DNA of 64,000 bases from an uncultured Eubacteriales bacterium. Its GTDB lineage: Bacteria > Bacillota > Clostridia > Oscillospirales > Oscillospiraceae. The stretch is from positions 111,109-175,108 of the forward strand of contig ONPF01000002.1 of assembly GCA_900319635.1 (NCBI GenBank), written 5' to 3'. Below, piece by piece: positions 1 to 64,000 of this stretch; the first letter of the stretch is position 1, and the number at the start of each line of letters is the position of its first letter. The notes beneath the pieces were generated by a model. That model was not told the origin of the DNA. It did no database searches and was given only the letters and a program-made list of their open reading frames with translations. Position numbers and translations under genes: made by a program.

Positions 1-939
1 CGCTGGGATCGCGTGGAAAAGGGCTATCGCGCCATCGTCTGCGGCGAGGGCGTGGAGGCTTCCGACCCGGTGAAGGCCGTGGAGGACAGCTACGCTGCCG
101 GTGTTACCGATGAGTTTGTGGAGCCTACGGTAGTCTGCAAGGATGGCGCCATCAACCAGGGCGACAGCGTGATTTTCATGAACTTCCGCCCCGACCGGGC
201 CCGCGAGATGACCTGGGCGCTGAATCTGCCGGACTTTGACGGCTTTGAGCGTCCCAAGACGGTCTATCCTCTCAGCTATGTCTGCACCGCCCAGTATGAC
301 GAGGCGCTGCCCCTGCCCATCGCCTACCCGCCCGAGGTCATTGAGAACACCATCGGCGATCTCATCAGCGCCAAGGGGCTCAAGCAGTTCCGCGTGGCGG
401 AGACGGAGAAGTACGCCCACGTCACCTTCTTCTTCAACGGCGGCGTGGAAAAGCAGTGCGAGGGCGAGGATCGCTGCCTGGTGCCCTCTCCCAAGGAGTA
501 CCCCACCTACGACCTGATCCCCCAGATGAGCGCGGAGAAGGTGGCCGACAAGGTGGTGGAGGCCATCGCCTCCGAGCAGTACAGCCTGATCGTCTGCAAT
601 TTCGCCAACTGCGACATGGTGGGGCACACCGGCGTGATGGAAGCTGCCGTCAAGGCCGTTGAGACTGTGGACGGCTGCATGGGCCGGATCCTCGCTGAGG
701 TCGAGAAGCACGATGACGTGGTGCTGCTGGTCACCGCCGACCACGGCAACGCCGACGTGATGTTCGACGAGACCGGCAAGGTCAATACCGCCCACACCAC
801 CAATCCCGTGCCCTTCTGCGTGCGGGAGAAGGGGATCGAGCTTGTACCCGGCCGCCTGGCGGACATCGCCCCCACGATCCTGAAGCTCATCGGCATCGAG
901 CAGCCCGCCGAGATGACCGGCAAGTGCCTCATCAAGTGA
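1..939 (+). CDS. gpmI: 2,3-bisphosphoglycerate-independent phosphoglycerate mutase, C-terminal part
   Basis: Interconverts 3- and 2-phosphoglycerate in glycolysis, in the cytoplasm. The frame is already open at base 1, so the 5' end lies outside the window; 312 residues of a protein usually about 510 long are present. The fragment opens with RWDRVEKGY, an active-site stretch of the iPGM family. It contains VTADHGNAD, which holds metal-binding Asp and His residues, followed by HTTNPVPF. It ends at TGA and is followed by a strong terminator, so it closes its transcription unit. Identity is clear from these motifs. Confidence 0.97.
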   Translation, partial: RWDRVEKGYRAIVCGEGVEASDPVKAVEDSYAAGVTDEFVEPTVVCKDGAINQGDSVIFMNFRPDRAREMTWALNLPDFDGFERPKTVYPLSYVCTAQYDEALPLPIAYPPEVIENTIGDLISAKGLKQFRVAETEKYAHVTFFFNGGVEKQCEGEDRCLVPSPKEYPTYDLIPQMSAEKVADKVVEAIASEQYSLIVCNFANCDMVGHTGVMEAAVKAVETVDGCMGRILAEVEKHDDVVLLVTADHGNADVMFDETGKVNTAHTTNPVPFCVREKGIELVPGRLADIAPTILKLIGIEQPAEMTGKCLIK

Positions 940-979
940 GTTTTGAGTTATCAGGATTCAGTTTTCAGTAGATACGAAT

Positions 980-1024
980 ACACCCCGAGATGATCGTAAA
1001 ATCACCTCGGGGTGTGTTTTTTTT
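980..1024 (+). terminator. Rho-independent terminator after gpmI
   Basis: Arms at 980-994 and 1001-1015 pair over 15 bp with one mismatch around a 6-nt loop. A run of nine T follows directly (1016-1024). It lies 40 bp after the gpmI stop codon. Confidence 0.9.
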
Positions 1025-1215
1025 GGATCGTTTGCGGGTTCTTCTGTACTCTGAACTCTAAACACTGATACTAACACCTAATAGAAATCTTTGAATCTTT
1101 CCGGTCAGAATTGCGCCATGCTTCGTTGCTTCCCTTGACCATATATCTCCATTATGCTCTGCGATTCTGCCTCGGAAATCTTTCTAAAGCTTTCTATCAG
1201 GTATTAGTATGAACA

Positions 1216-2256
1216 CTATTTCTCGTGTACCCGCTTGCCGGAGATATGCTCCGGGGTCAGGGAAAAGCAGAGGACGCGGGCGCCCGAGCTGCGGACTTCG
1301 TCTTCAATGTATGCCTTGTCCTGGGTGAACTTATAGCTGATCCGGCGGCAGATCTCCAGCGCCTCTTCGTGATCCTCCACGATCTCCAGACGACCAAAGA
1401 CGATGACGCTCTTGAAATACAGCGCCCAATCGTTCTCCTCCGGCGTACCGGCGTCCATCACGCAGAAGCTGGCGCGGCAGTCCCGGCGTAGCGCATCGAT
1501 CTTATGCCCGATGGGGCCGCTGTGAAAGTACAGCTTTCCGTCTTTCGGATCATACCAGTGGTTGATGGGAACGCCGTAGGGATAGCCGCCGTCGCCCAGG
1601 ACGGAGAGCACGCCCCGCTTTTCCCGCTCCAGGATGCGAATGCACTCCTCCTCGGACAGCGCCTGCTTCACGCGTGCCAGCGGGCGGAAGGCAGGGGAGG
1701 GCTCCTCCAGCTCCTCAGCCAGAATGGAGTACACCGCCAGATCGCAGCAGGGATCTGCGTTGTTGCTGCCGCAGCGGCGCAGGATGCCTTCCTGCTTCAT
1801 GCCTGCCTTGCGCATGACCTTGCCGGAATTGGGGTTATTCACATCGTGCTCGGCGATCACCTGCCGGAAGCCCACCTCCCGGAGCAGGTATTTGATTACG
1901 GCGCGGAGCGCTTCGGCGGTGATGCCCTGGCCCCACCAGGCTCTGCCGATGCAGTAACCCAGCTCCGCCCAGGCGTATTTCTCGTTGATGCGCACCACGG
2001 AGATGCTGCCGATGGGCTCGTCCAGCTCCTTAAGTACGATGGCCCACTGATAGAAATCCTGCCTTTGCGACCCTTTTTCCCATAGGGCGCAGATCCCACG
2101 GCTTGTCTCTTCGCTCTCATGAGTCTGCCAGGTCATATACCGGGTGACCCCCGGATCGCTTGCCCAATTGCGGTACATGGACTCCGCGTCACTCTCCCGG
2201 AAGGGCCGCAGCAGCAGCCGGGATGTTTGAAGCTCTTTTGTCCCCTGGTGAAGCAT
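1216..2256 (-). CDS. GNAT acetyltransferase fused to a NimA-like pyridoxamine-5'-phosphate-oxidase-family domain
   Basis: 346 residues. Residues 8-185 form a RimJ/RimL-type GNAT domain: RLLLRPF at the start and the acetyl-CoA loop GRAWWGQGITAEA near 104-116. Residues 197-346 match the flavin-binding split-barrel family that includes NimA: GVLSVLGDGGYPYGVPINH, then YFHSGPIGHK and a FCVMD strand. The ATG at 2256 is preferred over an upstream in-frame start because AAGGAG stands 8 nt before it. The two halves usually occur as separate proteins. The likely role is acetylation of a small molecule or N-terminus plus flavin-dependent reduction; the substrates are unknown. The gene stands alone on the minus strand. 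Confidence 0.85.
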   Translation of the reverse strand: MLHQGTKELQTSRLLLRPFRESDAESMYRNWASDPGVTRYMTWQTHESEETSRGICALWEKGSQRQDFYQWAIVLKELDEPIGSISVVRINEKYAWAELGYCIGRAWWGQGITAEALRAVIKYLLREVGFRQVIAEHDVNNPNSGKVMRKAGMKQEGILRRCGSNNADPCCDLAVYSILAEELEEPSPAFRPLARVKQALSEEECIRILEREKRGVLSVLGDGGYPYGVPINHWYDPKDGKLYFHSGPIGHKIDALRRDCRASFCVMDAGTPEENDWALYFKSVIVFGRLEIVEDHEEALEICRRISYKFTQDKAYIEDEVRSSGARVLCFSLTPEHISGKRVHEK

Positions 2257-2370
2257 GCCATCATCTCCTTTTGTAAAGAATATAGCATACTTTGCGCTGA
2301 CATACAAGACGCTGTAAAAAGTGTTCATGCCTCCGCGGTGCATCGGAAATGTGCCGCGGAGGCATGTGCG

Positions 2371-2817
2371 TCAGTCCTGTTCCGTTTTCAGCCCGTGGAG
2401 GAAGCCGTTGAGGGCGGTGCTGTGAATGTCGCCCGCGATCACCTCGTGTCCCTGAACATAGAGCGTGGCCAAGACGGTCTGCTCCTTCTCCGGGTGATTC
2501 GTGATCCGGTAGGTGTACTGGTCGCAGGTTTCTCCCAGGTGGCGGCTCAGATCATAGCCCTGCTGCAGCTGCATCTCGTTATAGTCCGCAAGACTGCCCT
2601 CCAGCACATTCGGCAGCTGCACCTTGCGGACTTCCTCGCTTTCCGCGTCGATCTCCCAGCCCAGATCCAGCAGAAAGGCCTGGCGCCCCTCCAGAGTCGA
2701 GACGTCTTCCTTCTGCCCGCAGCTGCGAAGAAGGATCAGGGAAACCAGGATAAAAGCAGTCAGAAGAACAATCGTAAGAGCCTTCTTTTTGGTAAAGGAT
2801 TCACCGGTCTTGTGCAT
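2371..2817 (-). CDS. DUF4830-type membrane-anchored protein
   Basis: 148 residues. A lysine-rich N-terminus is followed by one hydrophobic segment (about residues 15-32, ending LLRSCGQ). The soluble domain carries LGWEID, a YNEMQLQQGYDL stretch and GDIHSTALNGFLHGL, which resembles the small DUF4830 family of Clostridia. The Cys after the hydrophobic segment does not sit in a standard lipobox, so a simple membrane anchor is likelier than a lipoprotein. The ATG at 2817 is chosen because GAGGTG lies 6 nt upstream; the in-frame GTG at 2826 is part of that ribosome site. No function is known. Confidence 0.7.
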   Translation of the reverse strand: MHKTGESFTKKKALTIVLLTAFILVSLILLRSCGQKEDVSTLEGRQAFLLDLGWEIDAESEEVRKVQLPNVLEGSLADYNEMQLQQGYDLSRHLGETCDQYTYRITNHPEKEQTVLATLYVQGHEVIAGDIHSTALNGFLHGLKTEQD

Positions 2818-2944
2818 TGCGTTCACCTCGCTTCCAGCATATTCGCCGGGGACAGGGCTTATGAAACGGAAACCTGTCGGAAAACGGCTGCTTTTGCGAG
2901 CCTTACGGCAAAGGCGCTGCCATGGTCAAAATGGATAAAAATAG

Positions 2945-2973
2945 TTGCAATTCGGTAAAAAATCTGGTATAAT
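2945..2973 (+). promoter_or_regulatory. SigA-type promoter for the rsuA-like gene
   Basis: TTGCAA (2945-2950), 17-bp spacer, TATAAT (2968-2973), 45 bp upstream of the start codon. Confidence 0.8.
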
Positions 2974-3017
2974 GCATGATGCATCTTGTATGCACTTGAA
3001 ACGGAAGGAGAAAAGGG

Positions 3018-3719
3018 ATGCTTCGCCTGGACAAATTCCTTTCCGAGCGAGGGGTCGCCTCCCGCAAGGAGCTGAAGGAGATCATACGCAGCGGCAGGGT
3101 CTGTGTGGACGGAGTACCGCAGTGCCGACCGGAGGCGAAGATAGACCCGGAGCGCTCGGTGATCCAGGTGGACGGGAAACAGATCTCCTCCCGGCGCAGT
3201 CACAGCTACATGCTGCACAAACCACTTGGCGTTGTGACGGCGACAGAGGATCGCAGCGAGAAGACAGTGCTGGATCTGCTGCCGCCGGAGTTAAGGCGCC
3301 TGGGGCTTTTCCCCGTGGGGCGGCTGGATAAGGACACCAGCGGTCTTCTGATCCTGACCAATGACGGCGACTTTGCCCACCGGGCGATTTCGCCAAAATC
3401 CACAGTCGAAAAATGCTACTCTGCCAGGGTGGAGGGCGTGCTGGACGAGGAGGACTGCAGGGCCTTTCACGAGGGAATCACCCTGAAAGACGGTACACGC
3501 TGCCTGCCCGCGAAGCTGGAGCTTTTGGAGAAGGATGTCTGCCTTGTCCGCATCACAGAGGGAAAGTATCACCAGGTGCGGCGGATGCTGGCCAGCAGGG
3601 GAAAGCCCGTTTTGACGCTGCACCGGCTCTCCATCGGAGCGCTTCGACTGGACGATTCTCTTGCTCCCGGAGAGTGGCGGGAACTGAGCGAAGAGGATTT
3701 GTGCAGAGTGTTTAGTTGA
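3018..3719 (+). CDS. rsuA: 16S rRNA pseudouridine synthase, RsuA/RluB/RluE family
   Basis: 233 residues, normal for the family. An N-terminal S4 RNA-binding domain (about 1-50, LDKFLSERGVASRKE) precedes the catalytic domain with GRLDKDTSGLLILT at 101-114; Asp104 is the expected nucleophile. A C-terminal GKYHQVRRM motif follows. The family isomerises uridine to pseudouridine in rRNA; RsuA itself acts at position 516 of 16S rRNA. Assignment to RsuA rather than RluB rests on overall resemblance, so the exact target is less sure than the family. It has its own consensus promoter. Confidence 0.9.
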   Translation: MLRLDKFLSERGVASRKELKEIIRSGRVCVDGVPQCRPEAKIDPERSVIQVDGKQISSRRSHSYMLHKPLGVVTATEDRSEKTVLDLLPPELRRLGLFPVGRLDKDTSGLLILTNDGDFAHRAISPKSTVEKCYSARVEGVLDEEDCRAFHEGITLKDGTRCLPAKLELLEKDVCLVRITEGKYHQVRRMLASRGKPVLTLHRLSIGALRLDDSLAPGEWRELSEEDLCRVFS

Positions 3720-3822
3720 TGCGCTATGGGAAATATGTCAAAAATGGGAAGGATTTTTTTCGTTTTTTGAGCGTTCCCACCACAAAAATAAAAAAATTAA
3801 CAAAAGAAGACCGCATTTTCTA

Positions 3823-3851
3823 TTGAAAATCACGAGCGTTTGGAGTAGAAT
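3823..3851 (+). promoter_or_regulatory. SigA-type promoter for the PucR/CdaR-type regulator
   Basis: TTGAAA (3823-3828), 17-bp spacer, TAGAAT (3846-3851). It lies in the 206-bp A/T-rich gap before the regulator gene. Confidence 0.65.
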
Positions 3852-3925
3852 GACAAAAAACCTCGAGCGAGTCTTTGGCATTTTAACCAGAATGCCGGAA
3901 ACCGCCGCGTGAAGGAGGATGTAGA

Positions 3926-5020
3926 ATGTCCAGCAGAATATTCCAGAATGTGATTATTCAGATGAAGGATGCGATTGACCGTCCCATCGGTGTTGTAGAC
4001 GATCAGGGCTTTGTGGTTGCGGCCAGTGAGCTTGCCATGATCGGCTCTCGTCTGGATGACTTCCACGCCTATGACCTGGAGCAGGCAAACGGCGCGGTTT
4101 CCACGGAAAACCGCTGCTTCTGTGCCCTGACAATGGAGAATGCCAAGCTGGATTACGCAGCGTTTGTGGAGGGAGCTGACGCTGTTTCCCGCACGGTCTG
4201 CGCGGTAGCCGCCGTTGCCTTCAACGAGGCGAAAAACAATTTCGAGGAAAAGCACAACAAGGCCGCCTTCATCAAGAACATCATTTCCGATAACATTCTG
4301 CCCGGCGACGTGTATGTCCGCGCCAAGGAGCTGCACTTCGTCACCGACGAGCCCCGGATCGTGCTGCTGGTTCGCCAGATGGATAATCCCGATGTGGCTG
4401 CGGTGGAAGTGATCGGACGCCTGTTTCCGGATAAGCAGAAGGATTTCGTTCTGAACATCAATGAGACGGACGTGGTCGTTGTCAAGTCCCTCCAATCGCC
4501 GGACAACGTGGAGGAGGTTCGCAAGGCTGCCCACAGCGTGGAGAACGCGCTTCGGGAGGAGCTGGGGATCCGCTGCGTGATCGGCGTCAGCACCTATGCC
4601 CGCCATCTGCGGGAGTTGGCCGACCGGTATAAGGAAGCCCAGGTCGCCATTGACGTGGGCCGGATCTTTGAGAGCGAAAAAACCATTATCCATTACGAGA
4701 ATCTTGGCCTTGGCCGGATCATTTATCAGCTGCCCACGACCCTCTGCGAAATGTTCCTGAACGAGGTGTTTAAGAAGAACCCCATTGAGACCCTGGATGA
4801 GGACACGCTGGAGACGATCAACCGTTTCTTTGAGAACAATCTGAACGTCTCCGAAACCTCCCGCAAGCTCTATGTGCACCGGAACACCCTGGTGTATCGC
4901 CTGGAAAAGATCAAAAAGATCACCGGCCTTGACCTGCGGGAATTTGATCACGCGATTGTGTTTAAGGTCGCCATGATGGTGAAGATGTATCTCGACTCTC
5001 TGAATAATTACAGATACTGA
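3926..5020 (+). CDS. PucR/CdaR-family transcriptional regulator
   Basis: 364 residues. An N-terminal ligand-sensing region (about 1-110, IDRPIGVVDDQGFVVAAS) resembles the sugar-diacid recognition type. A central GGDEF-like fold follows, then a C-terminal PucR helix-turn-helix at about 310-355 (NLNVSETSRKLYVHRNTLVYR). GAAGGAGG precedes the ATG. It stands directly upstream of ftsEX with a short gap and may control that operon, but this is inference. It is unrelated to the c-di-AMP regulator also called CdaR at 26698. Confidence 0.85.
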   Translation: MSSRIFQNVIIQMKDAIDRPIGVVDDQGFVVAASELAMIGSRLDDFHAYDLEQANGAVSTENRCFCALTMENAKLDYAAFVEGADAVSRTVCAVAAVAFNEAKNNFEEKHNKAAFIKNIISDNILPGDVYVRAKELHFVTDEPRIVLLVRQMDNPDVAAVEVIGRLFPDKQKDFVLNINETDVVVVKSLQSPDNVEEVRKAAHSVENALREELGIRCVIGVSTYARHLRELADRYKEAQVAIDVGRIFESEKTIIHYENLGLGRIIYQLPTTLCEMFLNEVFKKNPIETLDEDTLETINRFFENNLNVSETSRKLYVHRNTLVYRLEKIKKITGLDLREFDHAIVFKVAMMVKMYLDSLNNYRY

Positions 5021-5076
5021 GTCGGGTTTTGATAGATGGTTGAGACTTGCAAATCCCTTAACTACGGAGGAAAACT

Positions 5077-5769
5077 ATGGTTCGCTTTGATAAAGTCAAA
5101 CTGACCTACGACAACAGCGGCACCCTGGCCCTGGACGGCGTAGATCTGAAAGTGGATGAGGGCGAATTCGTCTTTCTTGTCGGGCCTTCCGGCTCGGGAA
5201 AAACCAGCCTGATGAAGCTCATTACCGGCGAGGTTCGCGCCGACTCCGGGCGAGTCATCGTCAATGACTTTGATATGATGCGCATCCGGCGCAGAAAGCT
5301 GCCGAAAATGCGCAGAACCCTGGGTGTGGTGTTCCAGGACTACCGGCTGATCGAGAATATGAACGTGTACGACAACGTGGCCTTCGCCATGCGCGTGGTG
5401 GGCGCATCCAGCCGGGAGATCCGCCGCCGTGTGCCCTATGTGCTGGAGCTTGTGGGTCTGGAGGGGACAGAGAAGCGGCTGCCTACCGAGCTCTCCGGCG
5501 GCGAACAGCAGCGTGTGGCCATCGCACGCGCCCTGGTCAACAATCCCCGCATGATCGTCGCGGACGAGCCCACCGGCAACCTGGACCCGGTGCGCAGCCT
5601 GGAGCTGATGCTCCTGTTTGAGAAGATCAACGAGATGGGAACCACGGTTCTGGTGGTCACCCATGAGAAGGAACTGGTCAACGCCTTTGCCAAGCGCGTT
5701 ATCACCATTAACGACGGCCACGTGATCAGTGACGGAATGGATGGGTATTTCAGCTATGAGATTCAATAG
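5077..5769 (+). CDS. ftsE: Cell-division ABC transporter ATP-binding protein FtsE
   Basis: 230 residues. Walker A GPSGSGKT at 36-43, signature LSGGEQQRVAIARAL, Walker B MIVADEPTGNLD. FtsE forms a complex with FtsX that does not transport; ATP hydrolysis drives FtsX to activate periseptal peptidoglycan hydrolases. A strong site (GGAGG) lies upstream. The gene overlaps ftsX by 14 nt, which implies translational coupling, and is followed by two M23 hydrolase genes, the expected partners. Confidence 0.97.
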   Translation: MVRFDKVKLTYDNSGTLALDGVDLKVDEGEFVFLVGPSGSGKTSLMKLITGEVRADSGRVIVNDFDMMRIRRRKLPKMRRTLGVVFQDYRLIENMNVYDNVAFAMRVVGASSREIRRRVPYVLELVGLEGTEKRLPTELSGGEQQRVAIARALVNNPRMIVADEPTGNLDPVRSLELMLLFEKINEMGTTVLVVTHEKELVNAFAKRVITINDGHVISDGMDGYFSYEIQ

Positions 5770-6649
5770 AGGCGGTTATCTGATTCGCGAAGGCTTTCGC
5801 AGCATCAAGACCCACGGGCTCATGTCCTTTGCAACGGTCACGATCATCATGGCCTGCCTGATCATCATGGGCAGCGTGGCGCTGCTCTCGGTCAATATCA
5901 GCCACCTGATCAAGGATCTGGAAAAGCAGAATGAGATCGTGGCCTATGTGGAAGATGAAGACGATACCTATATCGAAGAAGAGGCTGCCCGCAGCCTGGA
6001 GCCTGCGATAAGGGCGATCCCCAATGTCACGAACGTCCGCTTCGTCTCCCGGAGCGAGGCCATGAAAAATTACATGGACAAGCTCGGCAAGGAACTGATG
6101 GAGGGCATTGACGAGACGGTTTTCCGCCACCGGTTCTATATCAACATCGACCCCATTGAAGCGCTGGCGGAAACCAAAGCCGCGCTGGAGGCAACTCCCG
6201 GCATCGGCACGGTTCGCGCCCAGCAGGACTACGCCAACACCTTTATCCGCATCCGCAACATCGTCACCCTGGTTGCTGTCATCCTGATGGCGATTCTGGT
6301 GTTCGTCTCCATGTTCATCATGTCCAACACCATCAAGCTCGCTACCTTCAGCCGCCGGGAGGAGATCGCCATCATGAAGATGGTCGGCGCCAGCAACGGC
6401 TTTATCCGCCTCCCCTTTGTGGTGGAGGGCCTGGTGCTCGGCATCCTGGGCGGCGGCCTGGGCTTCCTGGCCCAGTGGGGGCTTTACGAGCTGGTGGAAA
6501 ACAGCCTTGGCTCTGCCCTGTCTGATATCGTTCAGCTGGTTCCCTTTATGACCATGGCGCCGACGATCCTGGCGATCTTCCTCGGGATCGGCGTCGTGAT
6601 CGGCGTATTTGGCGGCGTCAACGCAATTCGCAATTATCTGAAGGTTTAA
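5756..6649 (+). CDS. ftsX: Cell-division membrane protein FtsX
   Basis: 297 residues beginning MRFNRGGYLIREG, the usual Firmicute FtsX start; in-frame codons upstream lie inside ftsE. One TM segment at about 22-45, an extracellular domain of about 120 residues, then three TM segments with the FtsX signature TFSRREEIAIMKMVGA. It couples the FtsE ATPase cycle in the cytoplasm to a hydrolase outside. Confidence 0.95.
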   Translation: MRFNRGGYLIREGFRSIKTHGLMSFATVTIIMACLIIMGSVALLSVNISHLIKDLEKQNEIVAYVEDEDDTYIEEEAARSLEPAIRAIPNVTNVRFVSRSEAMKNYMDKLGKELMEGIDETVFRHRFYINIDPIEALAETKAALEATPGIGTVRAQQDYANTFIRIRNIVTLVAVILMAILVFVSMFIMSNTIKLATFSRREEIAIMKMVGASNGFIRLPFVVEGLVLGILGGGLGFLAQWGLYELVENSLGSALSDIVQLVPFMTMAPTILAIFLGIGVVIGVFGGVNAIRNYLKV

Positions 6650-6674
6650 TCGCGTCCCGGAAAAGGAGCACAGA

Positions 6675-8234
6675 ATGGATCGTAAAAAAGTAGTATCCGT
6701 CCTCGCGCTGATCATGGCAGTGATCATGATCCTGTCCCTGTTTATCTCCGTCATGCCCTCAGCCTTCGGCATTGAGGAAGAGGAGATCGACGAGCTGGAG
6801 GAGAAGAAAAAAGAACTCACACAGCGCGCAGAGGAAGCGAAGGAGCGCGTGGACGACCTGCAGGAGCAGCAGGCCGGCGTTCTGGAGCAGAAGGTCGCTC
6901 TGGAAGAGGAGAGACACGCGGCGGAGGAAGCCCTTGCGATTCTGGAGCAGCAGCTTGCCGTATATGACAAGCGGATCGCCGAGAAGGCCATCGAGGTTCA
7001 GCAGGCCAGAGTCGTGGAGGACGAGCATCTGCAGCGCTATCGGATGCGTGTGCGCGCCCTGGAAGAGGAGGGAGGATTCAATGTCCTCGTCCTCATCGCG
7101 GAATCTGACAGCCTGGGAGATTTCCTCTCCTCGCTGGAGGACGCCACCGACATCATGGAGAGCGACAAAGCGCTGGAGCGCCAGTATCGTGCTGCCCGCG
7201 AGGAGAGCGAGCGCGTTATGGGCGAATATGAAGCCCTGCGCGCCGAGCTGGAGGAGCGTCAGCAGGAGCTCCTGAAGGAAAAGGAAGAGATCGAGGCCCA
7301 CATCCAGGAGGCGGAAGAGCTTCTTGCCAAGCTGGAGGATGATATTCAGGTGGCTTTGATCGAGTACGAAGCCGCAACCGCTGCCGAGGCCGCTGCGGCC
7401 CAGGAGATCCTTGCCATGATCGCGGCCTACTACGAGCAAAAGCAAGAGGAAGAGGAGCGCCAGAACTACGATAACAACGGCGAGGGCGATCTGGGCTGGA
7501 TCCCCATCCCCACGCCGGTACCCACGGAGGCGCCCGCTCCGCAGCCCACGCAGGAGCCCCAGCCCACACAGGAGCCCCAGCCCGATCCCACCCCGGCACC
7601 CACACCGGCGCCCACTCCGGTGCCTACGCAGGAGCCCCAGCCCAGTGGCGGTGAGGGCGGCGGTGAAGGCGGCGAGACCGGCGAGCCCGGTGGAGAAGAG
7701 GGCGGCGAAACGCCGGTTGCAACGCCGGCGCCCACTCCGGCACCCACCCCCGCGCCTACTCCTGCGCCTACGCCGACGCCGGCTCCCACGCCTACCCCTG
7801 CGCCCACGCCCAAGCCCTTCTCCCCGGTGTGGCCTGTGCCCTGCAGCAAGCGCATCACCAGCCGCTTCGGCTACCGCATCGACCCCTTCACGGGCGAAGA
7901 GCGTTATCACAGCGGCATTGATATCGACGGCTATCACAACGACGGCAAGCCCATTGTCGCGGCGGCGGAAGGCACGGTCGTAGCGTCTACCAGCAACAGC
8001 GGCTACGGCAACTATGTGATCATCGACCACGGCAACGGCTATATGACCCTGTACGGACATATGTCCGGCCGTGCGGTCAGCAATGGAGACAAAGTCAGTC
8101 AAGGTCAGACCATCGGCTACCTTGGGGCGACCGGTCGCGCTACCGGAACCCACTGCCACTATGAGGTTTTTCTCAACGGCAATCGCATTGATCCCGAGCA
8201 GTTTTACAGTGGGATGACCTATTGGGGCTGCTGA
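6675..8234 (+). CDS. Secreted coiled-coil M23 (LytM) peptidase, PcsB/EnvC-like
   Basis: 519 residues. Signal peptide about 1-33. A long Glu/Arg/Lys-rich coiled coil (about 35-270) has the form expected of an FtsX-docking region. A PTPAP-rich, Gly-containing linker (about 280-390) precedes the LytM domain (about 395-519) with [16 protein letters not shown] and HCHYE. The metal-binding His and Asp pattern is intact, but the last motif reads GTHCHYEV rather than the usual PHLHFE. AAAGGAG precedes the ATG. Its place after ftsEX predicts septal peptidoglycan cleavage under FtsEX control. The proline linker suggests a surface-extended protein. Confidence 0.92.
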
Positions 8235-8250
8235 AAGGGCAGCAAAGATC

Positions 8251-9582
8251 ATGAATTTCAAATCCATATCCCGTGCCATCGCGACCTTCCTGCTTGCGGC
8301 GATCGTTTTCTGTCTTGCTCCCGGCAAGGCCTACGCCGTCTCGCAGGAGGAGATTGACGAGCTGCGCCGAGAGCGTCTCGCCATTGCGATGGAGCACGAC
8401 GAGAAGCAAGCGGAAGTAGACAAGCTTGAAGAGGAAAAGGCCGGTATCCTTGCGCGCAAACAGGCTATGGACGAACGCAATGCCCTGACGCGCCAGGAAA
8501 TTGAGACCATCGAAAAAGAAATCGCCCTCTACGATCAGATGATCGCAGAGGAGGCGATCCGCCTGGAACAGGCCCAGGCCCTTGAGGCCAGGCAGCTGGA
8601 GCGCTACCGCACCCGGGTGCGCGCCATGGAGGAAAACGGCGAGTTCGGGCTCCTGCCTCTGCTGATGCACGCCACCAGCCTCGGCGATCTGCTGACGGTG
8701 CTGGACGACGCCGGCGACATCATGAAGAGCGACGCGGAGCTCTACGAGGACTACATCGAAGCACGCACCAATACGGAGCGGATCAAGGCCGAGTATGAGG
8801 CCAAGAAGGCAGAACTGGAAGCCAAGCAGGAGGAGCTTCGGGCGCAGCAGGAACAGCTGGAGGCTGAAATCGAAGAGGCCACACAGCTGATCGCCAGCCT
8901 GGAAGAGGACATTGAAGCGCGCAACGAAGAACTGCACGAGCTGCTTCTGGCCGAAATCGAGACTGCCGAGAAGATCGACAGACTGGTGGAGGAGCAGGAG
9001 CGCCAGCGCCGCGAAGAGGAAGAACGCAGACGCCGCGAGGAAGAAGAGCGGCAGCGCCAGCAGGCAGCAAACAATCCCGCTCCCGCCGATAACAGCGGCG
9101 GCAGCAGCTACGAGAACAGCGGCGGCAGCTCCGGCGGCGGAACTGTCACCGGAACAGGCTCCTGGGGCTGGCCCTGCCCGGGCTGCACCTACATCACCAG
9201 CCGTTTCGGCAACCGCTGGCATCCGATCTTCAATGAGTGGCGCTATCACTCCGGTCTGGACATCGGCGCGGGCTACGGCTCGGCGGTTGTCGCGTCTGAC
9301 AGCGGTACGGTATGTATGGCGGAGGTCAACGGCGGATACGGCAATTGCGTCATGATCAACCACGGCAACGGCTATTACTCGCTGTACGGACACTTGTCCG
9401 GCTACGCTGTCTCCAACGGGCAGAGCGTCACCAAGGGACAGACCATCGGCTATGTGGGCGATACCGGCTGGGCAACCGGCCCGCACCTGCACTTTGAGAT
9501 CCGGCAGGGGAGCAACAAGCTGGATCCGGAATCGGCCGGCGGCTTCAGCGGGCTGACCTACGCGCCGGACGCCGGAGAATAA
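8251..9582 (+). CDS. Second secreted coiled-coil M23 (LytM) peptidase
   Basis: 443 residues. Signal peptide about 1-28 (ending AYA). Coiled coil about 30-275, short Ser/Gly/Asn linker (about 280-305), LytM domain with HSGLDIG, HGNGYYSLYGH and GPHLHFEI, so all metal ligands are standard. It begins 16 bp after the previous stop and shares its architecture, apart from a short Gly/Ser linker in place of the Pro/Thr one. It is probably an old tandem duplicate with divided roles. The ribosome site is weak, so coupled translation is possible. Confidence 0.93.
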   Translation: MNFKSISRAIATFLLAAIVFCLAPGKAYAVSQEEIDELRRERLAIAMEHDEKQAEVDKLEEEKAGILARKQAMDERNALTRQEIETIEKEIALYDQMIAEEAIRLEQAQALEARQLERYRTRVRAMEENGEFGLLPLLMHATSLGDLLTVLDDAGDIMKSDAELYEDYIEARTNTERIKAEYEAKKAELEAKQEELRAQQEQLEAEIEEATQLIASLEEDIEARNEELHELLLAEIETAEKIDRLVEEQERQRREEEERRRREEEERQRQQAANNPAPADNSGGSSYENSGGSSGGGTVTGTGSWGWPCPGCTYITSRFGNRWHPIFNEWRYHSGLDIGAGYGSAVVASDSGTVCMAEVNGGYGNCVMINHGNGYYSLYGHLSGYAVSNGQSVTKGQTIGYVGDTGWATGPHLHFEIRQGSNKLDPESAGGFSGLTYAPDAGE

Positions 9583-9611
9583 GATTTTCTTTTCGGCATA
9601 TTCTGCCGATT

Positions 9612-9636
9612 GCCGGGCAGCGGAAAGCTGCCCGGC
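9612..9636 (+). terminator. Possible terminator hairpin after the M23 pair
   Basis: A perfect 10-bp stem (9612-9621 / 9627-9636) with a GGAAA loop, extended by GGCATA (9595) / TATGCC (9636) across an internal bulge. There is no T run, so termination is uncertain. Confidence 0.35.
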
Positions 9637-9750
9637 TATGCCATGATAAGGGATGCCCTGCGTGCCTGTGTTTTTGCAACATGATTACAGGTGCGGCGTG
9701 ATTCCCCGTCCATTTACTTGGATCCTTGAGAGACAGACAGGAGGGTGCTT

Positions 9751-10998
9751 GTGAAAGTAATTTTCCTTCGACTTTTGGCGAAGCTGTATTTATCCGTAAA
9801 AAAATTGCTCAAAACAGGCGTTCCGTTGATTTTTGTCCTGATTTTGTGCGTAGTCGTCTGGGCGGTGACTTATTTCACCACCCATAGCGCCATGATCAGG
9901 AAGGTCGGCGGCAGCTCGGAATATGACGAGGCCATGCGCTATATCGAAATCAAGAACGTGATTGACGAGCGCTATATCGACCCGGTAAACCGCGCCAGCA
10001 TGGCGGACTCCGCTGCGGCGGCGATGGTGGCCGGACTTGGCGATCCCTGGAGCTATTTTATGACCGCCGATGAATATCGGTCCTATCAGCTCTCCTCTGC
10101 CAATGACTATGCGGACATCGGCATGTCCATCGTGAAGGATGAGGCGAGCGGCGGCTTCCAGATCATCTCGGTCTATCCCGATTCCCCCGCGGCGAAGGCC
10201 GGCGTGATGACCGGCATGGTGATCACCGCGGTGGACGGGGAGAGTCTGAACGGCTATACCACCGACGCGGTTCGCACGCTGATCCGTTCCAAGCTCAACA
10301 CCAAGTTCGTGCTGGATTTCAGCAACAGCAGCCGTATTGAGGTCGACTGCTCCACCGTGAACGCTGAGTCCGTCACCTTCCGTCTGGAAAAGACCGGCGC
10401 CGCGTATATCCAGATCCACAACTTTGAGGCGGGCAGCGGCCAGGCGGCGGTGGACGCCATCGAGTATCTGCTGGGGCAGGGCGCCGTCTCTCTGGTGATC
10501 GATCTGCGGAACAATCCCGGCGGCCTTGCGTCTGAGACCGCGATATTGCTGGATTATCTTCTGCCCGCGGGGCGGCTGTTCTCCGTTGTGGATAAACAGG
10601 GGCCGGTCTCTGTGACGGAGTCGGATTCCATGAATCTGCAGATGCCCACCTGCGTGCTGATTAACTCCGGCACCTTCCGGGAGGCGGAGCTCTGCGCCGC
10701 CGTGTTGAAGGAGTGGGGCTGGGCAACCTTAATGGGCGAGCCCACCAGCGGCAACACCCGTACCCAGGAGACCATCCCGCTCTCAGACGGCAGCGCGATC
10801 CGGCTCTCCACCATGAGCTATCTCACGCCCAGCGGCGTGGATCTCTGCGCGGAGGGCGGCGTCGTCCCCGACTTTATCGTATATAACAGCGATGAATCCG
10901 CCACCGGCACTACCGAGGGCACCACAGGCGGCGAGGACGGAACCGCCAGTATTTCCAACGACGAGCAGCTGATGGCTGCGCTGAGACTTTTAAGTTGA
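9751..10998 (+). CDS. S41 (C-terminal processing peptidase) family protein lacking the catalytic Ser and Lys
   Basis: 415 residues. N-terminal TM segment about 23-43, PDZ domain about 115-195, S41 fold about 205-380 with VIDLRNNPGG. In active members the Ser lies in the middle of SASASE and the Lys follows 25 residues later. Here the aligned stretch is GTFREAE, placing Arg310 at the Ser position, and Asn335 (TSGNT) stands at the Lys position. The fold is otherwise complete (LSDGSAIRLS, TPSG). This predicts a pseudoprotease, perhaps a PDZ scaffold. GTG 9751 is chosen because AGGAGG lies 6 nt upstream. It follows the ftsEX/M23 cluster, where an active ctp gene is common in Firmicutes. Confidence 0.9.
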   Translation: MKVIFLRLLAKLYLSVKKLLKTGVPLIFVLILCVVVWAVTYFTTHSAMIRKVGGSSEYDEAMRYIEIKNVIDERYIDPVNRASMADSAAAAMVAGLGDPWSYFMTADEYRSYQLSSANDYADIGMSIVKDEASGGFQIISVYPDSPAAKAGVMTGMVITAVDGESLNGYTTDAVRTLIRSKLNTKFVLDFSNSSRIEVDCSTVNAESVTFRLEKTGAAYIQIHNFEAGSGQAAVDAIEYLLGQGAVSLVIDLRNNPGGLASETAILLDYLLPAGRLFSVVDKQGPVSVTESDSMNLQMPTCVLINSGTFREAELCAAVLKEWGWATLMGEPTSGNTRTQETIPLSDGSAIRLSTMSYLTPSGVDLCAEGGVVPDFIVYNSDESATGTTEGTTGGEDGTASISNDEQLMAALRLLS

Positions 10999-11023
10999 CA
11001 TTCCCACATCGGGTGGGTATAAT
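10995..11023 (+). promoter_or_regulatory. Consensus SigA promoter for greA-lysS
   Basis: Exact TTGACA (10995-11000), 17-bp spacer, exact TATAAT (11018-11023). The -35 box overlaps the stop codon of the preceding gene. Confidence 0.9.
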
Positions 11024-11080
11024 CAAAATCTGCTGAACGCAAAACAGCACTCTAAAATGGGGAAAAAGGAGACCTGCACT

Positions 11081-11569
11081 ATGGCCAACGTGAATAAATT
11101 CAAGATGAGTCAGGACCGTCTGGATGCTTTGAAGGAAGAGCTTCAGTATCTGGAAACGGTTCGGGAGAAGGAAGTTGCGGAGCTTATCAAAGAGGCGCGC
11201 AGCTTTGGCGACCTCTCGGAAAACAGCGAGTATGACGAGGCCAAGAGCGAGCAGGGCAAGCTCTATTCCAAGATCGCGGAGCTGAAGGTTCTCATCGAGA
11301 ACGCCGAGATCGTGGACAATATCGACCATGACGCCCCGAAGGACACCGTCACCCTCTCCAGTGTCGTGAAGGTGAGAGATGTGGAGGACGACTTTGAGGA
11401 GACTTATGAGATCGTCGGCTCCCAGGAGGCCAATCCCAAGGAGGGCCGCATTTCCGACGACTCCCCGGTGGGTCAGGGCCTGATCGGCCACCGCGCCGGC
11501 GAGACGGTGACGATCCATGCTCCCGTGGGCGACCTGGTGTTCGAGATCCAGTCTGTAGAGAACAAGTAA
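11081..11569 (+). CDS. greA: Transcription elongation factor GreA
   Basis: 162 residues. N-terminal antiparallel coiled coil with the acidic tip motif ARSFGDLSENSEYDEAK, which reaches into the RNA polymerase secondary channel and promotes cleavage of backtracked RNA. A C-terminal FKBP-like domain follows (SPVGQGLIGHRAGE). The ATG at 11081 has AAAGGAG 9 nt upstream; an in-frame ATG at 11057 lacks one. It forms an operon with lysS 15 bp downstream, a common Firmicute pair. Confidence 0.96.
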   Translation: MANVNKFKMSQDRLDALKEELQYLETVREKEVAELIKEARSFGDLSENSEYDEAKSEQGKLYSKIAELKVLIENAEIVDNIDHDAPKDTVTLSSVVKVRDVEDDFEETYEIVGSQEANPKEGRISDDSPVGQGLIGHRAGETVTIHAPVGDLVFEIQSVENK

Positions 11570-11584
11570 GACCGGAGGAACAGC

Positions 11585-13585
11585 ATGAACGAAAATCAGA
11601 ACCGCAATCCCGAAAGCTCCCAAGAGCTCAGCGAGATCCTGCAGGTGCGCCGGGATAAGCTTGCTGCCCTCCAGCAGGCGGGGAAGGATCCCTTTACCAT
11701 CACCAAGTTTGATGTGAGCCATCACAGCGTGGATGTGACTGCGAACTTTGAGACCCTGGAGAATCAGACTGTCCGCATCGCCGGGCGCATGATGGTCAAG
11801 CGCGTGATGGGCAAGGCTTCATTCTTCAAGATCCAGGACAGGGAAGGCCTGCTGCAGTGCTATGCGGCCCGCGATTCTCTGGGCGAGGAGAATTATGCCG
11901 AGTTCAAGAAGATGGACATCGGCGATATTCTGGGTATTGAGGGCTTTGTGTTCAAAACCAAAACCGGGGAAGTGACGGTTCACGCCAAGCGCGTGACCCT
12001 GCTTTCCAAATCCCTCAAGCCTCTGCCGGAGAAGTTCCACGGCCTGACGGATGTGGACGCCCGCTATCGCCGCCGTTACCTGGATCTGATCGTCAATCCC
12101 GAGGTGCGCAGCACCTTTATCAAGCGCTCCCAGATCATCAGCGAGATCCGCCGCTTCCTGGACGCCAAGGGCTTCATGGAAGTGGAGACGCCCATGCTGG
12201 TCACCAACGCCGGCGGCGCTGCCGCCCGGCCTTTTGAGACCCACTATAACGCGCTGGACGAGGATGTACGCCTGCGCATTTCGCTGGAGCTTTATCTGAA
12301 GCGTCTGATCGTGGGCGGCCTGGAGAAGGTTTACGAGATCGGCCGCGTGTTCCGCAACGAGGGGCTGGACACCCGTCACAACCCGGAGTTTACCCTGATG
12401 GAGCTGTATCAGGCCTACACCGATTATAACGGCATGATGGACCTGACGGAGGAGATGTTCCGCCACCTGGCGCAGGTGGTTTGCGGCAGCACCACCATCC
12501 GCTACCAGGGCACCGAGATCGACCTGGGCAAGCCCTTTGAACGGCTGACCATGACCGACGCCATCAAGCGCTACGCCGGGGTGGATTTTGATCAGATCAA
12601 GACCGAGGAAGAGGCCAAGGCCCTGGCCCGGCAGCATGAGATCGCCTATGAGGAGCGCCATAAGAGGGGCGACATCATCAATCTCTTCTTTGAGACCTAT
12701 TGTGAGGAGAAGCTGATCCAGCCGGTGTTCATCATGGATCACCCCATTGAGATCAGTCCCCTGACCAAGAAAAAGCCCTCCGATCCCAGCAAGGTGGAGC
12801 GCTTTGAGCTGTTCATCTACGGCCGCGAGATGTGCAACGCCTACAGTGAGCTGAATGACCCCATCGACCAGCGGGAGCGCTTTGCGGCGCAGGACGCCCT
12901 GGCCGCGGCCGGCGACGCCGAGGCCAATCACACGGACGAGGATTTTCTGAACGCGCTGGAGATCGGCATGCCCCCCACGGGCGGCATCGGCTACGGCATT
13001 GACCGCCTGGTCATGCTGCTGACAGACTCCGCGTCCATCCGCGACGTGCTGCTTTTCCCGACCATGAAGCCTGAAAAGCAGGAGAAGAAGGAAGAAAAGG
13101 CGGAGGAAAAGCCCGCAGATTCCGAGTGCGCCTGCTTTACCTGCCCCTCGCAGGAAGCCTGCAAGGCGGCGCAGGAAGCCGAGAAAGCAGCGCCTGTTGA
13201 AGAAAAAATCGACTTCTCCAAGGTTGTAATCGAGCCTTTGTTCCAGGATCAGGTGGATTTTGAGACCTTCTCCAGATCCGATTTCCGTGCGGTGAAGGTT
13301 CTGGCCTGCGAGGCGGTGAAGAAGTCCAAGAAACTTTTGAAGTTCACTCTGGACGACGGCAGCGATACGCCACGCACCATTCTCTCCGGCATCCACGCCT
13401 ACTATGAGCCGGAGGAGCTGGTGGGCAAGACCTGCATCGCCATTACGAATCTGCCCCCCAGGAAGATGATGGGCATTGATTCCTGCGGTATGCTCCTGAG
13501 TGCCGTTCACAAGGAAGGCGAGGAAGAAAAACTCCACCTTCTGATGGTGGATCCTCACATCCCCGCCGGCGCGAAGCTGTACTGA
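11585..13585 (+). CDS. lysS: Class II lysyl-tRNA synthetase with C-terminal tRNA-binding domain
   Basis: 666 residues against about 490-500 for ordinary LysS. Residues 1-495 form the enzyme: OB anticodon-binding domain, motif 2 [18 protein letters not shown], motif 3 [14 protein letters not shown] charged linker (about 497-540) holds a Cys cluster, [12 protein letters not shown]. Residues 541-666 are an EMAP-II/MetG-type tRNA-binding domain ([11 protein letters not shown], then [13 protein letters not shown]). The enzyme charges tRNA-Lys; the added domain probably raises tRNA affinity. No T-box is visible in the short leader. GGAGG precedes the ATG. Confidence 0.96.
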
Positions 13586-13596
13586 GGCGCAGCTGC

Positions 13597-13650
13597 TGAA
13601 AAAACACACCCGGCAGTCCGCAATCGCGGACTGCCGGGTGTGTTTTGGGT
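13597..13650. terminator. Bidirectional terminator between convergent genes
   Basis: A perfect 21-bp stem (13601-13621 / 13626-13646) with a 4-nt loop, A-rich on the left and T-rich on the right. It separates lysS (+) from the minus-strand membrane gene. Confidence 0.9.
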
Positions 13651-13658
13651 TTTCCGGA

Positions 13659-14732
13659 TCAGAATGTGAGCTCGTAATAATAAAAATGATCGACGATCGG
13701 TTCGACATAATAGGTGTTGTCTCCACGGGGATTCTGCCAGGACTCTTCCCATACATAGCCATTCCCCGATTTCCGCAGCTCCTGTTTGGACGATGATGCC
13801 GGGCAAAGTGCGGAAAGATCGTCAGACTCCGAATAGTAAAAGCCCCAATAGGAGGTTTCGGAGCCAAAGCCGCTTCCCCCACAGGAAAAGTCTATATAAG
13901 TGTCGTTTGTTCTGATTTGCTCGATGATCGGCTGATTTTTGAGGATGTCATCATCACGTTTTTCAATATAACGCAGCAGCAGCCCTTCATGCTTCCTGAC
14001 ATATCGGATGATCCGTTCTTTTTCGGTAAGGTACTCCGGGTAGTAATTCGTTATTTCGTAAATCATCCCGTTCATGGAGAGGTGTTCGCTGTCCTGCCAG
14101 GAGAGACTTACAAATTCTCCCCAGGGACCGGAACGGAGCTCTGTTTGCGACTTCCGAAAATCGAAGGAGCCTATGGAAAAGCTGCCGTCCAGTCTATATA
14201 CCGTCAGGATCGTAGCGCCGCCCAACGCGCCCTGATCGTCGTCGATCACTTCGGCGCAGTATCTCATATCCGGAGAGACTTCACGGGCAATCACTGTTCT
14301 TGCTCCGAAATCGCTCAGCATGATAAAGAGGAATATGGGGAGGACAAGAATGCCCGAAAGAGTGTAAAACGTTGCCGTTAGCGCGGTGTTTTTGACATAT
14401 ACCGCAACAAGGATCGCTGTCATCACAAACCAAAGGGCCATCAGGAGCATTGCCGCTTGATTGTCTGCCCGAAAAATAAACAGCAAGGTGTTGATTTGAT
14501 TCAGAAGCAGACTGACTGAAAGAAAGACCGATGAGGTTTTTCCGATTCCCTTTTCTTTGCGGGTTATCAATAGAATCCCGATCCCAAGGTAAAGGACGGA
14601 GGTAGCTGTTGCATAAACGATCCCATTCTTTACGGTAAAGGAATAGTGCAGGAGCTTTGCAAGAATACAGATGGACGGGAACAGAAGTGTAAGGAGCAGG
14701 AGAATCAGGACGAAGAGATTATTGCGTCTCAC
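13659..14732 (-). CDS. Unknown membrane protein encoded with an ECF sigma/anti-sigma pair
   Basis: 357 residues. Five hydrophobic segments lie in the first 150 residues (LFVLILLLLTLLFPSICILA first). A soluble part of about 200 residues rich in Tyr, Asp and Ser follows; it contains a Gly-rich CGGSGFGS stretch and ends YYYELTF. I do not recognise the family. It is the last gene of a minus-strand operon (sigma, anti-sigma, this gene) with gaps of 3-4 nt, so it may take part in sensing or be a target of the sigma factor. Base composition is lower in G+C than its neighbours, which hints at a different history. Confidence 0.7.
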   Translation of the reverse strand: MRRNNLFVLILLLLTLLFPSICILAKLLHYSFTVKNGIVYATATSVLYLGIGILLITRKEKGIGKTSSVFLSVSLLLNQINTLLFIFRADNQAAMLLMALWFVMTAILVAVYVKNTALTATFYTLSGILVLPIFLFIMLSDFGARTVIAREVSPDMRYCAEVIDDDQGALGGATILTVYRLDGSFSIGSFDFRKSQTELRSGPWGEFVSLSWQDSEHLSMNGMIYEITNYYPEYLTEKERIIRYVRKHEGLLLRYIEKRDDDILKNQPIIEQIRTNDTYIDFSCGGSGFGSETSYWGFYYSESDDLSALCPASSSKQELRKSGNGYVWEESWQNPRGDNTYYVEPIVDHFYYYELTF

Positions 14733-14735
14733 TGC

Positions 14736-15341
14736 TTACTCCTTCCCGAGCAGCAGGGCGTAGCGGTCGGAAAAGAGCTTGGAGGCAACGCAAAGTGCGA
14801 CGACGAGGACACAGCCAAGAATCAAAAGGCCGGTTGACAGAGCGCTCCCGTTAAACAGATTAAGCAAGGTGCTCCGATAGTGAAAGATCGCCCAGACATA
14901 ACCGAGGAGGATAAAAGCAGCTGTGACGAGAAGGGAACAGGCGGAGAAGACCTTTTTGCTCGGGTACAGACGGATGAAATACCAGTTGGCAAGAGACAGC
15001 AGGAAGCCCGCCACTGGGACGATGATGGCAAGCGCCCACAGACCGTTTGTGACGCCCTCCGGCGAAGCGGCTTCCCTGGCCACGCCGAACACCAACAGGG
15101 CAAAAGAAACATACAGCAAAACAGATTGCAGCAGGGAAGCCTTCCAGCTGTTGATGCGCGGAAAGGCCGCTTCCTTTGCGCCGGTTTCCTTCGTCACCGG
15201 GGCTTCGGCGTTCATCTCCGCAAGGGCTTTTCGGCAGACTTCACAGCCCTTCAGATGCTCTTCCACAAGTGTCTTGCTCTCGTCAGAGCAGCACCCGTCC
15301 GTATAGAGCAGCATCAGATCCTGAATAACATCGCAGTTCAT
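14736..15341 (-). CDS. Zinc-finger anti-sigma factor (zf-HC2) with four TM segments
   Basis: 201 residues. N-terminal HC2-type zinc finger: MNCDVIQDLM, then EEHLKGCEVCRKAL, the HxxxCxxC of anti-sigma factors. About four hydrophobic segments follow between residues 65 and 195. It should hold the ECF sigma factor encoded 4 bp upstream at the membrane until a signal arrives. No RIP-protease site is obvious. Confidence 0.85.
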   Translation of the reverse strand: MNCDVIQDLMLLYTDGCCSDESKTLVEEHLKGCEVCRKALAEMNAEAPVTKETGAKEAAFPRINSWKASLLQSVLLYVSFALLVFGVAREAASPEGVTNGLWALAIIVPVAGFLLSLANWYFIRLYPSKKVFSACSLLVTAAFILLGYVWAIFHYRSTLLNLFNGSALSTGLLILGCVLVVALCVASKLFSDRYALLLGKE

Positions 15342-15345
15342 AACA

Positions 15346-15819
15346 TTACCTCAACTTTTCTTTCAGTTTTTTCCTTGCGCGGAAGAATGTGACCCGTGTC
15401 CAGCTTTCGCTTTTCCCGAAAAGTGTACTGATTTCCTTTAGGGAAAGATTGGCAAATACATGGAGCAGAAAAACCTCCTTGTAAGGCTCCTCCAGCTCGT
15501 GCAGCCGAGAGAAGGCTTCCGCTGACAGCTCCTTTCGGATCAGGGACTCGGCCAGATCCGGCGTATCGGATACAAGCTCCTCGTCAAGCTCCTCGGTTTT
15601 CCTGCTCGCGTTATACCAGGCGTAGTAGCTGTTCTTCGCGATCTGGCACAGCCACACCGGCGCCTTATCCCGATCCCGAAGCTGCGAGAGATTCATATAG
15701 GCCCGGAAAAAGGTCTCCTGGGTCAGCTCCTCCGCCAGAGAGGGATCCCTGCAAAGCTTCGTCAGATATTTCAGGATAAACGCGTAGTTTTCGGAAAACA
15801 GCTCCTCAAAATCCGCCAC
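15346..15819 (-). CDS. ECF-subfamily RNA polymerase sigma factor
   Basis: 157 residues with only regions 2 and 4, the ECF layout. Region 2 carries DPSLAEELTQETFFRAYMNL. Region 4 carries LSLKEISTLFGKSESWTRVTFFRARKKLKE, a helix-turn-helix. It is the first gene of a three-gene minus-strand operon. On the minus strand a GTAACGTTTT block (15859-15868), resembling an ECF -35 element, lies about 40 nt before the start codon and could mark autoregulation; I could not identify a matching -10. Confidence 0.93.
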   Translation of the reverse strand: MADFEELFSENYAFILKYLTKLCRDPSLAEELTQETFFRAYMNLSQLRDRDKAPVWLCQIAKNSYYAWYNASRKTEELDEELVSDTPDLAESLIRKELSAEAFSRLHELEEPYKEVFLLHVFANLSLKEISTLFGKSESWTRVTFFRARKKLKEKLR

Positions 15820-15891
15820 ATTCTCACCGCCTTTCGTCTATTGGATCAGAAAAGAAGAAAAACGTTACAAAGAAATAATACAAAAAGATTA

Positions 15892-15919
15892 TTGCCTTTT
15901 CAACAGACAGGGATATATT
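15892..15919 (+). promoter_or_regulatory. Candidate SigA promoter for the YdcF gene
   Basis: TTGCCT (15892-15897), 16-bp spacer, TATATT (15914-15919). It lies in the divergent gap with the sigma-factor operon. Confidence 0.5.
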
Positions 15920-15994
15920 TTTCTCCGGCTCTCGCACTTGCGGGCAGGAGCATGATGTGCTACATTTATCGTATCAAGGATCGGGGGGCTGGCT

Positions 15995-17011
15995 ATGGGT
16001 GAGAAAAACAGAAAAAGCGGGGGCAGGCTTCTATCCGCGCTGCTGATCCTGTGCCTCCTTGGACTTCTCGCATTTCTGATCGTCCTGCGTCTGAAGCAGG
16101 GAGAAGAAAGCCAAAGTCCTGCGCCTGCAGCAGTTACCGAGGAGCCGCAGGCGGAAATCGTGCAGCCTCCAGCGACGGCCGTCGCGGCTCCGCAGCAGCC
16201 GGAACCGGAGCCCACCGCGGCGCCCACGCCGCTCCCCACGGCGGATCCTGCGCTGTACCGCCCTATCGTGTACGACGCCCGGAGCTATGAGCTGGTGTCC
16301 GACATGGTGTTCGCCTACCGGCATCAGGTGCAGAACCGCTCCGCCCTCATCGCTGCGGACGTGGAGGAGCTGAAAGCCCACGATCTGCGACTGGGCGAGG
16401 CCTGGGGCGATATTATGGATTACTGGGACTACGCCAACAGCCGCATGGAGATCAATCTCGACCGGCTGCCGAAGGATTTGCCAACGGATGACAGCCTCTG
16501 TATCGTGGTGCTGGGCTTCCAGCTCAATGAGGACGGCTCCATGGCGCCGGAGCTGCTGGGCCGCTGTGCGCTTGCGCTGCAGGCGGCGGAGCAGTATCCA
16601 AACGCCTATCTGCTCTGTACCGGCGGCGGCACCGCCCGCCAGCACCCCGAGATCACAGAGGCGGGCGCCATGGCCGACTGGTTTCGGGGCAGGGGAGTTG
16701 AGGAGAGCCGGCTCATTGTGGAGGATCGCTCCACAACCACGGAGGAAAACGCCTTGAACGCCCTGGGGATCCTGACGCGGCAGTACCCCCAGATCCGAAG
16801 CCTTGCCATCGTCACCAGCGACTATCATCTGCCGCTGAGCTGTCTGATGTTCACCGAGACGGCGCTGCTGTATCGCTGCGACTACGGCTATATGCCCTAC
16901 ACGGTGGACGCCAATCTGGGCCTGCAGGGCTATGGGCTGAATGAATACAAGAATCCCGATGAGCAGGCGAAATACGTCTGGTTTGTGGCGAATCCGGATC
17001 AACGGCGTTGA
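15995..17011 (+). CDS. YdcF/ElyC-like DUF218 membrane protein
   Basis: 338 residues. TM segment about 11-31, an Ala/Pro/Glu-rich linker to about residue 85, then a helical stretch and a DUF218 domain (about 165-320): CIVVLGFQLNEDGS, CTGGGTARQHPEI, EDRSTTTEENA, IVTSDYHLP. These Gly-rich and acidic motifs mark the YdcF/SanA/ElyC family, which is linked to envelope lipid-carrier metabolism in E. coli; the exact reaction is unknown. The active domain should lie outside the membrane. Confidence 0.85.
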   Translation: MGEKNRKSGGRLLSALLILCLLGLLAFLIVLRLKQGEESQSPAPAAVTEEPQAEIVQPPATAVAAPQQPEPEPTAAPTPLPTADPALYRPIVYDARSYELVSDMVFAYRHQVQNRSALIAADVEELKAHDLRLGEAWGDIMDYWDYANSRMEINLDRLPKDLPTDDSLCIVVLGFQLNEDGSMAPELLGRCALALQAAEQYPNAYLLCTGGGTARQHPEITEAGAMADWFRGRGVEESRLIVEDRSTTTEENALNALGILTRQYPQIRSLAIVTSDYHLPLSCLMFTETALLYRCDYGYMPYTVDANLGLQGYGLNEYKNPDEQAKYVWFVANPDQRR

Positions 17012-17033
17012 TTGTACAAAAGGAGAATATGTA

Positions 17034-17387
17034 ATGCAATTTATCTGCTATCCCAAATGCAGCACCTGCCGGAAGGCGCAGAGCTGGCTGGACGAAAGAG
17101 AGATCCCCTATACGCTGCGTCTGATCCGGGAGGAGAATCCCACCGCGGAGGAGCTGCGGCGCTGGCAGCAGCTGAGCGGCCTGCCGCTAAGACGCTTTTT
17201 CAACACCAGCGGGCTCCAGTACAAGGCGCTGCAGCTCAAAGAAAAGCTGCCCGCCATGAGCGAAGAGGAGCAGCTTGCGCTGCTGGCCACCGACGGGATG
17301 CTGGTAAAGCGGCCGCTGCTGGTGGGGGAGGACTTTGTCCTTGTCGGCTTCCGGGAGGCGGACTATGCGGAGAGGCTGAAACCATGA
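17034..17387 (+). CDS. ArsC/Spx-family thioredoxin-fold protein
   Basis: 117 residues. The start MQFICYPKCSTCRKA carries a CxxC motif (Cys9 and Cys12) on a thioredoxin fold; LRRFFNTSGLQYKAL and a KRPLLVGEDFVLVGF strand follow. This is the ArsC-like/YffB/Spx group. Lack of further Spx features and linkage to a metabolic-type HD protein point to a redox enzyme rather than a transcription factor. AGGAG precedes the ATG at 17034. The stop overlaps the next start (ATGA). Confidence 0.85.
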   Translation: MQFICYPKCSTCRKAQSWLDEREIPYTLRLIREENPTAEELRRWQQLSGLPLRRFFNTSGLQYKALQLKEKLPAMSEEEQLALLATDGMLVKRPLLVGEDFVLVGFREADYAERLKP

Positions 17388-18373
17388 GCCTGGAAAGAAT
17401 CTACGCCAAAACTGTCCCGCCCGTGCTCAGGGAGCTTAGCCTCACTCCCCAAATGCTGCGGCTCCGTGATGTTGGGATGAACTGCGGCTGTGAGTACACG
17501 TCCTTTCGGCTTTTTCGGAAGCTGAAGCCCTACTCCCGCTGGGAGCACAGCGTGGGCACGACTCGCATCGTCTGGCATTTTACCGGGGATCTCACCCAGG
17601 CTGCCGCCGCGCTTTTCCACGACATCGCAACGCCAACCTTTGCTCACTCCGTTGACTTCCTTCACGGAGATTCCCTGCGCCAGGAGAGCACGGAGGCGGG
17701 AACGGAAGAGATCATTTGCTCTTCTTCGGAGATTTGCCGGATTCTGGCCGGAGCGGGCCTCAGGACGGAGGATGTGCTGGATTACCACCGCTATCCCATC
17801 GCGGACAATGATTCGCCCCACCTTTCCGCCGACAGGCTGGAGTACACCATGGGAAATCTGTTCCACTACGGGCTCCGTCCGGCCTTCGTGCTGCGGCAGT
17901 ATTATTTGGATCTCACTGTTGCGGAAAACGAGGACGGCGCGCCGGAGCTTGCCTTCCGGGATCTGCTCACGGCCATTTCCTTCGGCTTTGACGCGCTGAA
18001 ATGCTCTCGGATCTACGTCTCGCCCCAGGATCGCTACGCCATGCAGATGCTCGCGGAGCTTTTGGGGCGGGCGCTGAAACGGGGCGTTCTGCAGGAGAGC
18101 GACCTGATGGGCACCGAGCCAAAGCTCATTGGGAAGCTGCGGGCCGACCCGGAGAGCAGGGAAGCGTGGAAGCGCTTTCGCGCCCTGAAAACCATGGTGA
18201 CGGAGGAGGAAGAAGCGCCGCTGGCGCTGCGGCGGGTCATACCCGCAAAGAAGCGCTGCATCGATCCGCTGATTGCCGGGAAGGGCCGTCTCTCCCAAGT
18301 GAGCCCGGAATTCCGGACAGAGCTGCAGGGTTTTCTGGCGGAAGATCAACAGAACTGGCTCTGCGCAAAGTAA
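17384..18373 (+). CDS. HD-domain phosphohydrolase-like protein
   Basis: 329 residues. Metal-binding pattern of the HD superfamily: RWEHSVGT, then ALFHDIATPTFAHS, and later DNDSPHLSADRLEYT, as in deoxyguanosine-triphosphatase-like proteins. The C-terminal 100 residues are charged and without a recognised domain. It is translationally coupled (ATGA overlap) to the ArsC-like gene. A nucleotide phosphohydrolase role is inference from the family. Confidence 0.8.
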   Translation: MSLERIYAKTVPPVLRELSLTPQMLRLRDVGMNCGCEYTSFRLFRKLKPYSRWEHSVGTTRIVWHFTGDLTQAAAALFHDIATPTFAHSVDFLHGDSLRQESTEAGTEEIICSSSEICRILAGAGLRTEDVLDYHRYPIADNDSPHLSADRLEYTMGNLFHYGLRPAFVLRQYYLDLTVAENEDGAPELAFRDLLTAISFGFDALKCSRIYVSPQDRYAMQMLAELLGRALKRGVLQESDLMGTEPKLIGKLRADPESREAWKRFRALKTMVTEEEEAPLALRRVIPAKKRCIDPLIAGKGRLSQVSPEFRTELQGFLAEDQQNWLCAK

Positions 18374-18386
18374 TATAAGAATAGTT

Positions 18387-18424
18387 CAGCCGGGCGAAAA
18401 CCTTCGCCCGGCTGTGCTGTTTTG
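18387..18424. terminator. Terminator between convergent genes
   Basis: A 12-bp stem (18387-18398 / 18403-18414) with an AACC loop, followed by TGCTGTTTTG. It lies between the HD gene (+) and the DUF1002 gene (-). Confidence 0.6.
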
Positions 18425-18434
18425 TGAAGTTGTT

Positions 18435-19307
18435 TTACAGACCGAGATATCGGCCGATCCGGTCAAAGAAGCCGCCGATGGAGTCGATGACCTTCATTAC
18501 GCCGCCGATAAAGCCGCTGGATTCCATCTTGGCGCCGGAGACCTTGTTCAGGGTCCCCTGCACCTCCTCCACCCGCATCCGCAGCGCTTCGGTGTCCAGC
18601 ATCTCCAGAGAGCGGCAGAGCTGGATGAGCTGCCGGATCTGCTGCTCGCTGAGCTTTACGTTGTATTCCCCGGCGATCTGCAGGATGGTCTCCCGCAGTT
18701 GAGCGTCGCTCATGTTCTTGGTCTCGTCCAGCATGAGCTTCAGATCGTTCACGATGGCAGTGGAGTCCATGCTGCCGATCTCGCTGGCCAGGTCGCCGGT
18801 GATGGTGAGCTCCTGGGTGCTGATGAGCTTGGCCAGATCGTCCATGGGCTTGCCCGTCATGTCCTCATAAGCCTTGTATACCCCGGTGAGCGCGGCGGTG
18901 CCGCTGACGCCGTAGGGGGCGGCCACCACGATCTTCGCGTCGGTGATGCCGGCGGTGGCCAGGGCGCTCATATACATGGCCGGGGTGCACCAGGTGATGT
19001 TATAGGTGGACACGTCCATGCCGGAACCGCTGGGCAGAAGCTCCACATATACGCTGGAGATGGCGCGGGAGCCGATCAGAGAGGGATCCACATAGCCCTC
19101 CAGGGACTGCCGCTCCTCCTGGTTCGTCACACGCAGCTCGATCACGCTGCCCCGGGAGACGCCAAAGGCCTGGTAGACCTGGGCGATTTCCTCCTCGCTC
19201 AGATCCGCGGCGATCACCGCCCGGCTCTGGTTGCCGTAGGCAAAGGCGGAGACTGTAAAGCTCAGCAGCAAGAGAAGCGTCAAAAAAACAGAGATGGTTT
19301 TCTTCAT
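18435..19307 (-). CDS. Secreted DUF1002 protein
   Basis: 290 residues. Signal peptide MKKTISVFLTLLLLLSF to about residue 23 (AFA). The body has a DUF1002 pattern: LSEEEIAQVYQAFGVSRG, ISSVYVELLPSGSGMDV, NITWCTPAMYMSAL, IVVAAPYGVSGTAALTGV. Members are exported proteins of Firmicutes without a known activity. GGAAAGGA lies before the ATG at 19307; longer in-frame starts upstream would remove the signal peptide from the N-terminus. Confidence 0.88.
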   Translation of the reverse strand: MKKTISVFLTLLLLLSFTVSAFAYGNQSRAVIAADLSEEEIAQVYQAFGVSRGSVIELRVTNQEERQSLEGYVDPSLIGSRAISSVYVELLPSGSGMDVSTYNITWCTPAMYMSALATAGITDAKIVVAAPYGVSGTAALTGVYKAYEDMTGKPMDDLAKLISTQELTITGDLASEIGSMDSTAIVNDLKLMLDETKNMSDAQLRETILQIAGEYNVKLSEQQIRQLIQLCRSLEMLDTEALRMRVEEVQGTLNKVSGAKMESSGFIGGVMKVIDSIGGFFDRIGRYLGL

Positions 19308-19354
19308 GATTCCTTTCCATCCTCCATAAGCATGTACTGGTTCGGTTCGCTTTC

Positions 19355-19374
19355 GATACCAGCTGCATGGTATC
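19355..19374. promoter_or_regulatory. Short inverted repeat in a divergent promoter region
   Basis: GATACCA (19355-19361) and TGGTATC (19368-19374) form a perfect 7-bp inverted repeat with a 6-bp centre, midway between the divergent DUF1002 and AGCS genes. It is a possible operator. Confidence 0.3.
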
Positions 19375-19423
19375 ATGGAAAACGAAAAAAAGAAAGGCAT
19401 ATTTGTGAATATTAAGAAAGCTT

Positions 19424-20698
19424 ATGTTTTGGGAACGCATACAGGATAGCCTCTGGCTGCTGCTTTTTTTGCCGCTTTTTACCGTTTGCGGCCTGCGGCT
19501 GCTGCCCTATCTGCGGCTGCCTCGTCTTGGAAGCAGCCAGGCAAAAGCGGCAGGAGACGCCCAGGGCCTCCAGCCCGGGCAGGCGGCCAGCACGGCTCTC
19601 GCGGCCACGGTGGGCACGGGGAACATTGTGGGCACCGCTCAGGCCATTGCCATGGGCGGCCCCGGCGCGGTCTTCTGGCTCTGGTGCGCCGCGATTTTGG
19701 GCTGCGGGATCAAGTACGCGGAGATCTACCAGGGGCAGCGCTTCGGCGGCGCCATGGGCTATATCGCCTGGACGCTGGGGCGGCCCGCCGCGGCCTTTTA
19801 CGCGGCGCTGGCTGCGCTCTCTGCCCTGGTGGTGGGGAATATGGCGCAGATGAACGGAGCGGTGAACGCCCTCTGCGGCGGAGAGCGTGCGCTGCCGCGT
19901 CTGCTGCTGGGCCTGCTGCTTGTGCTGCTGTTGTGGAGGCAGCTCTGCGGAGGCGTGGGAGGCGTCGGGAGAGCCTGCGCCGGACTTGTGCCGCCGATGT
20001 CCGTCTGCTATGTGCTGGCGCTGGGTTATGCGCTCTTTTCCCTGCGGGTTCGGATTCCTGCCGTGTTGGGGGAGATCCTGGACAATGCCCTTGCTCCCCG
20101 CGCCCCGATCGGCGCCGCGGGAGGACTTGCGCTTCGGCAGACGATTCTCTGGGGCTTGCGGCGCGGCGCCTTCTCCAACGAAGCCGGGCTCGGCTCGGCA
20201 GCAAATATCCACGCGGAGGTGCAAACGTCTCAACCGCAGCTTCATGCCCTCTGGGGCGTGTTCGAGGTGCTGGTGGATACGCTGGTGCTCTGCACGCTGA
20301 CGGCGCTGGTCATTCTCTGCTCCGGCACTTCGATCCCCTGGGGGAGCCTGCCTGGCCCGGAGCTGCTGCAGCAGGCGATTGCCCCGGTTTACGGAGAGAG
20401 GGGCGCCGCAGCCTTCCTCGCGGCATCCCTCGGCCTGTTCGGCTTCAGCACGGTGCTGGGCGTCTATGTCTGCGCGCTTCGCTGCGTCAGATGGCTCTGG
20501 GGCGATCAGGCGGAGCGCCGGTATCGCCGGCTCTATTTGCTCTGCGCGTTTTGCGGCTGTCTGCTGCCCACCGGTCTCATCTGGCAGATGGCCGATGGGG
20601 TAAACGTGCTGCTGGCTGTGCCCAATCTGCTGGCGCTGCTCCTGCTTTCCGGCTCGACGGTACGGGCGCTGCGCTCGATCCGCCGCGGAAAGCCTTGA
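19424..20698 (+). CDS. Sodium:alanine symporter family (AGCS) transporter
   Basis: 424 residues, a little shorter than the usual 450-490. About ten TM segments. Family motifs VGTGNIVGTAQAIAMGGPGA and GLRRGAFSNEAGLGSAAN are present. It imports alanine or glycine with Na+. The N-terminus lacks part of the first segments seen in longer members. The ribosome site is weak, so the start is less certain than the identity. The next promoter's -35 box overlaps its stop. Confidence 0.88.
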   Translation: MFWERIQDSLWLLLFLPLFTVCGLRLLPYLRLPRLGSSQAKAAGDAQGLQPGQAASTALAATVGTGNIVGTAQAIAMGGPGAVFWLWCAAILGCGIKYAEIYQGQRFGGAMGYIAWTLGRPAAAFYAALAALSALVVGNMAQMNGAVNALCGGERALPRLLLGLLLVLLLWRQLCGGVGGVGRACAGLVPPMSVCYVLALGYALFSLRVRIPAVLGEILDNALAPRAPIGAAGGLALRQTILWGLRRGAFSNEAGLGSAANIHAEVQTSQPQLHALWGVFEVLVDTLVLCTLTALVILCSGTSIPWGSLPGPELLQQAIAPVYGERGAAAFLAASLGLFGFSTVLGVYVCALRCVRWLWGDQAERRYRRLYLLCAFCGCLLPTGLIWQMADGVNVLLAVPNLLALLLLSGSTVRALRSIRRGKP

Positions 20699-20722
20699 CT
20701 TCGAGACGGAAGCTGGTATACT
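20695..20722 (+). promoter_or_regulatory. SigA-type promoter for the 129-residue membrane protein
   Basis: TTGACT (20695-20700), 16-bp spacer, TATACT (20717-20722). The -35 box overlaps the TGA of the AGCS gene. Confidence 0.7.
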
Positions 20723-20752
20723 GTTCCCAATACGATTTTCGGGAGAGTTCCG

Positions 20753-21142
20753 ATGAAAGTTCTGAAGCCGATCCTGCTCTTTTTCCTACAGCTTGTGTGT
20801 ACGCTGGCTGTCCAATATCTGCTTTTGCAGATGATCCTGCGGGAGGAAAACCTGGCAAGGGATTATCTGCGCTGCATTTTCTTTTCTTTGCTGGTCTGCC
20901 TTGTGGATTTTGTGGGCAGCTGCCTGTTGCTGAAGGGCAACTCGCGGGGCGGCTATCCGTTTATGGCGCTGCAGTTCTGGGACGTTCTCCTGTGCAGCCC
21001 CATCTTCCTTCTGGCGGTGGTGGGGCTGATCTTCGGCGGCGCCGGCACCGGCTTCGGGCTCACGGCTCTGTTTTTGGAGCTGCTGCTGATCATAGAGCGC
21101 TCCACCAGCTATGTGCTCTTCGATCCGAAACGGAAAAAATAA
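20753..21142 (+). CDS. Small membrane protein of unknown function
   Basis: 129 residues with four hydrophobic segments (LLFFLQLVCTLAVQYLLLQM first), charged loops and a basic tail DPKRKK. No family recognised. It has its own promoter and a terminator-like hairpin, so it is a monocistronic gene. Confidence 0.65.
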   Translation: MKVLKPILLFFLQLVCTLAVQYLLLQMILREENLARDYLRCIFFSLLVCLVDFVGSCLLLKGNSRGGYPFMALQFWDVLLCSPIFLLAVVGLIFGGAGTGFGLTALFLELLLIIERSTSYVLFDPKRKK

Positions 21143-21150
21143 CGAGATGG

Positions 21151-21180
21151 AACGGTCGCGGCTCCCGCGGCCGTTTCGTT
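21151..21180 (+). terminator. Terminator after the 129-residue membrane protein
   Basis: An 11-bp stem with one G-T pair (21151-21161 / 21165-21175), CTC loop, then TTCGTTT. The T tract is imperfect. Confidence 0.5.
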
Positions 21181-21204
21181 TCCAGATTTTTAAAGAATCC
21201 TCTC

Positions 21205-21233
21205 TTGCCGCGGAGGACAGAAAGGTGTAAAAT
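21205..21233 (+). promoter_or_regulatory. SigA-type promoter for the comF-mreB-ispDF unit
   Basis: TTGCCG (21205-21210), 17-bp spacer, TAAAAT (21228-21233). Confidence 0.6.
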
Positions 21234-21278
21234 AAAAAAAGTACGGTATCTATTTTGCTCGTGGCAGGTGAGGCGAAG

Positions 21279-21926
21279 GTGAAGATCTTAAGCGGCATCC
21301 TGGAGCTTTTGTTTCCGCGTCGCTGCACCTTCTGCCATCGGCTGACCCAGGGCGGGGCGAAGGTCTGCCCTCGCTGCGAAGCCTCCTTGCCCTATTCCCG
21401 CGGCGCCGCCCGGCAGAGCTTTCCCCATGTCGAGAGCTGCTGCTCGCCGCTTTACTATGTGGACGATGTGCGCCGCTCGTTGCTCCGCTATAAGTTCGAG
21501 GGGCTTTCAGTGTATGCGGAGATTTACGGAGATTTTCTTGCAAAATGTATTGACGAAAACAAAATTTCCTGCGATAGTATTACCTGGGTGCCTCTGAGCA
21601 GAAAGCGGCTGAGACGCCGCGGCTATGATCAGGCGCGCCTTTTGGCGGAGGAGGTCTCCCGAAGGATCGGCGCTCCCTGCGTTCCCATGCTGCGGAAGAT
21701 CCGCAATAACCCGGCGCAGTCCGGCGTGGGGGATGCGAAAAAGCGGCGAGAGAACGTGAAGGGCGTCTATGAGGCGATCCCGGAGGCGGAGATCCGCGGG
21801 AAGCGGGTTTTGCTGGTGGACGACATTGTCACCAGCGGTGCGACCCTCTCGGCCTGCGCCGCGGTTTTGAGGCAGGCAGGCGCGAAGGAGGTCTCCGCCC
21901 TGACCCTGGCCAGAAGAAGAGATTAA
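21279..21926 (+). CDS. comF: ComF-family phosphoribosyltransferase-like protein
   Basis: 215 residues. N-terminal zinc ribbon CTFCHRLTQGGAKVCPRC, then a type I PRTase domain with the PRPP loop VLLVDDIVTSGATLSACA. ComF takes part in DNA uptake in competent bacteria; many homologues occur in species not known to be competent. The GTG at 21279 gives MKILSGILELLFPRRC, the usual N-terminus; the open frame begins earlier at a TTG without clear support. It lies 19 bp before mreB. Confidence 0.9.
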   Translation: MKILSGILELLFPRRCTFCHRLTQGGAKVCPRCEASLPYSRGAARQSFPHVESCCSPLYYVDDVRRSLLRYKFEGLSVYAEIYGDFLAKCIDENKISCDSITWVPLSRKRLRRRGYDQARLLAEEVSRRIGAPCVPMLRKIRNNPAQSGVGDAKKRRENVKGVYEAIPEAEIRGKRVLLVDDIVTSGATLSACAAVLRQAGAKEVSALTLARRRD

Positions 21927-21945
21927 GAGACAGAGGAGAAGCTGT

Positions 21946-22977
21946 ATGGTTATATTTGAGAGAGACATAGCTGTTGATATGGGCACCTCCACCACGCTCC
22001 TGTTCGAGCAGGGCAAGGGCGTTGTGGCCCGGGAGCCGACCGTTGTGGCCGTCGACCGGATCACAGGCCGCATTTCCAAGGTGGGCCAGGACGCCCAGAA
22101 GATGCTGGGGCGCACCCCGGCCAACATCGTCGCCATCCACCCGGTGAACGCGGGGGTCATTTCCGACTATGAGATGGCGGCGCAGATGCTGCGGGAGCTG
22201 GTGAGCCGCATCACCTCCTTCAGCCTCTTCAAGCCCTGCGTGCTGGCCTGCGTGCCCAGCTCCATCACCGGCGTGGAGGAGCGCGCCATGATCGACGCCG
22301 CCATTGAGGCCGGAGCCCGGAAGGTCTACCTGCTGGAGACCGCCGTGGCCACCGCCATGGGCGCGGGCGTGGATATCTCCCGGCCGGACGGGCACATGAT
22401 CATTGACGTTGGCGGCGGCACCACGGAGATTGCCATCATCTCCGCCGGCGGTGTGGTGGAGTGCGAGTCCATCAAGGTCGCGGGCGCCAGCTTTGACGAG
22501 GCCATCGTGCGCTATGTCCGCCGCAAGCATAACATGCTTATCAGCCTCAGCGCCGCGGAGGAAGTGAAGCGCAGCATCGGCTGCGTCATGCAGCGGCCGG
22601 ACATGGGCGTGGAGGAAGTGAAGGGGCGCAACCTCTCCAATGGCCTGCCCAAGACCGTCAGCCTCAACGCAAACGAGCTCATTGAGGCCTTCGTGGATCC
22701 CATGAACCGGATCCTGGAGTCGATCCACACCGTGCTGGAGCGCACGCCTCCCTCTCTGGTGGGCGACCTGGACACCAACGGCATCGTTATGTCCGGCGGC
22801 GGCAGCCTGATCTACGGTATGGATCGGCTTATTGAGCGCAGCACGGGTATCCGCACCTCGGTGGTGGATGATCCCATCTCCTGCGCGGCCTACGGCGCCG
22901 GCAAGATGCTCAAGCACCTGGAGGATATTCCCGACGGCATGCGCAATTTCTACCGGATGCGCCAGCTGAAGGCGTAA
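21946..22977 (+). CDS. mreB: MreB-family actin-like rod-shape protein
   Basis: 343 residues, usual length. Actin-fold phosphate loops: IAVDMGTSTTLLF at the start and IIDVGGGTTEIAII in the middle. VMSGGGSLIYGMDRLI lies near the end. It polymerises under the membrane and guides lateral wall synthesis. mreC and mreD do not follow; instead ispD begins 19 bp later, so this may be a solo MreB/Mbl paralogue. Confidence 0.93.
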   Translation: MVIFERDIAVDMGTSTTLLFEQGKGVVAREPTVVAVDRITGRISKVGQDAQKMLGRTPANIVAIHPVNAGVISDYEMAAQMLRELVSRITSFSLFKPCVLACVPSSITGVEERAMIDAAIEAGARKVYLLETAVATAMGAGVDISRPDGHMIIDVGGGTTEIAIISAGGVVECESIKVAGASFDEAIVRYVRRKHNMLISLSAAEEVKRSIGCVMQRPDMGVEEVKGRNLSNGLPKTVSLNANELIEAFVDPMNRILESIHTVLERTPPSLVGDLDTNGIVMSGGGSLIYGMDRLIERSTGIRTSVVDDPISCAAYGAGKMLKHLEDIPDGMRNFYRMRQLKA

Positions 22978-22996
22978 TAACAGGAGGGCGGATCAG

Positions 22997-23767
22997 ATGA
23001 AAAGCAAGCTGGAGGCAATCAGAAAGCTCTCCCATAAGCTCAGCGGGCAGGACCGTCCCCAGAGCTGCGCGGCGGTGATCCTGGCCGCGGGGAGCTCCAG
23101 CCGCATGGGAAACGACAAGATCCTGGCGCGGCTGCAGGAGATCCCGGTGCTGGCGCGCACGCTCCGTCCCTTTCAGGACTGCGAGCGCATCCAGGAGATC
23201 ATTGTGGTCACCTCGGCGGAAAAGCTGGAGGCGGTTACCGAGCTCTGCCGGGAGTATAATTTCGGCAAGGTGCGCAAGGTGGTGCTGGGCGGCAAGACCC
23301 GGGCGGAGTCCGCGCTCACCGGTGTTTCCGAGCTGCAGGACAATGTGGATCTGATCGCGATCCACGACGGCGCCAGGCCCCTGGTGACGGTGGAGCTGAT
23401 CCGCCGTACCGTGGAGGCCGCTGCGCAAAAATATGCGGCTGTGCCCGCCATCCGCAGCACGGACACCCTGAAAACCGCGGGGGAGGACGGCGCCATTCTC
23501 GGCAGCGTGGATCGTGACCGCACCTGGCGGATCCAGACGCCCCAGGTCTTCAAGGCCGATCTCATCAAGGGCGCGCTGACCAAGGCCATGAAGCAGGGCA
23601 TCCCTCTGACGGACGACAGCTCCGCCATGGACGTGCTGGGCGTCACCACCTATATCGTGGAGGGCGAGGAGGAGAACATCAAGCTGACAAAGCCCCTGGA
23701 TCTGCTGCTGGCCGCCGCGATTTTGAAGGACAGGAGAGAGCGCGATGCGAATCGGACAGGGCTATGA
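22997..23767 (+). CDS. ispD: 2-C-methyl-D-erythritol 4-phosphate cytidylyltransferase
   Basis: 256 residues, carrying about 20 extra N-terminal residues before the nucleotide loop [24 protein letters not shown] and [11 protein letters not shown] are further family motifs. It catalyses the CTP-dependent step of the MEP isoprenoid pathway. AGGAGG precedes the ATG. The 3' end overlaps ispF by 23 nt, the commonly seen ispDF pairing. Confidence 0.96.
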
Positions 23768-24224
23768 CGTGCACCGCCTGGTGGAGGGGCGCAGGCTCAT
23801 CCTGGGCGGGGTGGAGATCCCCTATGAGAAGGGCCTGCTGGGCCACTCCGATGCGGATGTGCTGACCCATGCGCTGATGGACGCGCTGCTGGGCGCCGCC
23901 GCCCTGGGGGACATCGGGCAGCACTTTCCCGACAAGGATCCCCGCTACGCCGGGGCGGACAGTCTGGAGCTGCTGCGGCATGTCTGCACGCTGCTGCGGG
24001 AGGCAGGCTACCGGGTGGGGAACACGGATTGCACCGTGATCGCCCAGCGGCCGAAGCTGGCCGGCTTTATCCCCGAGATGCGCCGCCGCTTGGCCGATGT
24101 GATGGAGATCCCGCTGGATTGCGTCAGCGTGAAGGCCACCACCGAGGAGGGGCTTGGCTTCACCGGCGACGGCAGCGGCATCGCGGCCCAGGCCATCGCA
24201 CTGCTGCTTCCCCTTGGGGAATAG
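23745..24224 (+). CDS. ispF: 2-C-methyl-D-erythritol 2,4-cyclodiphosphate synthase
   Basis: 159 residues, standard. The N-terminus [12 protein letters not shown] holds the metal-binding Asp and His; [17 protein letters not shown] and [12 protein letters not shown] follow. It is the next-but-one step after IspD in the MEP pathway. Translationally coupled to ispD. An attenuator-like structure follows. Confidence 0.97.
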
Positions 24225-24243
24225 AAAACTTCACATTCTGCTC

Positions 24244-24318
24244 TCCCGTGCATAGGATGGATTGCATCCTGCATGGGATTTGAGAGACAGGATCCCGTCG
24301 AGCACGGGATCCTTTTTT
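24244..24318 (+). promoter_or_regulatory. Attenuator-like leader before the DUF3343/desulfurase operon
   Basis: Hairpin A pairs 24244-24251 with 24271-24278 and 24254-24259 with 24265-24270. The terminator hairpin pairs 24289-24298 with 24304-24313 and is followed by T6 (24313-24318). The segment TCCCGTGC (24244-24251) is also a perfect complement of GCACGGGA (24302-24309), which lies across the loop end and right arm of the terminator. The two pairings exclude each other, the usual logic of an attenuator. The ligand or signal is unknown. It could also be a plain ispF terminator. Confidence 0.55.
24289..24318 (+). terminator. Intrinsic terminator after ispF
   Basis: A 10-bp perfect stem (24289-24298 / 24304-24313), CGAGC loop and a T run. 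It lies 20 nt before the next start codon. Confidence 0.85.
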
Positions 24319-24337
24319 GCTAAAAGGGGAGAGCAGC

Positions 24338-24589
24338 ATGACGCAATATTGGATTCTATTTCGTTCCCTCACCCACGCCCAGCGGGCCGTGGGGCTCCTG
24401 GAGCGCAGAGGGATCACGGCGACCCTGACCCGGGCGCCCAAGGGCCTGAGCCCCAGAGGCTGCGGCTACGCGGTGATCATTCGCAAAAGACCGTCGGAAG
24501 CACTTCGTTATCTGGACGAGGTCAGGATCCCCTACGGGCAGGTCTTTGAGAAAGGCGAAAACGGAGAGTTCCGGGAGGCGATACGGTGA
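24338..24589 (+). CDS. DUF3343 putative Se/S carrier-like protein
   Basis: 83 residues. ILFRSLTHAQRAVGLLERRG and a single conserved-type Cys in LSPRGCGYAV fit DUF3343, a small family found beside cysteine desulfurases or selenium genes and thought to carry sulfur or selenium. AGGGGAG lies 6 nt before the ATG at 24338. The stop overlaps the GTG of the desulfurase gene, so the two are made together. Confidence 0.8.
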   Translation: MTQYWILFRSLTHAQRAVGLLERRGITATLTRAPKGLSPRGCGYAVIIRKRPSEALRYLDEVRIPYGQVFEKGENGEFREAIR

Positions 24590-25710
24590 TCTATCTGGAT
24601 CACGCCGCCACCTCCCTTCATAAGCCCGAGGCGGTGTACGGCGCGGTGACCCGGGCTATGCGGCATATGGCAAGCCCGGGCAGGGGCGGACATGTGCCCG
24701 CCATGCTGGCGGCGGAGACGGTGTACGCCTGCCGCGCGGAGGCGGCGGAGCTTTTTCACATGGAGAGCCCGGAGCGGGTCATCTTCACCATGAACGCAAC
24801 CCACGCCCTGAATCTGGCCATCCGGAGCCTGTGCAAGGAGAGCTCGCCGGTGGTGATCTCCGGCTTCGAGCACAATGCCGTGACCCGCCCGCTCCATGCC
24901 ATGAAGGCGGAGATCCGGGTGGCGGGACGCCGGCTTTTTGACCCGGAGGACACCCTGGCCGCCTTTCGCAGGCAGCTTCCCGGCGCGCGCTTTGCGGTCT
25001 GTACCGCGGTCTCCAATGTCTTCGGCTATATCCTGCCCCTGGAGGAGATCGCCGCGCTCTGCAGACGGGCGGGCGTGCCGCTTGTAGTGGACGCCTCCCA
25101 GGCGGCGGGCGTGCTGGAGCTGGACATGGAAAAGCTGGGCGCGGCCTTCCTGGCGATGCCGGGGCACAAGGGGCTGCTGGGGCCCCAGGGCACGGGGCTG
25201 CTGCTCTGCGCCGGGGAGGCAAGGCCGCTTCTTTACGGCGGCTCCGGCAGCGAGAGCAGGCTGCAGACCATGCCGGAGGAGCTGCCCGACCGTCTGGAGG
25301 CGGGTACCCACAATGTCTGCGGCATCGCGGGACTGCTGGAGGGGATCCGCTACGTCCGGCGGCGGGGAACGGGGGAGATCCTGCGCCACGAGCAGGGTAT
25401 GCTGCGCCGCTGCACCGAGCTGCTGCGGGACGCGCCCTGCCAGCTTTTTACGGGAGCTCCCGCCCTGCAGAGCGGCGTTCTCTCCCTGCGCAGCGAACGC
25501 GTGGACTGCGAGAGCCTGGCCGCCCTGCTCAGCCAACGGGGCGTGTACGCCCGGGCCGGGCTCCACTGCGCGCCTCTTGCCCACGAGAGCGCCGGCACCT
25601 TGGAGAGCGGCACGCTGCGTCTGAGCTTTTCGCCTTTCCTGCAGCGGGAGGAGCTGGAGAGAGCCTGCCGCATCCTGCGGGACTGCCTGCGGGAAAGGCT
25701 GCGCGCTTAA
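24586..25710 (+). CDS. Class V aminotransferase, cysteine desulfurase/selenocysteine lyase-like
   Basis: 374 residues. N-terminal YLDHAATSLHKP; the PLP-binding Lys lies in MPGHKGLLGPQGTG; catalytic Cys in AGLHCAPLAHE; LSFSPF near the end. The family removes sulfur (or selenium) from cysteine (or selenocysteine) as an enzyme-bound persulfide. GTG start with GGGAGG 7 nt upstream, overlapping the DUF3343 stop. The partner carrier suggests sulfur or selenium delivery to a specific target, not general Fe-S assembly. Confidence 0.9.
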   Translation: MIYLDHAATSLHKPEAVYGAVTRAMRHMASPGRGGHVPAMLAAETVYACRAEAAELFHMESPERVIFTMNATHALNLAIRSLCKESSPVVISGFEHNAVTRPLHAMKAEIRVAGRRLFDPEDTLAAFRRQLPGARFAVCTAVSNVFGYILPLEEIAALCRRAGVPLVVDASQAAGVLELDMEKLGAAFLAMPGHKGLLGPQGTGLLLCAGEARPLLYGGSGSESRLQTMPEELPDRLEAGTHNVCGIAGLLEGIRYVRRRGTGEILRHEQGMLRRCTELLRDAPCQLFTGAPALQSGVLSLRSERVDCESLAALLSQRGVYARAGLHCAPLAHESAGTLESGTLRLSFSPFLQREELERACRILRDCLRERLRA

Positions 25711-25741
25711 GAGAAATTCAGATTATTCTCCTTTCCATCTG

Positions 25742-25770
25742 TTGCCTTTTCAGGGAAAATGATATATAAT
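25742..25770 (+). promoter_or_regulatory. SigA-type promoter for cdaA
   Basis: TTGCCT (25742-25747), 17-bp spacer, TATAAT (25765-25770). Confidence 0.75.
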
Positions 25771-25844
25771 GACCCAATAGATAAAGTGGAGTTGTATGCG
25801 GTGAAATCGCCGCTGAGCCGGAAGAGAGCAAAGAGGGAACGCCT

Positions 25845-26723
25845 ATGGATGCAATACGGTCAGTATTTGTCGCCGTCGTCAATGACATCAAGACCATGAG
25901 CTTTACGGACTTCCTGGACATTATCATTGTGGCCTACCTGATTTACAAGGTGATCGGCTTTGTCCGGAAGACCAATTCCTATAATCTGGCCAAGGGCATC
26001 GTCTTTCTCCTGATCGCGCTGTGGCTGTCCTATGTGCTGAATCTGACGATGATCAACTTCCTGCTGCGCCGTACCGTGGAGCTGGGACTGATCGCCCTGG
26101 TGGTACTGTTCCAGCCGGAGCTGCGCCGCCTGCTGGAGCGGATGGGACGGGGCTTCTCCTCCCGAAGGTCTCTGTCAACCCCCGTGATGGAGGACGCCAT
26201 CTCCCAGATGGTGGTGGCCTGCACGGACATGTCCGCTTCCCGCACCGGCGCCCTGGTGATTTTCGAGCGGAAGGATCAGCTCAACAGCGTCATGGCCACC
26301 GGTACCGTGATCAATTCGGACGTGTCGGCGGAGCTTATCAAGAACCTGTTTTACAATAAGGCGCCCCTGCATGACGGCGCCGTGGTTGTGCGGGAGGGCA
26401 GGATCGCAGCCGCCGGCTGTGTTCTGCCCCTGACCCAGAGCACCAATCTCAGCAAGGAGCTGGGGATGCGCCATCGCGCCGGCATCGGACTCAGCGAACA
26501 GTCTGACGCGGTGGTGGTGATCGTCTCGGAAGAGACCGGCGCCATCTCTGTGGCAGTGGAGGGGATGCTTAAGCGTCATCTGAGCGCCTCCTCGCTGGAC
26601 AGGCTGCTGCACAGCGAGCTGATCCGTGAAGAGGAAAATCAATCCCGCGTCAGCAAGGTTCTGCGGAATCTGCAGAACAACTTCAGAGGGAAGAGAAATG
26701 AAAAAAATGAAAAAAATAACTGA
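25845..26723 (+). CDS. cdaA: Diadenylate cyclase CdaA
   Basis: 292 residues. About three N-terminal TM segments, then the DAC domain with the catalytic DGA (LHDGAVVV) and RHR (GMRHRAGIGLSEQ) motifs. It joins two ATP into c-di-AMP, which controls potassium and osmotic balance and wall integrity. Overlaps cdaR by 26 nt. The glmM gene that often completes this operon is absent here. Confidence 0.96.
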   Translation: MDAIRSVFVAVVNDIKTMSFTDFLDIIIVAYLIYKVIGFVRKTNSYNLAKGIVFLLIALWLSYVLNLTMINFLLRRTVELGLIALVVLFQPELRRLLERMGRGFSSRRSLSTPVMEDAISQMVVACTDMSASRTGALVIFERKDQLNSVMATGTVINSDVSAELIKNLFYNKAPLHDGAVVVREGRIAAAGCVLPLTQSTNLSKELGMRHRAGIGLSEQSDAVVVIVSEETGAISVAVEGMLKRHLSASSLDRLLHSELIREEENQSRVSKVLRNLQNNFRGKRNEKNEKNN

Positions 26724-27996
26724 TGGCAAGCTGTTCTGGCTGATCATCTCTTTCCTGATCTCCTTCTCCGTGTGGGTGTATATTACCACCGTGGAAACCA
26801 AGTCCGACACCAAGGTGCTCCGCAATGTGCAGGTCGTGCTGGTTGGGGAGGACACGCTTCTGGACAATTACGATCTTGTTGTTACGGGGCTTGACACGAC
26901 CAACGTATCCATTACAGTCAGCGGCCCCCGCTGGATCGTGAACGGGCTGGATTCCTCTGACGTGATTGCCCAGGTGGATGTGAGCAGACTCTCCATGCCA
27001 AGCTATACCCCCGCAAACTCCGCAACGCTTCCCTATAACATCGTTTTTCCCTCCGGCGTGGACACCAGAAATCTGACCATTGAGCGGAAATCACAGGAGT
27101 CCGTGATCGTTGAGGTCTCGAAGATGGATGAGATCACCGTTCCGGTGGGCGGAAATTTCCTGGGCGAGGTCAGCGAGGAATACCGCAAGGACACGCCGAT
27201 CTTTGATCCGGCTGTGATCACGGTCAGAGGCCCGAAAAAGTATCTGGTCAATGTGGATCACGCCTATGTGGAGTACGGCGAGGCGGGCATGGTCTATTCC
27301 GGAACCTTTACGGATGGGAACGCCCGTGTGGTTCTGATGGATTCGAGCAACAAGCCCTGTGAGAACACCGAGTATCTGACTCTTTCCGCAGATACCGTTT
27401 CGGTTACCCTCCCTGTGCTGGCGCAGAAGGTCGTGCCCATCGCCATCACGCCCCAGTATAGCTCCGGCGCCACGGAGGAGAACACCCGCATCACCTATGA
27501 GCCGGAGACGCTGAAGCTGGCTGGGGACTCCGCCGTGCTGGATGAGATCAATCAGATCCAGCTGGACATCGTGGATATGAGCACCTTCGGCACCTCTACG
27601 ACCTTGAAGTATACCATCCGCCTGCCCAACGGGATCCGGAACATCTCCGGCATCACGGAGGCCACCGTCACCATCGAGATCCAGGGTGTTGAGACCAAGA
27701 TGTTTGAGGTGGACCAGTTTGTGTGGACAGGCGTTCGGGACGATGTGGAAGTTGTGGTGGAGACGGAAAAGCTGCCTGTGCTGCTGCGGGGGCCGTCCAA
27801 GTTTCTGAACAATCTGACTCCCAACAACATCCGCGTGGAGGCGGATCTGTCCGAGCTGATGGACACCATGGGCAACCATACCGTGGAGGTCAAGGTCTCC
27901 GTTCCCGGCAATAACAGGATCGGGCCGGTTAAAATCGACGGAGAGCCTACCTACACCGTTTATATCCAGTTGAAGCAGAAAGAGGCGAATTCATGA
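26698..27996 (+). CDS. cdaR: CdaA regulatory protein CdaR (YbbR domains)
   Basis: 432 residues. One TM segment near 12-30 (FWLIISFLISFSVWVYI), then an extracellular part of about 400 residues built of YbbR-type beta repeats (about four, each with a pattern like VSGPRW or VRGPKKYL). CdaR binds CdaA and modulates c-di-AMP synthesis. The ATG at 26698 gives the expected short cytoplasmic start. The stop overlaps the next start codon (ATGA). Confidence 0.92.
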   Translation: MKKMKKITDGKLFWLIISFLISFSVWVYITTVETKSDTKVLRNVQVVLVGEDTLLDNYDLVVTGLDTTNVSITVSGPRWIVNGLDSSDVIAQVDVSRLSMPSYTPANSATLPYNIVFPSGVDTRNLTIERKSQESVIVEVSKMDEITVPVGGNFLGEVSEEYRKDTPIFDPAVITVRGPKKYLVNVDHAYVEYGEAGMVYSGTFTDGNARVVLMDSSNKPCENTEYLTLSADTVSVTLPVLAQKVVPIAITPQYSSGATEENTRITYEPETLKLAGDSAVLDEINQIQLDIVDMSTFGTSTTLKYTIRLPNGIRNISGITEATVTIEIQGVETKMFEVDQFVWTGVRDDVEVVVETEKLPVLLRGPSKFLNNLTPNNIRVEADLSELMDTMGNHTVEVKVSVPGNNRIGPVKIDGEPTYTVYIQLKQKEANS

Positions 27997-28394
27997 CCCA
28001 GGACGCTGTTGTCATAAAACTCCTCCCCAACGACATGGCGGAGGTCGCGGTCACGCGGGGCACGGCCTGCGGCGGCAACTGCGGCAGCTGCGAAAGCTGC
28101 AAATTCCAGAAAGAAATGCGCACCGAGGCCAGAAATCTTATTGAGGCCAAGCCCGGCCAGAAGGTCGTCATCGAGAGCAAGAGCTCCCAGATCTACGGCG
28201 CGGCGCTGCTGGCCTACGGAATGCCGCTGCTGTTTTTCCTGCTGGGCTATGCACTGGGCGCCCTGCTGGGGCTCACGGAAGGGCTTCGCATCCTGCTGAG
28301 CTTTGCCGCTCTGGCACTGAGCGCCTGGGTGCTGGTGCTGACCCAACGCAGGAAGAGCGAAAAGAAAAAAATCACCTTCGATATCATTGCATAG
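27993..28394 (+). CDS. RseC/SoxR-reducing-system family protein
   Basis: 133 residues. The N-terminal soluble part carries a Cys cluster CGGNCGSCESC, followed by two TM segments (AALLAYGMPLLFFLLGYALG and the next) and a basic tail. RseC homologues work with Rnf-type electron transfer in other bacteria. The Cys cluster could bind an Fe-S centre. Coupled to cdaR by a 4-nt overlap, though a functional link is not established. Confidence 0.85.
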   Translation: MTQDAVVIKLLPNDMAEVAVTRGTACGGNCGSCESCKFQKEMRTEARNLIEAKPGQKVVIESKSSQIYGAALLAYGMPLLFFLLGYALGALLGLTEGLRILLSFAALALSAWVLVLTQRRKSEKKKITFDIIA

Positions 28395-28409
28395 GAAGGA
28401 ACGAGAGAC

Positions 28410-29288
28410 ATGATCAAGAGTATGACCGGCTACGGCAGCGCCAAGGGCACCGTAGACGGATTGGAGATCACCGTTGAGCTCAAAAGCGTCAACAACCGCT
28501 ATCTGGACGCCGCTGTGCGCCTGCCGCGGAACTTCCTCTTCGCGGAGGAGCTGATCAAAGCCCGGGTGCAGTCCCACATCAGCCGGGGCAAGGTGGACGT
28601 GTTTGTGAGCGTGGATTCCTCCCAGGCGGGGGACATGACCGTGAAGGTCAACGAGGGATTGCTGAAGGGCTATATGGACGCCATCTCCCACATCGCGGAG
28701 GAGTACGGCCTGGCCAGGGATATGACCGCCATGAGCGTGAGCCGCTTCCCCGACGTGCTGACGGTGGAGAAGCGGGAACTCGACGCGGAGGCCATCGGCG
28801 CCGGCATCGGGGAGATCGCGGAGCGCGCCCTGCAGGATTTTGACGCCATGCGCCTGCGGGAGGGCGAGAAGCTGCGGGACGATGTGCTGTCCCGCCTGGA
28901 GACCATTGAGCGCCTGGTGGAGACGGTGGAGGAAAAAGCGCCGGAGACGGTTGCGGAGTATCGCCGCCGCCTGGAGCAGAAGATGGCGGAGGTGCTGGGC
29001 ACCGCGGGGATCGACGAGAGCCGGATCCTGGCGGAGGCCGCCCTGTTTGCAGACCACATTGCCGTGGACGAGGAGACCGTCCGCCTGCGCAGCCACATGT
29101 CCCAGCTGCGGGGCATGATCAACGGCAATTCTCCCACCGGCCGGAAGATCGATTTTCTGATCCAGGAGTTCAACCGGGAGGCCAACACCATAGGCTCCAA
29201 GTGCCAGAACTCCCAGATCGCCCACACGGTCGTGGATCTCAAGTCCGAGATCGAGAAGATCCGGGAACAGATCCAGAACATCGAATAG
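28410..29288 (+). CDS. yicC: YicC/YloC-family endoribonuclease
   Basis: 292 residues. Starts MIKSMTGYGSAKG, the family hallmark, and ends with GRKIDFLIQEFNREANTIGSK and the C-terminal helix. Members are RNA-degrading or RNA-modulating enzymes. It is the first gene of the yicC-remA-gmk-rpoZ-priA run typical of Firmicutes. Confidence 0.95.
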   Translation: MIKSMTGYGSAKGTVDGLEITVELKSVNNRYLDAAVRLPRNFLFAEELIKARVQSHISRGKVDVFVSVDSSQAGDMTVKVNEGLLKGYMDAISHIAEEYGLARDMTAMSVSRFPDVLTVEKRELDAEAIGAGIGEIAERALQDFDAMRLREGEKLRDDVLSRLETIERLVETVEEKAPETVAEYRRRLEQKMAEVLGTAGIDESRILAEAALFADHIAVDEETVRLRSHMSQLRGMINGNSPTGRKIDFLIQEFNREANTIGSKCQNSQIAHTVVDLKSEIEKIREQIQNIE

Positions 29289-29297
29289 GAGCCGCCT

Positions 29298-29564
29298 GTG
29301 AAGCTGATCGGGATCGGTTTTGGAAACCTGGTGGCGGCGGAGCGGGTGATCTCCATCGTGAGCCCCGAGTCCGCGCCCATTAAGCGCATGATCCAGGAGG
29401 TGCGGGAGCGGGGCGAGCTGATCGACGCCTCCTTCGGCCGCAGCACCCGCTCGGTGCTGGTGTTGGATAATGGCTATCTGGTTCTCTCGGCGCTGACGCC
29501 GGAGACCTTATCCCCGCGCTTTGGGGAGCAATCGGAAGAGGAGAGTACAAAGGAGCATGACTGA
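29298..29564 (+). CDS. remA: Biofilm-matrix regulator RemA (DUF370)
   Basis: 88 residues. [20 protein letters not shown] and [19 protein letters not shown] are the DUF370 core. RemA is a DNA-binding ring protein that activates matrix and osmoprotection genes in Bacillus. GTG start with AGGAG 6 nt upstream. Overlaps gmk by 8 nt. Confidence 0.93.
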
Positions 29565-30156
29565 AAAAGGAAAGCTGATCGTCATTTCCGGGCCTTCCGG
29601 CGCCGGGAAGAGCACCGTTGTGAACACCGCCATCCAGGGGAGAGAGGACATGTGCTTCTCCACCTCCGTGACCACCCGGAGCCCCAGACCCGGCGAGGTG
29701 GACGGGCGGGACTATTTCTTCATCACGCCCGAGCGCTTTCGGGAGATGGTGGAGCGAAACGAGCTGTTGGAGCATGCGGAGTATGTGGCCCACTCCTACG
29801 GCACGCCCCGCGCCTATGTGGAGCAGCAGATGGAAAAGGGCTTCAACGTGATCCTGGACATCGAGGTGCAGGGCGCCCGCCAGGTGCGGGAGAAGATGGA
29901 GGAGGCCGTGCTGGTCTTCATCCTGCCCCCCTCCATGGAGGAGCTGCGCCGCCGCCTGGAGAACCGGGGCACCGACAGCGCGGACGTGATCGAGGCGAGA
30001 CTCATCCGCGCCCGGGAGGAGCTCAAAGAAGCTCCCCTCTACGACTATGTGATCGTGAACGACAAGCTGGAGGAGGCCGCAAGCGAGTTTGCCGCCATTC
30101 TGAAGGCCGAACGCTGCAGAACCGCCCAGCGGCTGCAGTTTATCAACAACTTTTGA
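29557..30156 (+). CDS. gmk: Guanylate kinase
   Basis: 199 residues. P-loop [11 protein letters not shown], then [17 protein letters not shown], the GMP-binding part. Phosphorylates GMP to GDP. The ATG at 29557 follows AAAGGAG. Usual place before rpoZ. Confidence 0.97.
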
Positions 30157-30197
30157 AAAATCTTCGCCGCACTGCGGCAGAATTGAGGTAATGAATC

Positions 30198-30401
30198 ATG
30201 ATGCTTTATCCCCCTGTTGCTGAGCTGGTCGATAAGATCGGCAGCCGTTATCAGCTGGTAAATCTGGTTGCCCGCCGGGCGAGAGCCATTTCCGCCGAGG
30301 CCGAAGAGGAGCAGATCCCTCTGGAGCGGAAGCCGGTTTCCTCCGCCATTGACGAGGTCTATACCGGGAAGCTCTCCATTGCGCACGAGTCCAAGGAATA
30401 A
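30198..30401 (+). CDS. rpoZ: RNA polymerase omega subunit
   Basis: 67 residues. MLYPPVAELVDKIGSRYQLV and ARRARAISAEA match the omega core that clamps the beta' subunit. GAGGT lies upstream. Its position between gmk and priA supports the call. Confidence 0.95.
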   Translation: MMLYPPVAELVDKIGSRYQLVNLVARRARAISAEAEEEQIPLERKPVSSAIDEVYTGKLSIAHESKE

Positions 30402-30434
30402 GTTCCAATCCAACATGAAGGGGTGGTGATCCGA

Positions 30435-32684
30435 TTGCCGGTTCTCATAGCAAAGATTGCGGTGTCCGCGGCAACCTACTGGATCGACCGCCCCTATGAT
30501 TATTTGATCCCTGAGGAGCTGGGGGACAAGCTGCGTCCCGGCATGCGGGTCTATGTGCCCTTCTCCCGGGGGAATCGCCGGTGCGAGGGGATCGTGCTGG
30601 CGGTCACGGACGGCAGCAAGCTGGAGAATCTGAAGCCCGTGCTGGCCCTGCTGGATGAGGCGCCGGTGCTGACCGAGGAACAGATCCACCTGGCGCTTTT
30701 CATGCGGGAGCGATTTTTCTGCACGGTCTACGACGCGGTGAAGACCATCCTCCCCGCGGGGCTCTGGTTTCAGACCGACGGGAAGCGCCGGGTGCAGGAC
30801 AAGACCGTGGAGATGGCAAAGCTCGCCGTGCCCGGGGACGAGGCGGCGGATACCGCCGACCGGATCCGGCACAGGGCGGCGCAGCAGGCCAACCTCCTGG
30901 ACATGCTCTGCAGCTTTGAGGCGCTGCCGGTAAAGGATCTGCTGCTGCACTGCGGGGCGGGGCGGCCTTCTCTGAAGGCGCTTTGCACCCGGGGGCTGGT
31001 GGAGCTCTATCGGCGGGAGGTCTATCGCAGGCCCCAGTTGCCGCCGGAGGAGCTGACGGCGCTGCCCACCCTGAACGGGGAGCAGGCGCGCGCCTTTGCG
31101 GGTCTGTCGGAGCTTTCGAAGGCCGGAAAAGCCGGGGCGGCTCTCCTGCAGGGCGTCACCGGAAGCGGGAAGACCAGCGTCTACATCCACCTGATCGACG
31201 AGCAGCTCTCCCTTGGAAAGAGCGCCATTTTGCTGGTGCCGGAGATCGCGCTGACGCCCCAGATGCTGCAGACTTTTTCCAGTCATTTTGGGGACGAGGT
31301 GGCGGTGCTGCACTCCAGCCTCTCCGTGGGCGAGCGCTATGACGAGTGGAAGCGGGTGAAGTCCGGCAGGGCGCACCTGGTGATCGGCACCCGCAGCGCG
31401 GTCTTTGCCCCGGTGGAGAAGCTGGGGCTCATCATCATCGACGAGGAGCAGGAGGAGACCTACCGCTCGGAGAACGCCCCCCGCTATCACGCCCGGGACG
31501 TGGCGAAATATCGCTGCGCCAAGGCAAATTGCCTCCTGCTGCTGGCCTCGGCCACGCCGGAGCTCCAGAGCCGCTACCAGGCGGAGATCGGGCGCTATGC
31601 CTACTTCCGGCTGGAGACGCGCTACAACGCCCAGGAGCTGCCCCAGGTGCGCCTGGTGGACATGAAGGAGGAGCTGCGGGCGGGAAACGGCGGCTGCATC
31701 AGCAATTTTCTGGCCGAGGAGCTGCAGAAGAACCTGGACGCCGGGGAGCAGAGCATCCTGTTTCTGAACCGGCGGGGCGCCAACAAGCTCATCAGCTGCG
31801 GCGACTGCGGCTTTACCTACCGCTGCCCCCGCTGCAGCGTGTCGCTGACCTATCACAGCGTGAACCGGCGGCTCATGTGCCACTACTGCGGCTATTCCCG
31901 CCGGGTGGACGAGAGCTGCCCCAGCTGCGGCGGCAAGCTCAAATATGTGGGCGCGGGCACACAGCTGGTGGTGGAGGAGCTGGAAAAGCGCTTCCCCGGG
32001 CGGGAGATCCTGCGCATGGATTCGGACTCCGTGGCGCCGGTGGGCTCCCATGAGGAGCTGTTCGAGCGCTTTCGGAAGGAGAACATTCCCTTCCTGGTGG
32101 GCACGCAGATGGTCACCAAGGGGCTGAATTTTGAAAACGTGACCCTGGTGGGCGTCCTCTCCGCGGATCAGAGCCTCTATGCCGGCGATTATCGGGCGGG
32201 GGAGCGAACCTTTTCCATGATCACCCAGGTGGTGGGCCGCAGCGGGCGGGGCAGCAAGCCCGGCCGGGCGGTGATCCAGACCTTCACCCCCGCAAACGAG
32301 ACCATCCAGCAGGCTGCGCGACAGGATTACGACGCCTTTTACGCATCGGAGCTGCTGCTGCGCAAGCTCCAGAACACGCCGCCCTTTTCGGATCTTCTGG
32401 CGGTGACTCTCTCCGGCACGGAGGAGGAGCAGGTGCAGCAGGCCGGGCGCTTTGTGCGCGAGACGCTGGAGCAGCTTTTGGGACGAGATCAGGTGCTGCT
32501 GCTGGGCCCCGCGCCTCTCGGCGTGCTGCGGGTAAACAACCGCTACCGCTACCGTATCCACATCCATTGCAGGGCAAACGCCGCCATCCGCGCAGGCATT
32601 TCCCAGGCGGTGATCGCCTGCTGTACCGACAAGCGTTTCCGGGGCGTCTCCGTCTTTGCGGAGAACGACCCACCAAATATGTAA
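30435..32684 (+). CDS. priA: Primosomal replication-restart helicase PriA
   Basis: 749 residues from the TTG at 30435, chosen because GGTGGTGA lies 5 nt upstream; GTG codons at 30423 and 30426 are alternatives. 3'BD domain at the N-terminus, Walker A GVTGSGKTSVY, DEEQEETYRSE (DEEH in many species), PRYHARDVA, and a zinc module CGDCGFTYRCPRC ... CHYCGY ... CPSCGG. It reloads the replicative helicase at stalled forks. coaBC, often before priA, is absent. Confidence 0.95.
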   Translation: MPVLIAKIAVSAATYWIDRPYDYLIPEELGDKLRPGMRVYVPFSRGNRRCEGIVLAVTDGSKLENLKPVLALLDEAPVLTEEQIHLALFMRERFFCTVYDAVKTILPAGLWFQTDGKRRVQDKTVEMAKLAVPGDEAADTADRIRHRAAQQANLLDMLCSFEALPVKDLLLHCGAGRPSLKALCTRGLVELYRREVYRRPQLPPEELTALPTLNGEQARAFAGLSELSKAGKAGAALLQGVTGSGKTSVYIHLIDEQLSLGKSAILLVPEIALTPQMLQTFSSHFGDEVAVLHSSLSVGERYDEWKRVKSGRAHLVIGTRSAVFAPVEKLGLIIIDEEQEETYRSENAPRYHARDVAKYRCAKANCLLLLASATPELQSRYQAEIGRYAYFRLETRYNAQELPQVRLVDMKEELRAGNGGCISNFLAEELQKNLDAGEQSILFLNRRGANKLISCGDCGFTYRCPRCSVSLTYHSVNRRLMCHYCGYSRRVDESCPSCGGKLKYVGAGTQLVVEELEKRFPGREILRMDSDSVAPVGSHEELFERFRKENIPFLVGTQMVTKGLNFENVTLVGVLSADQSLYAGDYRAGERTFSMITQVVGRSGRGSKPGRAVIQTFTPANETIQQAARQDYDAFYASELLLRKLQNTPPFSDLLAVTLSGTEEEQVQQAGRFVRETLEQLLGRDQVLLLGPAPLGVLRVNNRYRYRIHIHCRANAAIRAGISQAVIACCTDKRFRGVSVFAENDPPNM

Positions 32685-32717
32685 ATCATCCGCCCGATGG
32701 GCAGAATGGAGAATAAC

Positions 32718-33227
32718 ATGGCACTGCGCAATATTCTGACCAAGGAGCAGCCGGGGCTCTACAAAAAATGCCGCCCGGTGACCGATTTTAACAGCCGTCT
32801 GCATCAGCTGCTGGACGATATGGCCGAGACGCTGGAGAAAGCCAACGGCGTGGGTCTGGCCGCGCCCCAGGTGGGCGTGCTGCGCCGGGCCGTGCTGGTG
32901 CTGGAGACCAATGTGCCCGAGGGGGAGCCGGAAAAGCTCATCGAGCTCATCAATCCTGAGATCATCGAGACCTCCGGCGAGCAGGACGGCGCCGAGGGCT
33001 GCCTCAGCGTGCCGGGAGAGTACGGCCTGGTGAAGCGCCCCATGAACGTGAAGGTGCGCGCCCAGGATCGCTACGGCAACTGGTTCGAGGTGGAGGGCAC
33101 CGGCCTTACCGCCCGCTGCTTCTGCCATGAGCTGGATCACCTGGATGGCATCGTGTTCACCTCCAAGTGCGAGCGGATGCTCACCGAAGAGGAGCTGGAG
33201 CGGCTGCAGACAGAGAGAGAGGACTGA
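32718..33227 (+). CDS. def: Peptide deformylase
   Basis: 169 residues. The three family motifs are present: GVGLAAPQ, EGCLS and CHELDHLDG (metal ligands Cys, His, His; catalytic Glu). Removes the formyl group from nascent proteins. The ATG at 32718 has GGAG 6 nt upstream. It is followed by fmt with 1 nt between stop and start. Confidence 0.97.
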   Translation: MALRNILTKEQPGLYKKCRPVTDFNSRLHQLLDDMAETLEKANGVGLAAPQVGVLRRAVLVLETNVPEGEPEKLIELINPEIIETSGEQDGAEGCLSVPGEYGLVKRPMNVKVRAQDRYGNWFEVEGTGLTARCFCHELDHLDGIVFTSKCERMLTEEELERLQTERED

Positions 33228-33228
33228 G

Positions 33229-34152
33229 ATGCGCGTAGTCTTTATGGGCACGCCGGACTTTGCCGCCGCCTCCCTGCGGAAGCTGTTGGAGGAGGGCTTT
33301 GAGGTCGTAGGCGTCTTTACCCAGCCGGATCGCCCCAAGGGACGGGGCATGGAGCTGGCCTTCTCGCCGGTGAAGGAGCTGGCGCTCTCTGCGGGGCTGC
33401 CGGTCTACCAGCCGGAGAAGATGCGGGACGGGACGGCGCTCTCGATCCTGCGGGAGCTGCAGCCGGACATTCTGGCGGTGGTGGCCTACGGGCGCATCCT
33501 GCCGGACGAGCTGCTGGCGCTGCCGAAGTACGGCGCGGTGAACGTCCACGGCTCCCTGCTGCCCAAATACCGGGGCAGCGCGCCGATCCAGTGGGCGGTG
33601 CTGAACGGGGATACTGTTACCGGCGTGAGCACCATGTACCTGGCCCACGAGATGGACACCGGAGACGTGATCTATACCGAGGAGACCGCCATCGGGGAGT
33701 TTGAGACCTCCGGGGAGCTCTTTGAACGGCTGAAGGACATGGGGGCGGCGCTGCTGGTGAAGACCCTGCGGGACATCGAGGCGGGGATCGCCCCGCGGAC
33801 GCCCCAGGATCACAGCAAGGCCAGCTATGTGAAGATGCTGGACAAAAGCCTCTGCCCCATCGACTGGAGCCGTAGCCCCCGCGCCATCGTGAAGCAGATC
33901 TGCGGTCTGCAGCCCTGGCCGGTGGCCACCATGGAGCTTGCGGGCAAGACCTGCAAGGTCTTCGGGGCTGCCTATACCGAGACCCATACGGAGAAGGCCC
34001 CCGGGACGATCCTCCAGGCGGACGATAAGGGCATCGAGGTGGCCTGCGGCGGCGGAGAGAGCCTGCTTGTTACCGAGCTGCAGGCGCCGGGAAAGAAACG
34101 GATGGCGGCGGGAGATTTCCTGCGGGGCCATCCCCTGAAGCTTGAGAGATGA
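33229..34152 (+). CDS. fmt: Methionyl-tRNA formyltransferase
   Basis: 307 residues. VVFMGTPDFAAASL at the start, QPDRPKGRG, NVHGSLLPKYRGSAPI with the catalytic His region, and a C-terminal OB domain. Formylates initiator Met-tRNA. Its stop overlaps the rsmB start (ATGA). Confidence 0.97.
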   Translation: MRVVFMGTPDFAAASLRKLLEEGFEVVGVFTQPDRPKGRGMELAFSPVKELALSAGLPVYQPEKMRDGTALSILRELQPDILAVVAYGRILPDELLALPKYGAVNVHGSLLPKYRGSAPIQWAVLNGDTVTGVSTMYLAHEMDTGDVIYTEETAIGEFETSGELFERLKDMGAALLVKTLRDIEAGIAPRTPQDHSKASYVKMLDKSLCPIDWSRSPRAIVKQICGLQPWPVATMELAGKTCKVFGAAYTETHTEKAPGTILQADDKGIEVACGGGESLLVTELQAPGKKRMAAGDFLRGHPLKLER

Positions 34153-35453
34153 AGAATACGGCAAGATCGGCGGCGCTGCGGGCGCTGCTGCGCTGCGAGA
34201 AAAACGGCGCCTGGTCGGGCGCGGTCATCGACGCCGCCCTGCGGGAGCAGGGGCTGGAGAGCCGGGATGCGGCGCTGGCTGCCCGGCTCTGCCTGGGCGT
34301 GCTGCAAAACGACCGCTATCTGGATTATCAGATTGACCGGCTTGCCCGTGGCAGCCTGGAGCCGAGGCTGCGGAGCATCCTGCGCCTGGGCGCCTATCAG
34401 CTGCTGTTTCTGGACAAGGTGCCGGATCACGCCGCCGTCAGCGAGACGGTGAGCCTTTGCCGCAGCGTGGGGCTGGATCGGGCGGCGGGGCTGGTGAACG
34501 CGGTGCTGCGCCGCCTGGCGTCGGAAAAGGACAAGCTGCCGCCCATCCCCGGAGAGGGGACGGCGGAGTATCTCGCCACCCGCTGGAGCCACCCGCTGTG
34601 GCTTGCAAAAAAGCTCATCGCGGAGCGGGGCTATGCGTTTGCGGAGGACTTTTTCCGCGCGAACAACGAGCCCGCGCCCCTCTGCATCCAGGTAAACCGC
34701 CTGCGGGTGAGCCCCGAGGACTATATCCGGGCGCTGGAGCGCTCAGAGATCCCGTACCGCGCCTTTCCGGAGCTGCCCGGCTGCCTGGAGCTTCCCGGCG
34801 GCAAGGTGACGGAGCTTCCCGGCTTTGAGGAGGGGCTCTTCTATGTGCAGGATCGGGCGGCGCGTTATGCGGCGGAGGCCGCGGACGTAAGACCCGGGAT
34901 GCGCGTCCTGGACGCCTGCGCGGCGCCGGGGGGCAAGAGCTTTGCCGCCGCCATCGCCGCGGGAGGGGACTGCGAGATTCTCGCCTGCGATATTCACGAA
35001 AAGAAGCTGCGGCTCATCGAGAGCGGCGCGAAACGCCTGGGGATCGGCTGCATCCGCACCCGCTGCATGGACGCAAGGAGCTTTGCGCCGGCGTTTGAGG
35101 GCGCCTTTGACCGGGTGCTGGCGGACGTGCCCTGCTCGGGGCTGGGCGTCATCCGCAAGCGGCCGGAGATCCGCCGCAAGAGCGAGACGGAGATCGGGGC
35201 GCTGCCGGAGATCCAGGCGACGATCCTCGATAACCTTGCCCTCTATGTGAAGCCCGGCGGGCTGCTGCTCTATTCCACCTGCACGGTGCTGCGGGAGGAG
35301 AACCGGGAGCAGGTCCGGCGCTTTCTGGAGACGCACCCGGACTTTCAGATCGAGGGCTGCGCGTATTTTGCCGAGGGCCTGTATGAATTCTGGCCGCAAA
35401 AAGACGGAACGGACGGATTTTTTGCCGCCAGACTGAGAAGGATAAAAGCATGA
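34149..35453 (+). CDS. rsmB: 16S rRNA m5C967 methyltransferase RsmB
   Basis: 434 residues. N-terminal NusB-like RNA-binding domain (about 1-140), then a SAM-dependent methylase: LDACAAPGGKSF, DVPCSGLGVIRKRPEIR and LLYSTCTV, which hold the two catalytic Cys. It overlaps both neighbours by 4 nt. Confidence 0.95.
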   Translation: MKNTARSAALRALLRCEKNGAWSGAVIDAALREQGLESRDAALAARLCLGVLQNDRYLDYQIDRLARGSLEPRLRSILRLGAYQLLFLDKVPDHAAVSETVSLCRSVGLDRAAGLVNAVLRRLASEKDKLPPIPGEGTAEYLATRWSHPLWLAKKLIAERGYAFAEDFFRANNEPAPLCIQVNRLRVSPEDYIRALERSEIPYRAFPELPGCLELPGGKVTELPGFEEGLFYVQDRAARYAAEAADVRPGMRVLDACAAPGGKSFAAAIAAGGDCEILACDIHEKKLRLIESGAKRLGIGCIRTRCMDARSFAPAFEGAFDRVLADVPCSGLGVIRKRPEIRRKSETEIGALPEIQATILDNLALYVKPGGLLLYSTCTVLREENREQVRRFLETHPDFQIEGCAYFAEGLYEFWPQKDGTDGFFAARLRRIKA

Positions 35454-36493
35454 AAAAGGACATTCTCTCCCTGCTGCCCGGGGAGATCGAGGAAGAGCTG
35501 GCCGCCCTGGGGGAACCGAAGTACCGGGCGGGGCAGATCTTTACCTGGCTGCACAAGGGCGCACGGAGCTTTGCGGAGATGACGAATCTCTCCAAGGAAC
35601 TGCGGGAAAAGCTGGAGGAGCGCTTCTTCCTCTATAAGCCGGGGGTGCTGAGAAAGCAGGTCTCCCAGATCGACGGCACCATCAAATACCTCTGGCAGCT
35701 GCGGGACGGCAACGCCGTGGAGACGGTGGTCATGCAGTATAAGCACGGCAACACCGTCTGCGTCTCCTCCCAGGTGGGCTGCCGTCAGGGCTGCGCCTTC
35801 TGCGCCTCCACCATCGGCGGCCTGGTGCGGGGACTGGAGCCCTCGGAGATCCTGGACGAGGTGCTGTTCTCCCAGCTGGATTCGGGGCTGCCCATCTCCA
35901 ACATCGTGCTCATGGGCATCGGGGAGCCGCTGGATAATTTTGACAATGTGATGCGTTTTCTGGAGCTGGTGAACCACCCCAAGGGCATGAACATCGGTAT
36001 GCGGCACATCTCCCTGTCCACCTGCGGGCTCATCGAGCGCTTTGCAGACCTGGCGGAGCGGGATCTGCAGCTCACGCTCTCGGTGTCCCTCCACGCGCCG
36101 GACGACGAGACCCGCTCCAAGCTCATGCCGGCCAACCGGGGCCGGGGCGTGGAGGCGCTGATGGAGGCCTGCCGGAGGTATTACGACAAGACCGGGCGGC
36201 GCATCTCCTTTGAATACGCCATGATCGACGGCGTGAACGACACGGAGAGGCACGCGAGGCTGCTGGCTAGGGAAGCGAAGAGCCTGGCGGCCCATGTGAA
36301 TCTGATCCCCCTGAACCATGTGGAGGAAAGGCAGTTTCGCCCGTCCACCCAGGGGCATATGAAGGCCTTCATCAAGATCCTGGAGGATGAGGGCGTGAAC
36401 GTCACGGTGCGCAGGCGCCTGGGCAGCGATGTGGACGCCTCCTGCGGTCAACTGCGGCGGAAGATGCAGAAGGCAAACGAAGCAACGAGGTAA
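35450..36493 (+). CDS. rlmN: Dual-specificity 23S rRNA/tRNA A2-methyltransferase RlmN
   Basis: 347 residues. Radical-SAM motif CRQGCAFC (Cys111, Cys115, Cys118), with GIGEPLDN and STCGL. The last Cys needed for the methyl-transfer cycle is in VDASCGQLR near the C-terminus. Methylates A2503 of 23S rRNA and A37 of some tRNAs. Confidence 0.97.
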   Translation: MKKDILSLLPGEIEEELAALGEPKYRAGQIFTWLHKGARSFAEMTNLSKELREKLEERFFLYKPGVLRKQVSQIDGTIKYLWQLRDGNAVETVVMQYKHGNTVCVSSQVGCRQGCAFCASTIGGLVRGLEPSEILDEVLFSQLDSGLPISNIVLMGIGEPLDNFDNVMRFLELVNHPKGMNIGMRHISLSTCGLIERFADLAERDLQLTLSVSLHAPDDETRSKLMPANRGRGVEALMEACRRYYDKTGRRISFEYAMIDGVNDTERHARLLAREAKSLAAHVNLIPLNHVEERQFRPSTQGHMKAFIKILEDEGVNVTVRRRLGSDVDASCGQLRRKMQKANEATR

Positions 36494-36499
36494 ATGACC

Positions 36500-37246
36500 A
36501 TGAAAAGTTTTGGCTTAAGCGACAAGGGAAAGGTGAGAGCGGACAATCAGGACTGCTTCCTGCTGGAGCTCTGCCCGGAGCGGGACTGCCTGATCGCCGC
36601 CCTATGCGACGGCATGGGCGGGGCAAAGGCCGGCGGTATTGCCAGCACCCTCTGTGTCAAGACCTTTGTCGCCAAGGTCTTTGAAAAGCTCTGCGCCAGC
36701 AAGAGCAAGGTGCAAAACTACAGGACGCTCCTTAAGAGCGCCTGCAGCGAGACAAACGGCGTGGTCTACGCCTATTCCCAGTTCAGCGAGGACTATCGGG
36801 GCATGGGCACCACCCTGGTGGGCGGCGTCATCAAGCCCAACGGCAGCGGCCACATCATCAACGTGGGGGACAGCCGCGCCTATCTGCTGTCGCCCCGGAA
36901 GGGGCAGATCCGCCAGATCAGCCGGGATCACTCCCTGGTGGAGGAGCTGGTGCGCTTCGGCGCCATCACGCCGGAGCAGGCGCGGGTTCACCCCCAGCGC
37001 AACATCATCACCCGGGCCATGGGCACGGAGAGCAAGGCCGAGCCGGATTACTTTGAATTTCGCCTGGGGGCGGGGGAGCTGCTGCTGCTCTGCTCCGACG
37101 GGCTGAGCAATATGCTGACGGACGAGGAGATCCTGGAGACCGCCAAAGAGGCGCGGGAGCCGGAGTCCCTCTGCCGCAGGCTCATGGAGCAGGCGCTGGA
37201 GCGTGGCGCGCGGGACAATGTGACCGTGGTCGCCGTCAGCAGGTGA
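36500..37246 (+). CDS. prpC: PP2C-type protein phosphatase PrpC/Stp
   Basis: 248 residues from the ATG at 36500 (GAGG 9 nt upstream; an ATG at 36494 is possible). Metal-binding motifs: VRADNQDCFL, CDGMGGAKAG, GDSRAYLL, SDGLSNML and ARDNVTVV. It reverses phosphorylation by the PASTA kinase encoded directly downstream. Confidence 0.95.
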   Translation: MKSFGLSDKGKVRADNQDCFLLELCPERDCLIAALCDGMGGAKAGGIASTLCVKTFVAKVFEKLCASKSKVQNYRTLLKSACSETNGVVYAYSQFSEDYRGMGTTLVGGVIKPNGSGHIINVGDSRAYLLSPRKGQIRQISRDHSLVEELVRFGAITPEQARVHPQRNIITRAMGTESKAEPDYFEFRLGAGELLLLCSDGLSNMLTDEEILETAKEAREPESLCRRLMEQALERGARDNVTVVAVSR

Positions 37247-37262
37247 CGGGAAGGAGCGAAGT

Positions 37263-38975
37263 ATGGACAGCAATCATATTCCCGTGAACCTGGTGCTGGA
37301 GGATCGCTACGAGCTTCTCGAGCGCATCGGCGAGGGCGGCATGGCCATGGTCTACAAGGCACTGGACCGGCGGCTGAACCGCTATGTGGCCGTGAAGATC
37401 ATGCGGCCGGAGATGGCCCAGGACGAGGAGGTGCGGCAGCGCTTCTTTGCCGAATCCCACGCCGTGGCCCAGCTCTCCAGCCCCAATATCGTGGCCGTCT
37501 ATGACGTGAGCCACAGTGCGGAGATCGAATATATCGTCATGGAGCTGGTGGACGGGATCACCCTGCGGCACTATATGGATCGCAAGGGCCCCATTCCCTG
37601 GCGGGAGGCGGTGTATTTTGCCAAGCAGATCGCAAGAGCCCTGGCCCACGCCCATGCCAAGGGGATCGTCCACCGGGACATCAAGCCCCAGAACATGCTG
37701 CTGCTGCGGGACGGCACATTGAAGGTGGGGGATTTCGGCATCGCGGCGCTGGAGAATGCGGTGGCGGAGGAGCGGGGCACCGCCGTGGGCTCCATCCACT
37801 ATATCGCGCCGGAGCAGATCCGGGGCGAGAGCCCGGACGCCCGCAGCGACCTCTACTCCCTGGGCGTGGTGATGTACGAGATGCTCACCGGCCAGAAGCC
37901 CTATAACGGCGACACCGTGGGCGAGATCGCGGTGATGCACATGAACACCCAGCCCACGCCGCCGACGCAGCTGGTGCCGGACATTCCGCCGGAGCTGGAG
38001 CATATCACCCTCAAGGCCATGACGGCCAACATCGAGGAGCGCTATCAGACGGCGGAGGAGCTGATCCGGGATCTGGATCGCTTCGCCATCAGCCAGACCC
38101 AGCAGGAGGACGAGCAGGAGCTGGAGGCCATGGAGACCCCGGCGGTGGTGCCGGTGCGCTCGGTCAGCGAGATGTCCAGGGAGAAGTACCGCCGGCGCAG
38201 ACGCCGTTCGGCCCGCGTCAGCTTCCTGATGGGCACCTTCGGGGTGCTGGTGGTGGCGCTGATCCTCTCCTTCACCCTGCTGCACTACTTTTTGCAGGAC
38301 TATTTTCCCGACAAGGGCGCGGAGGATCGCTCCGCCGGGCACATGGAGATGCCCAATTTCCTGGGCATGTCCGTGGACCAGATCCTCTCCGACCCGGCAA
38401 ACTCCGTCTTCAACTTTGAGATCGTCTACCTCAACACCTCCGGTGCGGAGCAGTTTGACCCCTCGGAGTACCGGGTGGAGCGGCAGGATCCCGGCGCGGG
38501 CACCCGCGTGACGCTGAAGCCCGGCGGGACGCCGGTGACCCTCTCCGTCAGCACCAGCGTGACCCAGGTGCCGGACGTGTACGGCATGGATTACCGGGAC
38601 GCCACCAACGTGCTGCGGGTCTCCGGCTACTATGTGGAGCTGGTGGACGAGCTCTCCGACAGCGTGGAGCGCAACAAGGTCATGGCCATGTGGCCGGCGG
38701 CGGGGGAGCCGCTGGAAAAGGGCTCCTGGATCTACCTGACGGTCAGCGCCGGGCCGGAGATCGAGTATGTCTCCATGCCGAACCTGGTGGGCCTGTCGGA
38801 GACGGCGGCCATCCAGAAGGTGGAGGAGGCCGAGCTGAGCTACGGCGGCTCGGAGTATGTACAGAGCGACCTGCCCGCGGGCACGGTCATCGGGCAGAGC
38901 GAGGAGGGCTATAACCTCATCCCCGCCCACACCAAAGTGATTTTGCGGGTGTCCACCGGACCGGAGGAAGGATGA
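37263..38975 (+). CDS. prkC: PASTA-domain Ser/Thr protein kinase PrkC
   Basis: 570 residues. Kinase domain about 8-270 with IGEGGMAMVYKA, VAVKIM, HRDIKPQNML and DFGIA. A basic stretch and TM segment lie near 310-345, then three extracellular PASTA repeats (about 360-433, 434-498, 500-569), which bind muropeptides. It links wall state to growth, division and germination. Overlaps rsgA by 4 nt, as in Bacillus. Confidence 0.96.
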   Translation: MDSNHIPVNLVLEDRYELLERIGEGGMAMVYKALDRRLNRYVAVKIMRPEMAQDEEVRQRFFAESHAVAQLSSPNIVAVYDVSHSAEIEYIVMELVDGITLRHYMDRKGPIPWREAVYFAKQIARALAHAHAKGIVHRDIKPQNMLLLRDGTLKVGDFGIAALENAVAEERGTAVGSIHYIAPEQIRGESPDARSDLYSLGVVMYEMLTGQKPYNGDTVGEIAVMHMNTQPTPPTQLVPDIPPELEHITLKAMTANIEERYQTAEELIRDLDRFAISQTQQEDEQELEAMETPAVVPVRSVSEMSREKYRRRRRRSARVSFLMGTFGVLVVALILSFTLLHYFLQDYFPDKGAEDRSAGHMEMPNFLGMSVDQILSDPANSVFNFEIVYLNTSGAEQFDPSEYRVERQDPGAGTRVTLKPGGTPVTLSVSTSVTQVPDVYGMDYRDATNVLRVSGYYVELVDELSDSVERNKVMAMWPAAGEPLEKGSWIYLTVSAGPEIEYVSMPNLVGLSETAAIQKVEEAELSYGGSEYVQSDLPAGTVIGQSEEGYNLIPAHTKVILRVSTGPEEG

Positions 38976-39847
38976 CAGAGGGAAGGATCATCAAGGCGCT
39001 CAGCGGCTTCTATACGGTGCAGACGGCCCAGGGGCCCCTCGTGTGCAAGGCGCGGGGCCGCTTCCGGCTGGACGGCACCTCGCCCCTGGTGGGGGATCGG
39101 GTGCTTTGCAGCCGGGAGAAGGACGGCTCCGGCCGCATCGACCGGGTGCTGCCCAGGCGCAACTGGTTTGTCCGCCCGGCGGTGGCCAATCTGGACGCGC
39201 TGGTCTTCGTGGCGGCCAACGTCAACCCCATCACCGACCCCTTCCTCATCGACCGGGTCTCCGTCATCGCCGCGGAGGCGGAGGTGGAGCTCATCGTCTG
39301 CGTGAACAAGACGGATCTGGACGCCGGGGCGGAGCTGGAGCGGATCTACCGGAAGGCGGGCTTTCCCGTGGTCTGCACCAGCGCGGAGACCGGCGAGGGC
39401 ATAGAGGCGCTGCGGCAGCTGCTGCAGGGCAGGCTCTCCGCCTTCACCGGCAACTCCGGCGTGGGGAAATCCAGCCTCTTGAACCGCATCCAGCCGGGCT
39501 TTGCCCTGCCCACCGCCGAGGTCAGCGAAAAGCTGGGCCGCGGCAAACATACCACACGGCACGTGGAGCTCTTCTCCCTGGGGGAGGACACTTATGTTGC
39601 CGACACGCCGGGCTTCGCCTCCTTCGAGCTGGAGATGATGGAGCCCATCCCCAAGGAGCGTCTGCAGTTCGATTTCCGGGAGTTTCAGCCGGGGATCGGG
39701 CGCTGCCGCTTTCCCGACTGCAGCCACCGCAAGGAGCCGGACTGCGCCGTGCGGGCGCTGACGGACGCCGGGGAGATCCCCGAGACCCGCTACCGCAGCT
39801 ACCTGCGGCTGTATGAGCTATCCGCCCAACATAAGCCCTGGGAGTAA
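38972..39847 (+). CDS. rsgA: Ribosome small-subunit GTPase RsgA
   Basis: 291 residues. OB domain, then a circularly permuted GTPase (NKTD before GNSGVGKSSLLN and DTPGF), then a zinc motif CRFPDCSHRKEPDC. It checks late 30S maturation. In Bacillus it is followed by rpe, thiN and spoVM; here only spoVM is found, after a palindromic element. Confidence 0.95.
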   Translation: MTEGRIIKALSGFYTVQTAQGPLVCKARGRFRLDGTSPLVGDRVLCSREKDGSGRIDRVLPRRNWFVRPAVANLDALVFVAANVNPITDPFLIDRVSVIAAEAEVELIVCVNKTDLDAGAELERIYRKAGFPVVCTSAETGEGIEALRQLLQGRLSAFTGNSGVGKSSLLNRIQPGFALPTAEVSEKLGRGKHTTRHVELFSLGEDTYVADTPGFASFELEMMEPIPKERLQFDFREFQPGIGRCRFPDCSHRKEPDCAVRALTDAGEIPETRYRSYLRLYELSAQHKPWE

Positions 39848-39852
39848 GAAAA

Positions 39853-39976
39853 AATGAATAATGAAGAATGAAAAATGAATAATTGTGGTGTGCCGCAAAG
39901 CGGCACGATTTGAAATCCGTCCCGCGAAGCGGGACACCGCAATTCTTCACGATTCACTTTTCATTTCTTCATTCAT
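39853..39976. repeat. Family N element: long A/T-rich inverted repeat with two GC-rich hairpins
   Basis: Arms of tandem GAATAAT/GAAAAATG-type words (39853-39889) face inverted copies at the right (39936-39976). Inside are two perfect hairpins, GTGCCGC/GCGGCAC (39890-39906) and GTCCCGC/GCGGGAC (39919-39935), separated by a GATTTGAAATCC stretch. Partial copies lie at 44560, 47240, 48953 and 51622. It encodes nothing and looks like a small non-autonomous element or an RNA structure. Confidence 0.75.
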
Positions 39977-40035
39977 ACCCACGCCGCCCTTCGCATATCG
40001 TGTATGGAAATACCGAATGCGGGGGGCGGTTTGCT

Positions 40036-40191
40036 GTGCGAAGAGGACGCTGCGGGCTGTGGGGCTTTGCCGCCATCGGCGCCGGGCTTTTTATCCTGCT
40101 GGCGCTGGTGCTGCCGGCGGAATTCTGGTGGTTCTTCCTGGCGGCGGGGCTGATCGGCCTGGGAATCTGGTATTTGCGCTGCTGCACCTGA
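40036..40191 (+). CDS. Small membrane protein (51 residues) upstream of spoVM
   Basis: The frame from the GTG at 40036 encodes a basic start (VRRGRCGLWG), two hydrophobic stretches (GAGLFILLALVLPAEF and WWFFLAAGLIGLGIWYL) and a CC near the end. A G-rich GGGGGGCGG stands before the start. It ends 18 bp before spoVM, so the two are likely co-transcribed. No family recognised; a longer open frame upstream runs through a repeat and is not credible. Confidence 0.5.
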   Translation: MRRGRCGLWGFAAIGAGLFILLALVLPAEFWWFFLAAGLIGLGIWYLRCCT

Positions 40192-40209
40192 TCAAAAGGG
40201 GAGGTTTCG

Positions 40210-40296
40210 ATGAGAATTTATGTGTTTCGTCTGCCGCGCTGGCTGGCCGGGCTGCTCCTGCGCCTGACGAACCGGCGGCAGCGGCCGGGAAATTGA
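40210..40296 (+). CDS. spoVM: Stage V sporulation protein SpoVM
   Basis: 28 residues, MRIYVFRLPRWLAGLLLRLT and a basic tail. It matches the Bacillus SpoVM pattern (M-K-F-Y-x-I-K-L-P-K-F-L-G-G): Tyr4, Leu8, Pro9 and the amphipathic helix are kept, with Lys to Arg changes. GGGGAGG lies 5 nt before the ATG. It stands downstream of prpC-prkC-rsgA, the Bacillus location. SpoVM recognises the convex forespore membrane and recruits SpoIVA for coat assembly. A SipL-like gene follows 21 bp later. Confidence 0.88.
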   Translation: MRIYVFRLPRWLAGLLLRLTNRRQRPGN

Positions 40297-40317
40297 AGAG
40301 GAAAGGAAAAGGATCGC

Positions 40318-41802
40318 ATGGAACTGATCGCAAAGCAGAGGGAGCTGGCGGCCTGGAGCAATGTGGGCAGCCTCTGCCGTCAGAGCCTCATCACAGCGGA
40401 GAGCGTGGTGCCCGACACGCTGCCCGACGTGGGGCGCATCGTCTGGGTACAGGGCGGGCTGCTGCTCAAGGGCAAGGAGCTGAGCCCGGGGGGCGTGGGC
40501 GTGAACGGGGAGGCCTGGGCCTCTGTCCTGTACCTGACGGAGGAGCAGGGCAGTCTGGAGAGCCTGCGGCTCACAAAGCCCTTCCGCCTGGACTTTGAGG
40601 GTCTGAGCGCCCAGCCGGAGGCGCTGCCCGGCCTCACCTGGCGGATCGACCGGGCGGAGGCCCGGGCGCTGAACCCGCGTAAGCTCTCGGTGAGCCTGCT
40701 GATCTCCGCGGAGCTGGAAAACTACAGCCGGGAAAGCCTGCCTCTGGAAACGGAGCTGCCCGAGCAGCCGGGGCTCCATCTGCTGCGGCGGCAGCAGGAG
40801 CACCTGGCCCTCACCGGCGTGTGGGAGAAGAGCTTCAGCCTGCGGGAGGAGCTGGAGCAGCCCCTGGGGCAGCCCTGCCCGGAGCGGATCCTGGGGGAGG
40901 AGCTGCGCTTTACAGACCTGAGCGCGGAGCAGATCGGCGCACGGAGCGTCCTGCGGGGCCAAGTGCTGCTGGAGCTCTGGGGACTGGACGGCGAAGGCGC
41001 CCTGCGGCGCTGCAGGTTCCGCCTGCCCTTCTCCCAGCTCCTGGACACCGGGGAGGGGAGTTACACGGACTTTGCCCTCTCGGTGGAGCCCTGCGCCTGC
41101 GAGCTGAGCTGGCTGGACGGGCTGGACGGCAAGCGGATGCTGGAGCTGGAGATGAGCGCGGTGGCGCAGCTGCGGGGCTGGGAGCGGGTGCAGAGCGTCA
41201 CGGTCTCGGACGCCTACAGCAGCCGGATGCCCTGTACGGTGCAGGGGGAGGAGCGGAGCTTTCTCACCGCCCGGGAGAGCGCCACGGCCCGCCTGCGCGC
41301 CGAGGAGACGCTGAAGCTGCCGGAGGACTTCGGGGAGCTGCTCTCTGTCCAGCCCTTCCTGGAGCCGCCTGCGCCGGCGGAGGGAGAGCTGCGGCAGAGC
41401 CTGCAGCTGGATCTTCTGATCCGCCGGAAGGACGGGAGCATGGACGCCCTGCAGCGGCGGGTGAGCCTGCGGGGCGAGGCCGTAGGGGAGGACTGGATCG
41501 TCACCGGGAGCCGTCTCCAGCAGCTTGAGCTGCGGCCGGAGGAGGAGGGGCTGCGCCTGCGGGCGGAATCGGAGCTGAGCCTTCTGCGGGAGCAGCGCAG
41601 GGAGCTCTTCTGCCTGTCCTCGCTGAGCCTGGACGAGGAGCGGGATCGGAGCGGAGAGGAGCGCCCGGCCCTCTATCTGGTGCGGCGGCAGGAGGGGGAG
41701 AGCCTCTGGGCACTGGGGAAGGCCTTCGGCGCATCGCCGGAGGAGCTGGCCGCCTGCAACGCCGAGGACGCGGAAACGGTGCTGATCCCGGCGGAGGGAT
41801 AG
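40318..41802 (+). CDS. SipL-like spore coat morphogenesis protein (SPOCS/DUF3794 plus LysM)
   Basis: 494 residues. Two to three DUF3794/SPOCS-type beta domains (about 20-130, 170-280 and 320-410; LPDVGRIVWVQGG is typical) and a C-terminal LysM at about 450-494 (LVRRQEGESLWALGKAFGAS). C. difficile SipL has this layout and binds SpoIVA through its LysM domain, filling the SpoVID role. Adjacency to spoVM and the presence of spoIVA 12 kb away fit. AAAGGA lies upstream. Coat localisation is inferred. Confidence 0.85.
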   Translation: MELIAKQRELAAWSNVGSLCRQSLITAESVVPDTLPDVGRIVWVQGGLLLKGKELSPGGVGVNGEAWASVLYLTEEQGSLESLRLTKPFRLDFEGLSAQPEALPGLTWRIDRAEARALNPRKLSVSLLISAELENYSRESLPLETELPEQPGLHLLRRQQEHLALTGVWEKSFSLREELEQPLGQPCPERILGEELRFTDLSAEQIGARSVLRGQVLLELWGLDGEGALRRCRFRLPFSQLLDTGEGSYTDFALSVEPCACELSWLDGLDGKRMLELEMSAVAQLRGWERVQSVTVSDAYSSRMPCTVQGEERSFLTARESATARLRAEETLKLPEDFGELLSVQPFLEPPAPAEGELRQSLQLDLLIRRKDGSMDALQRRVSLRGEAVGEDWIVTGSRLQQLELRPEEEGLRLRAESELSLLREQRRELFCLSSLSLDEERDRSGEERPALYLVRRQEGESLWALGKAFGASPEELAACNAEDAETVLIPAEG

Positions 41803-41805
41803 GAG

Positions 41806-42004
41806 GAATGAAGAAATGAAGAAATGAACTTCTGTCCACCTTAGGGTCGATCTTTGGTCGCGCGCAGAGACCGAAGGTCTGTCATTGCGAACCAGTGCGC
41901 ACACTGGTGTGGCAATCCGTTTCCTTCGTCCACAGTCAAAGAATGCGGATTGCCACGTCGGGCTTCGCCCTCCTCGCAAGGACAGGGGATTTCTTCATTT
42001 CTTC
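41806..42004. repeat. Composite palindromic element before yebC
   Basis: Outer arms GAAGAAATGAAGAAATG (41811-41827) and ATTTCTTCATTTCTTC (41989-42004) are inverted copies of each other. Nested inside are two family T elements in opposite orientation: 41881-41919 (CATTGCGA ... CCAGTGCGCACACTGG ... GGCAATCC) and 41946-41985. The right edge touches the yebC promoter. Confidence 0.7.
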
Positions 42005-42033
42005 TTGCCATCTGGCTTCTCTTGTGTTAAAAT
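42005..42033 (+). promoter_or_regulatory. SigA-type promoter for yebC
   Basis: TTGCCA (42005-42010), 17-bp spacer, TAAAAT (42028-42033). The -10 box lies within the left arm of the inverted repeat 42021-42058. Confidence 0.6.
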
Positions 42034-42058
42034 GTCAGATGTTGAATTTTAACACAAG
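42021..42058. promoter_or_regulatory. Perfect 13-bp inverted repeat over the yebC promoter (possible operator)
   Basis: CTTGTGTTAAAAT (42021-42033) and ATTTTAACACAAG (42046-42058) are exact inverted copies with a 12-bp centre. The left arm covers the -10 box and the right arm lies past the expected transcription start, directly before AGGAG and the yebC ATG. It fits a repressor operator or a 5'-UTR hairpin hiding the ribosome site. Confidence 0.6.
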
Positions 42059-42071
42059 AGGAGCTGTTTTT

Positions 42072-42812
42072 ATGTCCGGACATTCCAAATGGCACAACAT
42101 ACAGAAGACCAAGGGCGCGGCGGACGCCAAGCGGGCCCAGGCCTTCACCAAGATCGCCCGCGAGATGATCGTGGCCGTCAAGGAAGGCGGCGGCGGTGAT
42201 CCCCGCTCCAACTCCAAGCTGGCCGCCGTGATCGCCAAGGCCAAGGCCGCCAACATGCCCAACGACAACATCAAGCGCACCATCGACAAGGCGCTGGGCG
42301 CGGGCAACACCGAGAACTATGAGAAGATCACTTACGAGGGCTACGGCCCCCAGGGCGTGGCCGTGATCGTGGAGACCATGACCGACAACCGCAACCGCAC
42401 CGCAGGCGAAATTCGCCACTACTTCGACAAGTACGGCGGAAACATGGGCGCCGCCAACTGCGTGAGCTGGAGCTTCGATAAGAAGGGCGTCATCGTCATC
42501 GACAACGAGGACGAGGAGCTGGACGAGGACACCGTGATGATGGACGCGCTGGACGCCGGCGCCGCCGATTTCGAGGCGGAGGGCGAGACCATGACCGCCT
42601 ACACCGCCGAGGACGACGTGGCCGCCGTGGCCGACGCGCTGACCGAGAAGGGCTACAAGCTGCTGGAGGCCCAGGTGGAGATGCTGCCCCAGAACGGCTA
42701 CATCAAGATCACCAACGAGGACGACGCCAAGAACATGCAGAAGATGCTGGACATGTTCGAGGATTTTGACGACGTGCAGAACGTCTGGCACAACTGGGAG
42801 GACGCGGAATAA
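42072..42812 (+). CDS. yebC: YebC/PmpR-family protein
   Basis: 246 residues. MSGHSKWHNIQKTKGAADAKR is the family start; YEGYGPQGVAVIVE and a very acidic middle (EDEELDEDTVMMD) follow. Family members act as DNA-binding regulators or, as shown recently for some, help ribosomes through difficult sequences. The ATG at 42072 is preceded by AGGAG. Unusually, a long inverted repeat covers the promoter. Confidence 0.95.
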   Translation: MSGHSKWHNIQKTKGAADAKRAQAFTKIAREMIVAVKEGGGGDPRSNSKLAAVIAKAKAANMPNDNIKRTIDKALGAGNTENYEKITYEGYGPQGVAVIVETMTDNRNRTAGEIRHYFDKYGGNMGAANCVSWSFDKKGVIVIDNEDEELDEDTVMMDALDAGAADFEAEGETMTAYTAEDDVAAVADALTEKGYKLLEAQVEMLPQNGYIKITNEDDAKNMQKMLDMFEDFDDVQNVWHNWEDAE

Positions 42813-42815
42813 GCC

Positions 42816-43221
42816 ATGAAAAAGTTTACCATTGCGTTGATCCTGATCCTGGCGCTGGCGGTGGGTATCCTGGCCGCCTGCGGCGACACCCAGGCCGATC
42901 CCAGCGGCAAATACGTGCTCAAAGTCCATGGACGGCCAGCCGGTGGAGGAGTATTTCAAGTCCATGCTGGGCGAGGATGTAGACTTTGCGCTGCAGATGT
43001 TTGGCATCTCCTCCTTTGAAGAGCTGATGACCGTGGAGCTCAAGTCTGACGGCAGCGCGCTGGTCGCCATGGCCGGGCAGGGCAGCTACTCCGGCGCCTG
43101 GGAGCAAGACGGGGAAAAGATCACCGTCACCGTGGACGGCGAGCCCGCCACCTTCATCCTGCAGGGCAATGAGCTCAGCTTCGAGGAGAGCGGGGAGAGC
43201 ATGGTCTTTGTGAAGAAGTAA
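42816..43221 (+). pseudogene. Small lipoprotein gene with a one-base frameshift
   Basis: The first frame (from 42816) gives a signal peptide with lipobox LAAC and the mature start GDTQADPSGKYVLK. The rest (MDGQPVEEYFKSML ... SMVFVKK) is in the +1 frame from 42928. Removing one A from the AAA at 42921-42923 joins them into a lipoprotein of about 134 residues with a lipocalin-like beta pattern (GSYSGAWEQDGEKITVTVDG). Both halves keep coding character. The shift may be a recent mutation, a sequence error or, less likely, programmed. Confidence 0.75.
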
Positions 43222-43248
43222 AAATCTGCACATACGAAAGGAGAAGCC

Positions 43249-43533
43249 ATGAAAGAAATCGTTGATCTGGTCAAGAAGCTGCTGGAGCTGCTGCCCGCTT
43301 CCCTGAAGGCGGGGAAGGGCGCCCTGGGGCTGGTGGGCACCGCGCTGGGCATGCTGACAAAGCTCCTGCCCAAGAAGGCCAAGGCGGAGGAACCCGAGGC
43401 CGAGGAAGCCAAGGCCGAGAAGCCCAAGGCCAAGGGCAAGAGCGCGAAGCTGGGTCTGGTGCTGAGCGCGCTGTTCCTGCTGGGCACCTGCGCATTCAAG
43501 AGCCTGCAGGCGCTGAAAAAGGCCAAGCAGTAA
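43249..43533 (+). CDS. Small helical protein with Lys/Glu/Ala linker and one TM segment
   Basis: 94 residues. An amphipathic helix (EIVDLVKKLLELLPASLKAG), a Gly/Leu stretch, a Lys/Glu/Ala/Pro linker (about 41-62) and a hydrophobic C-terminal segment (LGLVLSALFLLGTCAF). GGAG precedes the ATG. No family recognised. It lies between two other unrecognised genes. Confidence 0.6.
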   Translation: MKEIVDLVKKLLELLPASLKAGKGALGLVGTALGMLTKLLPKKAKAEEPEAEEAKAEKPKAKGKSAKLGLVLSALFLLGTCAFKSLQALKKAKQ

Positions 43534-43547
43534 TCGAACACCACCGA

Positions 43548-43572
43548 GGGGGACGCCGTCAACGCGTCCCCC
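43548..43572 (+). terminator. Hairpin without a T run between two small genes
   Basis: GGGGGACGC (43548-43556) and GCGTCCCCC (43564-43572) form a perfect 9-bp stem. No T tract follows, so partial termination or RNA stabilisation is possible. Confidence 0.35.
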
Positions 43573-43594
43573 ATTCCATAGAAAGGAGCGGAAT

Positions 43595-44068
43595 ATGGAA
43601 CAGAATCTTGGCAATCTGGAGCGCACCCTGCTGGCGCCGGAGAAGCTGCGGCGGGAGAAGCCCCTGTGGCAGGATATTCTGATCGGCTTTGTCACGATCC
43701 TGCTCCCCATTCTGATCGTAGGCTGGATGGTGGCAGGGCTGATGGAGGGCGCCGGGCTGACCAGGACCTTCGGCTGGATCCTGACCGCCATGGTGATCGC
43801 CGTCCTCACGCCCTTTGCGGTGTTCGTGGCGCGCCGGCAGACCAGCGGCCTGATCCGGCAGCGGCTGGAGATCCGGGAGCGGGGCGTCAGCGGCGTGTGC
43901 ATGCTGAACGCCCTCAGAACCCGGGAGTTTTCCATCCCCTACGGGGAGCTGGGAACCGTCACCGGACGGAAGACCCGCCTCACACTGCAGGCGGGGAAGG
44001 AGCGGGTCAACCTGCAGGTGGAGGACGCCGAGGCCGTGGCCGCGGAGATTTTGCAGCGCCGGGGCTGA
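43595..44068 (+). CDS. Two-TM membrane protein of unknown function
   Basis: 157 residues. Two TM segments (about 28-50 and 58-80), then a soluble C-terminal region with RLEIRERGVSGVCMLNALRTREF and a PH-like beta pattern (IPYGELGTVTGRKTRLTLQAG). AAAGGAG precedes the ATG. No family assigned. Confidence 0.65.
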   Translation: MEQNLGNLERTLLAPEKLRREKPLWQDILIGFVTILLPILIVGWMVAGLMEGAGLTRTFGWILTAMVIAVLTPFAVFVARRQTSGLIRQRLEIRERGVSGVCMLNALRTREFSIPYGELGTVTGRKTRLTLQAGKERVNLQVEDAEAVAAEILQRRG

Positions 44069-44077
44069 GGGAAGCGC

Positions 44078-44153
44078 GTAGGGGCGGCTATCAGCCGCCC
44101 GCCGACATAGGCGTATGACCGACCAGCGGGCCGCCGAGGGCGTCGGCCCCTAC
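44078..44153. repeat. Family P palindromic element
   Basis: Ends GTAGGGGC (44078-44085) and GCCCCTAC (44146-44153) are inverted copies. The left inner hairpin is GGGCGGCTA-TC-AGCCGCCC. A middle part shared with other copies (GCCGAC ... CCGACCAGCGGGC) precedes the right inner hairpin. Confidence 0.75.
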
Positions 44154-44200
44154 GGAGCAGACCGGCGTTTCCCCTCGTGTCATTGCGAGGCCAGTTCGCT

Positions 44201-44308
44201 TTGCCTTCCCTGAAAGGGGAGGTGTCGCCGTCGCCTGCGCCGGTGACGGAGGGCATGCCTCCCCTGCAAGGGGAGGTGTCGCCGGCGCTTGCGCCGGTGA
44301 CAGAGGGG
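44201..44308. repeat. Family C repeat, two tandem copies
   Basis: Two units of about 54 bp (44201-44253 and 44255-44308). Each has CCTTCCCTGAAAGGGGAGG or CCTCCCCTGCAAGGGGAGG, then GTGTCGCCG, a short hairpin and CGGTGACGGAGGG or CGGTGACAGAGGG. Other copies: 50339-50393 and 53529-53596. Confidence 0.65.
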
Positions 44309-44342
44309 TTCTGTGCGCTCCGCGACCGCCCGTGCCTCCGCC

Positions 44343-44440
44343 TGTCATTGCGAACCGTAGGGCCGAGCATTGCTCGGCCGTCCCTCGTCCGCCGACCTGC
44401 CCCGATGTCCGACCAACGGGCGACCAAAGGTCGCCCCTAC
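44343..44440. repeat. Family T start joined to a family P element
   Basis: GTCATTGCGAACC (44344-44356) leads into a family P unit 44357-44440. Its left hairpin is GGCCGAGCA-TTG-CTCGGCC and its right hairpin GGGCGACCA-AAG-GTCGCCC, before CCTAC. Confidence 0.7.
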
Positions 44441-44462
44441 GGCGCAAACGGACAGTACACCC

Positions 44463-44536
44463 GTAGGGGCGATTCACGAATCGCCCGCCGACCTGCGCCC
44501 GTGTACGACCAACGGGCGGGTAATACCCGCCCCTAC
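44463..44536. repeat. Family P palindromic element
   Basis: Ends GTAGGGGC and GCCCCTAC. Left hairpin GGGCGATTC-AC-GAATCGCCC, right hairpin GGGCGGGTA-ATA-CCCGCCC. The middle part (GCCGACCTGCGCCCGTGT) matches other copies, while both stems differ from the copy 22 bp upstream. Confidence 0.75.
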
Positions 44537-44559
44537 GAAGCGGACGTTCTCCGCCCCTT

Positions 44560-44623
44560 ATTTCAATCCGTCGCGCTCTGCGCGACACCACAATTATTCA
44601 TTATTCATTTTTCATTATTCATT
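44560..44623. repeat. Family N element (half copy)
   Basis: TTTCAATCC, the hairpin GTCGCGC-TCT-GCGCGAC, then an A/T-rich array of TTATTCATTATTCAT words. Confidence 0.65.
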
Positions 44624-44633
44624 CACACCACCC

Positions 44634-44700
44634 GCGACAGCTGCGACAGCTGCGACGGCTTTTTCCCCGTCACAGGCCGTCACAGGCTGTCACAAGCCTG
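44634..44700. repeat. Family R repeat (GCGACAGCT words)
   Basis: Tandem GCGACAGCT words, then GCGACGGCTTTTTCCCCGTC and degenerate inverted words (CACAGGCCGT, CACAGGCTGT). Same orientation as the copy at 47164. Confidence 0.65.
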
Positions 44701-44706
44701 AAGCCT

Positions 44707-44735
44707 GCCCTCCTGTACCCGCGGGAGGGCCTTTT
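44707..44735 (+). terminator. Hairpin just before the VanZ gene
   Basis: GCCCTCC (44707-44713) pairs with GGAGGGC (44724-44730), followed by CTTTTG. It could end read-through from upstream. Confidence 0.35.
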
Positions 44736-44763
44736 GATCCAATCATGCAAAGGAGTACGCCAC

Positions 44764-45252
44764 ATGAAAGCCTTCCTGCGCAAAAATGCCCGCTGGCTCA
44801 CGCTGCTGCCCGTGATGGCGCTAATGACGGGGATCTTCTGCTTCTCCGCCCAGCCGGCGGAGCTGTCCCAGGAGACCAGCGGCGGCATCGTGAACTGGCT
44901 GCTGCGGCTGCTGGTGCCGGATTACGCCGCTCTCGACCCCGCACGTCAGGCAGAAATGGAGCATATCGCGGCCAAAATCGTGCGCAAAGGCGCCCATTTT
45001 GCGGAATACGCCCTGCTGGGCGCGGCGCTGCTGGGGCATGTGCTGGCCTGGCGGTCAAAGCGCGGCCTTGGGCGGCCCCGGGCGATGGCCTGGGGGCTGG
45101 GCACGGCCTACGCCGCCAGCGACGAGCTGCACCAGTTCTTTGTCCCCGGCCGGAGCGGAGAGTTCCTGGACGTGCTGCTGGACAGCGCGGGGGTGGCTGT
45201 GGGCGTCGCGCTGCTGTGGCTGCTCCTGCGGAAACGGAAGGGAAGCGCGTAG
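44764..45252 (+). CDS. VanZ-family membrane protein
   Basis: 162 residues. About four TM segments. Family features: FCFSAQPAELSQ near the start, AHFAEYALLGAAL, and SDELHQFFVPGRSGEFLDVLLD, the VanZ signature. VanZ confers low-level teicoplanin resistance in enterococci; chromosomal relatives have unclear roles. The ATG at 44764 has GGAG upstream. Repeat blocks isolate it on both sides. Confidence 0.88.
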   Translation: MKAFLRKNARWLTLLPVMALMTGIFCFSAQPAELSQETSGGIVNWLLRLLVPDYAALDPARQAEMEHIAAKIVRKGAHFAEYALLGAALLGHVLAWRSKRGLGRPRAMAWGLGTAYAASDELHQFFVPGRSGEFLDVLLDSAGVAVGVALLWLLLRKRKGSA

Positions 45253-45285
45253 GGGCGAGACCCGATCCATCCGCCGTCCCTCCGT

Positions 45286-45369
45286 GTCATTGCGAGCCGT
45301 AGGGCCGAGCATTGCTCGGCCGCCCCCTCGTCCGCCGACCACTGGTCGGCGCTACGGCGTGGCAATCCG
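45286..45369. repeat. Family T element enclosing a family P-like hairpin
   Basis: Outer frame GTCATTGCGAGCC ... GGCGTGGCAATCC. Inside, GTAGGGCCGAGCATTGCTCGGCC and CGCCGACCACTGGTCGGCG-CTAC form two stems closed by GTAG/CTAC. Confidence 0.7.
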
Positions 45370-45376
45370 CATCCCC

Positions 45377-45453
45377 GTAGGGGCGATTCACGAATCGCCC
45401 GCCGACTTGCGCCCGTGTCCGACAGGCGGGCCGTCGAGGGCGCCGGCCCCTAC
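45377..45453. repeat. Family P palindromic element
   Basis: 77 bp, GTAGGGGC ... GCCCCTAC. Left hairpin GGGCGATTC-AC-GAATCGCCC; the right part CGTCGAGGGCGCCGGCCCC is nearly self-complementary. Inverse-complement relative of the 47337 array units. Confidence 0.75.
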
Positions 45454-45477
45454 GATGCAGACGGACGTCCCCCCGCA

Positions 45478-45567
<90 letters not shown>

Positions 45568-45570
45568 TCC

Positions 45571-45622
45571 GTGACGGCTTGCGACGGGGGAAAAGCCGTC
45601 GCAGCTGTCGCAGCTGTCGCAG
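45571..45622. repeat. Family R repeat, inverted copy left of the ATPase gene
   Basis: GACGGCTTGCGACGGGGGAA, then GCCGTCGCAGCTGTCGCAG. It is the reverse complement of most of 47164-47225, so the ATPase gene lies between inverted copies. Confidence 0.7.
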
Positions 45623-45656
45623 ACCAAAGAAAATTCCGTTTAAGTGAAATCAGCTA

Positions 45657-45685
45657 TTGCAATATAACCGAACTTGTGGTATAAT
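45657..45685 (+). promoter_or_regulatory. SigA promoter for the RepA-like ATPase gene
   Basis: TTGCAA (45657-45662), 17-bp spacer, exact TATAAT (45680-45685). Confidence 0.8.
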
Positions 45686-45693
45686 ACAGCCGA

Positions 45694-45738
45694 ATTACCG
45701 GGAGTGCGTCTATTTTTATTCATGAGACGTTCGGTAAT
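45694..45738 (+). promoter_or_regulatory. 5'-UTR stem-loop of the ATPase gene
   Basis: ATTACCG (45694-45700) pairs with CGGTAAT (45732-45738), and CGTCT pairs with AGACG inside. It starts about 9 nt after the -10 box and ends before AAGGAGG, so it would form at the 5' end of the mRNA. Confidence 0.45.
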
Positions 45739-45761
45739 ACCATACTTCAAGGAGGTCGTCT

Positions 45762-47069
45762 ATGGAAGACGAAGTCGTAAACAAGTATCGGGAGCGCCTG
45801 CGGGGGAAGCTCTACAGCTATCTGGAGGCCGAGAGGCTGCTGGCCGAGGAGCAGCTGGCCTTCACCTGCGCCGGTTGCGGCGGCACGGCCCGCATCGCGG
45901 ACGAGGAGACCTGGTTCTGCCCGGAATGCGGCCGCAGCGGGGGACTTCTGGAGCTGGCGGCCCTGCGCTGGTCTGCCCGCAGCGAGTGGGATCGGATCCG
46001 GGCCCTCTGCCGCATCCTGCGCATCCCCGTCACGGAGCTGGAGACCTTCAGCAGCCGGGAGCTCCGGGACATGGCCCTGCAGCCCCGGGACTACCTGGTG
46101 GAGGGGCTGCTGCCCCGGGAGGGGCTCACGCTGCTGGCCGCCCCGGCCAAGACCGGCAAGAGCTGGCTGGTGCTGCAGCTGGCCTCCGCCCTGGTGCGAG
46201 AGCAGCCCTTCCTGGGCCGCCCCACCCACAAGACCCGGGTGCTCTATCTCTCTCTGGAGGATAATCCCCTCCGGCTCCGGGAGCGCAGCCGGGTGATGGA
46301 CTGCCTGGGCAGCCCCGATCTCTTCTTCTGCACCCGCTCGGAGCTGCTGGGCCGGGGCTTCGAGGAGGGGGTGGACAGCTTCCTCCGGCGGCAGCAGGGG
46401 ATCGGCCTGGTGATCGTGGACACCCTGCAGAAGATCCGGGAGGTGGGCCGGGAGTCCCCCAGCTACGGGGCGGACTACCGCACCATGGATCTGCTGAAGG
46501 AGCTCTCCGAGCGCTACAAGCTGGCGGTGCTGCTGGTGCATCACACCAATAAAAAAGAAGAAGCCGCCGACAGCATGAACATGGTCTCCGGCACCATGGG
46601 CATCATCGGCGGGGTGGACGGGATCTGGCTGCTGCGCCGTCCCAGCCGGCTGGAGGGCGCCGGGATGCTGCAGGTCACCGGCCGGGACACCGACGACATG
46701 CTGCTGCGGCTGAACTTTGAGAAAGAGAGCTGCCGCTGGCAGTACCTGGGCGAGGGCGAGGCGGAGCGTCTGACGCAGCCGGGGCTGGTGGAGTGCCTGG
46801 ACGGCTTTCTAGAGGAAGGGGAGGAGTGGATCGGCACCGCCACGGAGCTGCTGGAGCAGCTTGGTCTCTCGGAGCGGATGAGCTGCATCTCGCTCAGCAG
46901 CAGGCTAAAGGAGCTCAGCGGCAGCTTGGCCGCCCTGGGGATCGGCTGGGAGAAGCGAACGACCCGGCAGCGGCGGGACCTGCACCTGTGGCGCCGCGGG
47001 GCGGGGGAGATGCCCGCTCTGGGGGAGCTCCGGGAGGAGGACGCGGGGGAAAACCCCTTTCTTTCTTGA
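45762..47069 (+). CDS. RepA-like hexameric-helicase-family AAA ATPase with N-terminal zinc ribbon
   Basis: 435 residues. Zinc ribbon CAGCGG ... CPECG (Cys36, 39, 53, 56), as in primase-linked proteins. AAA_25/RecA-type ATPase: Walker A APAKTGKS at 127-134, LSLEDNPLRLRER, Walker B IGLVIVDTLQKI, LLVHHTNKK. The winged C-terminal part (about 330-435) may bind DNA. Such proteins belong to plasmids, phages and integrative elements as replication helicases. It stands alone in the chromosome with its own promoter, terminator and flanking inverted repeats. AAGGAGG precedes the ATG. Confidence 0.85.
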   Translation: MEDEVVNKYRERLRGKLYSYLEAERLLAEEQLAFTCAGCGGTARIADEETWFCPECGRSGGLLELAALRWSARSEWDRIRALCRILRIPVTELETFSSRELRDMALQPRDYLVEGLLPREGLTLLAAPAKTGKSWLVLQLASALVREQPFLGRPTHKTRVLYLSLEDNPLRLRERSRVMDCLGSPDLFFCTRSELLGRGFEEGVDSFLRRQQGIGLVIVDTLQKIREVGRESPSYGADYRTMDLLKELSERYKLAVLLVHHTNKKEEAADSMNMVSGTMGIIGGVDGIWLLRRPSRLEGAGMLQVTGRDTDDMLLRLNFEKESCRWQYLGEGEAERLTQPGLVECLDGFLEEGEEWIGTATELLEQLGLSERMSCISLSSRLKELSGSLAALGIGWEKRTTRQRRDLHLWRRGAGEMPALGELREEDAGENPFLS

Positions 47070-47105
47070 AAAGATAGTTTATTTTAAACTTACTATTTTT
47101 TCAAG
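47065..47105 (+). terminator. Terminator overlapping the end of the ATPase gene
   Basis: CTTGAAAA (47065-47072) pairs with TTTTCAAG (47098-47105), with ATAG/CTAT and AGTTT/AAACT pairs inside. The TGA stop lies in the left arm. The right arm is T-rich. Confidence 0.6.
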
Positions 47106-47163
47106 AGAGTGGGAAGATATACCCCCGCCCTCCGGACGCATACCCGGATAGGGTATCTCTTTT

Positions 47164-47225
47164 GCGACAGCTGCGACAGCTGCGACGGCTTTTCCCCCGT
47201 CGCAAGCTGTCGCAAGCCGTCGCAG
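47164..47225. repeat. Family R repeat right of the ATPase gene
   Basis: Three direct 9-bp words (GCGACAGCT, GCGACAGCT, GCGACGGCT at 47164-47190), a TTTCCCC centre, then inverted words GTCGCAAGCT, GTCGCAAGCC, GTCGCAG. Iteron-like spacing. Confidence 0.7.
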
Positions 47226-47239
47226 AGGGAGGGAACAGA

Positions 47240-47305
47240 GAATAATGAATAGTGAATAATGAATAATTGAGGTGTCGCGCAGAGCGCGACGGATTGAAAT
47301 TCATA
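47240..47305. repeat. Family N element
   Basis: GAATAATGAATAGTGAATAA words, then the hairpin GTCGCGC-AGA-GCGCGAC and GGATTGAAAT. Opposite orientation to the copies at 44560 and 48953. Confidence 0.65.
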
Positions 47306-47336
47306 GTGCGTAATACGGGGAACGTGCGCCCATTTC

Positions 47337-47611
47337 GTAGGGGCTGGCGCCCTCGACAGCCCGCTTGTCGGACACGGGCGCATGTCGGCGGGCGATTCGT
47401 GAATCGCCCCTACAGGGGGACGTTCGTCTGCTTCGTAGGGGCTGGCGCCCTCGACAGCCCGTTGGTCGGACACGGGCGCAGGTCTGCGGGCGATTCGTGA
47501 ATCGCCCCTACAGGGGGACGTTCGTCTGCTTCGTAGGGGCTGGCGCCCTCGACAGCCCGCTTGTCGGACACGCGCGCAGGTCTGCGGAGCGATCAGGGGA
47601 TCGCTCCCTAC
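47337..47611. repeat. Three tandem 98-bp units of family P
   Basis: Units start at 47337, 47435 and 47533, exactly 98 bp apart. Each is a family P element (47337-47413, 47435-47511, 47533-47611) plus a shared 21-bp link ending CGTCTGCTTC. Units 1 and 2 carry the stem GGGCGATTC-GT-GAATCGCCC. Unit 3 has GGAGCGATC-AGGG-GATCGCTCC in the same place, both arms changed together. Confidence 0.85.
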
Positions 47612-47634
47612 GGGGAAACGCCGGTCTGCGCCTC

Positions 47635-47659
47635 AATTCCGAATTCCGAATTCCGAATT
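47635..47659. repeat. ATTCCGA heptamer tract
   Basis: Three and a half copies of AATTCCG directly after the 98-bp array. Confidence 0.6.
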
Positions 47660-47716
47660 TTTCTCGTCGCCCCTACGGATTCACTTTTCTCTCTTTCCTT
47701 TTCCCCGCAACTATGC

Positions 47717-47722
47717 TAAAAT
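47717..47722 (+). promoter_or_regulatory. Extended -10 element before ruvC
   Basis: TGCTAAAAT (47714-47722) fits an extended -10 box 18 bp before the ruvC ATG; the -35 region is poor. Confidence 0.4.
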
Positions 47723-47740
47723 ACTCCCGGAGTTGATTCT

Positions 47741-48253
47741 ATGCGGATTCTGGGCATCGATCCGGGCGTGGCCACCATCGGCTTCGGCGTGCTGGACGCG
47801 GATCGCAATCGCCACGCGCTGCTCAAATGCGGCGTCATCACCACCCCGGCCCACACCAGCCTGTCCAGCCGGCTGGAGCAGATCTTCCGCGACATGCAGG
47901 ATCTTCTGACGATCTTCAAGCCCGAGGCCGTCAGCGTGGAGGAGCTGTTTTTCAATACCAATATCACCACCGGCATCGCCGTGGCCCACGCCAGAGGGGT
48001 GATCCTGCTGGCCTGCCGCCTGGCGGGGGTGCCGATCTACGAGTACACCCCGCTGCAGGTGAAGCAGTCCGTGGTGGGCTACGGCCGGGCGGAGAAGCGG
48101 CAGGTCATGGACATGGTCAAGCGCCTCTGCAATCTCCCGGCGCCCCCCAAGCCCGACGACGCCGCCGACGCGGTGGCGCTGGCGCTCTGCCACGCCCGCA
48201 GCGCTACCAGTCTCTTGAATCGAGGAGGAAACGAGCCATGTTCTACCACATAG
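47741..48253 (+). CDS. ruvC: Holliday-junction resolvase RuvC
   Basis: 170 residues. RILGIDPGVATIGFG holds the first catalytic Asp (Asp7); VSVEELFFNTN the Glu; KPDDAADAVALAL the C-terminal Asp pair. Cuts Holliday junctions in the RuvABC complex. Overlaps ruvA by 16 nt. Confidence 0.96.
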   Translation: MRILGIDPGVATIGFGVLDADRNRHALLKCGVITTPAHTSLSSRLEQIFRDMQDLLTIFKPEAVSVEELFFNTNITTGIAVAHARGVILLACRLAGVPIYEYTPLQVKQSVVGYGRAEKRQVMDMVKRLCNLPAPPKPDDAADAVALALCHARSATSLLNRGGNEPCSTT

Positions 48254-48846
48254 AGGGCACGGTCGCGGAGCTGGCGCCAAATCTGGCGGTGCTGGACTGC
48301 GGCGGCCTGGGCTTCGCTCTGAACGTCACCACCAACACCCTGAGCCGCCTGAAAAGCGGCGAGCGCGCCAAGCTCTTCGTCTCCGAGAGCATCGGGGAGA
48401 CGAATTTTGACCTCTTCGGCTTCTGCGACAAGAGCGAGAAGCGCTGCTTCGAGATGCTGATCGGCGTCTCCGGCATCGGGCCCAAGGCCGCCCTCTCGAT
48501 TTTGAGCTACAACAGCCCCGAGAGCCTGGCCCTGGCGGTGCTGAACGACGACACCAAGGCGCTGACCGTGGCGCCGGGCATCGGCAAGAAGATCGCCCAG
48601 CGGGTGATCCTGGAGCTGAAGGACAAGATCGGCAAGGAGCTGGGGGAGCAGAGCTTTTCTCTGCCCGCGGCCGCCGCGCCCTCCGCCCCGGCGGGGGAGA
48701 ACCGGGCGCTCTCCGACGCGCTGGCGGGTCTGGCCGTGCTGGGCTACTCCAGCCAGGAGCTGAGCCCGGTGCTCAAGCGCATGGATCTCACCGGTCTCGA
48801 CGCCCAGGGTATCATCAAGCAGGTGCTGAAGGAGTTCGTGCGATAA
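48238..48846 (+). CDS. ruvA: Holliday-junction branch-migration protein RuvA
   Basis: 202 residues. MFYHIEGTVAEL start, OB domain, two helix-hairpin-helix motifs (GVSGIGPKAA and VAPGIGKKIAQRV), flexible Ala/Pro linker, and domain III that contacts RuvB. AGGAGG lies before the ATG, inside ruvC. Confidence 0.96.
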   Translation: MFYHIEGTVAELAPNLAVLDCGGLGFALNVTTNTLSRLKSGERAKLFVSESIGETNFDLFGFCDKSEKRCFEMLIGVSGIGPKAALSILSYNSPESLALAVLNDDTKALTVAPGIGKKIAQRVILELKDKIGKELGEQSFSLPAAAAPSAPAGENRALSDALAGLAVLGYSSQELSPVLKRMDLTGLDAQGIIKQVLKEFVR

Positions 48847-49033
48847 GTTTTGAGTTTTCAGTTTTGAGTTTTGAGGAGACGAGAGAGGTCGCACAGAGGA
48901 CGGAACTGTGTTTCTCGCGGGGGACATACAGACCCGTCCCCGGTGCTCCCCTGAATCCGTCGCGCTTTGCGCGACACCTCAATTATTCATTATTCATTAT
49001 TCACTATTCACTAAAATCCCGGAGGGATTTTCT
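48847..49033. repeat. Repeat-filled gap between ruvA and ruvB
   Basis: Contains GTTTTGAGTTTTCAGTTTTG words (48847-48876; a similar patch follows gpmI at 940-975), two hairpins (CACAG/CTGTG at 48892-48910, GGGGAC/GTCCCC at 48920-48941), and a family N half copy at 48953-49013. Confidence 0.6.
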
Positions 49034-50071
49034 ATGAGTATCAACTTTTCCGAAGACACCGGGGAGGTGCTGACCACTACGGTGAGCCTGCCGGAGGATC
49101 ACGCCGAGGGCTCGCTCCGCCCCCGGACGCTGCAGGAGTATATCGGCCAGGAGAAGGCCAAGGGCAACCTGGAGGTCTTCATCGGCGCGGCCAAAATGCG
49201 GGGCGAGCCCCTGGATCACGTGCTGCTCCACGGCCCCCCGGGCCTGGGCAAGACCACCCTGGCCGCCGTCATCGCAAACGAGCTGGGCGTCAATATGCGC
49301 ATCACCTCCGGCCCCGCCATCGAGAAGCCCGGCGACCTGGTGGCCATGCTCACCAATCTCAGCGAGGGGGACATCCTCTTCGTGGACGAGATCCACCGCC
49401 TCAACCGGGCCTATGAGGAGATCCTGTACCCCGCCATGGAGGATTTCGCCATCGACATCATCCTGGGCAAGGGCCCCTCGGCCAACTCCATCCACCTGGA
49501 TCTGCCCCGCTTCACGCTCATCGGCGCCACCACCCGCTCCGGCCAGCTCACCGCGCCCCTGCGGGATCGCTTCGGCGTGACGCTGCGGCTGGAGCTCTAC
49601 ACCCCCCAGGAGCTGCAGCGGATCGTCCGCCGCTCCGCCGGGATTCTGAACGTGGAGATCGAGCCCGCGGGCGCCTACGAGATCGCCTCCCGCTCCCGGG
49701 GCACCCCCCGCATCGCAAACCGGATGCTCCGCCGGGTGCGGGACTTCGCCCAGGTGCAGGGGGACGGGGTCATCACCCGTGAGATCGCCGACCGGGCGCT
49801 GAGCCGCCTGGAGGTGGACAAGCTGGGCCTGGACGGGCTGGATCGCCGGATGCTCCGCAGCATCATCGAGCTATACGGCGGCGGCCCCGTTGGGCTGGAG
49901 ACCCTGGCCGCCACCATCAACGAGGAGGCCGTGACCCTGGAGGATATGTACGAGCCCTACCTGCTGCAGCAGGGCTTTTTGACGAGGACGCCCCGGGGCC
50001 GCTGCGTCACCCGCAAGGCCTACGAGCACCTGGGTATCGCCTACATGGGCCAGCAGGAGCTGCCGCTGTAG
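49034..50071 (+). CDS. ruvB: Holliday-junction branch-migration helicase RuvB
   Basis: 345 residues. Walker A GPPGLGKT, Walker [27 protein letters not shown] sensor region, and a C-terminal winged helix. The ATG at 49034 has GGAGGG upstream. Unlike many genomes, ruvA and ruvB are separated by a 187-bp repeat-filled gap, so coupling between them is broken. Confidence 0.97.
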
Positions 50072-50117
50072 GAGAATTCGGAATTCGGAATTAAGGCGCA
50101 GACCGGCGTTTTCCCCT

Positions 50118-50202
50118 TGTCATTGCGAACCGTAGGGCCGAGCATTGCTCGGCCGTGCCTCACCCGCTGCCCACTGGTCGACGCTGCGCTTTGCCAACCC
50201 GC
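50118..50202. repeat. Family T element with degenerate right end
   Basis: GTCATTGCGAACC, hairpin GGCCGAGCA-TTG-CTCGGCC, CCACTGGTCGACG, then TTTGCCAACCC in place of GTGGCAATCC. Confidence 0.6.
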
Positions 50203-50208
50203 ATCCCC

Positions 50209-50285
50209 GTAGGGGCGATTCGTGAATCGCCCGCCGACATGGGTGCGTGTCCGACAAACGGGACGTCGAGGGCGCCGTCCCCTAC
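50209..50285. repeat. Family P palindromic element
   Basis: 77 bp from GTAGGGGC to CCCCTAC; left hairpin GGGCGATTC-GT-GAATCGCCC. A second right half with GGGCGGCTG-AT-AGCCGCCC follows at 50301-50324. Confidence 0.7.
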
Positions 50286-50338
50286 GCAGGAGACGGACAG
50301 GCGGGCGGCTGATAGCCGCCCCTACGCAGCGGACGGCC

Positions 50339-50393
50339 TTGCCTCCCCTGAAAGGGGAGGTGTCAGTGGCGCTTGCGCCGGTGACGGAGGGGT
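50339..50393. repeat. Family C repeat
   Basis: CCTCCCCTGAAAGGGGAGG, GTGTCAGT, hairpin GGCGC-TT-GCGCC, GGTGACGGAGGGG. Confidence 0.6.
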
Positions 50394-50476
50394 TGTCATT
50401 GCGAACCGTAGGGCCGAGCATTGCTCGGCCGTCCCTCGCCCGCCGCCCGCCGGTCGGCGCTGCGGTGTGGCAACCT
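50394..50476. repeat. Family T element
   Basis: GTCATTGCGAACC ... GGTGTGGCAACC enclosing GGCCGAGCA-TTG-CTCGGCC and CGCCGCCCGCCGGTCGGCG. Confidence 0.65.
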
Positions 50477-50542
50477 GCATCATTTTCCCGTGTTTCTGAA
50501 CAAAGTGTTCTAACAATTCGCCCTATTTTTTCGAAAAATCTA

Positions 50543-50570
50543 TTGACTTTGCCCGATCTTTCGATATAAT
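50543..50570 (+). promoter_or_regulatory. SigA promoter for the SigH-like gene
   Basis: TTGACT (50543-50548), 16-bp spacer, exact TATAAT (50565-50570). Confidence 0.8.
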
Positions 50571-50602
50571 ATCCTATGTATGGTGTTTGAGATGATCGGG
50601 TA

Positions 50603-51223
50603 ATGATGCGTGATTTGATGGATTTGCAGGATATTGAACTGCAGCGGATGGCCGCCTCGGGCGACCGCGCTGCGGAGGAGCTTCTGGCCGGGCGCTATAT
50701 GCAGCTGGTGCGCGTCTGTGCCCGCCCGCTGTTTTTGGCGGGAGGGGACAGCGAGGATCTGAGCCAGGAGGGCATGTTCGGCCTGCTCTCCGCTATCCGG
50801 GAATTTGACCCCGCCCAGGGCGTCAGCTTCCGCAGCTTTGCGGAGCATTGCATCCGGATGCGCCTGTACTCCGCCGTCAAGTCCGCCGCCCGTCTCAAGC
50901 ATCTCCCCCTGAACGACAGTATGCCCCTTGAGCAACTCTCCGACGATCCCAGTTCGCAGTTATCGGCCGCTCCCGAAATATTTCGCCGCAGCCCGGAGGA
51001 TTTGGTTCTGGCCAGAGAGAGCAAGGAAGAGCTGATTGAGCTTTGCAAGCGGCGCCTGTCCCGTCTGGAACTGCAGGTTTTGGATTGCTATCTGGAGGGC
51101 TTGTCCTACCGGGACATCGCCCAGCGCCTGCAGAAAGACGAAAAATCCGTGGACAACGCCGTCCAGCGGATCCGGCGCAAGCTGGCGCAGACCCTTCACC
51201 CCGGCGATATCAGCGTGAGCTGA
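50603..51223 (+). CDS. SigH-like sigma-70-family factor
   Basis: 206 residues. Region 2 with DLSQEGMFGLLSAIREFDP and FRSFAEHCIRMRLYSAVKSA, then region 4 with LEGLSYRDIAQRLQKDEKSVDNAVQRIRRKL. Size and sequence resemble sporulation factor SigH, which acts early in sporulation; other small sigma-70 factors are possible. The start is uncertain because the ribosome site is weak. Confidence 0.82.
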   Translation: MMRDLMDLQDIELQRMAASGDRAAEELLAGRYMQLVRVCARPLFLAGGDSEDLSQEGMFGLLSAIREFDPAQGVSFRSFAEHCIRMRLYSAVKSAARLKHLPLNDSMPLEQLSDDPSSQLSAAPEIFRRSPEDLVLARESKEELIELCKRRLSRLELQVLDCYLEGLSYRDIAQRLQKDEKSVDNAVQRIRRKLAQTLHPGDISVS

Positions 51224-51273
51224 TCGCAAATACAGCCGATAACCGGCAACTTATCAAAAGAGAGGATTCCAAC

Positions 51274-51552
51274 ATGTACGAAGACAAGACCTTAGTATGC
51301 AAAGAGTGCGGTAAAGAGTTCGTTTTCACCGCCGGTGAGCAGGAGTTCTACGCGGAGCGCGGCTTCCAGAACGAGCCCCAGCGCTGCAAGCCCTGCCGTG
51401 ACGCCCGCAAGAACGCGGCCCGCGGTCCCCGGGAGTTCTTCACTGCCACCTGCGCTGCCTGCGGCCGCGAGGCGAAGGTTCCTTTCGAGCCCAAGTCCGA
51501 CCGTCCCGTCTACTGCAGCGAGTGCTTCGCTAAGATGAGAGAGCAGGCCTGA
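51274..51552 (+). CDS. Small double zinc-ribbon protein
   Basis: 92 residues with four CxxC pairs: CKEC (Cys9/12), CKPC, CAAC, CSEC. EFVFTAGEQEFYAERGF and PVYCSECFAKMR are typical of a small CxxC zinc-ribbon family common in Firmicutes. The role is unknown, perhaps nucleic-acid binding. AGAGG precedes the ATG; a good terminator follows. Confidence 0.85.
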   Translation: MYEDKTLVCKECGKEFVFTAGEQEFYAERGFQNEPQRCKPCRDARKNAARGPREFFTATCAACGREAKVPFEPKSDRPVYCSECFAKMREQA

Positions 51553-51562
51553 TCCGCCTGAC

Positions 51563-51600
51563 AAAGAAAAAGGGACGCCTCGTGCGTCCTTTTTTCTTTT
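51563..51600 (+). terminator. Terminator after the zinc-ribbon gene
   Basis: AAGAAAAAGGGACGC (51564-51578) pairs with GCGTCCTTTTTTCTTTT (51584-51600), a long stem with a T-rich arm. Confidence 0.85.
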
Positions 51601-51621
51601 GCTGAACGCAAAAGAAAATGA

Positions 51622-51774
51622 TGGAATGAAGCTCGGCTCCGCCTCATGAAGGAATGAAGTCGCCCTTCGGGCTAATTGTTGTGGCACGCGTAGCGTGACG
51701 GAATAAAATCCGTGCCGCGCAGCGGCACACCATAATTTCTTCATTTCTTCGTTTCTTCATTGCTTCATTCCTTC
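51622..51774. repeat. Family N-like composite element
   Basis: Terminal GGAATGAAG (51622) and CTTCATTCC (51774) are inverted copies. Inside are GTGGCACGCGTAGCGTGAC and GTGCCGCGCAGCGGCAC, separated by GGAATAAAATCC, the layout of the 39853 element. Confidence 0.65.
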
Positions 51775-51805
51775 AGCCATATCACTTTACAAGGAGGTCA
51801 CCTTT

Positions 51806-52006
51806 ATGGAAATCACCCGCGAGACTGTCATCGGCGAGATCGTCGCCAACTGCCCGGAGGCCATGCCCGCCTTTATGGACATCGGCATGCACTGCATCGG
51901 CTGCGCCATGGCCAGCGGCGAGACCGTGGAGCAGGCCTGCGCCGCCCACGGCGTGGACCCGGACGAGTTTCTGGAGTATCTGAAGAAGTTCCTTGAGACG
52001 CTCTGA
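51806..52006 (+). CDS. DUF1858-domain protein
   Basis: 66 residues. ITRETVIGEIVANCPEAMPAF and GMHCIGCAMASGETVEQAC are the DUF1858 core, with a CxxC-like Cys pair; the domain is often beside hybrid-cluster or redox proteins. AAGGAGG lies before the ATG. Confidence 0.88.
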   Translation: MEITRETVIGEIVANCPEAMPAFMDIGMHCIGCAMASGETVEQACAAHGVDPDEFLEYLKKFLETL

Positions 52007-52063
52007 GCGCCTCTCTTGCCTCCCCCTCCGGGGGAGGTGGCCGAAGGCCGGAAGGGGGTAAGC

Positions 52064-52759
52064 ATGAACAAACGTCTGCAAGCCATCGAGGCGCTGGTGC
52101 GCCCCGGCCGCGGCCTCATCGACGTGGGCACGGATCACGGCTATCTGCCCGTGTCCCTGGCCCGGCACGGCTACCCCGGCGCGCTCTTCGCTTCGGACCT
52201 GCGGGAGGGGCCGCTGAACGCCGCCCGCCGCAGCGCCCGGGAGGCCGGCCTTGACGAGCGCATCACCTTCCAGCTCTGTGACGGGCTGGAGCTCTGCGAC
52301 CCGGACGCGGTGGACACCATCGTCGTCGCCGGCATGGGGGGTGACACCGTCTGCGGCATCCTGGATCGGGCGGACTGGTGCCTGGATCCTCGCTACCGGC
52401 TGATCCTCCAGCCCATGACAAGGGCCGAGGTGCTGCGCTACTGGCTCACGAACAACGGCTTTGTCATTGAGGAGGAGCGCCTGGTGGAGGACGCGGGGGA
52501 GATCTACGCCCTTTTTACCGCCCGCTTCGGCGGGGAGACGCGCCTCAGCGACGCGGAGCTCTACACCGGCGCCTTTGCGCTGGTGGAAGGGGAGAGGCTC
52601 TGGCCGGAATTTCTGCGCCTGCAGCGCAAGCGGATGGAGAAGCTCCTCGCCGGCCTGCGGCAGAGCGGCCGGGAGCCGGGACGCCTGAACTTGATGGAGG
52701 CGATCCTCCGCGATTTGAAAGAGAGGGAAGACCATGCCCAGCATTCAGGAGATCTATGA
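52064..52759 (+). CDS. trmK: tRNA (adenine-22-N1)-methyltransferase TrmK
   Basis: 231 residues. SAM site IDVGTDHGYLPVSLA, then VVAGMGGDTVCGIL, the TrmK catalytic region, and a C-terminal coiled coil. Methylates A22 of some tRNAs. The ATG at 52064 follows GGAAGGGGG. The leader contains a palindrome CCCCCTCCGGGGG resembling family C. Overlaps nif3 by 26 nt, the usual Firmicute pair. Confidence 0.93.
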   Translation: MNKRLQAIEALVRPGRGLIDVGTDHGYLPVSLARHGYPGALFASDLREGPLNAARRSAREAGLDERITFQLCDGLELCDPDAVDTIVVAGMGGDTVCGILDRADWCLDPRYRLILQPMTRAEVLRYWLTNNGFVIEEERLVEDAGEIYALFTARFGGETRLSDAELYTGAFALVEGERLWPEFLRLQRKRMEKLLAGLRQSGREPGRLNLMEAILRDLKEREDHAQHSGDL

Positions 52760-53498
52760 GAAACTCTGCCTCTGGGCGCCGCCGGAAACCCAGATGGACT
52801 TTGACAATTCCGGCTTCCTGCTGGGCCACGGGGAGAGAGCCGTCACCCGCGTCCTGCTGTCCCTGGACATCACCGTGCCGGTGATCGAGGAGGCGGCGGC
52901 CTGGGGCGCGGAGCTCATCGTGTCCCACCACCCGCTCATCTTCCACCCCCTCCGCTCGCTGCATGAGACGGGGGAGGGCGGCCGCGCCCTGCGCCTTGCG
53001 GAAAAGGGCATCGCGGCCATCTGTATGCACACGAACCTGGACATCGCCCGGGGCGGCGTCAACGACGTGCTGATCCGCCTGCTGGGCGCCGAGCCCGAGG
53101 CCGCGCTGGATTCCGAGGGCTGCGGCCGGGTGGGCACGCTGCCGGAGGCCCTGCCCCTTTGCGACTTCCTTGCCCGCTGCAAGGAGCGCCTGGGGGCGGA
53201 GGGGCTGCGCTATGTTAACGGCGGCAGACCGGTGCGCCGCCTTGCGGTGATGGGCGGCTCCGGCGGCTCTGCCCTGGGCTGTGCCGTTTCCAAGGGCTGC
53301 GACAGCTATGTGACCGCCGACGTGAAGCACGACGTGTTTCTGGAGGCGGCGGAGCTGGGGGTGAACCTCATCGACGCCGGGCATTTCTGCACGGAGAATC
53401 CCGTGATCCCCGCCCTCTGCGCCCGCCTGCGGGAGGCTTTTCCTGATGTGGACTTTCGCGTCTCTCAGCGCCACACCCAGACCCCGCACTTCTTTTGA
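52734..53498 (+). CDS. Nif3-like dinuclear metal-centre protein
   Basis: 254 residues, the short form without the inserted domain. Metal ligands in SHHPLIFHP, HTNLD and DAGHFCTEN. It forms a hexameric ring; biochemical role uncertain, perhaps linked to GTP cyclohydrolase-like chemistry or metal handling. Confidence 0.92.
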   Translation: MPSIQEIYEKLCLWAPPETQMDFDNSGFLLGHGERAVTRVLLSLDITVPVIEEAAAWGAELIVSHHPLIFHPLRSLHETGEGGRALRLAEKGIAAICMHTNLDIARGGVNDVLIRLLGAEPEAALDSEGCGRVGTLPEALPLCDFLARCKERLGAEGLRYVNGGRPVRRLAVMGGSGGSALGCAVSKGCDSYVTADVKHDVFLEAAELGVNLIDAGHFCTENPVIPALCARLREAFPDVDFRVSQRHTQTPHFF

Positions 53499-53507
53499 CG
53501 CGCCCCT

Positions 53508-53625
53508 GCCATTGCGAACCAGTGCGCTTTGCCTCCCCTGAAAGGGGTCTTGGGTGTGTCGCCCGGCATCTCCCGCAAGCCGGGTGACGGAGGGGTTTCC
53601 CCGTAGGGGCGGCTATCAGCCGCCC
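53508..53625. repeat. Families T, C and P fragments before spoIVA
   Basis: CATTGCGAACCAGTGCGC (start of family T), family C at 53529-53596 with a longer stem GCCCGGC ... GCCGGGT, and a left half of family P at 53602-53625 (GTAGGGGCGGCTATCAGCCG). Confidence 0.6.
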
Positions 53626-53685
53626 GCAGATTTCCCGTCACCTAACTACTGCGCACTACGCGCTTAGCACTCGTTCCCCCGGCTT

Positions 53686-53715
53686 GTTCTATCACGCCTT
53701 CGCGTCTCATACACT
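53686..53715 (+). promoter_or_regulatory. Possible SigE promoter for spoIVA
   Basis: CATACACT (53708-53715) matches the SigE -10 consensus. GTTCTATC, 14 bp upstream (53686-53693), is a weak -35. It lies 38 bp before the ATG. Confidence 0.45.
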
Positions 53716-53752
53716 CGTAGCAGCGAGAATGTGAGAGCGGAGGCGTTTTTAT

Positions 53753-55231
53753 ATGAGTGAAAGCAAAATCTACGAGCAGCTGTCCCAGCGCACCGGCGGC
53801 GCCTGCATGCTGGGCGTGGTGGGGCCGGTGCGCACCGGAAAGTCCAGCTTTATCCAGCGCTTTATGGAGAAGCTGGTGATCCCCCGGATCGAGAACAGCT
53901 ACATGCGGCAGCGCGCCTGGGATGAGCTGCCGCAGAGCGGCTCCGGCCGCAGCATCATGACCGCCGAGCCCAAATTTGTGCCGGAGGAGCCGGTGAGTAT
54001 CGCCCTGGGGGAGAACAGCGCCCTCTCCGTCCGGCTGGTGGACTGCGTGGGCTACATGGTGGAGGGCGCTGCCGGTCAGATGGAGGACGGTAAGGAGCGC
54101 ATGGTGACCACCCCCTGGTTCGACCACGAGGTGACCATGTCCCAGGCGGCGGAGCAGGGGACGGCGCTGGTGATCCGCCAGCACGCCGATATCGGCATCG
54201 TGGTCACCTGCGACGGCAGCATCTGCGAGCTTCCCCGGGAGGCCTATCGGGAGCCGGAGGGACGGGTGATCCGGGAGCTGCAGGAGATCGGCAAGCCCTT
54301 CGTGGTGATCCTGAACAGCAGCGACCCGGAAGGGGAGGAGGCGCAGCGGGCAGCGGAGGAGATCCGGCAGGAATACGGCGTGGGCTGCCTGCCGGTGAAC
54401 TGTCTGAGCCTGGAGGAGGCGCAGATCGTGGAGCTGCTGCGCCTTGCGCTGGAGGCTTTTCCCCTCCGTTCCCTGGGCTTCTACTTGCCGCCCTGGGTCA
54501 ACGCTCTGCCTGACGGCGAAGGCCCCCGCGCCGCCATCTTCGAAGCCGTGCGCGCGGCAGGGGAGGGGATCGAGACCCTCGGCCAGCTCTCCCAGGTGCT
54601 GGAGCGGCTGCGGGAGGGCGAGCTCTTTTCCGCCGTGGAGATCGCGTCGGAGGATCTGGGCCGCGGCGCCGCGCTCATACGCCTGGAGCTGCCCCGGGCG
54701 ATGTACTACGAGCAGCTCTCCCGGCTCAGCGGCCTGGAGATCGGGGACGACCGGGCGCTTCTGACGGCGCTTCAGGAGCTCAGCCAGGCCGGCCACGCCT
54801 ATGCAAGGGTTCGCGAGGCGCTGGAGGACGTTGAGAAAACCGGCTACGGCGTGGTGCTGCCCGATGCGGATCAGATGCGCCTGGAGCAGCCCCAGATCGT
54901 GCAGCAGGGCGGCAAATACAGCGTGAAGCTCCGCGCCGGCGCCCCGGTCATTCACATGCTGCGCACGGAGGTGGACTGCGAGGTGAACCCCGCCATCGGC
55001 GGCGACAGTGCCAGCGACGACATCCTGGGCTTTCTGCTCCAGGGCTTTGACGGGGACGTGAACCGGATCTGGGAATCCAAGATCTTCGGCCGCTCCCTCA
55101 ACGAGCTGGCGGAGGAGAGCCTGCACACCCGTATCGCCTCCCTGCCGGAGAACGCCAAGCTCCGCCTGCGGGAGACCCTGCAGCGCCTCGTCAACGAGGA
55201 CAGCAGCGGCCTCATCTGCATCCTTCTTTAA
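53753..55231 (+). CDS. spoIVA: Stage IV sporulation protein A (coat ATPase)
   Basis: 492 residues, normal. N-terminal ATPase with Walker A GPVRTGKSS at 24-32, VDCVGYMVEGA and HADIGIVVTCDGS; then a long middle domain and the C-terminal tail SSGLICILL, needed in Bacillus for anchoring to SpoVM. It hydrolyses ATP to polymerise into the basement layer of the coat. GCGGAGGCG lies upstream of the ATG. Confidence 0.97.
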   Translation: MSESKIYEQLSQRTGGACMLGVVGPVRTGKSSFIQRFMEKLVIPRIENSYMRQRAWDELPQSGSGRSIMTAEPKFVPEEPVSIALGENSALSVRLVDCVGYMVEGAAGQMEDGKERMVTTPWFDHEVTMSQAAEQGTALVIRQHADIGIVVTCDGSICELPREAYREPEGRVIRELQEIGKPFVVILNSSDPEGEEAQRAAEEIRQEYGVGCLPVNCLSLEEAQIVELLRLALEAFPLRSLGFYLPPWVNALPDGEGPRAAIFEAVRAAGEGIETLGQLSQVLERLREGELFSAVEIASEDLGRGAALIRLELPRAMYYEQLSRLSGLEIGDDRALLTALQELSQAGHAYARVREALEDVEKTGYGVVLPDADQMRLEQPQIVQQGGKYSVKLRAGAPVIHMLRTEVDCEVNPAIGGDSASDDILGFLLQGFDGDVNRIWESKIFGRSLNELAEESLHTRIASLPENAKLRLRETLQRLVNEDSSGLICILL

Positions 55232-55265
55232 ATCTCCTTTGACTTGGAGAGGGGGAGAAGCTATA

Positions 55266-55994
55266 ATGGAGACAAAACAGCGGAAAAAGACGGATCCCTT
55301 TCGGCGCCAGCGCATCACCGCGACCCTCTGCGCCCTGGCGGTGCTGCTGGGCTCGCTCTGGATCGCCTCGCTGCTTCAGCCGGAGACGGCGGAGACCTTT
55401 GCCCCGGCCTCGCCCATCCGCCTGGTGCTGGATCCGGGGCACGGCGGGGTGGACGGCGGCGCCATCGCCTACAACGGCGTGAAGGAGAGCGATTTGAACC
55501 TGGCCATCGCCCTGCGCCTGCGGGATCTGGCCGCCTTCTACGGGCTGGAGACCTCCATGACCCGGGAGGATGACCGCACCCTCAGCGACGACGAGCACTA
55601 CAGCGAGCATGAGGATCTGGTGAGCCGGGCGGCGTTTCTCAACGCCGAAGGCGGCCTCTGTCTCAGCATCCACCAGAACACCTTTCCCACCTCGCAGCCC
55701 CGGGGCGCCCAGGTGCTCTACGGGGCAGGGGAGGAGAGCCGCCGCCTGGGCCAGCGGATCCAGAACTGCATCGTATCCCATCTGCAGCCGGAGAACCGAA
55801 GGGTGGCGGAGCCCGCCTCCTCCGGCCTCTATCTGCCCAGCCATGTGGAGCATCCCTTCGCGCTGGTGGAGTGCGGCTTTCTGTCCAATCTCTCGGAGCT
55901 GCAGGAGCTCAGCAGCGAGCGGTATCAGAAATCCTTCGCGGCGGTGCTGCTATGCGCCTGCCTGCAATACGCGCATGATTCAGAGATCGGATAA
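55266..55994 (+). CDS. cwlD: N-acetylmuramoyl-L-alanine amidase CwlD
   Basis: 242 residues. N-terminal TM or signal segment about 20-40, then an Amidase_3 domain: LVLDPGHGGVDGGA, KESDLNLAIALRL, SIHQN, VECGFLSN (zinc His, Glu, His and catalytic Glu). CwlD helps make muramic-lactam in the spore cortex. The location after spoIVA fits. The ATG at 55266 follows GGGGAGAAG. Confidence 0.9.
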   Translation: METKQRKKTDPFRRQRITATLCALAVLLGSLWIASLLQPETAETFAPASPIRLVLDPGHGGVDGGAIAYNGVKESDLNLAIALRLRDLAAFYGLETSMTREDDRTLSDDEHYSEHEDLVSRAAFLNAEGGLCLSIHQNTFPTSQPRGAQVLYGAGEESRRLGQRIQNCIVSHLQPENRRVAEPASSGLYLPSHVEHPFALVECGFLSNLSELQELSSERYQKSFAAVLLCACLQYAHDSEIG

Positions 55995-55998
55995 ACCC

Positions 55999-56080
55999 GT
56001 AGGGAGCGATCCCCAGATCGCTCCGCTTGCTTCTCCAGACGAAGCGGTGTACGCGGAGGCATCCCCGGATACCTCCCTGC
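55999..56080. repeat. Family P element with alternate stems
   Basis: Left GTAGGGAGCGATC-CCCA-GATCGCTCC, right GGAGGCATCC-CCG-GATACCTCCCT, ending CTGC where others have CTAC. Stem bases differ from other copies on both arms. Confidence 0.65.
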
Positions 56081-56132
56081 GGTGCGGCGATCCGCTTATC
56101 CTCTCAAGCGAAAGATAAAAGGAGAATACACC

Positions 56133-57494
56133 ATGGCCAATAAAAAGAAAACGGTCTATGTCTGCTCGGAGTGCGGAGCCGAAACCGCAAACTGGGCGGG
56201 GAAGTGCCCCAGCTGCGGCATGTGGAACACCCTGAAGGAGCTGGACCTGGGCGAAAAGCCCGCCCGCCGGGGCGCTCCCATCCTCAAAAAGGAGCCGCAG
56301 AAGCTCTCCGCGCTGGGTACCGAGGCGGAGACCCGCTTCCTCACCGGCATCCCTGAGTTTGACCGGGTACTGGGCGGCGGCGCGGTGCTGGGCTCTCTGA
56401 ACCTGGTGGGCGGCGCCCCCGGCATCGGCAAGTCCACGCTGCTGCTGCAGATGTGCGCCACCGTGGAGCCCGACCGGGTGCTGCTCTACGTCACCGCGGA
56501 GGAGAGCGAGTGCCAGCTCAAGCTCCGGGCCCAGCGCCTGGGGGTGGAGAGCGAGCAGCTCTATGTCCTAGCCGAGACGGAGCTGGAGAGCATCCTGGCC
56601 GCGGCGGAGTCTCTGGCGCCGGACATTCTGATTCTGGACTCCATCCAGACCGTGGCCAGCTCCCTGGTGGATTCCGCCCCCGGCAGCGTGACCCAGGTGC
56701 GGGAGTGCACCCTGCAGCTCATGCGCTGGGCGAAGGAAAAGGGGCTCACCATCTTCGTGGTGGGCCACATCACCAAGGAGGGCAGCATCGCCGGCCCCAA
56801 GGTGCTGGAGCATATGGTGGACTGCGTGCTCTATTTCGAGGGCGAACGCAGCACAAGCTTCCGCATCCTCCGCGCCGCCAAGAACCGCTTCGGCTCCACC
56901 AACGAGATCGGCGTCTTTGAGATGAACGAGGAGGGGCTGCGCTGCGTGGCGAACCCCTCGGAACTGCTGCTCTCCGGCCGCCCGGCCAACAGCCCCGGCA
57001 CCTGTGTGGCCTGCGTCGTCGAGGGCACCCGGCCGCTCCTGGCCGAGGTGCAGGCGCTGGTCACCCCCTCCGCCTACAACGCCGCCCGGCGCTCCAACGG
57101 CATCGACTACAACCGGGCCGCCATGCTGCTGGCCGTACTGGAAAAGCGGGGCGGCCTGCCGGTGGGCAGCTGCGACGCCTATATCAACGTGGTGGGCGGC
57201 CTGAGCCTGGATGAGCCCGCCGCGGATCTGGCGACGGTGCTGGCCGTGGCCTCCAGCTATTTGGATCGCCCCCTGGGCGCGGATCTTGCCGCCATCGGCG
57301 AAGTGGGCCTGGCAGGGGAGATCCGCAGCGTCAGCAATCTGAACCAGCGCCTCAGCGAGATCGCCCGCCTGGGCTTTGCCCGCTGCGTGATCCCCGCCCA
57401 TGTGCGCCACGAGCTGCGCAAGCCGAAGGGGCTGCAGCTCATCTCGGTAAAGAACGTGGCCGAGGCCATCGGCGCCGTGCTGGGCAGAAAATGA
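56133..57494 (+). CDS. radA: DNA repair protein RadA
   Basis: 453 residues. Zinc motif CSECGAETANWAGKCPSCG, Walker A GGAPGIGKST, KNRFGSTNEIG motif, and a Lon-like C-terminal domain. It drives branch migration in recombination. The ATG at 56133 has AAGGAG 9 nt upstream. It overlaps the next gene by 4 nt. Confidence 0.97.
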   Translation: MANKKKTVYVCSECGAETANWAGKCPSCGMWNTLKELDLGEKPARRGAPILKKEPQKLSALGTEAETRFLTGIPEFDRVLGGGAVLGSLNLVGGAPGIGKSTLLLQMCATVEPDRVLLYVTAEESECQLKLRAQRLGVESEQLYVLAETELESILAAAESLAPDILILDSIQTVASSLVDSAPGSVTQVRECTLQLMRWAKEKGLTIFVVGHITKEGSIAGPKVLEHMVDCVLYFEGERSTSFRILRAAKNRFGSTNEIGVFEMNEEGLRCVANPSELLLSGRPANSPGTCVACVVEGTRPLLAEVQALVTPSAYNAARRSNGIDYNRAAMLLAVLEKRGGLPVGSCDAYINVVGGLSLDEPAADLATVLAVASSYLDRPLGADLAAIGEVGLAGEIRSVSNLNQRLSEIARLGFARCVIPAHVRHELRKPKGLQLISVKNVAEAIGAVLGRK

Positions 57495-58210
57495 GCCTGA
57501 TCCTCCTGGGCGAACGTTATCGCCCCCATCTTGACGCACCGCTGCGTAATCTGGGGCTGAACCCGCTGTATCTGCCCGATAACCCCATGCTTGACCCCAG
57601 GCTTGCCGGCCACGCGGATCTCAGCGTCTTCGCGGCAGGGGAGCGCATCTGGCTTTCTCCGCAGCTAAAGGGAACCGAAATCCATGAAATACTTCTTAAA
57701 ATCGGGTATTTCGTTTATTTCCCGAACATTTTGGAGGGAAAAACATATCCGGCGGACGCCCATCTGAATCTCTGCGCGGTAGGAAAGCATCTGTTTTTCT
57801 CCCCAAAAGCCAGCGTGCCGGCGATTGTGGAGTTTTTAACAATCTCAGAGGACTATCAGCCGATTCCGGTCAAGCAGGCTTATCTCCGCTGCGCCATGCT
57901 GCCGGCGGATGAGGAGAGCATCATCACCGCAGATCCCGGCGTTGCGAAGGCCGCAAGAGCGGCAGGACTGCAGGTGCTGCAAATCGAGCCCGGCCATGTG
58001 GCGCTGGAGGGCTATGACTACGGCTTTCTTGGCGGCGCTGGATTCCTGCTGACGGAGCAAAAGATCGCGGTTTTGACCGGACGTCTGGACAGACATCCGG
58101 ACAAGGGGAGGATCGAAGCGTTTTTGCGGGAGCGCGGCCTTGCGCTGCATATCCTGACAGACGAGCCGATCTTCGATATCGGCAGCGCCTTTGTTTTTGC
58201 GCACAGATGA
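57491..58210 (+). CDS. DUF6873-like putative pentein-fold protein
   Basis: 239 residues. Alternating strands with LLGERYRPHL, LYLPDNPMLDPRLAGHADLS, EGKTYPADAHLNLCAVG, ITADPGVAKAARAAG and GFLGGAGFL. This resembles a clostridial family assigned to the GME/pentein fold, but I recall the link only by pattern. The DxxH and Cys of active penteins are not clearly present. Translationally coupled to radA (ATGA). Confidence 0.6.
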   Translation: MSLILLGERYRPHLDAPLRNLGLNPLYLPDNPMLDPRLAGHADLSVFAAGERIWLSPQLKGTEIHEILLKIGYFVYFPNILEGKTYPADAHLNLCAVGKHLFFSPKASVPAIVEFLTISEDYQPIPVKQAYLRCAMLPADEESIITADPGVAKAARAAGLQVLQIEPGHVALEGYDYGFLGGAGFLLTEQKIAVLTGRLDRHPDKGRIEAFLRERGLALHILTDEPIFDIGSAFVFAHR

Positions 58211-58280
58211 TCGAGACCGGCGTAACGCCAAAGTCTGTCCTTGCAAATCCGTCCGTTCCTTTGCTGAAATCCAAATCTGT

Positions 58281-58320
58281 CATTGCGAGCCAGTGACCGT
58301 CGTTACTGGCGTGGCAATCC
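58281..58320. repeat. Family T element (simple form)
   Basis: CATTGCGAG-CCAGT-GACCGTCGTT-ACTGG-CGTGGCAATCC: ATTGC pairs with GCAAT and CCAGT with ACTGG. It is the most downstream repeat of this kind in the window. Confidence 0.7.
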
Positions 58321-58358
58321 GTTATGGGGCGTAAGCCGTCCTGCAGCCAAAGCTTTGC

Positions 58359-58387
58359 TTGACAGCCGCCGGACAATCTTATATAAT
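58359..58387 (+). promoter_or_regulatory. Exact consensus SigA promoter for the Xer gene
   Basis: TTGACA (58359-58364), 17-bp spacer, TATAAT (58382-58387). A leader of about 105 nt precedes the ATG. Confidence 0.9.
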
Positions 58388-58498
58388 AGCGTCAGCAGGG
58401 AAGCCAAGCGTTTCCCTGCCCGGCTTAAACACAAAATATCGCATAATATAAATTTAGCGAGATTTTAATTGCATTTTTACAGCTTGGGAGGGCTTTCT

Positions 58499-59500
58499 AT
58501 GAAATGGGACGAAATCAATGACGTGCCGGATCTGGTGATGGAATTTCTGGAATACCATTCCACGGTGCGCGGTCATTCCGATCGCACGGTGCTGGCCTAT
58601 TATCTGGATCTGAAAATTCTGCTGCGCTTTCTGAAAAAACGCCGCCGTCTGGTAGATCCCCAGACGCCCTTTGACGAGATCGATATTACCGACGTGGATC
58701 TGGATTTCCTCAAAGCCATTCGCATTGAGGAGCTCTATCGGTATCAGTCCTATTCGCCGGAATCCGGCCAGGCGCTCTCCGCAGCCAGCCGCTGCCGCCG
58801 AACCTCCACCGTCAAATCCTTCTTCAATTATCTTGTCACCAAGCGCCATCTGCTGGACAAAAACATCACCCAGGAGCTGGACATGCCCAAGCGCCAGGCC
58901 AGTCTGCCGCGCTATCTGGAGGAAGCCGAATGCGAACGCCTGCTGGCCGCCTGTGACGATAAATACGGTCTCCGTGATTATGCGATATTAATGCTGTTCC
59001 TGTCCTGCGGCCTGCGGGTATCGGAGCTGGTGTCCTTAAACCTGACAGACGTGTACGAGGATCATGTGCGGGTTCTGGGCAAAGGCAACAAAGAGCGCGT
59101 GGTCTACTTCGGCGAGGGCTGCCGGGAGGCCATCGACGACTATTTAATGGTCAGAAATGTTGAAAAAGTGCCGGAAAAAGACAAAAACGCCCTGTTTATC
59201 AGCCAGAAAAATTGTAGATTCGGTGTGCGCGGTGTTCAGCAGATGGTGGAGAAAAAGCTCCTGGAGGCCGGCCTGGATCCCAGCCGCTACTCCCCGCATA
59301 AGCTGCGCCACACCGCGGCGACTCTGATGCTCAAAAACGGCGTGGACACCCGCGCCCTGCAGGAGGTGCTGGGTCACAGCAATCTGAACACAACCCAGAT
59401 CTATACCCACCTGGATAACGCCGCGCTCCATGAAGCTGCCCTCGCAAACCCCATCGGCCGCAGGACCCGGAAAACGGATGAAGAGACGTGTGAACAATAG
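58499..59500 (+). CDS. XerC/XerD-family tyrosine recombinase
   Basis: 333 residues. N-terminal SAM-like core-binding domain (about 15-125), catalytic domain with GLRVSELVSL (Arg), GKGNKER (Lys), HKLRHTAAT (His, Arg), LGHSNLNTTQIYTH (His and nucleophile Tyr). Size and lack of nearby att sites favour a chromosome-dimer resolvase over a phage integrase. GGGAGG lies before the ATG. No convincing dif site was found nearby. Confidence 0.92.
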   Translation: MKWDEINDVPDLVMEFLEYHSTVRGHSDRTVLAYYLDLKILLRFLKKRRRLVDPQTPFDEIDITDVDLDFLKAIRIEELYRYQSYSPESGQALSAASRCRRTSTVKSFFNYLVTKRHLLDKNITQELDMPKRQASLPRYLEEAECERLLAACDDKYGLRDYAILMLFLSCGLRVSELVSLNLTDVYEDHVRVLGKGNKERVVYFGEGCREAIDDYLMVRNVEKVPEKDKNALFISQKNCRFGVRGVQQMVEKKLLEAGLDPSRYSPHKLRHTAATLMLKNGVDTRALQEVLGHSNLNTTQIYTHLDNAALHEAALANPIGRRTRKTDEETCEQ

Positions 59501-59686
59501 CTATTATATTAAGTTATAGTAAGAAATGTCACAATCTCGCTTGATTTTTCAATATCCGTGTGATACCATATTCAATAGATATCTGTGCCCTAATCTGAAC
59601 GGGACAACACAGTAATCATCCGGATAGGCCGGCGCCTGTTCTCCCCTGCCGACACCGTTCGAATAAAAAATGAAGGAGGTTTTTCA

Positions 59687-60058
59687 ATGCGGACAAAACG
59701 GTTTTTGGCTTTTCTGCTGGTGCTGCTGATGGTAGTATCCCTCTTCCCCGCAGCCGCCCTGGCGGAAGGCTCCGATGACGAACCCCTGGTTGAAGACGTC
59801 CCCCCTGCTGAGGTGGCTCCCGAGGCCGAAGCGGAAGCCGAAGAGGAACTTGAGCCCCTGCCTGAGGATCCCGAGGACGGGGAAATCGAGGCGCTTGTTC
59901 CCGAAGAAGATGTGGCCGAGCCCGAGGCTGACCCTGTGCTCTACGATCTCTGGGTCTGCGGCGTGCAGGTCACCAGCTCGAACAAGGGCAGCATCGTGCC
60001 TGGCGTTTCCTTCAACGCGACCACGAATACACTTTCCTTTAACGGGAATGCTGTTTAG
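59687..60058 (+). CDS. N-terminal part of a secreted dockerin protein, ended by an in-frame TAG
   Basis: 123 residues. Signal peptide to about residue 26 (AALA), an acidic Glu/Pro linker, then YDLWVCGVQVTSSNKGSIVP, the start of a surface domain. The TAG at 60056-60058 ends the frame. The same frame continues (TLANSEYTDVL) into the next entry without a shift, so these are two parts of one 883-codon gene. GAAGGAGG precedes the ATG. Confidence 0.8.
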   Translation: MRTKRFLAFLLVLLMVVSLFPAAALAEGSDDEPLVEDVPPAEVAPEAEAEAEEELEPLPEDPEDGEIEALVPEEDVAEPEADPVLYDLWVCGVQVTSSNKGSIVPGVSFNATTNTLSFNGNAV

Positions 60059-60085
60059 ACTCTTGCCAATTCGGAATATACCGAT

Positions 60086-62338
60086 GTGCTGACCAACGGC
60101 GCAGTGATCTACTCCGAGCTGCCTGAGCTGATCATCAACTCCACCGCGGCAGTCAAAATCCAGTCCGATACTGCGGAGAAGCTGATCTACGTCAACGGCG
60201 GCAACTTGACTCTGAAGGCAGGCACCTCCAGTATTCAGACCCTCAGCTCCGAGTCTGCCTATTACGGCATTCTGGTCGAGGGCGGCAACCTGACCATTGA
60301 CAACTATATGCAGATCACCGCTCCTGCCGCGGAATACGGCATCTTTGTTGCTGACGGCAATCTGCTGCTGGACAAGATCACGATCAATTACTCTACCGGC
60401 CCGAAGGATATGGTGCCTGTGGTTCTCCTCGATGGGGTGCAGAACGGCGTCGGCATCACCAACGGCACTATCAGCGGCACCACGGGTCTGAGCAGCAGCA
60501 CGATTACCATTAATGGAGTAAGAACCGGCTTCAGTGCGCCGACGCTCCAGGGCGATACCGTTCAGAACGCCATGGTCACTTCTGACGATGCGAATCTGAC
60601 CTTTGGCGGCAAGCTATGGATCTATTCCAAGAACGCGCAGTTTGGCGTCTATGTTCCCAACGGCACTGTGACCAACACCGGCGACCTGAACGCGGACCTG
60701 CGCGGCGCAACGGCTGACTCCAGCATCTATGCAGAGTACGGCCTCACCTCCAACGGTACGCTGAGTGTGAACTCCTATGATTGCGATGGCGGCTATGGCA
60801 TCAAGGTCATGAATGGCCCTGTCACCATTAACGGAGAAGTTACTTATATTTCAGCTGAGCATACCGGCATTTACTGCGGCAATGGCGATGTGACCATCAC
60901 CGGCGTTACCTCGTTCAGCATTAATCACAATGAGGAAGGCGAGCTCTCCGTCTCCTCCGGCGTTTACGCGGCCAACGGCAGCGTTACGATGGGCGCCTTC
61001 GATATTTTCGGCGGCGCGAACTGGGTCGTTTATGCCAACGGTCCCATCCATATCACCGATGCGATCGACTTTGTGAATGAGGGCGACCTGCTGGGCGGCA
61101 ACGGCATCAAGAGCACCCAGGGCGGCATCGTCATCGACGGTAACACCACCATCGAGGCTATCAACTGCATCGTTTCCGAGGGCGAAGAGGGCATCCTCAT
61201 CAACGGCGATGCGACGCTCACGTCCAAGGGCAGATACGCCATGAGTGCCACCAACGGCCCCATCACGGTGAATGGTAACCTGAAAGCGACTGGCGCCGGC
61301 TACACTGCTGTCACCGCCAAGGGCGACATCACGGTGGAAGGCAATGCCTATGCCTCCGCTTCTACCCCTGCTCAGTTCCCTGAATTCCCCGGCAACGCGA
61401 TGGAATCCACCGACGGCTCCATCAATGTGACCGGCAATCTCAGCTGCTACAGCACCAAGAACCCCTGCTATGCCAAGAATGATATTCGCGTCGGCGGAGA
61501 CGCTCTGTTCTGCTTCGCCCTGTCCGCCAGCGCTGCCACTGCCGATTTTGGCGCCAGGGCTGAGAACGGCGAGATCGTTGTTTCCGGCAATTTGACCTGC
61601 AAGGGCAAGGCTGTGAACTCCCTGTATGCCGGTACCAGCATTACGGTGGAGCAGAATGCGACCATTACCAACGAAGCTGAAGACTCCGTCGGCATGAACG
61701 CTGTTGGCTTCATCAACTTTGTCAGCGGTAAGTGGGATGTCACCGCCACCACCGCCGCTCTGCGCGCGGGCAACGGCATCGTGATCGCCGACGGCTACGG
61801 CGTGACCCTCCCCGAGGGCGGCAAGGTCGCCCAGGTTGACGATCTCTTCACCGTGACCGAGGCTGACGGCACCACTGTTGCCGCTCATGCGATCATCGAA
61901 GAGAAGGCTGAAACCACTGTCACCGTGAGCTTCGACGCCGGTGAGGGCACTGTGGATCCCGCGACGGTGGAAGTCACCGCCGGCGAGGCCATCGGCGAGC
62001 TGCCTGTTCCCACCCGCGAGGACGGCTGGGTGTTCATCGGCTGGTTCACTGAGCCTGCAGCCTCCTACCTGGCGGCCGGTCAGGGTACCGCGGTGACCGC
62101 TGAGACCGTCATCGAGGAAGACACCACGGTTTACGCTCACTGGCGTCTGCCCGGCGACATCAACGGCGACGGCAAGGTCAACAACAAGGACGTGACTCGC
62201 CTGCAGAAGTACCTGAAGGGCGACGATGTTGAAGTCGTGACGTTTAACCTGGACACCAATGGCGACGGCAATGTGAACAACAAGGATCTGACCCGTCTGC
62301 AGCGCTTCGTGAAGGGCCTTGAAGTGGAACTCCACTGA
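60086..62338 (+). CDS. Beta-helix-like surface protein with InlB-type repeat and C-terminal type I dockerin
   Basis: 750 residues from the GTG at 60086, but no ribosome site supports this start; the frame is continuous with 59687 through the TAG at 60056. Residues 1-600 hold many short repeats of the NGxxTIxG / GNLTI kind, as in right-handed beta-helix adhesins or lyases. About 610-685 is a Listeria-Bacteroides (InlB) repeat (WVFIGWFTEP). Residues 690-750 form a dockerin with two calcium loops, GDINGDGKVNNKDVTRLQ and DTNGDGNVNNKDLTRLQ. Whether translation passes the TAG is open. Confidence 0.85.
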   Translation: MLTNGAVIYSELPELIINSTAAVKIQSDTAEKLIYVNGGNLTLKAGTSSIQTLSSESAYYGILVEGGNLTIDNYMQITAPAAEYGIFVADGNLLLDKITINYSTGPKDMVPVVLLDGVQNGVGITNGTISGTTGLSSSTITINGVRTGFSAPTLQGDTVQNAMVTSDDANLTFGGKLWIYSKNAQFGVYVPNGTVTNTGDLNADLRGATADSSIYAEYGLTSNGTLSVNSYDCDGGYGIKVMNGPVTINGEVTYISAEHTGIYCGNGDVTITGVTSFSINHNEEGELSVSSGVYAANGSVTMGAFDIFGGANWVVYANGPIHITDAIDFVNEGDLLGGNGIKSTQGGIVIDGNTTIEAINCIVSEGEEGILINGDATLTSKGRYAMSATNGPITVNGNLKATGAGYTAVTAKGDITVEGNAYASASTPAQFPEFPGNAMESTDGSINVTGNLSCYSTKNPCYAKNDIRVGGDALFCFALSASAATADFGARAENGEIVVSGNLTCKGKAVNSLYAGTSITVEQNATITNEAEDSVGMNAVGFINFVSGKWDVTATTAALRAGNGIVIADGYGVTLPEGGKVAQVDDLFTVTEADGTTVAAHAIIEEKAETTVTVSFDAGEGTVDPATVEVTAGEAIGELPVPTREDGWVFIGWFTEPAASYLAAGQGTAVTAETVIEEDTTVYAHWRLPGDINGDGKVNNKDVTRLQKYLKGDDVEVVTFNLDTNGDGNVNNKDLTRLQRFVKGLEVELH
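62153..62335 (+). other. Type I dockerin domain coding region
   Basis: Two duplicated calcium-binding loop-helix segments, both with VNNKD and TRLQ, end in KYLKG and RFVKG. The near-identity of the halves is the hallmark of dockerins. Confidence 0.9.
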
Positions 62339-62415
62339 GTCCCCGGTTTTGATGGTATCCCTGCATTTTGAATACCCGTACAAGAAAACAATCAACTGAA
62401 GCAAGGAGAATCACA

Positions 62416-64000
62416 ATGAAAAAGTTATTATGCTTTTTCCTGGTGCTGACGATGTTGCTCGGCATGGGGGTCTTTGCCAGCGCTGAGGGAGAACAGTTGA
62501 CCTTCAGGGTCTCCTCCACCGAGGCCGCCCCCGGCGACGAGATCCAGATCCAGGTCAACTTGGAAAACAACCCCGGCCTTGCCGCTGTGGAGCTCGTCGT
62601 GGACTTTGACACGAACGTTCTGGAGTGGATCGAGCCTGCGAAAGCGACAGAAGCCCAGGAAGATTACGACGGCATGTGGGACGTGTTCGTACGGAATGGC
62701 GAGACCGGCGTAACCGTGCAGTGGTTCGGCACCGGCGACAACTACTACAACGACGGTCTGTTCTGCACGCTGAAGTTCAAGGTGAAGGACGACGCCCCCA
62801 CCGGCGAAAGCCCCGTGACCCTGAGCTTTAAAGAGGAGACGGTCTACAACGAGGACGAGGTCGACCAGCCCTTCACCGTTGTGCCCGGCAAGGTCACCGT
62901 CAGCGGCTCTGAGGAGCCGACCGAAGGCCTGACCTTCAGGGTCTCCTCCACCGAGGCCGCCCCCGGCGACGAGATCCAGATCCAGGTCAACCTGGAAAAC
63001 AACCCCGGCCTCGCCGCTGTGGAGCTCGTTGTGGACTTTGACACGAACGTTCTAGAGTGGATCGAGCCTGCGAAACCGACAGAAGCCCAGGAAGATTACG
63101 ACGGCATGTGGGACGTGTTCGTGAGAAATGGTGAGACCGGCGTAACCGTGCAGTGGTTCGGCACCGGCGATAACTACTACAACGACGGCCTGTTCTGCAC
63201 GCTGAAGTTCAAGGTGAAGGACGATGCGCCTGCCGGCGAAAGCCCTGTGACCCTGAGCTTTAAAGAGGAGACGGTCTACAACGAGGACGAGGTCGACCAG
63301 CCCTTCACCGTTGTGCCCGGCAAGGTCACCGTGACTGTTCCCACCATCGAGGACGGCTACTACCTGATCGGCCAGAAGGGCTGGACGGTGGCCGACATCG
63401 ATCCGGAGCAGAAGTTCGAGCTGAATCCCAATAACGCTGGCGAGTACCTGCTGGAGACTTTCCTGAATGTGGGCGACGGCATCAAGGTGGTGCAGGTGAC
63501 GAACGGCGAGATCACCGCCTGGTATCCCGACGGCATGGACAACCAGTACATCGTGGATACTGCCCACTCTGGCCGGAAGACCATCTACTTCAAGACCAGC
63601 TATGACGGCAACTGGATCCAGTTTGGCGGCTACATGTGGATCGACGCGGCTCTGACGGGCGCGGAAGTCTACGGCAGCAGCGTGAGCCTGAAGGGCGACA
63701 TCGCGCTGAACTTCTACCTGATCATCCCCAATGAGCTGAAGGGAGACGAGGGCGCCTATGTGACCATCGGGGCGGAGAAGTTCCTGATCAAGGACGCTAC
63801 GACCCGGAAGGTCGGCGAGGATACGCTGTACCAGTTCACGGTAAAGATGAACGCCAAGCAGATGAACGACGAAGTGACGCTGCAGGTGTTCAACGGTGCG
63901 AACGAAGTGTACAAGCTCTTCAACCACACCACCGGCGAGGACGTGACGGAAGGCTATGTCTACTCGGTGCAGACCTACATTGAGAAGACGATCGCGACCA
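62416..64000 (+). CDS. Secreted protein with two cohesin domains (5' part, runs off the window)
   Basis: 528 codons visible. Signal peptide about 1-24 (FASA). Cohesin 1 (about 28-162) and cohesin 2 (about 172-306), each AAPGDEIQIQVNLENNPGLA, then VELVVDFDTNVLEW. Then a beta-sandwich module with DGYYLIGQKGWTV ... AWYPDGMDNQYIVD (about 313-410), resembling small starch-binding-like modules of clostridial surface proteins. A further domain begins near 420 (SLKGDIALNFYLI). Cohesins bind dockerins, and a dockerin gene lies 77 bp upstream. AGGAGA precedes the ATG. Confidence 0.88.
   Translation, partial: MKKLLCFFLVLTMLLGMGVFASAEGEQLTFRVSSTEAAPGDEIQIQVNLENNPGLAAVELVVDFDTNVLEWIEPAKATEAQEDYDGMWDVFVRNGETGVTVQWFGTGDNYYNDGLFCTLKFKVKDDAPTGESPVTLSFKEETVYNEDEVDQPFTVVPGKVTVSGSEEPTEGLTFRVSSTEAAPGDEIQIQVNLENNPGLAAVELVVDFDTNVLEWIEPAKPTEAQEDYDGMWDVFVRNGETGVTVQWFGTGDNYYNDGLFCTLKFKVKDDAPAGESPVTLSFKEETVYNEDEVDQPFTVVPGKVTVTVPTIEDGYYLIGQKGWTVADIDPEQKFELNPNNAGEYLLETFLNVGDGIKVVQVTNGEITAWYPDGMDNQYIVDTAHSGRKTIYFKTSYDGNWIQFGGYMWIDAALTGAEVYGSSVSLKGDIALNFYLIIPNELKGDEGAYVTIGAEKFLIKDATTRKVGEDTLYQFTVKMNAKQMNDEVTLQVFNGANEVYKLFNHTTGEDVTEGYVYSVQTYIEKTIAT
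62497..63332 (+). repeat. Tandem duplication of the cohesin coding unit (432-bp period)
   Basis: 62497-62900 and 62929-63332 are nearly identical. By eye about 14 bases differ, and only two change the residue (Ala to Pro near 62648/63080, Thr to Ala near 62800/63232). Confidence 0.9.

What the first reader, a model, noticed from the sequence alone, without database searches (positions are those of the whole stretch)
44078..56080. Family P: palindromic elements whose stems change sequence but stay complementary
At least nine copies share ends GTAGGG(G/A)C ... GCCCCTAC and a common middle (GCCGAC ... GTCCGAC). The inner stems differ: GGGCGATTC/GAATCGCCC, GGGCGGCTA/AGCCGCCC, GGCCGAGCA/CTCGGCC, GGAGCGATC/GATCGCTCC, GGGCGACCA/GTCGCCC, GGGCGGGTA/CCCGCCC. 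Every stem stays paired, so both arms change together. That is strong evidence for selection on, or a copying mechanism acting on, a hairpin. No protein is encoded. It could be a non-autonomous mobile element handled by a hairpin-specific enzyme (REP/TnpA-like), or a structured RNA with exchangeable stems.
Basis: partly seen in the sequence, partly recalled or inferred. Interest (0 to 1): 0.85.

Follow-up and report, generated by a model that had tools for sequence, protein, structure and literature searches.

The report
Mosaic REP hairpin pairs with exchangeable stems
The hairpin repeats are small mobile DNA pairs of a known kind (REPINs), but in this bacterium the two hairpins of a pair often belong to different transposase families, and most of those transposase genes carry matching hairpins inside their own coding sequence.

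Summary
In detail: window 44078-56024 has 23 GTAG-footed hairpins, 18 of them in nine head-head dimers; the genome has 100 such dimer places against 5 for the reversed control. The genome encodes seven RAYT (REP transposase) genes. In 41 same-genus genomes, 18 of 22 with a RAYT have two or more dimers, against 1 of 19 without. One window array is absent from the syntenic site in five of five relatives. Stem type follows RAYT lineage. Two features go beyond what I found in print: the window family is a mosaic, a constant 27-nt spacer with hairpins of two different families in 21 of 22 spacer-selected dimers; and 41 of 54 sampled Bacillota RAYT genes carry an in-frame head-head hairpin pair around the HUH codons, its stems changing together. 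REPs inside RAYT genes between HuH and Y are already known (PMC6006769). A new variant of a known kind; the exchange mechanism is inferred.

The parts
44078..44153 (+). head-head REP dimer, stems GGGCGGCT (left) / GGGCCGAC (right), P spacer 20/27
44357..44440 (+). head-head REP dimer, stems GGCCGAGC / GGGCGACC, P-like spacer with an 11-nt insert
44463..44536 (+). head-head REP dimer, stems GGGCGATT / GGGCGGGT, P spacer 23/27
45299..45355 (+). head-head pair GTAGGGCCGAGC / GTAGCGCCGACC with an 11-nt gap, inside a TGTCATTGCGA...GGCAATCC repeat
45377..45453 (+). head-head REP dimer, stems GGGCGATT / GGGCCGGC, P spacer 25/27
47337..47413 (-). tandem unit 1: stems GGGCGATT / GGGCTGGC, P spacer (used as the reference)
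47435..47511 (-). tandem unit 2 (98-nt period): stems GGGCGATT / GGGCTGGC
47533..47611 (-). tandem unit 3: preceding 20 nt and one hairpin identical to unit 2, but the other hairpin is GGAGCGAT instead of GGGCGATT
50132..50154 (+). single GTAG hairpin GGCCGAGC
50209..50285 (+). head-head REP dimer, stems GGGCGATT / GGGACGGC, P spacer 23/27
50303..50325 (-). single GTAG hairpin GGGCGGCT
50408..50430 (+). single GTAG hairpin GGCCGAGC
53603..53625 (+). single GTAG hairpin GGGCGGCT
55999..56024 (+). single GTAG hairpin GGAGCGAT
45249..45256 (+). GTAGGGGC end without a hairpin passing the scan (probably a decayed copy); similar lone ends at 45504-45511 and 47669-47676 on the minus strand

Best explanation
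Family P is a set of GTAG-type REP dimers (REPINs): two GTAG-footed hairpins, feet outward, around a spacer. They are non-autonomous substrates of RAYTs, single-strand HUH/Y1 transposases that recognise GTAG plus the hairpin. The stems differ because several REP families coexist in this genome, each matching its own RAYT lineage; this genome still encodes some of these RAYTs. P dimers are mosaics: a constant spacer whose two hairpins were replaced as whole units, so both arms of a stem change at once. In this RAYT clade the gene itself usually carries a head-head hairpin pair in frame around the HUH codons, the two stems matching each other and changing together between lineages. Shown: anatomy, copy number, RAYT genes, RAYT-dimer association, empty site, stem-lineage match, mosaicism, in-gene pairs. 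Inferred: RAYT cleavage of these hairpins, that RAYT rather than ordinary recombination exchanges hairpins, and the function of the in-gene pair (most likely a built-in copy of the enzyme's own binding site, used for self-recognition or autoregulation).
For: 100 dimer places against 5 for the control pattern. Seven RAYT genes in the genome; NCBIfam REP_Tyr_transpos cut-off reached by two of four tested. Predicted fold (pLDDT 88) best matches 4er8, a RAYT bound to a REP hairpin (by sequence). Same-genus association 18 of 22 against 1 of 19, Fisher 7e-7; order level, a RAYT in 9 of 11 genomes with 14 or more dimers. Array 50132-50430 absent at the syntenic site in five of five relatives. RAYT tree with hairpin-encoded residues masked: left-stem changes 40 against a shuffled minimum of 63, right-stem 55 against 75 (200 shuffles); stems identical in all 19 pairs at 70% or more protein identity. 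The window's stem types, some only as a close variant, occur in or beside RAYT genes of this genome or genus, except GGGCGGGT. In-gene hairpins: 162 in 114 coding sequences against 4.15 (maximum 8 of 20 runs) in synonymous shuffles; the two in-gene stems identical over 10 nt in 39 of 58 genes, mean identity 0.95 against 0.54 between genes. Mosaic: 21 of 22 spacer-selected dimers heterotypic; 23 of 27 P-spacer against 5 of 28 other dimers, Fisher 6e-7.
Against: RAYT and dimers do not always go together. G446 has 21 dimers and no RAYT at E 1e-20 (80% complete); G007 and G029 are dimer-rich without one. Four same-genus RAYT genomes have 0-1 dimers, and in the order G025, G040, G043, G046, G142 and G144 have a RAYT confirmed by the HMM but 0-2 dimers. 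In this 92%-complete genome no RAYT was found for GGGCGATT, GGGCGGCT, GGACGAGC, GGAGCGAT or GGGCGGGT stems; the first four have one in relatives. The genus statistics do not correct for phylogeny. The RAYT query alignment came mainly from hairpin-bearing genes (11 of 12), so the fraction of RAYTs with in-gene hairpins is biased upward. No cleavage, transposition or transcript was measured, and no target duplication or exact junction was resolved.
Confidence: 0.86

Rival explanations
1. Structured RNA: the stems are kept paired because the transcript needs the hairpins (terminator, mRNA stabiliser or riboregulator), and stem sequence is free to drift.
For: The window copies lie between the evident ORFs; PMC3733652 proposes RNA roles for GTAG REPs elsewhere (abstract).
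Against: No Rfam match. Stems fall into discrete types that follow RAYT lineages. 259 of 267 stem cells are Watson-Crick, only 3 G-T (that set was chosen to have at most one unpaired cell per hairpin). One array is absent at the syntenic site of five relatives.
Confidence: 0.06
2. Stems stay paired through hairpin-templated repair (quasipalindrome correction, recalled) that copies one arm onto the other, with no enzyme specific to the element.
For: Perfect stems dominate; such correction could keep existing hairpins perfect.
Against: It does not explain the GTAG foot, the match of stem type to RAYT lineage, the agreement between two hairpins about 170 nt apart in one gene, or the RAYT-dimer association.
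Confidence: 0.05
3. The mosaic dimers arose by ordinary homologous or microhomology recombination within the shared spacer and the shared GTAGGG/CCCTAC ends, not by RAYT-catalysed hairpin exchange; the elements themselves are still REPINs. This rivals only the exchange step.
For: The spacer is conserved enough to recombine (46 places against 7 control); the left and right slots keep their own preferred families, as half-exchange in the spacer would give.
Against: Other dimers with the same ends are mostly homotypic (23 of 28). Neither this nor RAYT catalysis was tested.
Confidence: 0.45

Closest known systems
GTAG REPs and REPINs (Di Nocera 2013, PMC3733652: abstract, section 4 part 1, section 16 and passages read; Bertels and Rainey 2011, PMC3116915: search listing only)
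   Same: GTAG foot directly before a short GC-rich stem, mostly intergenic, head-head dimers commonest, tandem groups, several families in one genome, complementary stem alternatives.
   Different: Found here in a Bacillota-type genome (inferred from the nearest RAYT loci); section 4 names Proteobacteria, Cyanobacteria, Chloroflexi and PVC as GTAG hosts and the main text does not hold Firmicutes or Clostridi. The P dimers mix hairpins of different RAYT-matched families around a constant spacer.
Subclass 2.4 TnpAREP genes with REPs inserted in frame (Quentin 2018, PMC6006769: section 12 and passages read)
   Same: REP hairpins inside the RAYT gene, in frame, after the HuH motif, in a peripheral variable region; stem bottom of three G-C pairs; 'double foot' REPs.
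   Different: That paper places the insert 'generally' between HuH and Y. Here a hairpin also lies before HUH in 45 of 54 Bacillota loci against 1 of 26 others (my tally by the record titles), and the two form a head-head pair with matching stems.
E. coli TnpAREP and BIMEs (4er8; PMC8266576: section 29 and passages read)
   Same: Best structural match of the predicted RAYT; the E. coli REPtron also pairs different REP subtypes (PMC6006769 section 12).
   Different: E. coli has a single REPtron with related Y/Z REP subtypes (PMC6006769); here the mixed stems match separate RAYT lineages.

Membership tests
GTAG REP / REPIN | GTAG tetranucleotide at the foot of a palindromic stem | tested here: met
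   124 of 238 GTAGGG sites followed by a hairpin against 0-2.8% for 17 other anchors
GTAG REP / REPIN | High copy number, head-head dimers predominating | tested here: met
   100 dimer places genome-wide; neighbours within 60 nt FR 34, RF 14, FF 4, RR 5 in 464 kb
GTAG REP / REPIN | RAYT gene in the genome | tested here: met
   Seven genes, one split between frames; NCBIfam NF047646 cut-off reached by two of four tested
GTAG REP / REPIN | Each REP family associated with its own RAYT (REPtron) | tested here: met
   Stem type follows the RAYT tree; stems in or beside the gene; not seen for GGGCGGGT
GTAG REP / REPIN | Cut and rejoined by the RAYT | not testable with these tools
   needs biochemistry
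Subclass 2.4 RAYT | REP inserted in frame within the gene between HuH and Y | tested here: met
   right-site hairpin after HUH in 60 of 80 named loci (42 pairs plus 18 right-only)
Subclass 2.4 RAYT | assignment by the authors' own profile | not tested
   profile not at hand
IS200/IS605 insertion sequence | TnpA of IS200 type | tested here: not met
   NCBIfam transpos_IS200: 21.8-31.4 bits in three proteins, no match in the fourth, cut-off 55
Known Rfam RNA family | score at or above gathering threshold | tested here: not met
   0 matches over the window

The most novel reading that the evidence does not exclude
Hairpins behave as exchangeable address cassettes: RAYT lineages each hold a working copy of their own substrate inside their coding frame, and RAYT activity swaps whole hairpins between RAYT genes and dispersed REPINs, so that old REPIN scaffolds (the P spacer) survive turnover of RAYTs by taking up the hairpin of whichever RAYT is active.
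Probability: 0.25. Interest if true: 0.82.

Novelty: new variant of a known kind. Interest (0 to 1): 0.6.

Why it matters
How REPs spread and how RAYTs change specificity is open. Here one genus holds several RAYT lineages, most with their substrate-type hairpin written into the gene in two places and scattered through the genome. That makes enzyme-substrate co-evolution readable from sequence and testable by swapping stems in vitro. The mosaic dimers make it possible to ask whether RAYTs exchange hairpins rather than whole dimers.

Tried and rejected
Rejected: a new RNA family; an IS200/IS605 MITE; chance hairpins from base composition.

Led nowhere: a first covariation script had the anchor one base off and gave no signal; it was repeated correctly. 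The paper search for GTAGGGGC found 440 papers, of which I saw the 20 listed, none on this subject; GDPCGRP gave 0 papers; two searches gave nothing useful. Bertels 2017 on RAYT groups is not held and was seen only as cited in PMC6006769. One search (299 genomes of the phylum) gave 93 with a match, many of them weak; I used only its hits in the window's own genome and part of its loci in the tree.

Rows dropped or missed: the script recognised no RAYT ORF in 7 of the 22 loci scanned (L069, L070, L073, L082, L085, L086, L087); of the 15 it recognised, 13 had the in-gene pair. L069 and L073 were picked up by the HMM. In one search, three of the 50 places listed were left out by oversight; fetched later they are two homotypic and one heterotypic, all with non-P spacers. 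The other 50 of the 100 places are not listed; those in the window and in the sampled stretches are counted, the rest are not. One search looked at 30 of the 46 spacer places; 8 of the 30 lacked one or both hairpins under my scan. L281, counted as heterotypic there, has two closely similar stems (GGGAGGGG/GGGAGGGC), so the strict figure is 20 of 22. My hairpin-family letters are regular-expression bins of my own.
Full report
What is there. The window part 44078-56024 holds 23 hairpins that start directly after GTAG. Eighteen form nine head-head dimers, GTAG-hairpin-spacer-hairpin-CTAC; five are single. By my reading of the ORF list all lie between the evident genes (VanZ-like 44764-45252, a helicase-like ORF 45762-47069, ruvC 47741-48253, ruvA 48238-48846, ruvB 49034-50071 and others; names by inspection and recall, from no call). 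Three units at 47317-47612 are tandem copies with a 98-nt period. Units 2 and 3 share the preceding 20 nt, the first hairpin and 24 of 27 spacer positions, but the second hairpin is GGGCGATTCGTGAATCGCCC in one and GGAGCGATCAGGGGATCGCTCC in the other: a whole-hairpin difference between neighbours.

More than chance. The genome (2.16 Mb, 52 contigs, 92% complete) has 100 places of the dimer pattern against 5 for the reversed control. In 464 kb of it (window included), 124 of 238 GTAGGG sites are followed by a perfect hairpin, against 0-2.8% at 17 other anchors. With selection on GTAGGG and CCG only, inner positions are paired above every arm-permuted control at 15, 17 and 18 nt, not at 14, 16 or 19.

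Mobility. Stretches of 10-11 kb around ruvCAB from five same-genus relatives hold no GTAG hairpin under my scan, although G478 and G482 have 30 and 78 dimers elsewhere. The array 50132-50430 has both flanks aligned in all five and is missing in all five (the 471-nt stretch 50062-50533 corresponds to 85 nt in G478). For the arrays at 44078-44536 and 45299-47611, both flanks align only in G478, where they are missing too; in the other four the left flank is not, or only partly, alignable. The arrays are therefore insertions in the window's lineage, or were lost in the relatives.

The enzyme. The genome has seven genes related to RAYT (REP-associated tyrosine transposase), one of them split between two frames. 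Two of four tested reach the NCBIfam cut-off for REP_Tyr_transpos; none reaches that for IS200. The predicted fold of one (pLDDT 88) is closest to 4er8, a RAYT bound to a REP hairpin. Among 41 same-genus genomes, 18 of 22 with a RAYT have two or more dimers, against 1 of 19 without (Fisher 7e-7; not corrected for phylogeny; the exception is G446 with 21). In 147 genomes of the order, 11 have 14 or more dimers, and 9 of the 11 have a RAYT; G007 and G029 do not. The converse is weaker: six further genomes have a RAYT confirmed by the HMM but 0-2 dimers (G025, G040, G043, G046, G142, G144).

Hairpins inside the transposase genes. Both first-found RAYT genes contain GTAGGGGCGACC...GGTCGCCCG before the HUH codons and the inverted hairpin after them, in frame. 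Of 80 named relatives, 42 have this pair, 22 one half, 16 none. By record titles (my tally), the pair is in 41 of 54 Bacillota and 1 of 26 others (an unplaced 'bacterium'); of the other 25, 13 have only the right-hand site and 12 neither. In 114 distinct coding sequences there are 162 in-gene GTAG hairpins in 88 genes, against 4.15 on average (maximum 8 of 20 runs) after synonymous shuffling; nine control tags gave 1-7. In the L016 protein the hairpins encode residues 39-47 and 93-101, two loops of the model. The right-hand hairpin occurs in two reading frames (58 and 20), the left almost always in one (59 of 62). In 58 genes with both, the two stems are identical over 10 nt in 39 and 95% alike on average, against 54% between genes (permuted maximum 61%). 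So four arms change together. The sample was gathered with an alignment in which 11 of 12 rows bear the pair, so its frequency is biased upward; the shuffle test is not.

Why the stems differ. On a tree of 138 RAYTs with hairpin-encoded residues masked, stem type changes less often than in any of 200 shuffles (40 against at least 63 for the left site, 55 against at least 75 for the right). All 19 pairs at 70% or more protein identity share the stems; below 60% at most 6% do. Many forks of the tree are weak. Within the genus the lineages are GGGCGACC, GGGCCGAC, GGGCCGGC, GGGCGCTT/GGGCGATT and GGGCGGCT (stem inside the gene), and a lineage with stems beside the gene (GTAGCGCCGAGC in this genome, GGACGAGC/GGACGGCC in G478, GGAGCGAT in G457). 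These cover the window's stems, some only through a close variant (GGCCGAGC, GGGCTGGC), except GGGCGGGT. Only some of these RAYTs were found in this genome; the others sit in relatives, so some families look orphaned here.

The window family is a mosaic. Searching the genome with the spacer alone, blind to stems, gave 46 places against 7 for the reversed control. Of the 30 best, 22 have both hairpins and 21 of these are of two different families (20 if two near-identical stems are counted as one). The left slot holds mainly GGGCGATT (10 of 30) and GGAGCGAT (8), the right mainly the GGGNCGGC/GGGCTGGC type (13) and GGGCGGGT (5). In a set of 55 distinct dimers, 23 of 27 with the P spacer are mixed, against 5 of 28 with other spacers (Fisher 6e-7).

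Mechanism. Shown: REP dimers, mobile over the divergence of a genus, associated with RAYTs, stem type following RAYT lineage, whole-hairpin differences around a constant spacer. From established knowledge of RAYTs (PMC6006769, PMC8266576; sections and passages read): these enzymes act on single-stranded DNA, contact GTAG and the hairpin, and can cut and rejoin REPs. Inferred: that these RAYTs do so here; that exchange is done by RAYT rather than by recombination in the spacer (open, near even); that the in-gene pair serves self-recognition or autoregulation.

What is known. GTAG REPs, their dimers, multiple families and complementary stem variants are described (PMC3733652; abstract, section 4 part 1, section 16 and passages read). 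REPs in frame inside RAYT genes, generally between HuH and Y, are described for subclass 2.4, whose REPs also have three G-C pairs at the stem bottom (PMC6006769 section 12). Not found in print or in the sections and passages read: the second in-gene hairpin before HUH, the agreement of the two in-gene stems, and mosaic dimers whose two hairpins match separate RAYT lineages. The library holds open-access papers only, and I saw no supplementary files.

Noticed in passing
window 44343-44384, 45285-45326, 50118-50159, 50394-50435: A second intergenic repeat, TGTCATTGCGA..., has a GTAG hairpin (GGCCGAGC) at the same inner position in all four copies found, as if the REP was carried by the larger repeat.
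   Followed up: partly
window 44197-44310, 50335-50394, 53526-53562: Repeat CCTCCCCTGAAAGGGGAGGTGTCGCC...GCGCCGGTGACGGAGG, a further palindromic intergenic family without GTAG.
   Followed up: no
window 44565-44621, 48954-49010, 51707-51763; also C23, C24, C32, C42 of the genome: Repeat AATCCGTCGCGC...GCGCGACACC followed by ATTATTCATTATTCA runs; further copies elsewhere in the genome.
   Followed up: no
window 44634-44694 and 47164-47224: GCGACAGCTGCGACAGCTGCGACGGCTTTTTCCCC repeat, 87% identical over 61 nt.
   Followed up: no
window 45762-47069: The helicase-like gene is absent between the VanZ-like gene and ruvC in G478 (328 nt there against about 2,470), so it may be an insertion together with its flanking arrays, or lost there.
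   Followed up: partly
L201 and L202 (G000 C24): Two RAYT genes have two and three tandem copies of the second in-gene hairpin; in L201 the frame stays open, in L202 the coding sequence is split between two overlapping frames.
   Followed up: partly
L273, L281 (G000 C6, C14): A hairpin with an unusually long loop that itself holds a short inverted repeat (CCCTTTAGGG): possible nested insertion in a REP loop.
   Followed up: no
G446: 21 dimers, many of one homogeneous type with a shared spacer, but no RAYT found at E 1e-20 (80% complete genome).
   Followed up: no
G035: Its seven pattern matches are copies of one unrelated 91-nt stretch, not REP dimers.
   Followed up: no
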